Source of the DNA: an uncultured Eubacteriales bacterium
GTDB taxonomy: Bacteria; Bacillota; Clostridia; Christensenellales; Aristaeellaceae
DNA: 38,572 bases
Direction of reading: 5' to 3'
Assembly (NCBI GenBank): GCA_902765305.1
Contig: CACWZI010000052.1
Span: 1 to 38,572 of the forward strand
The notes beneath the pieces are model-generated. The model searched no databases. It was not told where the DNA came from and worked only from the letters and a program-made list of their open reading frames with translations. The position numbers and the translations under genes were made by a program. Shown piece after piece: positions 1-38,572 of this stretch (position 1 is the stretch's first letter; each line of letters opens with the position of its first letter).

Positions 1-44
1 CTACAACTCGTACAATATCGAAATGTTCGCGGCAGCCGCCATTC

Positions 45-72
45 CTGTTCCCTGTTCCCTGTTCCCTGTTCC
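45..72. repeat. Tandem heptamer repeat
   Basis: Four perfect head-to-tail copies of the 7-mer CTGTTCC lie in the non-coding lead-in of the window, preceded by a degenerate ATTCC. Short pyrimidine-rich arrays of this kind change copy number by slippage. A related ATTCC-rich 14-mer duplication occurs at 22285-22312. No function is visible. Confidence 0.85.
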
Positions 73-136
73 CTCGTCTCCCCGATAAATCAGAATTTCT
101 CATTAAGATATCCCCCTCACGCAGGATTTTGCCCTG

Positions 137-169
137 TTTCCGTAGAATGTAACAGCTTGTGGTTATAAT
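137..169 (+). promoter_or_regulatory. Probable promoter of the Spo0A-like gene with TGTAACAG element
   Basis: A consensus -10 TATAAT is at 164-169. Upstream lies TGTAACAG (148-155) and, 11 bases before its start, TTTCCGT (137-143). The same order (TGTCCGA, TGTAACAG, TATAAT) occurs at three promoters of the island near 4763, 5252 and 5779, with the TGTAACAG-to-TATAAT distance one base shorter here (16 instead of 17). No good -35 hexamer is present, so the shared element may be an activator or repressor site. Confidence 0.5.
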
Positions 170-194
170 GCAATAACCTGTGGAGGGGCATGCC

Positions 195-929
195 ATGGGT
201 ATGGAAGGAAGCCGGGCCGTGGCGGTGGGCCTGTACGACGGGCGCGTTCAGGCGCTTGATAAAGCGCTGGCGGACTGTGGATACGCGCTGGCCGGGCTGG
301 CTCCGGACGGCGCTACCGGGCTGGGGCTTTTACAGGCGTTGCAGCCCCGTCTGGCACTGGTAAACGCAGCCCTGCCCGGCATGGACGGCGTCGACTTCGC
401 AAAGCGCGTCCGAGCCCTCAGGCTTGTGGTGCAGCCCGATATACTGCTGCTCGCACCGCCGGGACTGCGCCTTCCGGAGCGCGACAGCCTGCCTGCGCTT
501 GGCGTGGTGGCGCTGGAAAGCCCCGTTGACGCTGACCGGCTGAAGGCTGTGCTCAACGCGCTGTGCAAAAGGCCCCGTGCATTGCCCGAGGACAAGGCCG
601 CGCGGCTCAAATCCCTGCTGGACGCGCTGGGCGTCCCCCTGCATCGGGGTCGGGATTGCCTCTGCCTGGCCGTGGCCCTGGCCTGGCACGACGCCGGGCG
701 GGTGGCCTCGCTGAAGGACGGCATCTATCCCGAGGTAGCCCGGCAGACCGGGCTGACCGTCGCCCAGGTGGAACGGGCCGTGCGCCACGCCATCGACGCT
801 GCCTGGCGCAACGGAGCCATCGAGCATCAACACAGGATATTCGGAGACACTATCGACGCAAGGCGCGGAAAGCCCACCTGCGGCGAAATGATAGCGCAGC
901 TTGCGGAAGAACTGCGATGGGAGGCATGA
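195..929 (+). CDS. Spo0A-like response regulator with degenerate receiver domain
   Basis: A 244-residue protein with a receiver-like N-terminal half (about 1-120) and a Spo0A-type effector domain (about 138-240). The effector half keeps the Spo0A signature around the recognition helix (TVAQVERAVRHAI, 188-200) and the PTCGEMIAQLA stretch near the C-terminus, so sequence-specific DNA binding is expected. The receiver has lost its phosphorylation site: where Spo0A has the phospho-accepting Asp there is Asn57 (LALVNAALPGMDG), the conserved Thr is Ala87, the conserved Lys is Ser109, and the acidic pair near the N-terminus is replaced by LY. It is therefore unlikely to be switched by the usual phosphorelay. 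The ATG at 195 is preferred over GTG 180 because GGAGGGG (182-188) is 6 bases upstream. It lies 2 bases from deoB and is probably cotranscribed with it. Whether it is the cell's only Spo0A or a paralogue cannot be told from the window. Confidence 0.85.
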   Translation: MGMEGSRAVAVGLYDGRVQALDKALADCGYALAGLAPDGATGLGLLQALQPRLALVNAALPGMDGVDFAKRVRALRLVVQPDILLLAPPGLRLPERDSLPALGVVALESPVDADRLKAVLNALCKRPRALPEDKAARLKSLLDALGVPLHRGRDCLCLAVALAWHDAGRVASLKDGIYPEVARQTGLTVAQVERAVRHAIDAAWRNGAIEHQHRIFGDTIDARRGKPTCGEMIAQLAEELRWEA

Positions 930-931
930 CG

Positions 932-2113
932 ATGAAAAAGATCAAGCGCGCCGTGGTCATCGTGCTGGACGGCTGTGGCGCTGGCTGGCAGCATGACGCG
1001 GCCCAATATGGCGACGAGGGCGCCAACACCCTCGGTCACGTGATCGAGCGGGAAAAGCCCAACATCCCCAACCTGGAGGAGCTGGGCCTTCTGCATCTGC
1101 TGGGCATGCAGGACAAGGACGCCGACGACCCCATCGGCTGCTACGGCACCATGGAGGAAATGGCAGCCGGCAAGGACACCACCACCGGTCACTGGGAAAT
1201 CGCCGGCCTGACCCTGAAGAAGCCCTTCCCCACCTATCCCAACGGCTTCCCGCCGGAGGTCATCCAGGCGTTTGAATACGAGACCGGCATGGGCACCCTG
1301 GGCAATAAGCCCGCCTCGGGCACCGCCATCATCGAGGAGCTTGGCGCCGAACACCTGCGCACCGGCAAGCTGATCGTCTACACCTCCGCCGACAGCGTAT
1401 TCCAGATCGCCGCCCACGAGGCCGTGGTGCCGCCGATGACGCTGTGGGATATGTGCCGCACCGCCCGCCGCCTCCTGAAGGGCGAGCACAACGTGGGCCG
1501 CGTGATCGCCCGTCCCTTCGAGGGCGAGGTGGGCCACTTTGTGCGCACCGCCAACCGGCGCGACTTCTCCGTCGACCCCACCGGACGCACGATGATGGAC
1601 GCGCTGAAATCCGCCGGCTACGACGTGCTGGCCGTGGGCAAGATCGAGGACATCTTCAACCACCGGGGCATCACCCAGTCCAACCACACCGCCGGCAACC
1701 GGGCCTGCTGCGACGCCACCATCGAATACCTGAAGAAGGATCGCTGGAAGGGTCTGCTGTTCGTGAACCTGGTGGACACCGATATGAAGTACGGCCACCG
1801 TCGCAACCCCGGATATTTCGCCAACTGTCTGGAAAAGTTCGACGAGCGTCTGCCTGAGATCATGCGGCTGCTGGGCGACGACGGCCTGCTGATCATCACC
1901 GCCGATCACGGCTGCGACCCCACCTTCTCCGCCCACACCGACCACACCCGCGAGCGCGTGCCGCTGCTGGTCTGGGGCCTGGGCGTGGAAGAAGGCGTGA
2001 ACCTGGGCCAGCGCAAGAGCTTCGCCGACGTCTCCGCCACCGTGCTGGAGGCCCTGGGCTGCAATGAAAAGCTGGACGGCACGTCGTTCTACAAGGACAT
2101 CGCCATCGAATAA
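932..2113 (+). CDS. deoB: Phosphopentomutase
   Basis: A 393-residue enzyme interconverting (deoxy)ribose 1-phosphate and 5-phosphate, linking nucleoside salvage to the pentose phosphate pathway. It belongs to the alkaline-phosphatase-like metalloenzymes. Visible landmarks are VVIVLDGCGAG with metal ligand Asp13, the KDTTTGHWE segment with Thr85 (the residue phosphorylated in the activated enzyme of the Bacillus homologue), VDTDMKYGHR, and the C-terminal ITADHGCDP and HTDHTRERVPLL metal-binding motifs. Length is the usual one for bacterial DeoB. The ATG at 932 follows GGAGG (920-924) with 7-base spacing; ATG 926, overlapping the stop of the Spo0A-like gene as ATGA, is the alternative. Pairing with a Spo0A-type regulator in one short operon is unusual. 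Confidence 0.95.
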   Translation: MKKIKRAVVIVLDGCGAGWQHDAAQYGDEGANTLGHVIEREKPNIPNLEELGLLHLLGMQDKDADDPIGCYGTMEEMAAGKDTTTGHWEIAGLTLKKPFPTYPNGFPPEVIQAFEYETGMGTLGNKPASGTAIIEELGAEHLRTGKLIVYTSADSVFQIAAHEAVVPPMTLWDMCRTARRLLKGEHNVGRVIARPFEGEVGHFVRTANRRDFSVDPTGRTMMDALKSAGYDVLAVGKIEDIFNHRGITQSNHTAGNRACCDATIEYLKKDRWKGLLFVNLVDTDMKYGHRRNPGYFANCLEKFDERLPEIMRLLGDDGLLIITADHGCDPTFSAHTDHTRERVPLLVWGLGVEEGVNLGQRKSFADVSATVLEALGCNEKLDGTSFYKDIAIE

Positions 2114-2119
2114 CCGCCC

Positions 2120-2343
2120 CACGGCAACCGCAGCGGCGGCCGTAGCGGCGGCTATCAGCCGCCACCCCCCGCCGTTGCGGCAACTGTAGCGGCGGCTATC
2201 AGCCGCCACCCCTCGCCGTTGCGGCAACTGTAGCGGCGGCTATCAGCCGCCACCCCTCGCCGTTGCGGCAACCGTAGCGGCGGCTATCAGCCGCCACCCT
2301 CTCGCCGTTGCGGCAACCGTAGCGGCGGCTATCAGCCGCCACC
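2120..2343. repeat. Array of five palindromic REP-like units
   Basis: Five copies of a 25-base unit start at 2142, 2186, 2230, 2274 and 2319, so the period is 44 bases (45 for the last). Each contains the perfect hairpin GGCGGCT-ATC-AGCCGCC. The 19-20 base linkers are nearly identical (CGCCGTTGCGGCAAC core) and can themselves fold. A decayed partial copy precedes the array at 2120-2141, and a diverged single copy is at 10666-10690. The array sits just 3' of deoB and may end or stabilise its mRNA, but there is no U-tract. Confidence 0.9.
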
Positions 2344-2408
2344 CCCCTCGCGTAAAAGCGACATCCCCTGAAAATATTAATAAAGTGTGATATTTTACAA
2401 AAAAGGGC

Positions 2409-2437
2409 TTTTCATCCCCTATGGGATGGGGTAGAAT
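2409..2437 (+). promoter_or_regulatory. gap promoter with inverted repeat in the spacer
   Basis: The -10 TAGAAT (2432-2437) is 17 bases from a weak -35 TTTTCA (2409-2414). The spacer holds a 6-bp dyad, CATCCC-CTAT-GGGATG (2413-2428), well placed to act as an operator, for example for a glycolytic regulator. No regulator can be named. The leader to the gap start is about 70 bases. Confidence 0.5.
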
Positions 2438-2513
2438 ATATATGTAGTTATAGGTGCGACCGCATCCGCGGCGCATCGACATAACATGACTTAATTTTAG
2501 GAGGTAGATTCCA

Positions 2514-3527
2514 ATGGCTGTTAAAGTTGCTATTAATGGTTTCGGCCGCATCGGCCGCCTGGCTTTCCGTCAGATGTTCGGCGCTGAGGGCTATGAGATC
2601 GTCGCCATCAACGACCTGACCACCCCCAAGATGCTGGCCCATCTGCTGAAGTATGACTCCACCCAGGGCAACTACGCCCGCGACCACAAGGTCGAGGCCA
2701 CCGAGAATTCCATCATCGTGGACGGCCACGAGATCCGCATCTACGCCGAGAAGAACGCTGCGGATTGCCCCTGGGGCGAGCTGAAGGTTGACGTCGTTCT
2801 GGAGTGCACCGGCTTCTACACCTCCAAGGAGAAGAGCCAGGCCCACATCACCGCTGGCGCCCGCAAGGTTGTCATCTCCGCGCCCGCCGGCAACGACCTG
2901 CCCACCATCGTCTACAACGTGAACCACGAGACCCTGAAGCCCGAAGATACCATCATCTCCGCCGCTTCCTGCACCACCAACTGCCTGGCGCCCATGGCCA
3001 AGGCTCTGAACGACGGCTGGGCCATCGAGAGCGGCATCATGTGCACCATCCACGCCTACACCGGCGACCAGATGATCTTGGACGGCCCGCAGCGCAAGGG
3101 CGACCTGCGTCGCTCCCGTGCCGGCGCCATCAACATCGTTCCCAACAGCACCGGCGCTGCCAAGGCCATCGGCCTGGTCATCCCCGAGCTGAACGGCAAG
3201 CTGATCGGCGCGGCCCAGCGCGTGCCCACCCCCACCGGCTCCACCACCATCCTGAACGCCGTCATCAACGGCCAGCCCAGCATTGAAGAGATCAATGCCC
3301 AGATGAAGAAGGAAGCCACCGAGTCCTTCGGCTACAACGAGGACCAGATCGTCTCCTCCGACATCATCGGCATGCGCTTCGGCAGCCTGTTCGACGCCAC
3401 CCAGACCATGGTCTGCAAGCTCGAGGGCGGCAAGAGCCAGGTTCAGGTCGTGTCCTGGTACGACAACGAGAACAGCTATGTGAGCCAGATGGTCCGCACC
3501 ATCAAGTACTTCTCCGAGCTGAAGTAA
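2514..3527 (+). CDS. gap: Glyceraldehyde-3-phosphate dehydrogenase, type I
   Basis: A 337-residue cytosolic glycolytic enzyme that oxidises glyceraldehyde 3-phosphate to 1,3-bisphosphoglycerate with NAD and phosphate. It shows the N-terminal Rossmann motif INGFGRIGR (8-16), Asp34 typical of NAD preference, the catalytic segment SAASCTTNC with Cys153, His180 in IHAYTGDQ, and the C-terminal WYDNENSY signature. A strong AGGAGG lies just upstream of the ATG. It appears monocistronic: its own promoter precedes it, and no other glycolytic gene follows, because the island begins immediately downstream. Codon use is strongly biased to C-ending codons, as expected for a highly expressed host gene. Confidence 0.98.
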
Positions 3528-3613
3528 TTGTCCCACAGGGGTTTTCGCCCCTTCGCCCACTTGCGGCAACCGCCGCAGGTACGAAAAATGTTGAACTACC
3601 CGCGTAGGCTGTT

Positions 3614-3690
3614 TTGACAACGCTGAAATGGGTACGATAGGCATTATCCCCTCTTTCTGACTGGTAAAACAGAAGGAAAGAGGGGTTTTT
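3614..3690 (+). terminator. Terminator-like hairpin carrying the integrase Shine-Dalgarno
   Basis: A 10-bp perfect stem, CCCCTCTTTC (3648-3657) with GAAAGAGGGG (3676-3685), is followed by TTTTT (3686-3690), and the integrase ATG begins two bases later at 3693. The 3' arm contains the only purine-rich ribosome binding site of the integrase. The hairpin can thus end transcription coming from gap and also hide the integrase start. A possible -35 TTGACA is at 3614-3619, but no convincing -10 follows it. Confidence 0.7.
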
Positions 3691-3692
3691 CT

Positions 3693-4598
3693 ATGGATTT
3701 CAGTACAGCCATTCAGGAGTTCGGTTTCGACTGCAAGATTCGGAAGCTGTCGGCCAAAACCATTGACAACTACCGCAAGCAGCTGCTTTACCTTCAAAGG
3801 TATCTGTCAGATGAACACAAGATAACAGATGTCGCGGCGGTCCGCGCTTCTCATATCAAGCTGTTTCTGGACATGATGGATGACAAGGGCAGGAAGGCGC
3901 GATACATCAACGATTTGTTAAAGGTGTTCAAAACCTTCTTCAACTACTGCAAGGCAGAAGGCTACATCGCAGAGAGGCCCACCGCCAGAATACACAATAT
4001 GAAGCAGCCGAAGGTGGTCATTCTCACCTTTTCAGAAGAGGAAATCCGCAAGCTGTTAAGCTATTATCACAAGCGGGACTTTTTGAGCGTTCGCAACAGG
4101 ACCATGATCGCCCTGTTCTTCGATACTGGCATGAGGCTGGCGGAAGTCCTAACCCTGCGTCCAGAGCAAATCCACGATGATTATATTCTGGTTCATGGCA
4201 AGGGCAATAAGGAAAGGCTTGTGCCAGTCTCGCCTTATCTTGCGAAGTCCCTGTTGCAGTATCAGGCCATGCGCGAAAGCTACTTTGAGGGCGGGAAGTT
4301 CCCAGAAGGCTATGTGTTTGTGTCCAATCGCGGGCGCAAGCTGACGCCAGAAGCAGTAACCAAGTTTTTGAAGAAAGCGGCAAATGAAGTCGGCGTCAAT
4401 CCACAGGTCCGCGTGTCGCCGCACACCTGCCGCCACACCTTCGCCCATTTGCAGTTGAAGAATGGACTGGACCTTTACAGCCTGTCCCGCTTGATGGGCC
4501 ATGAGAATATCGCCATCACACAGAGATATTTAGAAGGCGTTCAAGATAAGGAGGTATTGAAAGCGGCACAGAAGTCGGGTGTGTTGGCAAATCTGTAA
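3693..4598 (+). CDS. Tyrosine-type site-specific recombinase (integrase)
   Basis: A 301-residue tyrosine recombinase, expected to cut and rejoin DNA at attachment sites of the island. The N-terminal SAM-like core-binding domain (about 1-95) precedes the catalytic domain (about 110-290), which has the full active site: Arg148 (GMRLAEVL), the beta-hairpin Lys in VHGKGNKERLVPV, His244-x-x-Arg247 (SPHTCRH), His270 (LMGHENI) and nucleophile Tyr279. It is therefore likely active. Base composition is lower in GC than flanking host genes, and it heads a run of unfamiliar genes. This favours an element integrase over housekeeping XerD, although size and domain layout are XerD-like. Its start is embedded in a hairpin (3648-3690), so expression may be attenuated. 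Confidence 0.9.
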   Translation: MDFSTAIQEFGFDCKIRKLSAKTIDNYRKQLLYLQRYLSDEHKITDVAAVRASHIKLFLDMMDDKGRKARYINDLLKVFKTFFNYCKAEGYIAERPTARIHNMKQPKVVILTFSEEEIRKLLSYYHKRDFLSVRNRTMIALFFDTGMRLAEVLTLRPEQIHDDYILVHGKGNKERLVPVSPYLAKSLLQYQAMRESYFEGGKFPEGYVFVSNRGRKLTPEAVTKFLKKAANEVGVNPQVRVSPHTCRHTFAHLQLKNGLDLYSLSRLMGHENIAITQRYLEGVQDKEVLKAAQKSGVLANL

Positions 4599-4687
4599 CC
4601 CACAGGCTTTTACATCTTCTGGCGTTGAAGGCTACATCTTTTCGTTTTGGCTTACAAACTTCAAGACAGGATTATAACCATTTGGTC

Positions 4688-4724
4688 GAGGCTTACGAGA
4701 AACCGCGTAAGCCTCTATTATTTT
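4688..4724 (+). terminator. Rho-independent terminator after the integrase
   Basis: The stem GAGGCTTACG (4688-4697) pairs perfectly with CGTAAGCCTC (4706-4715) across an 8-base loop and is followed by TATTATTTT. It separates the integrase from the first small paralogous gene. Confidence 0.85.
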
Positions 4725-4762
4725 GAAAGTCGAGGGTCTGCACATTAAAAAAAATTTCTATG

Positions 4763-4796
4763 TGTCCGAGAAGTGTAACAGGGCTATGGGTATAAT
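4763..4796 (+). promoter_or_regulatory. Island promoter copy 1
   Basis: TGTCCGA (4763-4769), TGTAACAG (4774-4781) and TATAAT (4791-4796) occur at the same spacing as in copies 2 and 3. The surrounding bases are the most diverged of the three. The -35 position has no standard hexamer, so the upstream motif probably binds a regulator. Confidence 0.65.
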
Positions 4797-4857
4797 ATAG
4801 CTACAAGGTTGAGGGAAGCACCTTAACAAAAGAGAAAAAGAAAGCGAGGATTCCAGT

Positions 4858-5250
4858 ATGAAGAACGAGATGATTATTGACAAGGCGAGCAAGACCCTGA
4901 CTGTCACAAAGGACTTTATGATGAAGGCGGGCCAGTTCGGCACTCCCGAATTTGAGAAGGCTTTGGAAGCCAAGCAGAACTTTCCTGGCTTTACGCTGGT
5001 AGTTCGCACGATTAAGCGCAACTCTGAAAAATGGACCTATGGTAAGCTGACCTATGACCGCATGGAGGATTTCATTCAGAACCACGAAAAGGATGTGGAA
5101 ACCCGCGAAGCCAAGTTGAAGGAGTTTGAGTTGGTTAAGGCATGGGCCAAGACCCAGAAGGCCGCCTATGCCAAGGTGAAGGAATGGTTCCTGAACGAGT
5201 ACAAGGAAGAGTTCAGGAAGCAGGAACAGGAAGCAAAAGAAAAGTTCTAA
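4858..5250 (+). CDS. Small island protein, paralogue 1 of 3
   Basis: A 130-residue, highly charged soluble protein with no signal peptide or membrane segment. It is homologous along most of its length to the products at 5322-5777 and 5850-6416. All three have an N-terminal segment with the pattern DKASKTLTVTKDFMMKAGQFG, a basic middle (VRTIKRN), a helical Y-x-R/K-M-x-x-[FY]-I motif, and a C-terminal V-x-x-WF motif (KVKEWFLNEY). The C-terminal third is Lys/Glu-rich and probably helical. The start follows GAGGA with good spacing. Small proteins of this look are familiar to me from mobile elements of gut Clostridia, but I know no function. Its own promoter lies upstream, and its stop codon abuts promoter copy 2. 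Confidence 0.85.
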   Translation: MKNEMIIDKASKTLTVTKDFMMKAGQFGTPEFEKALEAKQNFPGFTLVVRTIKRNSEKWTYGKLTYDRMEDFIQNHEKDVETREAKLKEFELVKAWAKTQKAAYAKVKEWFLNEYKEEFRKQEQEAKEKF

Positions 5251-5251
5251 C

Positions 5252-5285
5252 TGTCCGACTACTGTAACAGCCTGATTGGTATAAT
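5252..5285 (+). promoter_or_regulatory. Island promoter copy 2
   Basis: TGTCCGA (5252-5258), TGTAACAG (5263-5270) and an extended -10 TTGGTATAAT ending at 5285. It starts one base after the stop codon of the preceding gene and matches copy 3 almost base for base over about 35 positions. Confidence 0.75.
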
Positions 5286-5321
5286 TTAAGCACAAAAGAG
5301 AGAAACAAGGAGGAAAACAAA

Positions 5322-5777
5322 ATGAAGCGTTCCCACAATTACGAGATTAACCACAACACCAACACTGTGACTGTCACCAAGAGGTTCATGGAGGCCGCCC
5401 GCCAGTTTGGAGAGGAATATGACCTGTTCCAGCAGTTTCAGGCGATGGGCCTGAAAGTCGTGGTGGAGAACCGCAAGGCCAAGCGGCCCAGCGCCAGCCC
5501 GCTTCGCAAGCTGAACCGCGATGCGGAGAAGAAGGTCCCCCTGATTAAGTTTGAGAGGATGGCCCGCTACATTGCCCTGCTGGATGATGCGGATGAGATG
5601 ATGGATGAGTTCGACGAGGTTCGCCGCGTCGCCCAGAGCCAGAGCAGCCCCCGCAGGTTTGTGAATGAGTGGTTCCGCAGGACCTTCCCCCGCTACGAGG
5701 ATTTGCCCGAATTTGACGAGAATGGTTGCGTGGTTCACAACCCCAACCCCAGCATAGAACTGACAAAGATTTCCTGA
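5322..5777 (+). CDS. Small island protein, paralogue 2 of 3
   Basis: A 151-residue charged protein of the same family as its two neighbours. It shares the TNTVTVTKRFMEAARQFG N-terminal pattern, the basic VVENRKAKR middle, the helical FERMARYIALLDDADEMM segment and the FVNEWFRRTFPRYE motif near the C-terminus, followed by FDENGCVV, which matches YDENGNLV in paralogue 3. That makes 2 and 3 closer to each other than to 1. AGGAGG lies 8 bases before the ATG. No catalytic motif is recognised. Each copy having a private but near-identical promoter argues for coordinated, dose-adjustable expression rather than a single transcript. A role in DNA binding or in protection of the element is possible but not shown. 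Confidence 0.85.
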   Translation: MKRSHNYEINHNTNTVTVTKRFMEAARQFGEEYDLFQQFQAMGLKVVVENRKAKRPSASPLRKLNRDAEKKVPLIKFERMARYIALLDDADEMMDEFDEVRRVAQSQSSPRRFVNEWFRRTFPRYEDLPEFDENGCVVHNPNPSIELTKIS

Positions 5778-5778
5778 C

Positions 5779-5812
5779 TGTCCGACTACTGTAACAGCCT
5801 TATTGGTATAAT
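5779..5812 (+). promoter_or_regulatory. Island promoter copy 3
   Basis: TGTCCGA (5779-5785), TGTAACAG (5790-5797) and TTGGTATAAT ending at 5812. It starts directly after the stop codon of paralogue 2. The -10 overlaps an in-frame ATG at 5811, which therefore cannot be the translation start of the next gene. Confidence 0.75.
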
Positions 5813-5849
5813 GGACTTACAAAAGAGAGAAAAAATGGAGGAAAGAAAA

Positions 5850-6416
5850 ATGATGATGAAGGCTTTGAACAAGAATGGTTATTACTTCGACTTGAACACC
5901 ATGACCCTGCACATGACGAATGCTTATGAGCGCAAGACGCTGGTGTATGGCTCCCCCGAATGCTATGAAGTGCTGAAATACCAGCGGCGGTTCCCTGAAA
6001 TGACGATTGAGGTTCACAAGCGGAAGCCCTCTTCCAACAAGCCCCTGCCCTACAAGATGATGAAGGCTTACATTGCGATTATGCCGAATGCCGCCGCGAT
6101 GCTGGAAGAGTTTGAGCGCGTCCAGAAGGCAAGCGTGGCCTTCAAGAGCCCTTACAAGTACGTCGAAAAGTGGTTTAAGGGACAGTTCCCGAATTATGAG
6201 ATGTTTGTCAAATATGATGAAAATGGCAACCTGGTTTGGAAAGTCACTAATTTGATGACAGAAGCGAATAGGGAAGCGGAAGCTGCCAAGCAGCAGGAGG
6301 AACAGACCAGCGAAGGCAACGAGGAAGAACGATGCGAAGCGGATGCCGCCCCGCAAACCAGCAGCGACGATGTGGAGGTCGAGGCTGTGACCGCTTCCCA
6401 GAAAATGGTTGCCTGA
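5850..6416 (+). CDS. Small island protein, paralogue 3 of 3, with acidic tail
   Basis: A 188-residue member of the same family. It has the DLNTMTLHMT N-terminal pattern, a basic EVHKRKPSSNKP middle, the YKMMKAYIAIMPNAAAMLEEFE helix and YVEKWFKGQFPNYE, then YDENGNLV. Unlike its relatives it carries an extra C-terminal tail of about 50 residues rich in Glu, Gln and Ala (from about residue 140), probably disordered. The start at 5850 is chosen because GGAGG (5837-5841) sits 8 bases upstream and because 5811 lies inside the -10 box. Two further ATG codons follow at 5853 and 5856. Function unknown. Confidence 0.85.
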   Translation: MMMKALNKNGYYFDLNTMTLHMTNAYERKTLVYGSPECYEVLKYQRRFPEMTIEVHKRKPSSNKPLPYKMMKAYIAIMPNAAAMLEEFERVQKASVAFKSPYKYVEKWFKGQFPNYEMFVKYDENGNLVWKVTNLMTEANREAEAAKQQEEQTSEGNEEERCEADAAPQTSSDDVEVEAVTASQKMVA

Positions 6417-6420
6417 TGGT

Positions 6421-6483
6421 TTTTCCTTAAAGGTTTTCCACTACATTTAACCAAGATTTCCACCCGAAAACGATTAAGGAAAG
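6421..6483. repeat. Long dyad, copy 1 of 2
   Basis: The left arm TTTTCCTTAAAGGTTTTC (6421-6438) and right arm GAAAACGATTAAGGAAA (6466-6482) are complementary except at two positions and enclose 27 bases. Both arms recur base for base at 7226-7287, while the enclosed bases are unrelated. The right arm runs into the ribosome binding site of the next gene (AAGGGG before ATG 6496), so occupancy or folding would affect its translation. Confidence 0.85.
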
Positions 6484-6495
6484 GGGCGGCGGCAA

Positions 6496-7203
6496 ATGAA
6501 GCCTTTACAGATGCGGTTCTACTCCAACAGGGAGATGGCGGAGGTCATGGGGCTGGACCAGCACGAACACAACTTCTCCCAGAAGGCGAAGCGCAAGCTG
6601 GAGAGTTGGGGCTATGGCTATGCCTTCAAGCCTCGCAGGGGTTTCCAGATTACTTCTGTTCCCCAGACCGCAGAAGAGCGATTAACAGATATAATGCGGC
6701 GGGTTTTGAAGATTGACACGCAGATTAACCCCTATGACTTCGCCTGTTTCTTCACGCTGCTGGTTTGGGATGATGTGGGGTTCAGGGCAATGCCTTGGGA
6801 AAAGCGGGTTGAGACGATGCGGGAATATTTCTGTATTCACATTAGCGAAAGGACTTTACAGAACTGGCGAAACCACCTGTATGAGAGTGGAGCCGCCGAG
6901 CAGGTGGCGCGCGGCGGGCTTTGGCACACCTACACGCAGGATGGGCGAAAGGTACAGGAACCAGCGGACAGGGACAGCCCAGAATACAAGGCTTACTGTT
7001 CGCGGCGCTCCGCACTGCTCAAAGAGTTCGGCTATGAGGCTGGACGAAAAGAAGCGTGGGGTGAGATGGTTAAGGAACTGTTCGGGGAAATGGGGTGTTA
7101 TTACTATTGCGATGCCATAGCGGTTTCGATGTTCGGCATTGATGAAATACAGGAGATAATCGCCCTGACAACAGAAGTCGTGGCGAAAGGGAAAGCAGCG
7201 TGA
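6496..7203 (+). CDS. Unknown island protein with possible N-terminal helix-turn-helix
   Basis: A 235-residue soluble protein I do not recognise. The first 60 residues (YSNREMAEVMGL, then KAKRKLESWGYGY) look like a DNA-binding helix-turn-helix followed by a basic strand, as in replication initiators and some phage regulators. The middle contains a Trp-rich helical region (FFTLLVWDDVGF; RTLQNWRNHLYESG), and the C-terminal part is helical and mostly acidic. The gene is bracketed by two copies of a long dyad (6421-6483 and 7226-7287). That arrangement suggests it binds them, is autoregulated through them, or is mobilised with them. A replication initiator acting on iteron-like dyads is the most attractive guess, but no known Rep motif is visible. 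Confidence 0.75.
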   Translation: MKPLQMRFYSNREMAEVMGLDQHEHNFSQKAKRKLESWGYGYAFKPRRGFQITSVPQTAEERLTDIMRRVLKIDTQINPYDFACFFTLLVWDDVGFRAMPWEKRVETMREYFCIHISERTLQNWRNHLYESGAAEQVARGGLWHTYTQDGRKVQEPADRDSPEYKAYCSRRSALLKEFGYEAGRKEAWGEMVKELFGEMGCYYYCDAIAVSMFGIDEIQEIIALTTEVVAKGKAA

Positions 7204-7225
7204 AAGCTGTTTTTCTTCTGTCTTC

Positions 7226-7287
7226 TTTTCCTTAAAGGTTTTCAGGAAGAATATAGCATAAACCTATCAGAAAACGATTAAGGAAAA
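7226..7287. repeat. Long dyad, copy 2 of 2
   Basis: The left arm TTTTCCTTAAAGGTTTTC (7226-7243) is identical to copy 1, and the right arm GAAAACGATTAAGGAAAA (7270-7287) is also identical over 17 bases. The 26 enclosed bases differ completely from copy 1. The starts of the two copies are 805 bases apart. Conservation of arms but not centre points to selection on a protein-binding or folded structure. Confidence 0.85.
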
Positions 7288-7355
7288 GAACTTTGAACCT
7301 GAAAACTACATCTTTTGAGGGAAAACCCACAACTATTCTACAATTCCTGTGAAAA

Positions 7356-7377
7356 GCGGCGGCAAGTGGACCGCCGC
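7356..7377. terminator. Hairpin between convergent genes
   Basis: GCGGCGG (7356-7362) pairs with CCGCCGC (7371-7377) across 8 bases. It lies between the 3' end of the gene ending at 7203 and that of the minus-strand gene at 7383. On the plus strand it is followed by CATTTTC, and on the minus strand by CTTTTC, so it could act in both directions. Confidence 0.55.
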
Positions 7378-7382
7378 CATTT

Positions 7383-7565
7383 TCATTCGATTTCTACATT
7401 CTTTACGCCATGGGCGAGGATGAGGTTAATCAGTTCGTTTCTGGAATAGTTGGTCTCGGCGGCGATGCGGTCCAGTTCCGCGAGGGTTTCTTCCTTGATG
7501 CGGACAGTGATAATGCGGTTGCCATCTTCGCCCCGCTTCTTTATCTTCAAAGGCTCATTGTTCAT
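7383..7565 (-). CDS. Ribbon-helix-helix (CopG/Arc-type) DNA-binding protein
   Basis: A 60-residue protein with a basic N-terminal arm (residues 1-17), the beta strand RIITVRIKEET and the helix pair ELDRIAAETNYSRNELINLIL, the standard MetJ/Arc/CopG fold that binds DNA as a dimer. It has a good GGAAG ribosome binding site. No toxin-like partner is adjacent, so it is more likely a repressor or a plasmid-type copy or transfer regulator than an antitoxin. It is transcribed divergently from the AT-rich operon at 7702 across 136 bases holding the latter's promoter, which it may repress. Confidence 0.8.
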   Translation of the reverse strand: MNNEPLKIKKRGEDGNRIITVRIKEETLAELDRIAAETNYSRNELINLILAHGVKNVEIE

Positions 7566-7599
7566 AGCAAACTTCCTTTCAACTTATATTAATTATATA

Positions 7600-7629
7600 T
7601 TGACAATCAGTTGTTAGATATGCTACAAT
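7600..7629 (+). promoter_or_regulatory. Promoter of the AT-rich operon
   Basis: A consensus -35 TTGACA (7600-7605) and -10 TACAAT (7624-7629) are separated by 18 bases in a strongly AT-rich divergent intergenic region. A TATAAT on the opposite strand at 7592-7597 may serve the ribbon-helix-helix gene. Confidence 0.75.
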
Positions 7630-7701
7630 ATGATATCAAATACAAATTCGTAGTGTAATCAACACAGCAACTAAAAGCCATTTGGAAAGGAAGTTGAGGT
7701 T

Positions 7702-8070
7702 GTGGCAAACCCTAAATATATCAAATCAATCAGAATTAAGAGAGTTAATCCAAATGATGGAAATAATAGCTTTCGATTTATGTTGTGGCTTGCACCTAAC
7801 GATAACTCACAGCCACATAGGGTGAGAATTGATGCGGTATCAATATCAGACAAAGAAGGTCATCACAATTATAGAGTTACCTTTGAAACTGGTAGTTATT
7901 CAAGCATCCGCGATATGGGAGGGCAGGAAAACCATTATGAATATCGATGGCATGACTTAGTATTAAACAAAGATGAATATAGTATGTTAATAGAAAGCCC
8001 ATTTTTCCACTTCATTATCTCTGTCGGTAACGATAAGGAAGAGCACATCATCAGAATGGAGGTACTATAA
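7702..8070 (+). CDS. Unknown small island protein
   Basis: A 122-residue protein of unknown function. It starts at GTG 7702, 8 bases after AAAGGAAG. It has no signal peptide or membrane segment. The alternation of charged and aromatic residues (IRIKRVNP, FRFMLWLAP, HRVRIDAVSIS, YRVTFETG, FFHFIISVG) suggests an all-beta fold. Its stop codon overlaps the start of the following gene (TAATG), so the two are translationally coupled and probably act together. The operon is markedly poorer in GC than everything around it, indicating separate acquisition. Confidence 0.8.
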   Translation: MANPKYIKSIRIKRVNPNDGNNSFRFMLWLAPNDNSQPHRVRIDAVSISDKEGHHNYRVTFETGSYSSIRDMGGQENHYEYRWHDLVLNKDEYSMLIESPFFHFIISVGNDKEEHIIRMEVL

Positions 8071-8825
8071 TGGCACTCATAACTTGCCCTGCGTGTGGTA
8101 ATCAGGTATCTGAGAATGCAAATGCTTGTCCTCGTTGCGGAGAACCCATTAGAGCAGCAAGGATGAGTGGAGAAGTTGATAGTGGAACAGAATCTTTTTC
8201 TGTTGAAGGCAAAAACAGATTAGAACTGTCGGCAAAAGCGGATGTTCAAGTCAAAGCAATATCAGAACGTCTTTCTTCGGAGGGAAAAACAGTTGTCAAT
8301 GTTCAGAGATCAGACCCGCAGCCTTTCACTTTGGGAGTAACAGTCTGGAAAATGGACATAACTATCGTTTGGAATGCCAGCCTTGATTCGCAAAGGTATA
8401 AGCAGACGCTTTATAACCAAGCAAGAGCATACCAATCCTCTGGCAAGTATAGTCAAGCAGTAGGAATATATAAAAAAATAAAAGGATATTCTGATGTAAA
8501 TACACAAATTCAGCAATGCCAAGAGAAGATTTCGCAACAAAATAGAGTGGCAGCAGCAGCGGCAGCTGAAAGATACGAGTTGCAAAGAAATGTTGGGACC
8601 AATCCTTCGGATACTGCGAAAATCGTTTGGCTTATTTGTGGAATTGGACTCTTCATTGGGGTTTTATCGTTTGGAATGGCAGGACAATACTACGAGAATA
8701 ATAAAGGAATGTTTTGGTTTGGTGTGATACTATCTGTAATTAGTCTTGCTGGTATAATTATACGAAAAGTAAAAATATCAAAATATGAGGCAAAAGTTGC
8801 TGAATACAAATATTCAAAAAAATAA
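8070..8825 (+). CDS. Zinc-ribbon membrane protein
   Basis: A 251-residue protein. The N-terminus is a zinc ribbon (CPACGNQVS and CPRCGEPI, Cys pairs near 6/9 and 20/23). Residues about 40-105 form a soluble domain with a beta-rich pattern. A TPR-like helical segment follows (YNQARAYQSSGKYSQAVGIYKKI), then an Ala-rich linker and two hydrophobic helices near 188-207 and 215-233 (IVWLICGIGLFIGVLSFGMA; FWFGVILSVISLAGIII). The basic tail should be cytoplasmic. GGAGGT precedes the ATG, which overlaps the stop of the upstream gene by one base. Related zinc-ribbon plus two-TM proteins are common but functionally unassigned. The tight coupling to an unknown cytosolic partner makes a two-component membrane-associated function plausible. 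Confidence 0.8.
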   Translation: MALITCPACGNQVSENANACPRCGEPIRAARMSGEVDSGTESFSVEGKNRLELSAKADVQVKAISERLSSEGKTVVNVQRSDPQPFTLGVTVWKMDITIVWNASLDSQRYKQTLYNQARAYQSSGKYSQAVGIYKKIKGYSDVNTQIQQCQEKISQQNRVAAAAAAERYELQRNVGTNPSDTAKIVWLICGIGLFIGVLSFGMAGQYYENNKGMFWFGVILSVISLAGIIIRKVKISKYEAKVAEYKYSKK

Positions 8826-8833
8826 CGAACAAA

Positions 8834-8854
8834 GGCGGCGTTCCAAACGCCGCC
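8834..8854. terminator. Hairpin after the zinc-ribbon gene
   Basis: GGCGGCGTT (8834-8842) pairs perfectly with AACGCCGCC (8846-8854) across a 3-base loop. It lies between the convergent 3' ends of the zinc-ribbon gene and the recombinase remnant. The T-richness downstream is modest. Confidence 0.65.
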
Positions 8855-8862
8855 TCTGTCTT

Positions 8863-9066
8863 TCATATAACCCGCTGCCTCGCCCTTACCAGCGTGCTTT
8901 TGCTGATGCCTGTCATTTTCTGGACCTGTCCGAAACTCTTCCCTGACGCTAACAGGTCGAGGGCGTGGGAGAGTTGGGCGTCTGTGTATTTGCGGGGTCT
9001 GCCATCCTTGAAGGCAGGGTTCTGGCGGGCTATCATCTTTCCTGTCTGTGTGCGTTCAAAATCATC
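8863..9066 (-). pseudogene. 5'-truncated serine recombinase (resolvase/invertase family)
   Basis: Read on the minus strand, the frame encodes about 67 residues ending in a resolvase-type helix-turn-helix: an [17 protein letters not shown] linker helix, the [10 protein letters not shown] hinge, then [20 protein letters not shown] and RARQRVI before the stop at 8863. The entire N-terminal catalytic domain with the nucleophilic Ser is absent. The frame stays open only to about 9093 and there runs through a large palindrome (9058-9133), which appears to have replaced the 5' part. It would mark a second, older recombination system at the far edge of the island from the integrase. Confidence 0.8.
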
Positions 9067-9133
9067 GGGGACGGTTCTGTTTGACTTCTTCTGTCAGAAA
9101 TGGGAGTCAAGTAGAACCGTCCCCGTTGATTTT
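9058..9133. repeat. Large palindrome with AACCGTCCCC-type arms
   Basis: GGGGACGGTTCT (9067-9078) pairs perfectly with AGAACCGTCCCC (9113-9124). Inside it TTGACT (9081-9086) pairs with AGTCAA (9105-9110), and outside it 9058-9066 pairs with 9125-9133 with one mismatch, giving about 29 bases per arm and an 18-base centre. GGGACGGTTCT-type repeats recur in many bacterial genomes as REP-like elements. Here it cuts the serine recombinase frame. Confidence 0.85.
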
Positions 9134-9181
9134 CGTTCCCCCCGCAACCAAACCCTAACGCAAATGTGTCGTACAACGCGC

Positions 9182-9210
9182 TTGAAGCCTTTCGCCCGGA
9201 GGTATATCAT
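9182..9210 (+). promoter_or_regulatory. Probable antiporter promoter
   Basis: A -35 TTGAAG (9182-9187) and -10 TATCAT (9205-9210) are separated by 17 bases, about 36 bases before the antiporter start. Each matches consensus at four or five of six positions. Confidence 0.5.
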
Positions 9211-9246
9211 AGGGGAACCAAATAAAGAAAGGCACTGAAAATAAAC

Positions 9247-10536
9247 ATGCTTCTACCGACCGCGTTTGCCCTGTTCGCGGGGCTGATCATGACCCGTATC
9301 TTCAAGAAAATCAACCTCAAGCTGCCCGACGTGACGGCCTTCCTGATCGCCGGCGTGCTGGTGGGGCCCTTTGTGCTGGGCGCCATAAACATCCCCCTGG
9401 GCTTCAATTCCATGGAGGCGCTGGACCGGGTCAGCTTCCTCTCTACCGTGGCCCTGGGCTTTATCGCCTTCGACATCGGCAACGAATTCCGCCTGGCCCA
9501 GCTGAAGAAGACGGGCAAGGTCGCCACTGTGATCGGCATCGTACAGGCCCTGGCCGCCACGGCGCTGGTGGATATCGCCCTGATCGGCCTCCACTTCATC
9601 CTCGGCCCTGAAAAGCTGCCCCTGCCGGTGGCCATCACCCTGGGCGCCATCGCCGCGGCCACGGCGCCCGCGGCCACGCTGATGGTCGTGCGCCAGTACA
9701 AGGCCAAGGGCCCGCTGACCGACCTGCTGCTGCCCATCGTCGCCCTGGACGATGCCGTGGGCCTGGTGGTGTTCGCCGTGTCCTTTGGCGTGGCCCAGGC
9801 CCTGGAGGGCGGCGCGCTGAACGTGACCTCGGTCATACTCAACCCGATGCTGGAGATCGTCTGCTCGCTGGCGCTGGGCGCGGTCATGGGAGAGCTGCTG
9901 ACGCTGCTGGAAAAGCTGTTCTTCTCCAACAAGAACCGCCTGTCGCTGACCATCGCCTTCGTGATGATGACCATCGCCCTGTCCACGCTGGAGATTCCGC
10001 TGCCCGGCGGCGCGAAGATCACCTTCTCCTCGCTGCTGGTGTGCATGATGCTGGGCACCATGTTCTGCAACCTCAGCGAATACTCCGTGGACATCATGAA
10101 GCGCTCCGAGGAATGGACCGCCCCGCTGTATGCGGTGTTCTTCGTGCTCTCCGGCGCGCAGCTGGACCTGAGCGTGTTCCGCTACCCTTCGATACTGCTG
10201 ATCGGCCTGGTGTTCATACTGGTGCGCTGCGCCGGCAAGTACCTGGGCGCCTGGGGCAGCGCCACGGTCATGGGCTGCGAGCCCAACGTGCGCAAGTACC
10301 TGGGCGTCACGCTGTTCCCCCAGGCCGGCGTGGCCCTGGGCATGGTGGTCACCGCCCAGGCCCTCGGCCAGGAATACGGCGCCATGATCCGCAATATCAT
10401 ACTGTTCGCCGTGCTCGTCTACGAGCTGGTGGGCCCGCTGCTGACCAAGCAGGCCCTGATGGCTGCCGGCGAAGTGGCAGACAAGCACCCCGAAGCGCAA
10501 TACCGGGCCAGGTTCCAAAAGAAAGCCGCGCAATAA
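9247..10536 (+). CDS. Cation:proton antiporter, CPA2 family
   Basis: A 429-residue integral membrane protein with about 12-13 hydrophobic helices filling its whole length. The paired aspartates Asp168-Asp169 in PIVALDDAVGLVVFAVSF and the preceding GAIAAATAPAATLMVVRQY are hallmarks of CPA2 Na+(K+)/H+ exchangers, in which the aspartates bind the exchanged ions. It lacks the C-terminal RCK/TrkA-N domain seen in KefB/KefC-type channels, so it is a transport domain only. It probably supports pH or sodium homeostasis. The annotated ATG has no close Shine-Dalgarno (AAAGG is about 14 bases upstream), so the exact start is uncertain. A strong terminator follows. Base composition returns to the GC-rich host norm here, marking the end of the island. 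Confidence 0.9.
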   Translation: MLLPTAFALFAGLIMTRIFKKINLKLPDVTAFLIAGVLVGPFVLGAINIPLGFNSMEALDRVSFLSTVALGFIAFDIGNEFRLAQLKKTGKVATVIGIVQALAATALVDIALIGLHFILGPEKLPLPVAITLGAIAAATAPAATLMVVRQYKAKGPLTDLLLPIVALDDAVGLVVFAVSFGVAQALEGGALNVTSVILNPMLEIVCSLALGAVMGELLTLLEKLFFSNKNRLSLTIAFVMMTIALSTLEIPLPGGAKITFSSLLVCMMLGTMFCNLSEYSVDIMKRSEEWTAPLYAVFFVLSGAQLDLSVFRYPSILLIGLVFILVRCAGKYLGAWGSATVMGCEPNVRKYLGVTLFPQAGVALGMVVTAQALGQEYGAMIRNIILFAVLVYELVGPLLTKQALMAAGEVADKHPEAQYRARFQKKAAQ

Positions 10537-10565
10537 CCGCTCCAGGGCTTCGCCCCGGAATCTTC

Positions 10566-10595
10566 AAAGACTTGCCTTTTCAGCAAGTCTTTTTT
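10566..10595 (+). terminator. Rho-independent terminator after the antiporter
   Basis: AAAGACTTGC (10566-10575) pairs with GCAAGTCTTT (10583-10592) across 7 bases, ending in a run of six T. It lies 30 bases after the antiporter stop. Confidence 0.9.
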
Positions 10596-10626
10596 ATGAT
10601 ATACTGAAACGGTAATATAAAACAGT

Positions 10627-10725
10627 GGTAATATTTCCCCCGCGACCACGAGGCCCTGCTGCCATGTAGCGGCGACTATCAGTCGCCACGGTTATTACCC
10701 CCGCGACCGCAAGGAGCTGCCTATG
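10627..10725. repeat. Duplicated leader flanking a covarying REP unit
   Basis: Two imperfect direct copies of a segment containing CCCCCGCGACC and ending in CTGCC(T)ATG lie at 10627-10666 and 10690-10725. The second supplies the ribosome binding site and start of the transglutaminase gene; in the first the ATG is followed at once by TAG. Between them, at 10666-10690, is a single REP unit related to the 2142-2343 array, with the stem GGCGACT-ATC-AGTCGCC. Relative to the array both stem halves changed together, keeping the pairing intact. Confidence 0.75.
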
Positions 10726-13455
10726 AAAAGAGCGCTATGTACAGTATTTACAGCATTGATTCTCCTGTTGACTTCAGCGGTGCCGGCACTGGCGGAGAAT
10801 GCGATCCTGGAGCCCGTTACATTGGAGGAAGCGAACGAAGCCATCCTCCTCCCCGAGGACGGCAGCGCCGACTTTGAGGTCGATCCGGACGGCATCCTCC
10901 TCCCGGGGGACGATGACGGAATACCTCTCGACCTCGTCGACGACATACTTTCAGACGTCCCAATCGACCTGGACATTCCCGATGACGCCCTTGAAGCCAA
11001 TATGCCGACATCGGAGCTGCCCGATGACGCTTTGGCATCCAATGCCGCCGTGATACTGTCGCCCGAGGAGGAAACGTGCTTCATCAATTCCTCCCGGAAC
11101 AGCGACGCCCTGTTCGCCGGTTATGTGAACGGCATTCTCCACGGCAATGGACCCAGTCCCAATGCCACCGCCTATGCCCGGGACAAGCTGAACACCCAGG
11201 AGCAGGTCATCTATGACGCCTTAAAGCCCCTTCTCGCCCAGGTCGCCGAGGGCAGTCGAACCTCCACCGAGTTCGACGTCCCCCTGTCAACGCTGCTGGG
11301 CCTGACCCGCATCACCGGCCAGGCCTTGACCGGCGAGGCGCTGTCCAACCCGATGACCGACGATGAGACAGCCCGGGTCATCGCCGCGTGGAAGGCGCTG
11401 TACACCTACACGCTGAACGACGTGACCAGCGCACTGTGGTTCGACTGTACCTATGAGCTGTACTGGCTGGATCGCTACGACAATCCCATCCGGGCCGTCA
11501 AACCCGCGATGATGTGTCGCTACAGCGCCGAGCTTGGCGACTGGGAGCTGTATGTGGCGGACGATGCCAGCGTCAGCTTCCAATTCCCGGTGCTTGCCCA
11601 GTACCAGGGCGATACCTATACAGTGGATCCCGGAAGCATCGACCGGGCGAAGCTCGCCCGGAAAAACGCCCAGGCCATCGTGGAACAATACGCCGGATGC
11701 TCGGATTATGCCAAGCTGGCCGGCTACGTGACGGCGATCTGCCGGCTGGTGCGCTATGACGACGAAGCCGCCACCCCCCAATGGCAGTACGCCAATCCCC
11801 AAATCCAGGATCCCTGGAAGCTGATCTGGGCTTTCGACGGTGACAGCGACACGAATGTGGTCTGCGAGGGCTACGCCCAGGCCTATCAGTACCTGTGCGA
11901 GCTGACTGCGTTCGACGGCGACATCCACTGCCGCCTGGTTACCGGCAACGTCAGCGGCACAGAGCACTCCTGGAACCTGGTGCGCATGGACGACGGGAAG
12001 AACTACCTGGTGGACGTGACCTACATGGACGGCGATTGGGACGAACTGGACGACGACCTGGCCCACTGGATCGGCGAAAACCGAGGCCGCCTGTTCCTGT
12101 GCGGCGGCTCCGGCAGCGTCTCCGGAGGCTACGGCATTGTCAGCCGTGACGGCAGAGAGGCGGACAGACGCCGTTATCGCAGCGACACGCTGAACATCTA
12201 TCCGGACGCCGCGCTGGCCCTTGCCCAGCAGCGCTACATCCCCACCGGCTTCCACCGGCTCCCCGACGGCGTCCGTTACTTTGACGGCAACGGCGCGTTT
12301 ATCACCGGAGAAGCGCTGCTGGACGGCTATGGCTATCTGTTCGACGTCGACGGCAGAATGGAAGGCAATCTCTCCGGCTGGCACACCGTCGACGGCCAGC
12401 GCTGCTTCTTCGAGGGCGACGGCAAGCTGCATACGAAGCACGCCCCTGTCATTGACGCCGCCGTGCCGCCCACCTGTACCGAGCCGGGTTTGACCAAGGG
12501 CAGTCACTGCTCCGTCTGTGAAGCTGTGTTGACGCCCCAGGAACCCGTCGAGAAGCTGGGCCACCGCTGGGAAAGGGCGTCCTATGCCTGGGCAGAGGAC
12601 TACACCAGCGTCACCGCCCGCAGGGCCTGTCTGAACGACCCGGCCCATGTGCAGGCCGAGACCGTTCAGGCCTCCGCAGAGGTCACGAAGGCCGCCACCT
12701 GCACCGCCAGGGGCGTCACCACCTACACCGCCAGCTTCAGGCGCGCCGCCTTCAGGACGCAGAAGAAGCGTGTCAGGGACGTTCCCGCCACCGGCCATCG
12801 CTGGGGCAAGGCCAGATATGCCTGGGCGGACGACTACACCAGCGTCACCGCCCGCAGGGCTTGCCTGAACGACCCGACCCACGTGCAGACCGAGACCGTT
12901 CAGACCTCCGCCAAGGTCACAAGGGCCGCCACCTGCACCGCCAGGGGCACCACCACCTATACCGCCAGGTTCTCGCGCGCCGCCTTCAGGACGCAAAAGA
13001 AGCGGGTCAAGGACGTCCCCGCCACCGGCCATACGCCCGTCACGGACCCCGCCGTACCGCCAACCGTCACTGCCGACGGACTGACCGAAGGCAGCCATTG
13101 CGCCGTCTGCGGCAAGGTACTCGTGACGCAAAAGAAAGTTCCAAGGCTTGACAGCGTTTTGATCCTGCGCGGCAACGCCTGCCGGCTGGTCGACGCGGGC
13201 AAGCCCCGGCAGATCATCGTCGAGCTCGGACCGGTCATGAGCTACAAGAGCGACAATCCTTCCGTCGCCTCGGTCAGCCGGAAGGGGCGGGTAATTCCCC
13301 GCGCATCGGGCATAGCGCTTATCACCGTACGACTCAAGGACGGCAGAGTGCTGCTGCTGAAGCTGGTCGTCAGGAATCCCCGCGTGCCCAAATCAATGCG
13401 CATCGCCCAAGGTTGTCGCGCCAAGCTGAAGGTCGGGGAAGGGAGAGTTCAATAA
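10723..13455 (+). CDS. Secreted transglutaminase-like protein with repeats and Big2 domain
   Basis: A 910-residue exported protein with a clear signal peptide (MKRALCTVFTALILLL to ALA, about 1-24). A Leu/Asp-rich stretch (about 30-110) follows. The transglutaminase-like core at about 300-440 has the triad Cys381 (VCEGYAQAYQ), His415 (EHSWNLV) and Asp431 (YLVDVTY), as in secreted microbial peptidases and cross-linking enzymes of this fold. Residues about 505-570 resemble glucan- or choline-binding repeats (GVRYFDGNG; GYLFDVDG; GWHTVDG), suggesting cell-wall or polysaccharide attachment. A zinc-ribbon-like Cys motif (CSVCEAVL) and two tandem 78-residue repeats follow, then a second CAVCGKVL motif and a Big2 Ig-like domain. 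The last Big2-like unit breaks off after about 20 residues (KLKVGEGRVQ), and no continuation is seen in the other frames. The substrate is unknown. Confidence 0.85.
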   Translation: MKRALCTVFTALILLLTSAVPALAENAILEPVTLEEANEAILLPEDGSADFEVDPDGILLPGDDDGIPLDLVDDILSDVPIDLDIPDDALEANMPTSELPDDALASNAAVILSPEEETCFINSSRNSDALFAGYVNGILHGNGPSPNATAYARDKLNTQEQVIYDALKPLLAQVAEGSRTSTEFDVPLSTLLGLTRITGQALTGEALSNPMTDDETARVIAAWKALYTYTLNDVTSALWFDCTYELYWLDRYDNPIRAVKPAMMCRYSAELGDWELYVADDASVSFQFPVLAQYQGDTYTVDPGSIDRAKLARKNAQAIVEQYAGCSDYAKLAGYVTAICRLVRYDDEAATPQWQYANPQIQDPWKLIWAFDGDSDTNVVCEGYAQAYQYLCELTAFDGDIHCRLVTGNVSGTEHSWNLVRMDDGKNYLVDVTYMDGDWDELDDDLAHWIGENRGRLFLCGGSGSVSGGYGIVSRDGREADRRRYRSDTLNIYPDAALALAQQRYIPTGFHRLPDGVRYFDGNGAFITGEALLDGYGYLFDVDGRMEGNLSGWHTVDGQRCFFEGDGKLHTKHAPVIDAAVPPTCTEPGLTKGSHCSVCEAVLTPQEPVEKLGHRWERASYAWAEDYTSVTARRACLNDPAHVQAETVQASAEVTKAATCTARGVTTYTASFRRAAFRTQKKRVRDVPATGHRWGKARYAWADDYTSVTARRACLNDPTHVQTETVQTSAKVTRAATCTARGTTTYTARFSRAAFRTQKKRVKDVPATGHTPVTDPAVPPTVTADGLTEGSHCAVCGKVLVTQKKVPRLDSVLILRGNACRLVDAGKPRQIIVELGPVMSYKSDNPSVASVSRKGRVIPRASGIALITVRLKDGRVLLLKLVVRNPRVPKSMRIAQGCRAKLKVGEGRVQ
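12559..13026 (+). repeat. Two tandem 234-bp coding repeats
   Basis: Units at 12559-12792 and 12793-13026 encode 78-residue repeats (GHRW...AWA[ED]DYTSVTARRACLNDP...PAT) that differ at few positions. They code for the stalk-like part of the transglutaminase protein and are likely hot spots for copy-number change. Confidence 0.9.
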
Positions 13456-13511
13456 CCCGCCGCCTGTCGCCAGTTTTCACGCAGAATATACAGTGATTCA
13501 ACATCATTATG

Positions 13512-13541
13512 CTTACATCACTGATAACAGATCATTATAAT
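13512..13541 (+). promoter_or_regulatory. Probable promoter of the lipoprotein gene
   Basis: A -35-like CTTACA (13512-13517) and consensus -10 TATAAT (13536-13541) are 18 bases apart, about 56 bases before the start codon at 13597. Confidence 0.5.
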
Positions 13542-13596
13542 TGATATGCCTTGTAGATTGCAAGAGCACGACATAAGTGAAAGGAAGTACCTGGGA

Positions 13597-13953
13597 ATGA
13601 AAAAGATCATCGCTCTGATTCTGGTTATGGTTCTGTTGGCCTTTGGCCTGACCGCCTGCAAGAAGGCTGAGCAGAAGGCTGAAGAAGCTGCCGCCAAGGT
13701 TGAAGAGACCGCCGAGAAGGCCGAGGAGAAGGCTGAAGAGACCGCCGAGAAGGCCGAGGAAAAGGTCGAAGAGGCTGCTGAGAAGGCCGAAGAGGCTGCT
13801 GACGCTGCCGCTGATGCTGCTGCTGACGCCGTTGAGAAGGCTGAGGAGAAGGTCGAAGAGGCTGCTGACGCTGCTGCTGATACCGCTGAGGCCGCTGCCG
13901 ACGCTGCAGAAGAGGCCGTTGAAGAGGCTGCTGACGCTGCCGCTGGCAACTGA
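13597..13953 (+). CDS. Ala/Glu/Lys-rich lipoprotein
   Basis: A 118-residue predicted lipoprotein. The N-terminal signal MKKIIALILVMVLLAFGL ends in the lipobox LTAC, so Cys21 or thereabouts would be lipidated and anchored to the outer face of the membrane. The rest is almost only Ala, Glu, Lys, Val and Asp in heptad-like repeats (AEKAEEKVEEAA, then AADAAADAA), predicting one long coiled coil or extended helix, possibly a spacer or wall-spanning rod. The ATG at 13597 is chosen because it directly starts the signal peptide and follows GGAAG. Low-complexity composition means sequence similarity to other proteins would be misleading. Confidence 0.8.
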   Translation: MKKIIALILVMVLLAFGLTACKKAEQKAEEAAAKVEETAEKAEEKAEETAEKAEEKVEEAAEKAEEAADAAADAAADAVEKAEEKVEEAADAAADTAEAAADAAEEAVEEAADAAAGN

Positions 13954-13969
13954 TCGATATTCTTCGATA

Positions 13970-14011
13970 CAGCAAAACGCCCCGCAAAAGGCGGTTCAAA
14001 TTAGGGATTTC
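13970..14011 (+). repeat. Dispersed 42-43 nt 3'-UTR element, copy 1
   Basis: The element begins with CAGCAAAACGCCCCGC, continues through a variable hairpin loop and ends with TTAGGGATTTC. It starts 17 bases after the stop of the lipoprotein gene, on the same strand. The second copy (minus strand, 19851-19809) starts 18 bases after the stop of another exported-protein gene. It partly overlaps a further dyad (GTTCAAATT 13994-14002 with AATTTGAAC 14024-14032). Confidence 0.75.
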
Positions 14012-14062
14012 GGAAACGAAGCAAATTTGAACTGACATTCTTCGGGCGGGAACAACGGAAAA

Positions 14063-14107
14063 CGGCTTCATGGGAGCAGAAACGCTCCAGTGAAGCCGCT
14101 TTCTTTA
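14063..14107 (+). terminator. Strong terminator after the lipoprotein gene
   Basis: CGGCTTCA (14063-14070) and GGAGC (14073-14077) pair with GCTCC (14084-14088) and TGAAGCCG (14091-14098), a 13-bp stem with one 2-base internal loop, followed by CTTTCTTT. Confidence 0.85.
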
Positions 14108-14159
14108 TGAACAAATCCAGCGCCGGATATTTGTGCGGATTATGCTCAGAATTAACTTG

Positions 14160-14993
14160 CTATCCTGGCGCCGTAGGGTCTTGCTTTGTCCTTTCAATCC
14201 ACTTTCCATACACTGCTTTCTTGAAGGCGGTATATTTTTTTTCGGGAATTGGCAGAGTCTTTCCGTTTATAAGTGTAACGGAAAAACGCTTGATGGTTAC
14301 AATATATCTCGGATTCACAAGATAGCACTCGTGGCAGCGAATGAGAAGATCCGGATGTTCTTTTTCAAGAGCTGTAGTTGGTGCGGAAGCCTGAAAATCT
14401 CCGTCTATCGTGTGCAGGATACTGTGGCGACCGTAGGTGGTGCTTTCAACCCACATGATCGTATTTGACAGGAGGTACAGGTCAGAGGAATCCATCCCGC
14501 GGAAATGAAGGGGCGTCCCCGGTTCCGGTACGGGCAGACGACCATTGTACACTTCATTTAAGTGTACGGGGTAGATATTGTCCGACTTATGCTTCTGGTA
14601 CAGGTCGGATATATGTACGACCAGCATCCGGGGAACTTTTGCCTTTGTGTCCTCCGTCTTTCGCTCGCACCACGTGATATGGATAATCTGATCCATGGTT
14701 ATGCTGCCGCCATCGGGATAATGCGTAGTGACAGGGAAAGACATCATCACTTCGCAGTAGGAATTATGGGAGGAGATATGGTCCAGGCGGACATTCCCAA
14801 GTGAAAAGGACAGAGAGTGTCTCTCGCCTGCCCAGGCATCCAGAAGCGCCTGCTTCCCGGAGAGAAACTGTCCTTTGGCAGGTCCATACCAAAGAACCTT
14901 CTCATCTACATGATCCAAAAAGGGCTGAATCTCATTCTTATAGTAGCGCTGGACAATATCATTTGTTAGAGCGACTATTGCCTTTGTTTTCAT
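14160..14993 (-). CDS. LytTR-type transcriptional regulator with NTF2-like N-terminus
   Basis: A 277-residue regulator. The C-terminal LytTR DNA-binding domain (about 175-270) is recognisable from IRCHECYLVNPRYIVTIKRF and LPIPEKKYTAFKKAVYG. The N-terminal half (about 1-130; YYKNEIQPFLDHVDEKVLWYGP, then the SGKQALLDAW segment) resembles the cone-shaped NTF2/SnoaL-like fold, which usually binds a small ligand. There is no phosphoreceiver, so it is likely a one-component ligand sensor. It is transcribed away from the M13 peptidase gene across a 311-base intergenic region, a common arrangement for a regulator and its targets. A purine-rich AGAGG precedes the ATG. Ligand and targets are not determinable here. 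Confidence 0.8.
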   Translation of the reverse strand: MKTKAIVALTNDIVQRYYKNEIQPFLDHVDEKVLWYGPAKGQFLSGKQALLDAWAGERHSLSFSLGNVRLDHISSHNSYCEVMMSFPVTTHYPDGGSITMDQIIHITWCERKTEDTKAKVPRMLVVHISDLYQKHKSDNIYPVHLNEVYNGRLPVPEPGTPLHFRGMDSSDLYLLSNTIMWVESTTYGRHSILHTIDGDFQASAPTTALEKEHPDLLIRCHECYLVNPRYIVTIKRFSVTLINGKTLPIPEKKYTAFKKAVYGKWIERTKQDPTAPG

Positions 14994-15304
14994 CTGATAT
15001 TTACCTCTTCTTTTCTTTAACGATTCCCATTGCTCATAGAGTCCTGATTTCCCTATACAGTGTTATGGACGTGGCACCTCAATGCGTTCTGCCCTTGGTG
15101 TAAGACACGGAATTCATCGCTATGGAATAACTCTACATCATTATATCGCAAAACAAGGGCCGAAACAAGTTATATTAGACGGATTTGCGGTTATATTTCA
15201 TAAATCATTGACATATTGCAAGAACTGTTCCATATTATTAGAAAATGGCATTATTTTTTCACAAATAGCCACGATAAAACCGTTATGAAAAGGAGTGCAT
15301 GAAC
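14994..15304. promoter_or_regulatory. Divergent control region between LytTR and M13 genes
   Basis: An AT-rich 311-base region without a gene. On the plus strand it holds a consensus -35 TTGACA (15208-15213) followed at 17 bases by CATATT (15231-15236) or at 19 bases by TATTAT (15233-15238), a probable promoter for the M13 peptidase gene. I saw no clear pair of LytTR half-sites. Confidence 0.5.
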
Positions 15305-17362
15305 ATGAAGAAGATGATCAGTATTCTGTTGACGTTCCTGCTTCTGGCAGGACTGGGAGCCTGTGCTTTTGCGGATGAAACACCCAAAGAGACAGGCGCG
15401 ATCCTGGACGGACGATGGCTGAATGCCGACATCCAGGGGAACGTGACCGAGGACACCCCCGCCGAGCTCAAGGACGACTTCGGGCTGTTCGTCAACAAGG
15501 ATTGGATTCTGCAGGCCCAGATCCCCGCCGGCGAATCCAAGACGGGCTCGATGGAGGATGTCCAACGCACGCTGATGGATCGGCAGATCGCCCTGTTGAA
15601 GGACGACACTCTCACCGGCCATGACGCCGAGCTGGTTCACAAGCTGTACGCGCTGGTTTCGGACTGGGACTACCGCGACGCCCAGGGCGTGGAACCGGCC
15701 ATGCCCACGATAGAGGCGATCCAGGGCATCGACAGCCTGGAGGCCGTCACCGGCTACCTGTGTGACAGGAACAACCTCATGCGGTTCTATCCGCTGACCA
15801 TGGCCGTCAGCGCTGACTTTATCAACCCGGACATTTACATCACGCAGATCGGCACGCCCTCCCTGATGCTCCAGGATTCGGCGGAATACACCGAGCGCAC
15901 CCAGGCGGGCGAGTTGTACTACACGCTGTATGAGCAGCTTGGAACGTATATGCTTACGCGGTTGGGCTACGGCGAGGAGGAAGCCGCCCAGGTGATCGAG
16001 AACGCCTTTGCCTTTGATGCGCTGTTGGCCGCGCACATCAAGCCCACGGCGACGCACTACCAGGCAGATTACTTCACGAGCCTGCTCAACTACTACAGCC
16101 CGGAGGAACTGACGGCGCTGGCGGGCGACTTCCCGATCCTGGACATGCTCCAGGCCTTCGGTTTGAAGGTTGGCGAACGCTTCCTGGTCACGGAGCCCGA
16201 TTTCATCGCGGCACTGCCGGAGCTCTACACGGAGGAAAACGTCGTCCTCATGCGGGACTGGATGGCGCTGAAGGCGGCGTACTCCATGGGAACTGATTTG
16301 GATCGTGAGACCTTTAAGCAGGTGGAGGCCATCTCGAACGCTGTCATGGGCATCACCGGCGAGACCAGCGAGGACGACAACGCGCTGCAGATCGTGCTGG
16401 GCTTGCTGCCCGTGCCGATGGACAACCTATATGTCCAGGCCTACTGCACTGAGCAGCAGCGCCAGGACATGCTGGACATCATTGCGGACGTCGTGGCTTA
16501 CTATCGAAAGATGCTGGAATCGGTCGACTGGCTCAGCGACGCGACCCGCGAAAAGGCCGTCGAGAAGCTGGACAACCTGCGCGTCCGAGCGGTCTACCCG
16601 GACGAGCTCGGCGACTGGTCCGACCTGGACTTCGCCGGGATCGAGACCGGCGGCAGCCTGCTGGCGGCGAACGCCGCGGTCCAGGCGTATGTGATCGCCA
16701 TCCAGTCGGATAAGATCGACACCACCGTGGACAAGGACAAGTGGGATCAGCTGATAATGCGGACGGCGATGGTCAACGCCTTCTACAATCCCCAAGACAA
16801 TTCCATCAACATCCTGGCGGGCATCCTCAACGGCGAGGTCTACAACGAGGATATGAGCTACGAGCAGAAGCTGGGCGGCATCGGCACGGTCATCGGCCAC
16901 GAGATCAGCCACGCCTTTGACACCAACGGCTCGCAGTTCGACAAGCACGGCGCGATCTCCAACTGGTGGACGGACGAGGACTACGCGGCCTTCCAGGAAC
17001 GGGCGGCCAAGCTGGCGGCCTGGTACGACGGCTTCGTTCCCTTTGAGGGTGCGAATTACTCCGGCCAGCAGGTGCAGACCGAGGCCATCGCGGACATGGG
17101 CGGCATGAAGTGTCTGCTCGCCATCGCCGCGCAACAGGCGGACTTCGACTACGACGCCTTCTTCCGGCAGTTCGCCACCGTCTGGCGCATGCAGGGGCTG
17201 CCGGCCTATCTCGTCACGCTGGTCGCGCAGGATACTCATCCGATGCGCTATATGCGCGTCAACGCGACGCTGGCGCAGTTCGACGATTTTATTGATTTCT
17301 ACGGCATTCAGCCCGGCGACGGCATGTACGTCGCGCCGGAGGATCGGGTGGCTGTGTGGTAA
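15305..17362 (+). CDS. Secreted M13 (neprilysin/PepO-type) zinc metallopeptidase
   Basis: A 685-residue exported zinc endopeptidase. It has a hydrophobic signal (MKKMISILLTFLLLAGLGAC) that may be a lipoprotein signal or end at AFA. The M13 N-terminal cap domain covers most of the first 450 residues. The catalytic core has NAFYNPQDNSINILAGIL, the zinc motif HEISH (His532, Glu533, His536) and the third ligand Glu593 with Asp597 in TEAIADMGG, the family's ExxxD. It should degrade small peptides outside the membrane. ATG 15305 is preferred to 15299 because AAGGAG (15290-15295) is 9 bases from the former and only 3 from the latter. It lies next to the M3 peptidase gene but is separated from it by a hairpin and a new promoter. 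Confidence 0.92.
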   Translation: MKKMISILLTFLLLAGLGACAFADETPKETGAILDGRWLNADIQGNVTEDTPAELKDDFGLFVNKDWILQAQIPAGESKTGSMEDVQRTLMDRQIALLKDDTLTGHDAELVHKLYALVSDWDYRDAQGVEPAMPTIEAIQGIDSLEAVTGYLCDRNNLMRFYPLTMAVSADFINPDIYITQIGTPSLMLQDSAEYTERTQAGELYYTLYEQLGTYMLTRLGYGEEEAAQVIENAFAFDALLAAHIKPTATHYQADYFTSLLNYYSPEELTALAGDFPILDMLQAFGLKVGERFLVTEPDFIAALPELYTEENVVLMRDWMALKAAYSMGTDLDRETFKQVEAISNAVMGITGETSEDDNALQIVLGLLPVPMDNLYVQAYCTEQQRQDMLDIIADVVAYYRKMLESVDWLSDATREKAVEKLDNLRVRAVYPDELGDWSDLDFAGIETGGSLLAANAAVQAYVIAIQSDKIDTTVDKDKWDQLIMRTAMVNAFYNPQDNSINILAGILNGEVYNEDMSYEQKLGGIGTVIGHEISHAFDTNGSQFDKHGAISNWWTDEDYAAFQERAAKLAAWYDGFVPFEGANYSGQQVQTEAIADMGGMKCLLAIAAQQADFDYDAFFRQFATVWRMQGLPAYLVTLVAQDTHPMRYMRVNATLAQFDDFIDFYGIQPGDGMYVAPEDRVAVW

Positions 17363-17374
17363 TACGAACAATGG

Positions 17375-17398
17375 CGGCGGCGCTAACCAGCGCCGCCG
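17375..17398. terminator. Hairpin after the M13 peptidase gene
   Basis: CGGCGGCGCT (17375-17384) pairs perfectly with AGCGCCGCCG (17389-17398) across 4 bases. No T-tract follows, so termination strength is uncertain; mRNA stabilisation is equally possible. Confidence 0.6.
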
Positions 17399-17441
17399 TG
17401 ATAATACACGTTAGGAAAGTGAATGTGTTTTGAAGCGTTGG

Positions 17442-17470
17442 TTGACTGTCTGAAGCAGAAATGAGATAAT
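17442..17470 (+). promoter_or_regulatory. Promoter of the M3 peptidase gene
   Basis: TTGACT (17442-17447) and GATAAT (17465-17470) are exactly 17 bases apart, each one base from consensus, 46 bases before the start codon. Confidence 0.75.
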
Positions 17471-17516
17471 CTATTTGGGCTTTGCCCCAGATGAATACAA
17501 AGAGGAGGTCATTGGA

Positions 17517-19385
17517 ATGTTGAGAGGATTGGCATTATTTTTGACGTTAGCGCTTTTGCTGTCTGTCGTGGTCACAGCCGCGTCGGAGGAGACGTTGCCG
17601 ACAACCTGGGATATTTCGAGCGTCTATGCCAGCGTAGACGAATGGCAGGCGGATTACGACACTGTCATGGAGATGTTGAATAACTACGAACAGTTCCGTG
17701 GCAAGCTGAACAACGCGCAGGACATCTACGATTATCTTCAGTTTGCCTATTACACTGAGCTGACACAGCTTCAAAACAAGCTGAGACTCTATGCCGACCT
17801 CGGCTCAAGCCTTGACTCGACTGACCCGGTATTCACCCGGCTGAACGCTCAGCTGAGCGCCATGAATACCAAGGAAGCCCAGATCACCGCCTTCGCTGAC
17901 CCGGAGATTTTCAGCCTTTCCATGGAAGAACGGGAAGCAATCTTCTCCGATCCGCTGTTTGCCGATTACACCTATGCGGTGAAGTACTATACCGATCCTA
18001 AATCCCAGCCCCTGGGCGAGGAGGCCAACACCGCGATGGCCACGATTTCCATGGCTCTGGGCTATCCCTATATGGCTTTCCAGCGCATGGAGTATGTGGA
18101 GATGCCTTATCCGACCGTCACCATGCCCGATGGTACGGTTCAGGAGCTGACCGATGCCGCCTACGATGATATCCTGCATTCCGACGAATACACCCGTGAA
18201 TTCAAGGCAGAGGTCAACAAGCTGTACGGCTCCCGCGCCAAGGACTACATCGACACCATGGCGACGCTGCTGGAGGGCAATGCGAAGCAGGCTTATGCCA
18301 GTGCGCTCCTGAGCCATTTCGAGACGACCCGTGAAGCCCAGTTGTACGCCTATGATGTGGATCCCAGCGTATACGACATGCTGATCGAATGTGCCCATGA
18401 GGGCATCGCGGACTACCAGCGCTACTACCGCGCCCACGCCCGCGGCCTGGGTCTGGATGAGCAATATCCCTTCGACATGGCGACCTATGTTTCCGACTTC
18501 AATCCCGGCAAGGTCGACTATGATGACGCCGTCGCCGAAGTCACCGACGCACTGAGCATATTAGGCGAGGACTACATCGACACCTTCAAGGGCATACTTT
18601 CCAGCGGCCATGTGGATGTCTATCCCAACGTCACCAAGACCACCGGAGCCTTTGAAACACAGCCCTCCTATGATTATCTTCCCTGGGTGTTGTTCAACTA
18701 TAACGGCTATGCAAACGATGTCAGCACGATTGCTCACGAGATGGGTCACGCCATGTATGATGCGCTGACCACCGCAAACCAGCCGAAGCAGTATCGCAGC
18801 CCCACCATATTTACCCAGGAGGTGGCCTCCACCACCAATGAACTGATCTACTACAATTACAAGATGTCACACGCCTCAAATGACGATGAGAAGCTCTACT
18901 ATCTTCAGAACGCCCTTGATCTGTTCACTGGCACCTTCTTTAACCAGGTGCTCTTCGCGGAATTTGAGGATGATTTTTACAGGATCGTGGAGGCCGGCGG
19001 CGCGCTGGATGGCGAGGCCCTGAGCGACAGGTATCTTGAGCTCTTGAATACCTATCGGGGCGACACGGTCATCAGTTTCCCGGAGACCAAATATCGCTGG
19101 GCAGATATCCCGCACTTTTACTATGTGTACTATGTATACCAGTACGCGACATCCATCTCCTACGCCGCGTCCATCGCTCAGGGTATACTGAATGGCGAGG
19201 AAAATGCCGTGGAGAACTACCTCAACTTCCTGAAGGCCGGACACAGCGCCGCCCCTCAGACCCTACTGTCCATAGCCGGTGTTGATCCACTGAATGCAAA
19301 AACCTACCACGCAGCCATGGATTACTTTAAGGGTCTGGTGGACGAGTACGAACGCCTGGTGGATATCAAGATTCAGAACTCATAA
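17517..19385 (+). CDS. Secreted M3 family oligopeptidase (oligoendopeptidase F-like)
   Basis: A 622-residue peptidase of the PepF/oligoendopeptidase clan with an N-terminal signal peptide (MLRGLALFLTLALLLSVVV to ASE). That is unusual because most PepF enzymes are cytosolic. The active site is intact: IAHEMGHAMYD (His407, Glu408, His411) and the downstream ligand Glu435 in FTQEVASTTNE. The N-terminal helical domain (TWDISSVYASVDEWQADY) is typical of the family. ATG 17517 follows AGAGGAGG with good spacing and begins exactly at the signal peptide. With the M13 enzyme upstream it forms a likely extracellular peptide-scavenging pair, possibly under the divergent LytTR regulator. Confidence 0.92.
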   Translation: MLRGLALFLTLALLLSVVVTAASEETLPTTWDISSVYASVDEWQADYDTVMEMLNNYEQFRGKLNNAQDIYDYLQFAYYTELTQLQNKLRLYADLGSSLDSTDPVFTRLNAQLSAMNTKEAQITAFADPEIFSLSMEEREAIFSDPLFADYTYAVKYYTDPKSQPLGEEANTAMATISMALGYPYMAFQRMEYVEMPYPTVTMPDGTVQELTDAAYDDILHSDEYTREFKAEVNKLYGSRAKDYIDTMATLLEGNAKQAYASALLSHFETTREAQLYAYDVDPSVYDMLIECAHEGIADYQRYYRAHARGLGLDEQYPFDMATYVSDFNPGKVDYDDAVAEVTDALSILGEDYIDTFKGILSSGHVDVYPNVTKTTGAFETQPSYDYLPWVLFNYNGYANDVSTIAHEMGHAMYDALTTANQPKQYRSPTIFTQEVASTTNELIYYNYKMSHASNDDEKLYYLQNALDLFTGTFFNQVLFAEFEDDFYRIVEAGGALDGEALSDRYLELLNTYRGDTVISFPETKYRWADIPHFYYVYYVYQYATSISYAASIAQGILNGEENAVENYLNFLKAGHSAAPQTLLSIAGVDPLNAKTYHAAMDYFKGLVDEYERLVDIKIQNS

Positions 19386-19466
19386 CATTCGGTATATTCT
19401 GTTCTGTGACAGCTGCATCCTGAATGCGGCGAGGAAACGAAAAGAAAAAATTGAGCGTATTTTGAA

Positions 19467-19516
19467 CAATCAAACGATGCACCCAGACCCAGCCGTCAGG
19501 GTGCATCGTTTGATTG
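19467..19516. terminator. 18-bp perfect inverted repeat after the M3 gene
   Basis: The arm at 19467-19484 (CAATCAAACGATGCACCC) is perfectly complementary to 19499-19516, with a 14-base centre. It lies 82 bases beyond the M3 stop. There is no T-run, so it may be a mobile-element end or a processed hairpin instead of a terminator. Confidence 0.7.
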
Positions 19517-19519
19517 TAT

Positions 19520-19750
19520 CAATTTGCGTCTGAAGGGGGAAATTACTCACTCACCCGTTCTCTTGGATCGTACATAAATCCGGGCAGTATTGGATTTTAT
19601 CTTGTTTCGCAGACTCATCCATTCATGCATGCCTTATATGCGGTTCCTCTTCGTCAGGCCGGGACTTTGCCCGCCGGGTTTATATCCTTCCCCCGACATC
19701 CGGCTTCCTTCAGATTCCGCCTCGCGACGGGGTTGTTGCCCATGCAGGGC
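19520..19750 (-). ncRNA. Probable group II intron domain I remnant
   Basis: Read on the minus strand this stretch resembles the domain I region of bacterial group II introns: GGGCAACAACCCCGTCGCG, then GAGGCGGAATCTGAAGGAAG, GGCAAAGTCCCGGCCTGACG, AACCGCATATAAGGCATGC, then GGATGAGTCTGCGAAACAAG and a run reading AAATCCAATACTGCCC. No reverse transcriptase frame and no domain V were found nearby, so it is a fragment, not an active intron. The identification is from memory of conserved intron sequence and should be tested with a covariance model. Confidence 0.55.
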
Positions 19751-19756
19751 GCACGA

Positions 19757-19794
19757 ATAAAAAACGGCATAGCCGCATTTCACGACTATGCCGT
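19757..19794 (-). terminator. Terminator of the minus-strand exported-protein gene
   Basis: ACGGCATAG (19764-19772) pairs with CTATGCCGT (19786-19794). On the minus strand the hairpin is followed by TTTTTTATTC. It lies about 75 bases beyond the stop of the gene at 19870. Confidence 0.85.
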
Positions 19795-19808
19795 ATTTCC
19801 GGGATTAT

Positions 19809-19851
19809 GAAATCCCTAAGTTGCACCCGCTAAATGCGGGGCGTTTTGCTG
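19809..19851 (-). repeat. Dispersed 42-43 nt 3'-UTR element, copy 2
   Basis: On the minus strand it reads CAGCAAAACGCCCCGC, ATTTAGCGGG, then TGCAACTTAGGGATTTC. It matches 13970-14011 at about 37 of 43 positions, with the hairpin CCCGC-ATTTA-GCGGG best preserved here. It begins 18 bases after the stop of the upstream minus-strand gene, and a T-tailed terminator follows. Confidence 0.75.
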
Positions 19852-19869
19852 TGTGGGCAGGTCTTTCTC

Positions 19870-20283
19870 TCAGAACACCAGTGCCGCGTCGTAACCCATG
19901 GCATCCTGTACCAGGTCGAATATCTCCCACAGGCGCTCACGGTCTGCATCGGAGAAACGATAGGTCTTGTTGGCCGCGTTGTCAATCAGGTAGGGGCAGC
20001 CGTCGGTAGCGATCGCGAAGTCAAAAACCTTGTCCTCGCCAAACCTGCAGAACAGCGTGCTGTTCATCGTGCAGTTTTCAAGCTCTCCCTTGTTCTTTTT
20101 GGCCCGCAAAAGCATGTCCTGTAGCTCCTGAAGCGTGCCGTCGTCCACTACGGTCTGCTCACAGCGGTTGCCGTCGTAATCCTCATAGATCATGGTCGCT
20201 TCCGTCATCTTTGAAGCCGCCAGCGCTCCGGAAGAGGCCAACAGCAACCCTACCGCCAGCAGCAGGCAAATCAATTTCTTCAA
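19870..20283 (-). CDS. Small exported protein of unknown function
   Basis: A 137-residue protein with a clear signal peptide (MKKLICLLLAVGLLLASSG to ALA, about 1-22) and a mature domain of about 115 residues. The mature part contains three Cys (RCEQ, NCTM, FCRFG) plus one in DGCPYL, which could form two disulfides, and an acidic C-terminal helix (DADRERLWEIFDLVQDAMG). I do not recognise the family. It starts at TTG 20283, supported by GAGGG 7 bases upstream; no ATG is near. It is a single gene between two minus-strand terminators. Confidence 0.75.
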   Translation of the reverse strand: MKKLICLLLAVGLLLASSGALAASKMTEATMIYEDYDGNRCEQTVVDDGTLQELQDMLLRAKKNKGELENCTMNSTLFCRFGEDKVFDFAIATDGCPYLIDNAANKTYRFSDADRERLWEIFDLVQDAMGYDAALVF

Positions 20284-20304
20284 TATATGTCCCTCATTTC
20301 ATAT

Positions 20305-20346
20305 AAAAAATCCCACCGCATGCCCTTGTGCATGATTCGGTAGGAT
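20305..20346 (-). terminator. Terminator after the Nudix gene
   Basis: On the minus strand ATCCTACCG pairs with CGGTGGGAT (one mismatch), an inner CATG pairs with CATG, and TTTTTT follows (20305-20310 on the plus strand as A6). It closes the parA-parB-membrane protein-Nudix transcript. Confidence 0.8.
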
Positions 20347-20415
20347 CATTATACACGCGCCGTTGATCGGAATCAATGCAGTAGCGGCAAGTGTCAATGA
20401 ATCATCAAGCCTACA

Positions 20416-20802
20416 TCACAATTGCCCGGAATAATGCCGCTCCACGAACACCCGGTCCGCCCCGGCAAAGTCATAGCCGGGCATGTCCGCTGGATCCGCC
20501 CAGGCTATGGCGTTGCACTGAACCGCAGTTGGCTCGCCTGACATCAGGGTACAGCTGTAGAACAACACCAGCACATCCCGATCCGGGTAGCGGTGGAGCA
20601 CCGCGTCGCAAATATGACCCACAGCCACGTCGATGTCCAGCTCCTCCCGGAGCTCCCGGGCCAGCGCCGCCTCGGGGGTCTCCCCCGCTTCCAGCTTACC
20701 GCCGGGAAATTCCCATTTCAAGCCGTTGTGAGCGTCCGGCAGGCGTTGACACAGCATTACCCTGCCCCCTCGCTCCACCACAGCAGCCGCCACCACCAGC
20801 AT
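20416..20802 (-). CDS. Nudix hydrolase (MutT-like)
   Basis: A 128-residue Nudix protein, a metal-dependent pyrophosphatase of the (deoxy)nucleoside triphosphate or NUDT1-like type, possibly sanitising oxidised nucleotides. The Nudix box spans residues 35-57 (GKLEAGETPEAALARELREEL) and keeps the essential Glu residues in REL-x-EE; the usual final Gly is Asp. WEFPGGK precedes it, as in MutT. ATG 20802 follows GGAGG and lies 2 bases after the stop of the upstream gene, so the two are cotranscribed with parAB. The exact substrate cannot be read from the sequence. Confidence 0.9.
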   Translation of the reverse strand: MLVVAAAVVERGGRVMLCQRLPDAHNGLKWEFPGGKLEAGETPEAALARELREELDIDVAVGHICDAVLHRYPDRDVLVLFYSCTLMSGEPTAVQCNAIAWADPADMPGYDFAGADRVFVERHYSGQL

Positions 20803-20804
20803 GG

Positions 20805-21332
20805 CTATGCCTCCTCCACCGAGCGGATGTGCCGGCCGAAGCAATGCAGCGTCACCGCCCTGCCCACCGGAGGCAACAGATCCCGCTTGCTGGCGTTCAG
20901 GTACACGATGCGCTCCTCCCGGGTATCCTCGCCGGCCTCCAGCTGCTGAATGCGCTCAGCCAGGGCGGAAGCGCCATTCTGTGCGGCACTGTCGGCCCCG
21001 GTCAACTGGACCCGCACCGGAAGCACCATTGCCCCGTCCTGAAGCTCGGCTTCGCCGGCGACATTCACGATCACGCCCCGCACATCCCGGGAGAGGCCAT
21101 CCGCCATGTCCCGCAAAAAACGCCTGTAGCGCAAATTGGGCCACAGGTGGGCAACGAAGCCGTAGATGAACGCCACGATCAGCAGCGGCAAGGCAACCAA
21201 AGCCAGCGTGTGGTTCCGCTTCACCAGCGCAAACACGAACGCCGCAATGAATATCGCCAGCACCGGTATCAGCACCAGCCAACCACGGCGTATCCGGAAA
21301 TTGACTTCAAGCATGTCCCGTTCTGAGTACAT
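20805..21332 (-). CDS. Membrane protein of unknown function downstream of parB
   Basis: A 175-residue protein with two hydrophobic helices near the N-terminus (GWLVLIPVLAIFIAAFVFAL and ALVALPLLIVAFIYGFVAHL) and a soluble C-terminal domain of about 110 residues on the cytoplasmic side, containing a beta-rich pattern (DVRGVIVNVAGEAELQDG; VLPVRVQLTG). No known motif. ATG 21332 is about 9 bases from GGAGA. GTG 21341, which overlaps the parB stop as GTGA, is the alternative and would add three residues. Position immediately after parB suggests it is expressed with the chromosome-segregation genes, without implying a role there. Confidence 0.75.
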   Translation of the reverse strand: MYSERDMLEVNFRIRRGWLVLIPVLAIFIAAFVFALVKRNHTLALVALPLLIVAFIYGFVAHLWPNLRYRRFLRDMADGLSRDVRGVIVNVAGEAELQDGAMVLPVRVQLTGADSAAQNGASALAERIQQLEAGEDTREERIVYLNASKRDLLPPVGRAVTLHCFGRHIRSVEEA

Positions 21333-21337
21333 CTGCG

Positions 21338-22231
21338 TCACTTCTCCCGCGCCATCTCCAGTACATCCCAGATGCGCTGCAAATCGTCGCTGTTGTAGTA
21401 GAAAAGGGTGATCCTGCCGCTGTCGTTGGTGCCGTCCAGGCGCACGCGGGTGCCAAACAGCTCCCGGGCCATGTTCTCCAGCTCACCGATCTGGGCATCC
21501 CTGACCTTGCGCGCCTTGGGTCCCTCCTCCTTCACCGGCTGGGCACAGATGCGCTCCAGCTGGCGCACCGACCAGCCCTGTTGAACGGTGAGGTTGGCCA
21601 GCTGTACCTGGCGGCGGGGCTCCACAGTCACCAGCGCCCTCGCATGGCCCGCGGACAGCTTGCCCTCGGCCAACAGCTGCTTTACGCTTTCGGGCAGGGT
21701 CAGCAGCCGCAACAGATTGGCCACCGCAGGCCGGCTCTTGCCCAGGCGCTCGGCGGCCTTTTCCTGGGTCAGGCCAGCTTCGTCCATCAGCTGGCGCACG
21801 CCCATGGCCTCCTCCACCGGATTCAGATCGTCGCGTTGCAGGTTCTCGATCAGCGCGGCCTCCAGCCGCTTCTGACTGTCCCAATCCCGCACAATGGCGG
21901 GAATCTCGTCAAGCCCGGCCAATCGGGACGCCCGATAGCGCCGCTCGCCGGCGATGATCGTGAACCGGTCGCCGCTGGGGGCCACGATGATGGGCTGCAG
22001 CACGCCCACCGCCTCGATGGACGCCGCCAGCTCCTTCAGCCCCTCCTCGTCAAAGCTGCGCCGGGGCTGGTCGCGGTTGGGATCGATCTGCCCAATGGGC
22101 AGCATGCGCACCGCGTCCACGGGTTCCTGAGGCTGCCCCGTCTCTGCCGGCAGCGGGGCCTCCGCGACCACATCGTCTCCCAGCAGCGCGCCCAGACCCC
22201 GACCCAGGCCCCGTTGAATCTTCTTCGCCAT
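21338..22231 (-). CDS. parB: Chromosome-partitioning protein ParB (Spo0J)
   Basis: A 297-residue centromere-binding protein and CTP-dependent DNA clamp that loads on parS sites and recruits SMC. The N-terminal KKIQRGLGRGLGALLGD is the ParA-stimulating peptide. The CTPase fold contains IAGERRYRASRLAG (95-101 core) and IENLQRDDLNPVEEA (129-142). The helix-turn-helix EKAAERLGKSRPAVANLLRL (about 157-176) binds parS, and the C-terminal 60 residues dimerise. Order parA-parB on the minus strand is the standard one. An exact parS palindrome was not noticed in the window. Confidence 0.97.
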   Translation of the reverse strand: MAKKIQRGLGRGLGALLGDDVVAEAPLPAETGQPQEPVDAVRMLPIGQIDPNRDQPRRSFDEEGLKELAASIEAVGVLQPIIVAPSGDRFTIIAGERRYRASRLAGLDEIPAIVRDWDSQKRLEAALIENLQRDDLNPVEEAMGVRQLMDEAGLTQEKAAERLGKSRPAVANLLRLLTLPESVKQLLAEGKLSAGHARALVTVEPRRQVQLANLTVQQGWSVRQLERICAQPVKEEGPKARKVRDAQIGELENMARELFGTRVRLDGTNDSGRITLFYYNSDDLQRIWDVLEMAREK

Positions 22232-22284
22232 GATACGATTCCTCCGATATCAGAACGCGTTCCATGAAAAAGCGCTCCGATTCC

Positions 22285-22312
22285 TCATTCCTAATTTCTC
22301 ATTCCTAATTGC
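22285..22312. repeat. 14-base tandem duplication at the parA 3' end
   Basis: TCATTCCTAATTTC (22285-22298) is followed by TCATTCCTAATTGC (22299-22312). The second unit supplies the last Asn codon and the stop codon of parA on the minus strand. Confidence 0.8.
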
Positions 22313-23063
22313 GCGAAAGCAGCTCCTGTGCCAGCTCCTGATAGGCCTTCGCGCCACTGCAACGGGCATCGTACAGGTGGATGGGCAAGCCGTAGCTGGG
22401 CGCTTCACTGAGCCGTACATTGCGGGGAATCATCGTCTCGAAAGCTTCGTCCCGGAAGTGGCTGCGCACCTCCTGCACCACCTGAGCGCACAAATTGGTT
22501 CGACCGTCGAACATCGTCAGCAGTATGCCCTCGACAGCCAGGCCTGGATTCAGCTTCTTGCGCATCAGTTTCACGGTATTCACCAGCTGGCCCACGCCCT
22601 CCAGCGCGTAGTATTCGCACTGGATCGGTATCAGCACGCTGTCTGCGGCAGTCAGCGCGTTCAGCGTCAGCAGGCTCAGCGACGGCGGGCAATCGATGAA
22701 GATATAATCATACACATCCCGCAAACCCGAAAGCGCATTCTTCAGCAGCTGCTCCCGGTTCTCCACGGCTACCAGCTCGATCTCGGCCCCCGCCAGCTCG
22801 ATGGCGGTGGGCATCAGGCTCAGCGGGCCAAAGCCGGTCTCCACGACGGCTTCACGCGCTTCCGCTTCGCCGATCAGCACATCGTATACCGTGGGGCCCT
22901 CGTATTCGTTCTTCCCCAGGCCACTGGTGGCGTTGCCCTGTGGATCGACGTCCACCAGCAACACGCGCTTCCCCTGCGCGGCCACACATGCACTGAGATT
23001 AACGGCGGTGGTGGTCTTGCCCACGCCGCCCTTCTGGTTCGTTATTGCGATGATCTTTCCCAA
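22305..23063 (-). CDS. parA: Chromosome-partitioning ATPase ParA (Soj)
   Basis: A 252-residue deviant Walker A ATPase that forms nucleoid-bound gradients with ParB and, as Soj in Bacillus, also controls DnaA. It shows NQKGGVGKTTT (Lys11 and Lys16 of the deviant P-loop), DVDPQGNATSG (Asp40, switch I), DYIFIDCPPSL (Walker B) and the RNVRLSEAPSYG C-terminal motif. The start is taken as TTG 23063 (MGKIIAITNQKGG), because GGGAAGG lies 6 bases upstream and family members begin there. ATG 23078 would add five residues but has no ribosome binding site. It is followed by parB after about 73 bases. Confidence 0.96.
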   Translation of the reverse strand: MGKIIAITNQKGGVGKTTTAVNLSACVAAQGKRVLLVDVDPQGNATSGLGKNEYEGPTVYDVLIGEAEAREAVVETGFGPLSLMPTAIELAGAEIELVAVENREQLLKNALSGLRDVYDYIFIDCPPSLSLLTLNALTAADSVLIPIQCEYYALEGVGQLVNTVKLMRKKLNPGLAVEGILLTMFDGRTNLCAQVVQEVRSHFRDEAFETMIPRNVRLSEAPSYGLPIHLYDARCSGAKAYQELAQELLSRN

Positions 23064-23124
23064 GGTGAACCTTCCCATCCGTACATATGACCAAAAGCCC
23101 CTGTACTTCCATTATATCTATTCC

Positions 23125-23153
23125 ATTATACGGCAATTTATGTATGAGGGCAA
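23125..23153 (-). promoter_or_regulatory. Promoter of the parA operon
   Basis: On the minus strand TTGCCC (23153-23148) and TATAAT (23130-23125) are 17 bases apart, about 60 bases upstream of the parA start. A second TATAAT lies about 20 bases closer to the gene. Confidence 0.65.
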
Positions 23154-23178
23154 GGGCAATATGTAAAACTGCTTTGAC

Positions 23179-23210
23179 AAAAAAAGCGCCTGCCCTATCC
23201 GGGCAAGCGC
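23179..23210 (-). terminator. Terminator of the LRR/Big2 gene
   Basis: GCGCCTGCCC (23186-23195) pairs with GGGCAAGCGC (23201-23210) with one mismatch. On the minus strand seven T follow. It lies 15 bases beyond the stop at 23225. Confidence 0.85.
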
Positions 23211-23224
23211 AGACTTGAGGTGTT

Positions 23225-25033
23225 TTACCTGACCACCTTGATTGTGATCTTTGCCTTTTTCTTGTTGGCCGTTCTTACTGTGATGGTCACCGTGCCCTTT
23301 TTCTTTGCCTTCACCAGGCCGGTCTTGCTGACGGTGGCGATTCTCTTACTCCCGCTGGACCAGGTCAGCTTGGAATTCACCTGCTCCGGCAAAACTGTGG
23401 CATTCAGCTGTAGCGTCTCGCCCACCTTCATCGTCAGGCTCTTGCCCTCATCGATGCTGACAGACTTGGCATCGATGACCTTGACTTCGATGGTCGCCTT
23501 CTTGTCATTCTCCGTCCTGGCCGTGATGGTCGCCTTGCCTGAGTGCTTCGGAGTGAGGAGGCCTGTTTTGCTGACAGATACCGAAGAGGAACTGGATTCC
23601 CACTTCACATCCATCTCGGCATTGGAGGGCTCCTGCACTGCCGTGAGCTGCACCGGCACGCCCACATAGGACGTCATGGTCTTTCCTTCGGCGATGGACA
23701 GACCGGTTGCCGGGATCTTCTTGACGACGAAGGGAATGCCATATGACTTTGCATAGGCGTAAGCAGCGGTATCCTTCCTGCCGTAGATTTTCAGTTTGCG
23801 CGGCTGCTTCAGCGGAGCGTCCATCTGCACCTCGCCTTTGTCAACGCGCGCTGCCCTGCCGAGCGTAAATGCCTCTTTGCCGATCAAATCGACGCTCTCG
23901 GGAATCTCCACCTTTGCAAGCTTCTTGCACTCGGCAAAGCAGTAATCGCCAATCTGCTTCACGCCCGGATTCAGGTAAACTTCCTGGACATCCACGCAGT
24001 GGAAGAAAGCGCCATAGCCCAGCGATTCAACCCCACCGGGGATCTTCAGTGTTGTCATCTCTTCACAATAGGCGAAGGCAAGTTTGTCTATAAACTGCAC
24101 GCTATTCGGCAGCTTGATCGATCGCATGGACTTGCAATTTCCGAAAGCGCTCATCCCGATGGTCTTCAGGCCTTCGTTCAGAGTTACTATATTCAGTTCC
24201 GAACAATTCTTGAAAGCCAATTCCGGAATGTCTTCGACCCCCGCCGGGATCGTCACCTTCCTCATGTCACTGCAACCCTCAAAGGCGCTCTCGCCGATCT
24301 CCTCAAGGCCTCCGGGGAGGGAAAATTCCTTCAACGCTTTACAGTTGTAAAACGCCGCGTCGCCGATTTTCCGCAGGGTGGAAGGAAAGGCAATTTTCCA
24401 CATTTTCGTGCAGTTTTCAAACATGCCCTCGCTGATTTCGACCATGCCCTCGGGCAGCTCGAAATGGGATATCATGGGGCAATTTCTGAACGCGTAATCG
24501 CCAACCCTTTCAAGGCCCTCAGGCAGCGTTACGAAAACCAGCGCCGCACAATCCGAGAAAGCAGCCTCGCCGACCTCGGTCACGGTTTTGGGAATCGTCA
24601 CGGTCCAAAGCTCATTGCAACCCGCGAAAGCACCCGGCGCGATGCTCGTCACCTTGCAGCCCTTGATTGTTTCCGGAATATCCGCTTCGCAAACGGCCCT
24701 GTCGGCAGAGACGACCGAAGCCTCACCGTCCTCGATCTTATAGCGAATGTACTTTTTGATCACAGTCTTGTTCGATACGGGTGATTTACCGTCAACCACA
24801 TCGTTTTGCAGCGCTTCCTGCAAATCCAGCGATAACGCTTCGGCCACGTCGATGCTGCCGGGATCCAATTCCAGTTCCAAATCATCGCCACTGATCGCTG
24901 CATCATCGGACAGAATCAGGCTGTCTGTACCCATATCGACATGAAGCTCATCCTCACCTTCCGCAAATGCTGCGCAACCGATGGCAGCCAAACACCATGC
25001 CATGATGAGGGCCATTGTCAGAATCCGTTTCAT
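23225..25033 (-). CDS. Secreted BspA-like leucine-rich repeat protein with two Big2 domains
   Basis: A 602-residue cell-surface or secreted protein. The signal sequence (MKRILTMALIMAWCLAAIGC) ends in a possible lipobox or at AFA. After an acidic linker, residues about 95-380 hold at least ten 23-residue LRR_5/BspA-type repeats with the pattern I-x-x-x-A-F-x-x-C-x-x-L-x-x-[IV]-x-[IL]-P. They are typical of adhesion and matrix-binding proteins of gut and oral bacteria. Two Big2 Ig-like domains occupy about 445-600, each with the VKWESSS or LTWSSGS strand and the TVSKTGLVKAKKKGTVTIT motif. There is no LPxTG sorting signal, so attachment must be by lipid or charge. ATG 25033 begins the signal peptide and follows GAGG. 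Confidence 0.9.
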   Translation of the reverse strand: MKRILTMALIMAWCLAAIGCAAFAEGEDELHVDMGTDSLILSDDAAISGDDLELELDPGSIDVAEALSLDLQEALQNDVVDGKSPVSNKTVIKKYIRYKIEDGEASVVSADRAVCEADIPETIKGCKVTSIAPGAFAGCNELWTVTIPKTVTEVGEAAFSDCAALVFVTLPEGLERVGDYAFRNCPMISHFELPEGMVEISEGMFENCTKMWKIAFPSTLRKIGDAAFYNCKALKEFSLPGGLEEIGESAFEGCSDMRKVTIPAGVEDIPELAFKNCSELNIVTLNEGLKTIGMSAFGNCKSMRSIKLPNSVQFIDKLAFAYCEEMTTLKIPGGVESLGYGAFFHCVDVQEVYLNPGVKQIGDYCFAECKKLAKVEIPESVDLIGKEAFTLGRAARVDKGEVQMDAPLKQPRKLKIYGRKDTAAYAYAKSYGIPFVVKKIPATGLSIAEGKTMTSYVGVPVQLTAVQEPSNAEMDVKWESSSSSVSVSKTGLLTPKHSGKATITARTENDKKATIEVKVIDAKSVSIDEGKSLTMKVGETLQLNATVLPEQVNSKLTWSSGSKRIATVSKTGLVKAKKKGTVTITVRTANKKKAKITIKVVR

Positions 25034-25086
25034 TGGTCTACACCTCACTTTAAACCCCGGAACAACTGGAAACCTTTCACAGTTAT

Positions 25087-25114
25087 ATTATAACCTTTGC
25101 AACCATTGTGTCAA
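25087..25114 (-). promoter_or_regulatory. Promoter of the LRR/Big2 gene
   Basis: On the minus strand a perfect TTGACA (25114-25109) and perfect TATAAT (25092-25087) are 16 bases apart, about 54 bases before the start. It is among the best consensus promoters in the window. Confidence 0.8.
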
Positions 25115-25192
25115 TATTTATTCTGTCATAATGGATGCTAATGTCGAAATTTCGAAAAGCGGTCACAAAAATGTCATCTCATCTGCGCAAAT

Positions 25193-25225
25193 AAAAGGCG
25201 CCTTCCCCCGAAACAAGGGGAAGGC
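25193..25225 (-). terminator. Terminator of the ribosomal spc-alpha operon
   Basis: GCCTTCCCC (25200-25208) pairs perfectly with GGGGAAGGC (25217-25225). On the minus strand TTTTATTT follows. It lies about 24 bases beyond the rplQ stop. Confidence 0.9.
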
Positions 25226-25248
25226 ACTGCATTTTTCAATACTTTTTT

Positions 25249-25758
25249 TCAGATGAACTCCAGGATCACCATCTCGGCGGCGTCGCCGCGACGGGGGCCC
25301 TTCTTGACGATGCGGGTGTAGCCGCCGCCCTGGCCCTTTTCCTCTGCGCGCTTCTTGTACTTCGGCGCGATCTCACGGAAGAGCTTCTCGACGACCTGAT
25401 GCTTGACGTCCTTCTGCCGCTTCTTGAAATCGTCCTTGTCCTCGCCCTCGTTCTGGACGGCGGGAATGTCGTACAGGTAGCGCATGATCTGACGACGGGC
25501 AGCCAGGCGCGCAGGGCTGTCGTTCTGCACGGTCAGCTCTTCCACCTGCTTCTTGTCGTTCATGTGCTTCTTGGTCACTTCGATTGTATTGTCGCACTGG
25601 CGCATGGCGATGGTCACGAGGTGCTCAGCCAGCGACTGAACCTCCTTGCCGCGCGCCAGAGTGGTTTCGATTTTGCCATACCAGATCAGGTTGGTCACCT
25701 GATTGCGAAGCATCGCCATCCTCTGGTCGGTCGGCCGTCCCAGCTTGCGATTGGCCAT
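25249..25758 (-). CDS. rplQ: 50S ribosomal protein L17
   Basis: A 169-residue bL17, recognised from [20 protein letters not shown] and the C-terminal [25 protein letters not shown]. It is notably longer than the roughly 120-residue Bacillus protein because of a charged insertion at about 100-135 ([15 protein letters not shown]), a feature also seen in other Clostridia. Last gene of the operon; it follows rpoA by about 43 bases, with a good GGAGG site. Confidence 0.97.
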
Positions 25759-25801
25759 TTCTGGTTCCTCCCTTGATGCTTATCTCGTATCAATATCCCG
25801 G

Positions 25802-26787
25802 TCATTCGTCGCTGGCCTTCAGAGCCAGGCCCAGAGCGATCAGCTTCTGTTCCACCTCTTCCAGCGACTTCTTGCCGAGGTTGCGCACCTTCATCATGTC
25901 CTCCTGATTGCGCTGCACCAGCTCCGCTGCACCAGCTCGGCAACCGTGTTGATGCCGGCGCGCTTCAGGCAGTTGAACGCACGGACCGAGAGATCCAGTT
26001 CTTCGATGGTCATCTCCAGGACCTTGCTCTTGTCGTCGATTTCAGGTTCGTTGTAATCGACGCGGACGACGTTCACCGTAAGGTCGATGAACAGGCGCAT
26101 GTTGTTGGTCAGGATCTGCGCAGCGGAGGCCAGAGCCTCCTTGGGCAGTATGCTGCCGTTGGTCCACACTTCGATGGTCAGCTTGTCATAGTCGGTGACC
26201 TGTCCCACGCGGGTGTCCTCGACGGAATAGCTCACCTTGCGAATGGGGGTGAATATGCTGTCCACCGGAATCACACCGATGGGCATGCCGACAACCTTGT
26301 TGCGCTCCTGTGCGAGCTGCTTGTTCCGCTCCGCGGAGACATAGCCTCTTCCCTTCTCAAGGGTGATCTGGCACTGAAGATGCCCACCCTCGGAAAGCGT
26401 CGCGATGTGCAGTTCGGGGTTGACGATTTCCACCTCGTCGTCCGCCTTGATGTCGCCCGCTGTGATCTCGCAGGGACCGTGCGCATCGATGGAGACAGTC
26501 TTGGGCTGCTCCGTGAAGAGTTTCGCAGAGAGAAGCTTGATGTTCAGGATCAGTTCCGCAACATCTTCCTTCATGCCGGGAACGGTCGAAAACTCGTGCT
26601 GCACGCCTTCGATGCGCACACTGGTCGCGGCCACGCCGGGCAGCGAATTCAGCAATACGCGGCGCAGAGAATTGCCCAGGGTCTGGCCAAAGCCACGCTC
26701 CAGGGGGTTGACGACGAACTTGCCATAGCGGTTGTTCTCGCCGACTTCCACACGTTCAATTTTGGGCTTTTCGATTTGATCGATCAC
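25802..26787 (-). pseudogene. rpoA: RNA polymerase alpha subunit with a frameshifting 14-bp duplication
   Basis: The alpha N-terminal domain, needed for dimerisation and beta/beta' assembly, is intact ([19 protein letters not shown], then [11 protein letters not shown]). Translation from GTG 26787 follows a normal rpoA until [15 protein letters not shown] in the C-terminal domain. It then enters a wrong frame ([10 protein letters not shown]) and stops at 25894. The cause is a perfect tandem duplication of CGCTGCACCAGCTC (plus strand 25911-25924 and 25925-25938). Removing one copy restores [20 protein letters not shown] and a protein of 323 residues ending at 25802, the normal length. As written, the alpha C-terminal domain, which contacts UP elements and activators, is lost. 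Since rpoA is essential, the duplication is either an assembly or read error or a recent or phase-variable mutation. Confidence 0.9.
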
Positions 26788-27012
26788 TCAGCGTTTCCTC
26801 CTCTCCTCGTCGCCTTTGCGTCCGACCGCAAGGGCGTTCATTGCCCCGAGCCACTGATCACCGCCAGGATAGCGGTCCATTGGCCCGGGCAGTGCTAATC
26901 TTTTCAAAGAAAACGTATCTTTATGGCTTGTGCGGCCTGGCCGCCGAGCCCAAACATACGCGGGGAGGGGCCGGCCCGACCCAAAGCGGGCGACCGGCTT
27001 GTGCCCCACCAA
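26788..27012 (-). other. Unusually long rpsD-rpoA intergenic region
   Basis: 225 bases without a gene in an operon where gaps are mostly under 30. It contains GC-rich palindromes such as GCGGCC-T-GGCCGC and GGGCC-GGCCC (near 26930-26985) and an AT-rich island (about 26898-26920). Internal termination, processing or a secondary promoter for rpoA is possible, but no convincing -35/-10 pair is visible. Confidence 0.45.
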
Positions 27013-27609
27013 TTAGCGGGAGTAAAGCTCGACGATCAGGTTCTCGGAAACCTCATAGTCAATATCTTCGCGGGCGGGCATCGCGGCGATCTTGCCTTCG
27101 AAGCTGTCAGCCTGCTTCTCGATCCACTGGGGCATGGCCTTCTTGCCATACTCCTCGATCAGGCCCTTGAACTTCTCAGAGGCCTGGCTCTTCTGGCGGA
27201 CGGCGATCACATCGCCGGGCTTGACCAGCGCGGAGGGGATGTTGCAGCGCTTGCCGTTGACATTGAAGTGGCCGTGGTTCACCAGCTGGCGCGCTTCGCG
27301 GCGGGTGGCGGCGAAGCCCATGCGGAAGACCACGTTGTCCAGGCGACGCTCCAGATACTGAAGCATGATCTCGCCGGTGATGCCGCGCTTACGCTCGGCC
27401 ATCTCATAGTAATGATAGAACTGCTTCTCCAGAACGCCGTAGATGAACTTGACCTTCTGCTTTTCCATCAACTGCTTGCCGTATTCAGACTGCTTGCGGC
27501 GCATCTGGGGCTTCGGGTTGCGCTTGGTCTCCTTGGAGTAACCAAGCACCGCAGGAGACAAGCCCAGTGCCTTGCACCTTTTCAATACGGGCTGTGTATT
27601 CTTTGCCAT
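27013..27609 (-). CDS. rpsD: 30S ribosomal protein S4
   Basis: A 198-residue uS4, a primary 16S rRNA-binding protein. The S4 RNA-binding domain (LERRLDNVVFRMGFAATRREARQLVNHGHFNVNGK) is at about 85-125. The N-terminal region has a single Cys and lacks the four-Cys zinc knuckle of some S4 proteins, so it is the zinc-free type. It is often an autoregulator of its own or the alpha operon. Lies between rpsK and rpoA. Confidence 0.97.
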   Translation of the reverse strand: MAKNTQPVLKRCKALGLSPAVLGYSKETKRNPKPQMRRKQSEYGKQLMEKQKVKFIYGVLEKQFYHYYEMAERKRGITGEIMLQYLERRLDNVVFRMGFAATRREARQLVNHGHFNVNGKRCNIPSALVKPGDVIAVRQKSQASEKFKGLIEEYGKKAMPQWIEKQADSFEGKIAAMPAREDIDYEVSENLIVELYSR

Positions 27610-27627
27610 GTCGGTTTCTCCTCTCTA

Positions 27628-28026
27628 TTATACTCTTCTGCGCTTGGGCGGGCGGCATCCGTTGTGGGGGATGGGCGTCACGTCCTTGATCATGTTCACT
27701 TCCAGGCCGGCAGCCTGCAGAGAACGGATGGCGGCCTCACGGCCCGAGCCAGGACCCTTGACATAGACCTCAACGGTCTTCAGGCCATATTCCATCGCAG
27801 CCTTCGCGGCGGTTTCCGCAGCACTCTGGGCGGCGAAGGGCGTGGATTTCTTGCTGCCGCGGAAGCCAAGTCCGCCGGCAGAAGCCCAGCTCAGCGCGTT
27901 GCCGTTCGTGTCGGTGATCGTCACGATGGTATTATTGAAAGAAGAACGAATATGGGCCGCGCCGCGCTCCACGAGCTTCTTCTCGCGGCGCTTGCGGGTA
28001 ACCCTTTTCAGCTTCGGCTTTGCCAT
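27628..28026 (-). CDS. rpsK: 30S ribosomal protein S11
   Basis: A 132-residue uS11 of the 30S platform, identified by [35 protein letters not shown] and the C-terminal [16 protein letters not shown]. Full length; the start follows GGAGG. It lies 18 bases before rpsD and 30 bases after rpsM. Confidence 0.98.
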
Positions 28027-28056
28027 TGCTTTATTTCCTCCAGTTAATTGCGTCGA

Positions 28057-28428
28057 TTACTTCTTCTTCTTACCGGCAGCCTGCTTCTTCGGGCCCTTGC
28101 GGGTACGGGCATTCTGCTTCGTATTCTGGCCGCGCACCGGGAGACCGCGACGATGCCGCAGGCCGCGATAGCAGCCGATCTCCATCAGGCGCTTGATGTT
28201 CATGGAAACTTCCCGGCGAAGGTCGCCCTCTACCTTGACATGGTGGTCAATGTAGTCGCGCAGCTTGCCGATATCATCCTCGGTCAGATCCTTCACGCGG
28301 GTATCGGGATTGACGCCCGTATGCTCGATGATATCGTCGGCGATGTTGCGGCCAATGCCGTAGATGTACGTCAGGGCGATCTCGATTCGCTTCTCCCTGG
28401 GAAGGTCGACACCAGCAATTCGTGCCAT
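28057..28428 (-). CDS. rpsM: 30S ribosomal protein S13
   Basis: A 123-residue uS13 of the 30S head, identified by [26 protein letters not shown] and the C-terminal [25 protein letters not shown]. Full length. Unlike the usual tight rpmJ-rpsM junction, here it is preceded by a MATE gene and a separate promoter with a leader of about 225 bases. It is thus the first gene of an independent alpha-type transcript (rpsM-rpsK-rpsD-rpoA-rplQ). Confidence 0.98.
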
Positions 28429-28732
28429 GTGTTGTTTGCACCTCCAACATGCTTCTATGCTATGACTTGTAATCGGCGATATTGCCTTTACATAGTTCCG
28501 GCAACATCAGTCCGCCCCTCGGGCCGGACCGGGAGCCACCGGGCTCTCGCCTGAGGTTTGCCGTCTGGCGTAACGGACAATCCCCGTGGTTATGTGAAGG
28601 AACCCCGGAAAACACGCAGTTCAGCGCGTCAGCCACTCCAAGATTCCGTCATACCGAATGATTATACCACAGTTCGCGCCGTTCTTCTTACATCTATTTG
28701 GGACAGATTGTTAAATGTTGTCTCGAATTATG
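28429..28732 (-). promoter_or_regulatory. rpsM promoter and structured leader
   Basis: On the minus strand an extended -10 (TGTGGTATAAT, TATAAT at 28666-28661) predicts a start near 28654. The leader of about 225 nt can form a three-way junction. Plus-strand CGGCAA (28499-28504) pairs with TTGCCG (28558-28563), enclosing a 9-base-arm hairpin (28510-28518 with 28521-28529, one mismatch) and a 5-bp hairpin (GAGCC 28533-28537 with GGCTC 28542-28546). No known riboswitch is recognised. A ribosomal-protein autoregulatory site, as S4 has on the E. coli alpha leader, is conceivable. Confidence 0.55.
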
Positions 28733-30223
28733 TTATGTTTTGGATTTTTCGCGATTTTGCAGGATTTGATTGATTTGACCATCATTTATGCAGCTTTCCT
28801 GCGCGCTGTGGGCCTTCAGCCATCGGTTCATCAGCCACAGCGCAAACGCCGCGCCGCAGGCTTCACCCACCGGCAGGGCCGCTGCCAGGCCAACCTCGCC
28901 AAAGAGCCGGTCGAGCAGGAACATCAGTGGGATGTAAAAAACCAACTCCCTCACAAAAGCATGCAACAGTGTGCCCCTGCCATTGCCCATGGCCTGCATG
29001 CTGTAGGAGGTGGAATAGTTGAGGAACTGCACCGGCGACGCAAGGCAGCGTATCCTCAGGAAGAGCGCCGCATAGCCCACCGTGGCCACGGCTGTGGCAG
29101 CATCCCCGGCGCTGGTGCTGAGAAACGCACCGGCCGCCTTGTCGGCGAAGCGCTCAAACAGGATCATGCAGGCAAAGGAAACGACCAGACCCGTGAGGCG
29201 AGCCGTGCGCATGACTTCCTTCATGCGCTGATGATTACCCGAGGCGAAGTTGAAAGCCACCATGGGCAGCATGCCCTGGCAGATACCGATATTCACGGCG
29301 TTGGGAACGCGCTCCACCTTCATGACGATGCCCATGGCCGCCAGCACAAGGTCGTTGTGAGCCGCGGCGATGATGTTCACGCAGATGTTGGCCACGTCGA
29401 ACAGCCCGGTAAGGATCGCGGAGGGCACGCCCACGGCAAACAGTAACCACTTGTTCTCCTTATTCAGCATACGGGCATCCCGAAGGCGAAGGCTCATCGG
29501 GGCCTCTTTCGTCGCCCGTAAATAAGCGCATAGCAAATAGACGCAGCCAACGAGATTGGACAGTGCCGTGGCGATGGCTGCGCCGGTCACCTCCTGGCCA
29601 CGGGGCAACAGTACGAACATGAACAGCGGATCCAGCACGCAGTTGAGTATGCCACCCATGCTCAGCCCAATGCTGGCCTGGGCCGAAAAGCCTGCGTTCC
29701 TGAGCAGATGGGCCAGGGTCAGCGACAGTATACTGGGCACGCTGCCCATGACGATGACGATCAGCGCGTAGCTGCGGGCATAATCAATGGTGGCTTCGGA
29801 GGCGCCCAGAAAGCGCAGTATCGGATCGAGGAACAATCCAATCAGCGCTGAATAGAAGATCGCCAGGGTAAGCGCCGCATATACGCTGAAGGCACTGACC
29901 CTTCGGGCCTCCGCCTGCGCGCCCGCGCCCATTTTCCTTGCCACAAGGCTGCCGCCGCCGATGCCAAACAGGTTGGAGAGCGCCACATTCATCATCACCA
30001 TCGTCAGCGTGACGGTGGTGGCGGCCATCATATAGGAATTGCCGGTGCGTCCGATAAAAAAGGCGTCCACCATGTTGTAGATCAGGTTGATCATCTGGCT
30101 GATGATGGTGGGAACGGCCAGCGTCGTCAGCGCTTTCGGCACCGGCATGGACGCAAACAGCGTCTGTTTGTCAATGTTGTTTTTCATATAGGATGCCCTG
30201 TTTGTATCGAAGCATTGAAGCAT
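28733..30223 (-). CDS. MATE family multidrug/metabolite efflux transporter
   Basis: A 496-residue integral membrane protein with about 12 transmembrane helices in two MatE halves (TTLAVPTIISQMINLIYNMV near the start, and LLFAVGVPSAILTGLFDVAN opening the second half). These transporters export cationic drugs or metabolites against Na+ or H+. It is embedded between rpmJ and rpsM inside the ribosomal operon, which is not a standard location. ATG 30223 is chosen because GGAGG lies about 6 bases upstream; a GTG at 30238 lies inside a hairpin, and an ATG 12 codons further in lacks a ribosome binding site. The Shine-Dalgarno is in the 3' arm of the hairpin at 30227-30264. Substrate unknown. Confidence 0.88.
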   Translation of the reverse strand: MLQCFDTNRASYMKNNIDKQTLFASMPVPKALTTLAVPTIISQMINLIYNMVDAFFIGRTGNSYMMAATTVTLTMVMMNVALSNLFGIGGGSLVARKMGAGAQAEARRVSAFSVYAALTLAIFYSALIGLFLDPILRFLGASEATIDYARSYALIVIVMGSVPSILSLTLAHLLRNAGFSAQASIGLSMGGILNCVLDPLFMFVLLPRGQEVTGAAIATALSNLVGCVYLLCAYLRATKEAPMSLRLRDARMLNKENKWLLFAVGVPSAILTGLFDVANICVNIIAAAHNDLVLAAMGIVMKVERVPNAVNIGICQGMLPMVAFNFASGNHQRMKEVMRTARLTGLVVSFACMILFERFADKAAGAFLSTSAGDAATAVATVGYAALFLRIRCLASPVQFLNYSTSYSMQAMGNGRGTLLHAFVRELVFYIPLMFLLDRLFGEVGLAAALPVGEACGAAFALWLMNRWLKAHSAQESCINDGQINQILQNREKSKT

Positions 30224-30226
30224 AGA

Positions 30227-30264
30227 AATCCTCCGCACAAAGCTGCTGCTGTGTGCGGAGGATT
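30227..30264 (-). terminator. Terminator-like hairpin sequestering the MATE ribosome binding site
   Basis: GTGCGGAGGATT (minus strand, 30238-30227) pairs perfectly over 12 bp with AATCCTCCGCAC (30264-30253), with a 14-base loop, and is followed by TCT and the MATE ATG. It starts 12 bases after the rpmJ stop. It can attenuate read-through from the ribosomal genes and occlude the MATE Shine-Dalgarno GGAGG. Confidence 0.75.
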
Positions 30265-30275
30265 GTTTGTCTCGA

Positions 30276-30677
<402 letters not shown>

Positions 30678-30691
<14 letters not shown>

Positions 30692-30968
30692 GCTTTTCCT
30701 CCTCCTCGCTCAACCAGGTGCGCAATTCATGATCTTCTACCGGCTTTGCCTGTGAAAGCCGCTCCTTCAGCTCAGTCACCACCCGCCCGGTAGGCTTGAG
30801 GTGCTTGCGCCGCTTTTTCTTCTGGCGGTCCATCTTTCTCAGGGCGCCGTTGGCGACCATCACAAAATCATCATCCACCACGTCGACCACCAGGAAGGGT
30901 CTACCCCTGTCCCGGCCGGCCTTCGAGATGACCACGCTGCCAATTTCAATCGGCCATGCGTTCATCAT
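30678..30968 (-). CDS. KOW-domain RNA-binding protein of the ribosomal operon
   Basis: A 96-residue basic protein with an N-terminal KOW/L14e-like barrel ([38 protein letters not shown]) and a Lys/Arg-rich middle ([14 protein letters not shown]). Small KOW proteins of this type sit between map and infA in many Clostridia and are presumed to bind rRNA or ribosomes; the exact role is not established. It overlaps map (ATGATGA) at its start and infA by 14 bases at its end, so the three are translationally coupled. Confidence 0.85.
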
Positions 30969-31738
30969 TTAAGAACCTCCGACACCTTTTTCCCGGGCCA
31001 GGACAGCAACTCCGGCTCACCGTCTGTGATCAACAGCGTGTGCTCGTAGTGGGAGCAGGGCTTGCCGTCGCGGGTGACGATGGTCCAGCCGTCGTCCTCC
31101 TGGTAAACCTTCCAGGTACCCATGGCGATCATCGGTTCAATGGTGATGGTCATGCCCGCTTGCAGCCTGACGCCGCGCCCGGGCCGCCCATAATTGGGCA
31201 CATTGGGGTCCTCGTGCATCTCGGTGCCGATGCCATGGCCGCACAGGTCGCGGATCACGCCATAGCCGTGGGCCTCCGCATAGGTCTGCACCGCGTTGCC
31301 GATGTCCCCCAGGTGATTTCCGGCCACCGCCTGGCGCGCGCCAAGCCAGAAACAATACTCCGTCGCGTCCACCAGCTTCTGGGCTTCGTCGTTGCCGCCG
31401 CCCACCACCACTGAAAAGGCGCTGTCGGACTGCCAGCCGTCCAGTATGCAGGTGCAATCGACGGACAGCAGCTGCCCCTTGCGGAGCTTGTTTTTGTTGG
31501 GGAAGCCGTGCACCACCTGATCGTCGACGGAAGCACAGATCGAGGCGGGAAAGCCGTTGTAGCCCTTGGAGGAAGGAATTCCCCCGCCGGCGCGGATCAG
31601 CCTTTCGGCCATCTGGTCCAGGTGATGCGTGGTAACACCCGGCTCGATCTCCCCGCGCAAGGTCTCCAGCACCTCGTGCAGCAGAGCGCCCGCGTTGCGC
31701 ATTTTCTCTATCTGTGATTCGTTCTTGATCGTGATCAT
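30965..31738 (-). CDS. map: Methionine aminopeptidase, type I
   Basis: A 257-residue dinuclear metalloenzyme removing the initiator Met from nascent proteins. The five ligands are visible: Asp94 (LSVDCTC), Asp105 (WQSDSAF), His168 (GHGIG), Glu201 (TIEPM) and Glu232 (YEHTLL), with substrate-binding His77 (VVHGFP). The residues around the first two ligands (DCTCILDGWQSDSAFS) depart from the usual D-V-T-x-x-x-x-G-Y-H-G-D-T-S, marking a diverged subgroup. It lacks the N-terminal zinc-finger extension. Eight bases separate it from adk. Confidence 0.96.
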   Translation of the reverse strand: MITIKNESQIEKMRNAGALLHEVLETLRGEIEPGVTTHHLDQMAERLIRAGGGIPSSKGYNGFPASICASVDDQVVHGFPNKNKLRKGQLLSVDCTCILDGWQSDSAFSVVVGGGNDEAQKLVDATEYCFWLGARQAVAGNHLGDIGNAVQTYAEAHGYGVIRDLCGHGIGTEMHEDPNVPNYGRPGRGVRLQAGMTITIEPMIAMGTWKVYQEDDGWTIVTRDGKPCSHYEHTLLITDGEPELLSWPGKKVSEVLK

Positions 31739-31745
31739 GTCTGTG

Positions 31746-32366
31746 TTACTCCAGTGTTGCGAGGATGGCCTTGAAGACCTCCTCCAGCTGGCTGTCGCCG
31801 TTCACCGTGCGCAGCTTGCCCAAGCCCTTGTAGTAGCCGATCAGCGGCTCGGTCTGCTCATGGTAGGCCTTCAGCCGGGTGGAGATCGTCTCTGGCTTGT
31901 CGTCGTTACGCTGGTAGAGCTCGCCGCCGCAAACGGGGCAAACCTTGTCGTCAGTCAGCTTGGAAATGTGGAAGGTGCCCTGGCACTTGCCACAGATCCG
32001 CCGCCCGGTGAGACGGCTGAGAAGCCGCTCATCGGGCACGTCGATATCCACTACGGCGTCGGGCGCGCTGATGTCGTCCAGCGCAATCGCCTGCTCCACC
32101 GTGCGGGGAAAACCATCCAACAGGTAACCCGGCTTGCAATCGTCCATGCTCAGGCGTTCCCGCACCATTGCGATGGTCACGCTGTCGGGTACCAGCTCAC
32201 CTACGTCCAGGTACCGCTTGGCCTCCAGGCCCGTGGGAGTCTGGTTCTTGATGGCCGAGCGGAACATGTCGCCCGTGGAGATGTGCGGCACGCCAAGATG
32301 CGCGCTCACACCGGCTGCCTGTGTGCCCTTGCCGGCTCCGGGAGGGCCCAGAAAGATCAGTTTCAT
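31746..32366 (-). CDS. adk: Adenylate kinase, zinc-binding LID type
   Basis: A 206-residue enzyme catalysing ATP + AMP to 2 ADP. It has the P-loop GPPGAGKGTQ (Gly7-Thr15), the DGFPRT motif (84-89) and a long-form LID with four Cys (125, 128, 143, 146; CGKCQ and CPVCG) that bind structural zinc, as in Gram-positive adenylate kinases. It is slightly shorter than the usual 215-217 residues. Lies between secY and map as in most Firmicutes. Confidence 0.97.
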   Translation of the reverse strand: MKLIFLGPPGAGKGTQAAGVSAHLGVPHISTGDMFRSAIKNQTPTGLEAKRYLDVGELVPDSVTIAMVRERLSMDDCKPGYLLDGFPRTVEQAIALDDISAPDAVVDIDVPDERLLSRLTGRRICGKCQGTFHISKLTDDKVCPVCGGELYQRNDDKPETISTRLKAYHEQTEPLIGYYKGLGKLRTVNGDSQLEEVFKAILATLE

Positions 32367-32384
32367 ATGGTTTCCTCCAGGGGA

Positions 32385-33644
32385 TTAGTTCAGGAATCCC
32401 TTGTAGTGGCGCATCAGCATCTGGCTCTCCAGCTCACGCATGGTCTCCATCGCGACGGAAACCGCGATCAGCAGGGAGGATGCCGCGAAGGGCAGGCTTA
32501 CGCCCGCAATCGCGTAGATGATCATGGGGATCACGGCCAGCACTGCCAGATAGATGGCGCCGAACATGGTAATGCGGTGCGTGATCTTCTTGATGTAGTC
32601 GCTGGTGGGCTTGCCCTGGCGAATGCCGGGGATCATACCGCCGTTATTCTGGATGTTCTTGGCAATCTCAACGGGATTGAAGGAAATCTCAGAATAGAAG
32701 AAGGTGAATCCGAAGATCATCAGGGCGAAGATCACCTGATAGAGCAGGTGAGTGGAGCTGACATGGGTGGTCCACCACTGGTTCGCCGCCGAATTCGGGA
32801 AGAAAGCCAGGATAGTGGCCGGGAACTGCATGATCGCGTTTGCGAAGATCAGGGGCAGCACGCCGGAGGCATTCAGCTTCAGGGGAATGTGGGTGCTCTG
32901 GCCACCGTACATCTTGCGACCGACCATGCGCTTGGCATACTGGATGCGAATGCGGCGCTCGGCGAGGTCCACCAGCACGATGCCCACCACCAGGATGACG
33001 AACACCACGACGGAGGCGATGACAGCGGGAATGCTGACGGCTTCGGGATGGCTGAAGATGTTGACGACATTGGTGCCCACGCTGCGGGCCAGGTTGGAGA
33101 TGATGCCGGCGAAGATCAGCAGGGAAATGCCGTTGCCGATGCCGTTCTCGGTGATGCGCTCGCCCATCCACATGGCGATCGCGGTACCGGCCGCCAGGCA
33201 GAAGCCGATGGTCAGCAGGCCCAGGAAGCCGTTGGTGGCGTTGGCATGCAGGCCGATGGTCAGCGCGATGGCCTGGATGAAGCCAAGGCCGACGGTGACG
33301 TAGCGGGTGATCTGGGCGATCTTCTTGCGGCCTTCTTCGCCCTCCTTCTGCATCTCCTCCAGCTTCGGGATCGCCACGCACAGCAGCTGCATGATGATGC
33401 TCGCGTTGATGTACGGGGTGATGCCCATGGCCATGATGGTGTAGTTGGAGAGGTCAGAGCCGGTCATCGAATTGATGAAGCCCAGCAGGCTGTAGCGCTC
33501 GAGGGCGGAGGCGATCAGGCTGGTGTCGACGCCCGGGGTGGGCACGTAGCACAGCAGCCGGTAGATCAGCAGCATGCCCAGCGTGTACAGTATCTTCTTG
33601 CGAAGATCGGCGATCTTCCAAGCGTTCTTCAATGTCTCGAGCAT
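32385..33644 (-). CDS. secY: Preprotein translocase subunit SecY
   Basis: A 419-residue channel subunit of the Sec translocon with ten transmembrane helices. Landmarks are the plug and TM2 region (GSDLSNYTIMAMGITPYINASIIMQLL), the periplasmic and cytosolic loop QYAKRMVGRKMYGGQSTHIPL, and IRQGKPTSDYIKKITHRIT before TM8. It lies one base after the rplO stop. It exports the many signal-peptide proteins in this window. Confidence 0.97.
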   Translation of the reverse strand: MLETLKNAWKIADLRKKILYTLGMLLIYRLLCYVPTPGVDTSLIASALERYSLLGFINSMTGSDLSNYTIMAMGITPYINASIIMQLLCVAIPKLEEMQKEGEEGRKKIAQITRYVTVGLGFIQAIALTIGLHANATNGFLGLLTIGFCLAAGTAIAMWMGERITENGIGNGISLLIFAGIISNLARSVGTNVVNIFSHPEAVSIPAVIASVVVFVILVVGIVLVDLAERRIRIQYAKRMVGRKMYGGQSTHIPLKLNASGVLPLIFANAIMQFPATILAFFPNSAANQWWTTHVSSTHLLYQVIFALMIFGFTFFYSEISFNPVEIAKNIQNNGGMIPGIRQGKPTSDYIKKITHRITMFGAIYLAVLAVIPMIIYAIAGVSLPFAASSLLIAVSVAMETMRELESQMLMRHYKGFLN

Positions 33645-33645
33645 A

Positions 33646-34086
33646 TCAGAACACCTCTACTTTCCCGCCTGCCGCCTCGATCTTTTCCTTCGCGCTCTCG
33701 GTGAACTTCGTCGCCTTGACCGTGAGTTTTTTAGTGATTTCACCATTGCCGAGGATCTTCACGCCATCCTGAACGTTCTTCAGGATGCCGGATTCCACCA
33801 GCTCGACGGGGGTAACGGTCGCGCCGTCCTCAAAGATATTGAGGCGCTCGACGTTGACAGTCGCATATTCCACGCGCCACTTGTTCGTGAAGCCACGCTT
33901 GGGCAGGCGCATGGTCAGAGGCATCTGGCCACCCTCGAATCCGGGCCGCTTGCCGCCGCCGGAGCGGGCCTTGGCGCCCTTGTGGCCTTTGCCGGAGGTC
34001 TTGCCCAGACCGGAACCCGTGCCGCGCCCGAGGCGCTTCGGGGCCGTGGTAGCGCCCACGGCGGGTTTGAGATCATGAAGTTTCAT
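33646..34086 (-). CDS. rplO: 50S ribosomal protein L15
   Basis: A 146-residue uL15, recognised from [22 protein letters not shown], the Gly/Lys-rich [18 protein letters not shown] segment and [18 protein letters not shown]. Normal length. It lies 15 bases after rpmD. Confidence 0.98.
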
Positions 34087-34101
34087 GGTGACCAGACCTC
34101 C

Positions 34102-34284
34102 TTATTCTGCAATCTCTTCGACCTTAACCATATGCTTGACCTTGAAGATCATGCCGCGGATGGCCGGGTTGTCTTCCTTCACGACGGTGTGGCCGACGTG
34201 ATGGAGGCCCAGCGCCTTGACCGTGGCGATCTGATCCTTCAGGCAGGCGATGGTGGACTTGGTCTGCGTAATCTTAAGCTTCAT
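34102..34284 (-). CDS. rpmD: 50S ribosomal protein L30
   Basis: A 60-residue uL30 with the family pattern [20 protein letters not shown] and [20 protein letters not shown]. Normal length; it sits between rpsE and rplO. Confidence 0.97.
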
Positions 34285-34298
34285 TTCGTTGTACCCCC

Positions 34299-34811
34299 TT
34301 AACCGAGCAGCTCTTCGACGGTCTTGCCGCGCATGGCCGCAATCTGTTCGGCGCTGCGAAGCTGCTTGAGTCCTGCCAGGGTGGCGCGAACCATGTTGAT
34401 CTTGTTGTTGGTGCCGATGCTCTTGGTCACGATGTCCTTGATGCCGGCGGCCTCCAGGACGGCGCGGACCGGGCCGCCGGCGATAACGCCGGTGCCTTCG
34501 GGCGCGGGCAGCATCTTCACGCGGCCGGTGCCGAACACGCCAACCACCTCATGGGGAATGGTGGTGCCGTTCAGGGGGATGGTGATCATGGACTTCTTGG
34601 CTTCCTCCAGGCCCTTGCGAATGGCCTCGGGTATTTCAACCGCCTTGCCCATGCCGCAGCCCACCGTGCCGGGGTTTTCGGTGTCGCCCACCACCATCAG
34701 GGCCGAGAACCGCATGTTGCGGCCGCCCTTGACGGTCTTGGAAACGCGGTTTACGGCAACCAGCTTTTCCAGATACCTGTTGTCTTCTTCTCTACGCTGC
34801 ATTGCGTTCAT
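34299..34811 (-). CDS. rpsE: 30S ribosomal protein S5
   Basis: A uS5 of about 170 residues. The N-terminal dsRBD-like half ([20 protein letters not shown]) and the C-terminal half with [20 protein letters not shown] and [16 protein letters not shown] are complete. ATG 34811 lies only 2 bases after AAGGAGG, and ATG 34802 ([10 protein letters not shown]) is 11 bases away; either could be used. About 100 GC-rich bases separate it from rplR (34812-34915), longer than most gaps in the operon. Confidence 0.97.
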
Positions 34812-34915
34812 AACCTCCTTGTTAGCGTCCGGCCTTGCCGGACTGAGCTCGTGCAATCCAAAGGATTGCCGGGCGAAACCCGCGACCCGCCTCCAGGCGT
34901 GGGCGCGGGGCGGAA

Positions 34916-35284
34916 TTAGAAGTCCAGACCGCCTTCGCGAGCGCCAGCTGCCAGCTCGGCCACGCGACCGGTGTAGATGTAGCCGCCGCGATCAAAGACG
35001 ACTTCCTTGATGCCGGCCTTGACGGCGCGCTCAGCGATGATCTTGCCGACGATCTTGGCTTCGCCCTTCTTGTCGCACTCGTTCAGCTGGGAAGCGATAT
35101 CCTTCTCCACGGTGCTGGCGGCGACCAGGGTATTTCCGGCCACGTCGTCAATGATCTGAGCGTAGATGTGCTTGTTGCTGCGGAACACGCAAAGCCGGGG
35201 ACGATCGGGCGTCCCGCTGATCTTTTTGCGCACGCGCTCATGACGGATCTTGCGAACCTCGTTGCGATCACGCTTATTAAACAT
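34916..35284 (-). CDS. rplR: 50S ribosomal protein L18
   Basis: A 122-residue uL18, a 5S rRNA-binding protein, recognised from [20 protein letters not shown] and the C-terminal [18 protein letters not shown]. The start Met is followed directly by [20 protein letters not shown]. Normal length. Confidence 0.98.
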
Positions 35285-35302
35285 TTGCGGTAACCTCCCT
35301 CA

Positions 35303-35851
35303 TTACTTCTTACCGGCCTTGCCTTCCTTGTGACGGACGTACTCGCCCTCATAGCGAATGCCCTTGCCGTGGTACGGCTCCGGCTTGCGGATGGCGCGAA
35401 TGTCTGCGGCGATGGCGCCGACCAGCTGCTTGTCGATGCCCTTGACAGAGAAGTTCACGTTGCTCTTGTCAACGTCGAACTCGATGCCCGCGGGCGCGTC
35501 GACGATCACGGGATGGGAATAGCCCACAGCCACAGTCAGCTGGTTCTTGTTCCACTCGGCAATACGCCAGCCAACGCCTTCGATGTGCAGCTTCTTCTCG
35601 AATCCCTTGGTCACGCCGGTGACCATGTTGTTGATCAGGGACCGGTACAAACCATGCATCGAGCGGTGGGGCTTGCTGTCGGACGGGCGGGACACGATGA
35701 TCTCGGTGCCGACCTGTTCGACCTTGATATCCTTGTTAACCTTCTGACTCAGCTCGCCCAGGGGGCCCTTGACGGTCACGGTGTTGTCGTCCGCGATGGT
35801 CACGGTCACGCCGGCGGGAACCTGAATCGGAAGTCTACCGATTCGACTCAT
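35303..35851 (-). CDS. rplF: 50S ribosomal protein L6
   Basis: A 182-residue uL6 with the two tandem L6 domains; MSRIGRLPIQVPAGVTV opens the protein and EPYHGKGIRYEGEYVRHKEG closes it. Normal length. An 18-base gap precedes rplR. Confidence 0.98.
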   Translation of the reverse strand: MSRIGRLPIQVPAGVTVTIADDNTVTVKGPLGELSQKVNKDIKVEQVGTEIIVSRPSDSKPHRSMHGLYRSLINNMVTGVTKGFEKKLHIEGVGWRIAEWNKNQLTVAVGYSHPVIVDAPAGIEFDVDKSNVNFSVKGIDKQLVGAIAADIRAIRKPEPYHGKGIRYEGEYVRHKEGKAGKK

Positions 35852-35872
35852 TCTAGTGCACCTCCAAATTAA

Positions 35873-36274
35873 TTACCAGATATAGGCCAGAACTTCGCCG
35901 CCAATACCCGCGTTGCGGGCTTCCTTATCGGTCATCACGCCCTTGGACGTGGACACGATGGCGATTCCCAGGCCACCCAGGACCTTCGGAATCTCGCTGC
36001 TCCTGGCGTAAACGCGCAGTCCGGGCTTGGAGATGCGCTTGAGGCCCTTGATGACGGATTCCTTGCCCTGAACATACTTCAGAACGATCTTGATCTGCCC
36101 CTGCAAGCCGTCATCAACATAGTCGACAGACTTGATGTAGCCTTCGTCCAGCAGAATCTTCGCGATGGCCTTCTTCATATTGGAAGCGGGCATCGTCACG
36201 CTGTCGTGTCTGGCAATCAGGCCATTGCGGATCCGGGTCAGCATATCCGCGATGGGGTCATTAATAACAGCCAT
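35873..36274 (-). CDS. rpsH: 30S ribosomal protein S8
   Basis: A 133-residue uS8, a 16S helix 21 binder and, in E. coli, translational repressor of the spc operon. Recognised from [18 protein letters not shown] and the C-terminal [20 protein letters not shown]. Normal length. Confidence 0.98.
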
Positions 36275-36299
36275 TTCGTTACCTCCTTAAACTGCCGGA

Positions 36300-36485
36300 T
36301 TACCAGCTTGCCTTGCGTACACCCGGGATCTGGCCCGCATAGGCCAGCTCACGGAAGCAGATGCGGCACACGCCGTACTTGCGCAGCACAGAGTGCGGGC
36401 GACCGCAGATGCGGCAGCGGGTGTAGGCGCGGGTGGAATACTTTGCGGGCCGGGCCTGCTTTATCTTCATGCTTGTCTTAGCCAC
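36300..36485 (-). CDS. rpsN: 30S ribosomal protein S14, zinc-binding type Z
   Basis: A 61-residue short uS14 with a complete zinc ribbon: Cys24, Cys27, Cys40 and Cys43 (CRICGRP and CRICFREL). This zinc form is characteristic of Gram-positive bacteria and thermophiles; under zinc limitation many species swap in a Cys-free paralogue, which is not in this window. Confidence 0.98.
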
Positions 36486-36504
36486 GTTGAATTTCCTCCT
36501 TCAA

Positions 36505-37047
36505 TCAAGCATTCTGGAACGGCATGCCCAGAAGGCGGAGCAGTTCCCGTGCTTCCTCGTCGGTCTTGGCGGTGGTGACGAAGATCATCTCCATGCCGCG
36601 GATCTTTTCAACCTTGTCATACTCGATCTCGGGGAAAATCAGCTGCTCGCGAACGCCCAGGCTATAGTTGCCGCGGCCGTCGAAGGCCTTGGTGGATACG
36701 CCGCGGAAGTCGCGGACGCGGGGCAGCACGATGCTGACCAGCTTGTCGGCGAATTCATACATCCTGTCGCCGCGCAGGGTGACCTTCGCGCCTACGTTCA
36801 TGCCGGCGCGCAGCTTGAAGTTTGCGATGGACTTCTTCGCCTTGGTCACCAGGGGCTTCTGGCCGGAAATGGTCGCCAGCTCGCTGACAGCCACCTCCAG
36901 GGCTTTGGCGTTGTCCTTGCAATCGCCCAGGCCCATGTTGATAACGATCTTCTCCAGGCGCGGAATTTCCATGACGTTCTTGTACTGGAAGTGCTGCTTC
37001 AGCGCCGGGGCCACTTCCGCACGGTACTTATCCTTTAATCTAGCCAC
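36505..37047 (-). CDS. rplE: 50S ribosomal protein L5
   Basis: A 180-residue uL5, a 5S rRNA-binding protein contacting the P-site tRNA. Recognised from [38 protein letters not shown] and [21 protein letters not shown]. Normal length. Confidence 0.98.
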
Positions 37048-37068
37048 TGTGCTAATCCTCCCTTAACA

Positions 37069-37419
37069 TCAGTTGTCGAAGACCGCTTTGCACTTCTTGC
37101 ACACGCGGCGCTTGCGGCGAGAAGCCTTGCCCTCGCCTTCGATGAACACATGGCCGATACGGGTGGGCTTGCCGCACTTGGGGCAGATCACCATCACGTT
37201 GGAGGCGTCGATGGCCGCTTCCTTCTCGATGATGCCGCCGGGCAGGCCCTGTCCACGGGGCTTCTGGTGCTTTTTCACCATGTTGATGCCTTCGACGATG
37301 ATCCTGCCGGTTTCGGGGAAGACCTTCTGGACCTTGCCAGTGTTTTCTTTCTTATTCTTGTCGGCGCCAGCGATGACCTTGACGGTATCGCCGACCTTTA
37401 CCTTAAGCTTTGCTGCCAT
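37069..37419 (-). CDS. rplX: 50S ribosomal protein L24, with zinc ribbon
   Basis: A 116-residue uL24 with the N-terminal KOW motif (KVKVGDTVKVIAGADKNKK) followed by a C-terminal Cys4 zinc ribbon (Cys79, Cys82, Cys107, Cys110; CPKCGKPTR and CKKCKAVF). Both parts are typical of Gram-positive L24. It initiates assembly of the large subunit. Confidence 0.97.
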   Translation of the reverse strand: MAAKLKVKVGDTVKVIAGADKNKKENTGKVQKVFPETGRIIVEGINMVKKHQKPRGQGLPGGIIEKEAAIDASNVMVICPKCGKPTRIGHVFIEGEGKASRRKRRVCKKCKAVFDN

Positions 37420-37432
37420 GGTAGCACCTCCA

Positions 37433-37801
37433 TTAAAGCACTTCGGGCGCCAGCGAAACGATCTTCATATAATCCTTTTCGCGGAGCTCGCGAGCCACGG
37501 GCCCAAAGATGCGGGTGCCCCTGGGCTGCTTCTGTTCGTTGATGATGACGGCGGCATTGTCGTCGAAGCGGATGTAGGTGCCGTCGGGACGACGATACTG
37601 CTTGCGCGTGCGGACGATCACGGCCTTCACGACCTCGCCCTTCTTCACGGCGCCGCCGGGATTGGCGGACTTCACGGAAGCGACGATCACATCGCCCACG
37701 CTGCCGGTGCGGCGGAAAGAGCCGCCCAGCACGCGGAAGCACATGATTTCCTTAGCGCCGGAGTTATCGGCGACCTTCAAACGGGTTTGAGGCTGAATCA
37801 T
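37433..37801 (-). CDS. rplN: 50S ribosomal protein L14
   Basis: A 122-residue uL14, recognised from [21 protein letters not shown] and [28 protein letters not shown]. Normal length. Its 13-base gap to rplX is typical of this operon. Confidence 0.98.
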
Positions 37802-37832
37802 ATTAATCTTCCTCCTTGAGGGTTACTCTTTA

Positions 37833-38093
37833 TTACTTCGCCTTTTCGATGATCTCAACCAGGCGCCAGTGCTTGTCCTTGGACAGCGGGCGGGTCTCCA
37901 TGATTTTCACGGTATCGCCGATGCCGCACTGGTTCTCTTCGTCATGAGCCTTGATCTTGTTGGTGCGGTTCATGATCTTGCCATACAGCGGATGCTTGAC
38001 GCGGGTGCGGATCGCGACGACGATGGTCTTGTCCATCTTATCGGAAACAACCACGCCGATACGAGTTTTGCGCATGCCTCTTGCTTCAGCCAT
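37833..38093 (-). CDS. rpsQ: 30S ribosomal protein S17
   Basis: An 86-residue uS17, an OB-fold 16S rRNA binder. Recognised from [30 protein letters not shown] and [18 protein letters not shown]. Normal length. Confidence 0.98.
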
Positions 38094-38114
38094 TTTCAGT
38101 TGCCTCCTTTCGCG

Positions 38115-38327
38115 TTATGCCTTGCCGGCCAGCTCGCGCTGACGGATGACGGTCTTCACCCTCGCGATGCTCTTCTTGCAGTCGCGGATGGCGGCGGTGT
38201 TCTGCAGCTGACCGGTCGCCAGCTGGAAGCGCAGGTTGAACAGCTCGCTCTTCTTGTCCTTGAGATCGGTGTCGAGCTCGGCCATGGTCTTGGCCTGGAG
38301 GGCCTTCAGTTCGTCCTTGGTTTTCAC
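38115..38327 (-). CDS. rpmC: 50S ribosomal protein L29
   Basis: A 70-residue uL29 near the peptide exit tunnel, recognised from the [21 protein letters not shown] core. It starts at GTG 38327, overlapping the rplP stop as GTGA, so the two are translationally coupled. Confidence 0.97.
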
Positions 38328-38572
38328 TGCTCTTCACCACCTATCTCAGTATTGGCCGCTTCCGCCACGGTCTCCTTCTTGATGAACTTGGTCGTGATGG
38401 GAAGCTTGTGGGCGGCCAGGCGCAGAGCCTCACGGGCCGTCTCCTCGGGAATGCCGGCCATCTCAAACAGAACGCGGCCGGGCTTGATGACGCTCACCCA
38501 GTACTCCGGAGCGCCCTTGCCGGAACCCATTCGGGTCTCAGCGGGCTTGGCGGTGATGGGCTTGTCGGGGAA
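38324..38572 (-). CDS. rplP: 50S ribosomal protein L16, 5'-truncated by the window edge
   Basis: The C-terminal 82 residues of uL16. The frame is open to the last base of the window and begins in [20 protein letters not shown]. That is the normal middle of L16 (usually about 140 residues), so roughly the first 60 lie outside. It continues with [20 protein letters not shown] and ends in a Glu-rich tail ([16 protein letters not shown]) that is longer than usual. The internal ATG at 38530 is not the start. Confidence 0.96.

Follow-up and report, generated by a model that had tools for sequence, protein, structure and literature searches.

A frame-breaking 14-bp tandem duplication in the rpoA gene of an uncultured Eubacteriales draft genome is very likely an assembly error

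Introduction

Phase-variable (or contingency) loci carry tandem repeats inside the coding frame that shift this frame, while rpoA, the gene for the α subunit of RNA polymerase, belongs to the core genes and is not known to be phase-variable. The rpoA gene analyzed here is similar to phase-variable loci in having a frame-shifting tandem repeat within its coding frame, but differs from them in that the repeat has two units only and is reduced to one copy in all the relatives compared. A second class of related cases is that of spurious pseudogenes, since many apparent bacterial pseudogenes are assembly errors according to Cooley and Wright (2024, PMC11017572). As in such cases, the frameshift affects a gene that must work, is private to one assembly and is absent from close relatives; their work deals with public genomes in general, whereas our case concerns a single metagenome draft with a perfect 14-bp duplication, known from the assembly alone. 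The third comparison is with sister metagenome-assembled genomes (MAGs) from the rumen, in which private indels with lengths that are not multiples of three similarly interrupt essential genes: rpoA in RUG14431, RUG12338, RUG13544, and RUG11878, and rpsK in RUG14473. The rpoA indels of these sisters are deletions, while that studied here is a duplication, like two others in the tuf and pnp genes of the same draft. Our literature searches found no paper on a frameshift of the rpoA C-terminal domain with a tandem duplication, nor, when directed to this class of assembly artefacts and rpoA, any paper about exactly such an event.

The window, namely the whole stretch of 38,572 nucleotides under analysis, is one entire contig (G000:C52) of a draft genome (G000) that comprises 3,875,652 bases in 177 contigs, with a stated completeness of 93.23% and a contamination of 3.47%. 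Among named genomes, the nearest to it belong to uncultured Clostridiales or Clostridia and were mostly recovered from metagenomes of the rumen or gut of cattle, sheep, roe deer, and goat; for the RUG series, this origin is indicated in parts of two papers (PMC6785717, PMC5830445).

Results

On the minus strand of the window, rpoA lies between rpsD (27609-27013) and an intact rplQ coding for 169 residues of L17 (25758-25249), which was used as a tblastn query. As assembled, rpoA is a frame-broken ORF of 297 residues (25894-26787), of which residues 1-289 match the family while the final ones do not. Tandem Repeats Finder reports, at 25911-25938, a period of 14 with 2.0 copies and 100% match of the unit CGCTGCACCAGCTC; together with the alignments, this places the first copy in gene orientation at 25925-25938 and the second, frame-shifting copy at 25911-25924. 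The original prediction described a perfect 14-bp tandem duplication within rpoA, after which α would leave its family sequence beyond AELVQ and stop some ten residues later, and held that deletion of one copy restores the complete C-terminal domain and a normal end 43 bases before rplQ. This description is accurate: the unit occurs twice without mismatch, the 297-residue ORF ends with ten foreign residues, and the next frame is open and undecayed from 25910 to 25802, carrying the end of the domain up to a normal stop 43 bases before the ATG of rplQ, with a translation that is the same α end as in the sister locus L033.

The assembled protein clearly belongs to the family by its N-terminal domain and scores, with 417.2 bits against the cut-off of 406 for NCBIfam NF003515.0 and 329.3 bits against 227.8 for TIGR02027.1. 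Its match to NF003515.0 covers residues 4-289 and positions 3-281 of the 314 in the profile, so that the C-terminal domain is not complete in one frame; the intact rpoA of one sister locus (L033) attains 474.7 bits over positions 3-314. A single rpoA was found by searching the 177 contigs of the draft, and no second intact gene that might cover the loss was present among them.

Could the repeat have arisen by chance? This was rejected on the grounds that, when the window was shuffled 200 times with its dinucleotides preserved, a perfect tandem duplication with a unit of 12-60 bases never appeared, while the real window has three rows of this kind, including that in rpoA. Elsewhere in the window, a 44-bp GC-rich unit forms an array of 4.8 copies with 95% match (2133-2345), located behind an ORF ending at 2113 and also flagged in our duplication scan (at 2170-2272), and a piece of group II intron (Rfam group-II-D1D4-3, 61.2 bits) lies on the minus strand at 19538-19731, directly behind a pepF-like gene.

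The 14-bp unit is present in a single copy in all the 44 loci that cross the site among 46 named related loci, all of other species; the remaining two, L058 and L073, stop short of the site and were left out. A second set of 29 relatives' loci, which overlaps the named set, gave the same result in 28 of 28 crossing loci. Sister genomes with the same two-copy form and a compensating frame downstream had been envisaged originally as one outcome that would overturn the idea; neither trait occurs in any of the 44 crossing loci. The duplication is thus private to one assembly, as in short-read assembly errors, and it shows neither of the two traits of phase-variable loci, for copy number is invariant among these relatives of other species and the array is limited to exactly 2.0 copies. 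Besides the 14-bp unit itself, direct reading of the sequence found no microhomology flanking the one-copy form.

The sequence following the duplication has not decayed, because the 123 bases that begin with the second copy and run as far as the stop show 0, 0, and 1 differences from the three nearest sisters (L033, L034, and L032, respectively), against 36, 36, and 39 differences in the 849 bases preceding the duplication, of which 34, 33, and 34 fall in third positions. The lone difference from L032 falls in the stop codon. Behind the duplication, identity with L033 and L034 extends for these 123 bases and then the spacer differs. The nearest sisters are the same on both sides of the duplication, and hence no strain switch is seen at this point.

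Broken rpoA genes are not restricted to the window. Among 28 genomes of the same genus, 26 have a match for rpoA and two have none; five of these matches are frame-broken at five different places, that of G021 runs into a contig edge and the other 20 show no break in the part that matched. Besides the genome of the window, the frame-broken cases are G026, G014, G016, and G010, which, judging by contig numbers and coordinates, we have taken as RUG14431, RUG12338, RUG13544, and RUG11878, respectively, and which have private, frameshifting deletions of 8, 20, 32, and 97 bases in the same order. Of the 15 RUG genomes in the named set that bear five-digit numbers, these four have a broken rpoA frame and a fifth, RUG14473 (L047), has its rpsK split into two frames encompassing residues 1-48 and 65-132. 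In none of the 30 other named loci is the rpoA frame split (L070 and L077 contain only part of the gene). Other frame splits within one contig affect rpoC in three sister genomes (G009, G016, and G018), pnp in G017 and tuf in G009. The deletions in RUG12338, RUG13544, and RUG11878 lie at about residues 54, 73, and 146 of α, which we take to be within the N-terminal assembly domain; given that a frameshift in this domain of the sole rpoA copy would be lethal, these three are almost surely not real.

The case of RUG11878 is particularly informative. Its contig 12 (L076) has the 97-bp deletion while its contig 7 (L073) holds the undeleted stretch; ahead of the deletion the two share 93% identity (389 bases), and behind it they are 100% identical for exactly 99 bases, whereupon contig 7 ends. 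The deletion therefore coincides with a switch between strains at the end of a contig. The largest default k of idba_ud is 100, and the pattern is what would be expected if two strains had been joined at a graph node having an overlap of k-1, with k = 100. Parts of PMC6785717 state that RUG genomes were produced by idba_ud for each sample and by MEGAHIT co-assembly, a statement that covers the sister RUG genomes and not that of the window, and passages of PMC5502489 attribute many misassemblies on complex data to IDBA-UD; those of PMC9784204 contain no mention of IDBA-UD indels.

We additionally scanned 40 stretches of 20 kb plus the window, amounting to 838,572 bases (21.6% of the draft), for perfect two-copy tandem duplications, using units of 8-120 or 10-120 bases depending on the run and, in one run, looser limits for open frames. 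Besides that in rpoA, two such duplications break conserved genes in the portion scanned. One is in tuf, where a 29-bp unit occurs twice (G000:C1:341-400, equivalent to L081:341-400) and the tail of EF-Tu reads IIEAPAS instead of IIED; it was missed by the scan filter and seen by eye. The 25 other rows for the tuf tail end normally, including a second row for the same place and the draft's own second tuf copy, both copies in the draft being located at contig starts. The other is in pnp, coding for PNPase, where a 13-bp unit occurs twice (G000:C10:28257-28283, equivalent to L142:8257-8283) and the 5' and 3' halves of the gene are in different frames; the unit is single in all 11 relatives compared, out of 24 having a match. 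The same draft therefore contains further events of the same class, private among the relatives compared. Counting those we recognized, partly by eye, perfect frameshifting duplications number three in 838,572 bases of the draft versus none in the two sisters, where 615,218 bases were scanned, a small difference that could be due to chance.

The scan also flagged L136:19646 and L138:17973 in the draft, as well as L158:7764 in one sister (G025) and L169:1951, L182:6149, and L184:11379 in another (G008); in the translations, no split conserved protein was recognizable at L138:17973 or at the four flagged sister rows. A telomere-like 14-bp unit, TTAGGTTTTAGGGG, is tandemly duplicated at eight draft positions (L083, L084, L085, L095, two in L135 and two in L136) that are apparently intergenic. 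When the draft was compared with two sisters over 69,685 of its bases, the frameshifting indels of at least 5 bases consisted of the rpoA duplication (in four rows) and a 5-base difference at L094:12973. The draft is not broken everywhere, because the genes around rpoA in the window, which we take to be those of ribosomal proteins under the names used here, are full length by the ORF list and its rpoC is intact.

Discussion

In our evaluation, the second 14-bp copy is very likely an error of short-read metagenome assembly rather than a real feature. The original prediction had offered two readings, assembly error or slippage switch, which fared quite differently: the former has gained support from the single copy seen in every one of the 44 crossing loci, the four indels in rpoA of sister genomes, the duplications in tuf and pnp and the undecayed tail, whereas no positive evidence emerged for the latter, with no relative having two copies, two units only and no flanking microhomology. 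The window event would have the same cause as the indels in the sisters and in the rest of the draft. The most likely route, which we infer from these parallels, would be that a join was made between two graph paths or contig ends having a conserved rpoA stretch in common, with their true overlap of 14 bases left uncollapsed. Counterpoints are that the indels in the sister rpoA genes are deletions, while that in the window is a duplication, that its own site shows no strain switch, that the neighboring genes and rpoC of the draft are unbroken, and that the difference in duplications from the two sisters is small. A 25-mer covering the duplication occurs in 64% of the loci from this genus (89th percentile), and 25-mers that are widely shared are also touched by the rpoA indels of RUG14431 and RUG13544, though not by those of RUG12338 and RUG11878; a general tie between rpoA indels and such 25-mers was consequently rejected, as it would apply to only three of the five.

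The strongest competitor of this explanation is that the sampled strain, or part of its population, truly underwent a recent tandem duplication, thereby losing the second half of the α C-terminal domain through a private and maybe deleterious mutation that would not function as a switch. The perfect structure of the two copies can be counted in its favor, as can the fact that the C-terminal domain alone is hit, leaving the N-terminal assembly domain whole, and the undecayed tail would fit a very recent real mutation too. Loss of the α C-terminal domain is severely harmful, and against a real duplication stand the absence of a second rpoA that could compensate, the single copy in every crossing relative, the two comparable duplications that the draft has in tuf and pnp and the lack of microhomology besides the 14-bp unit. 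We thus regard a real mutation as improbable.

Even less probable, to the extent that we give it hardly any weight, is the slippage-reversible allele, according to which part of the rumen population would alternate between two copies, producing truncated α, and one copy, restoring the contacts with activators and UP elements, in a coarse global switch of transcription. Two perfect 14-bp copies could in principle recombine to one and the frame behind them is intact; nevertheless, copy number among relatives is always one, the two units do not constitute a longer array and the site has no conserved feature apart from the gene itself. Programmed frameshifting that would restore the frame in translation, yielding an α with five extra residues, can practically be dismissed, for the two frames do overlap at the duplication, yet the insert is absent from all 44 crossing relatives and inspection of the sequence by eye found no recognized slippery site.

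In biological terms, a switch of this kind, if true, would represent a novel way of setting RNA polymerase globally. Under the assembly error that we favor, the duplication probably has no biological significance, and the organism itself very probably carries a single 14-bp copy and a full-length α of about 323 residues. What the locus does convey is a caution for this group of bacteria: since five of the 26 rpoA matches in the genus are frame-broken in deposited assemblies, a frameshift that such a draft shows in a core gene needs to be checked in the reads before it is interpreted as a pseudogene or a switch.
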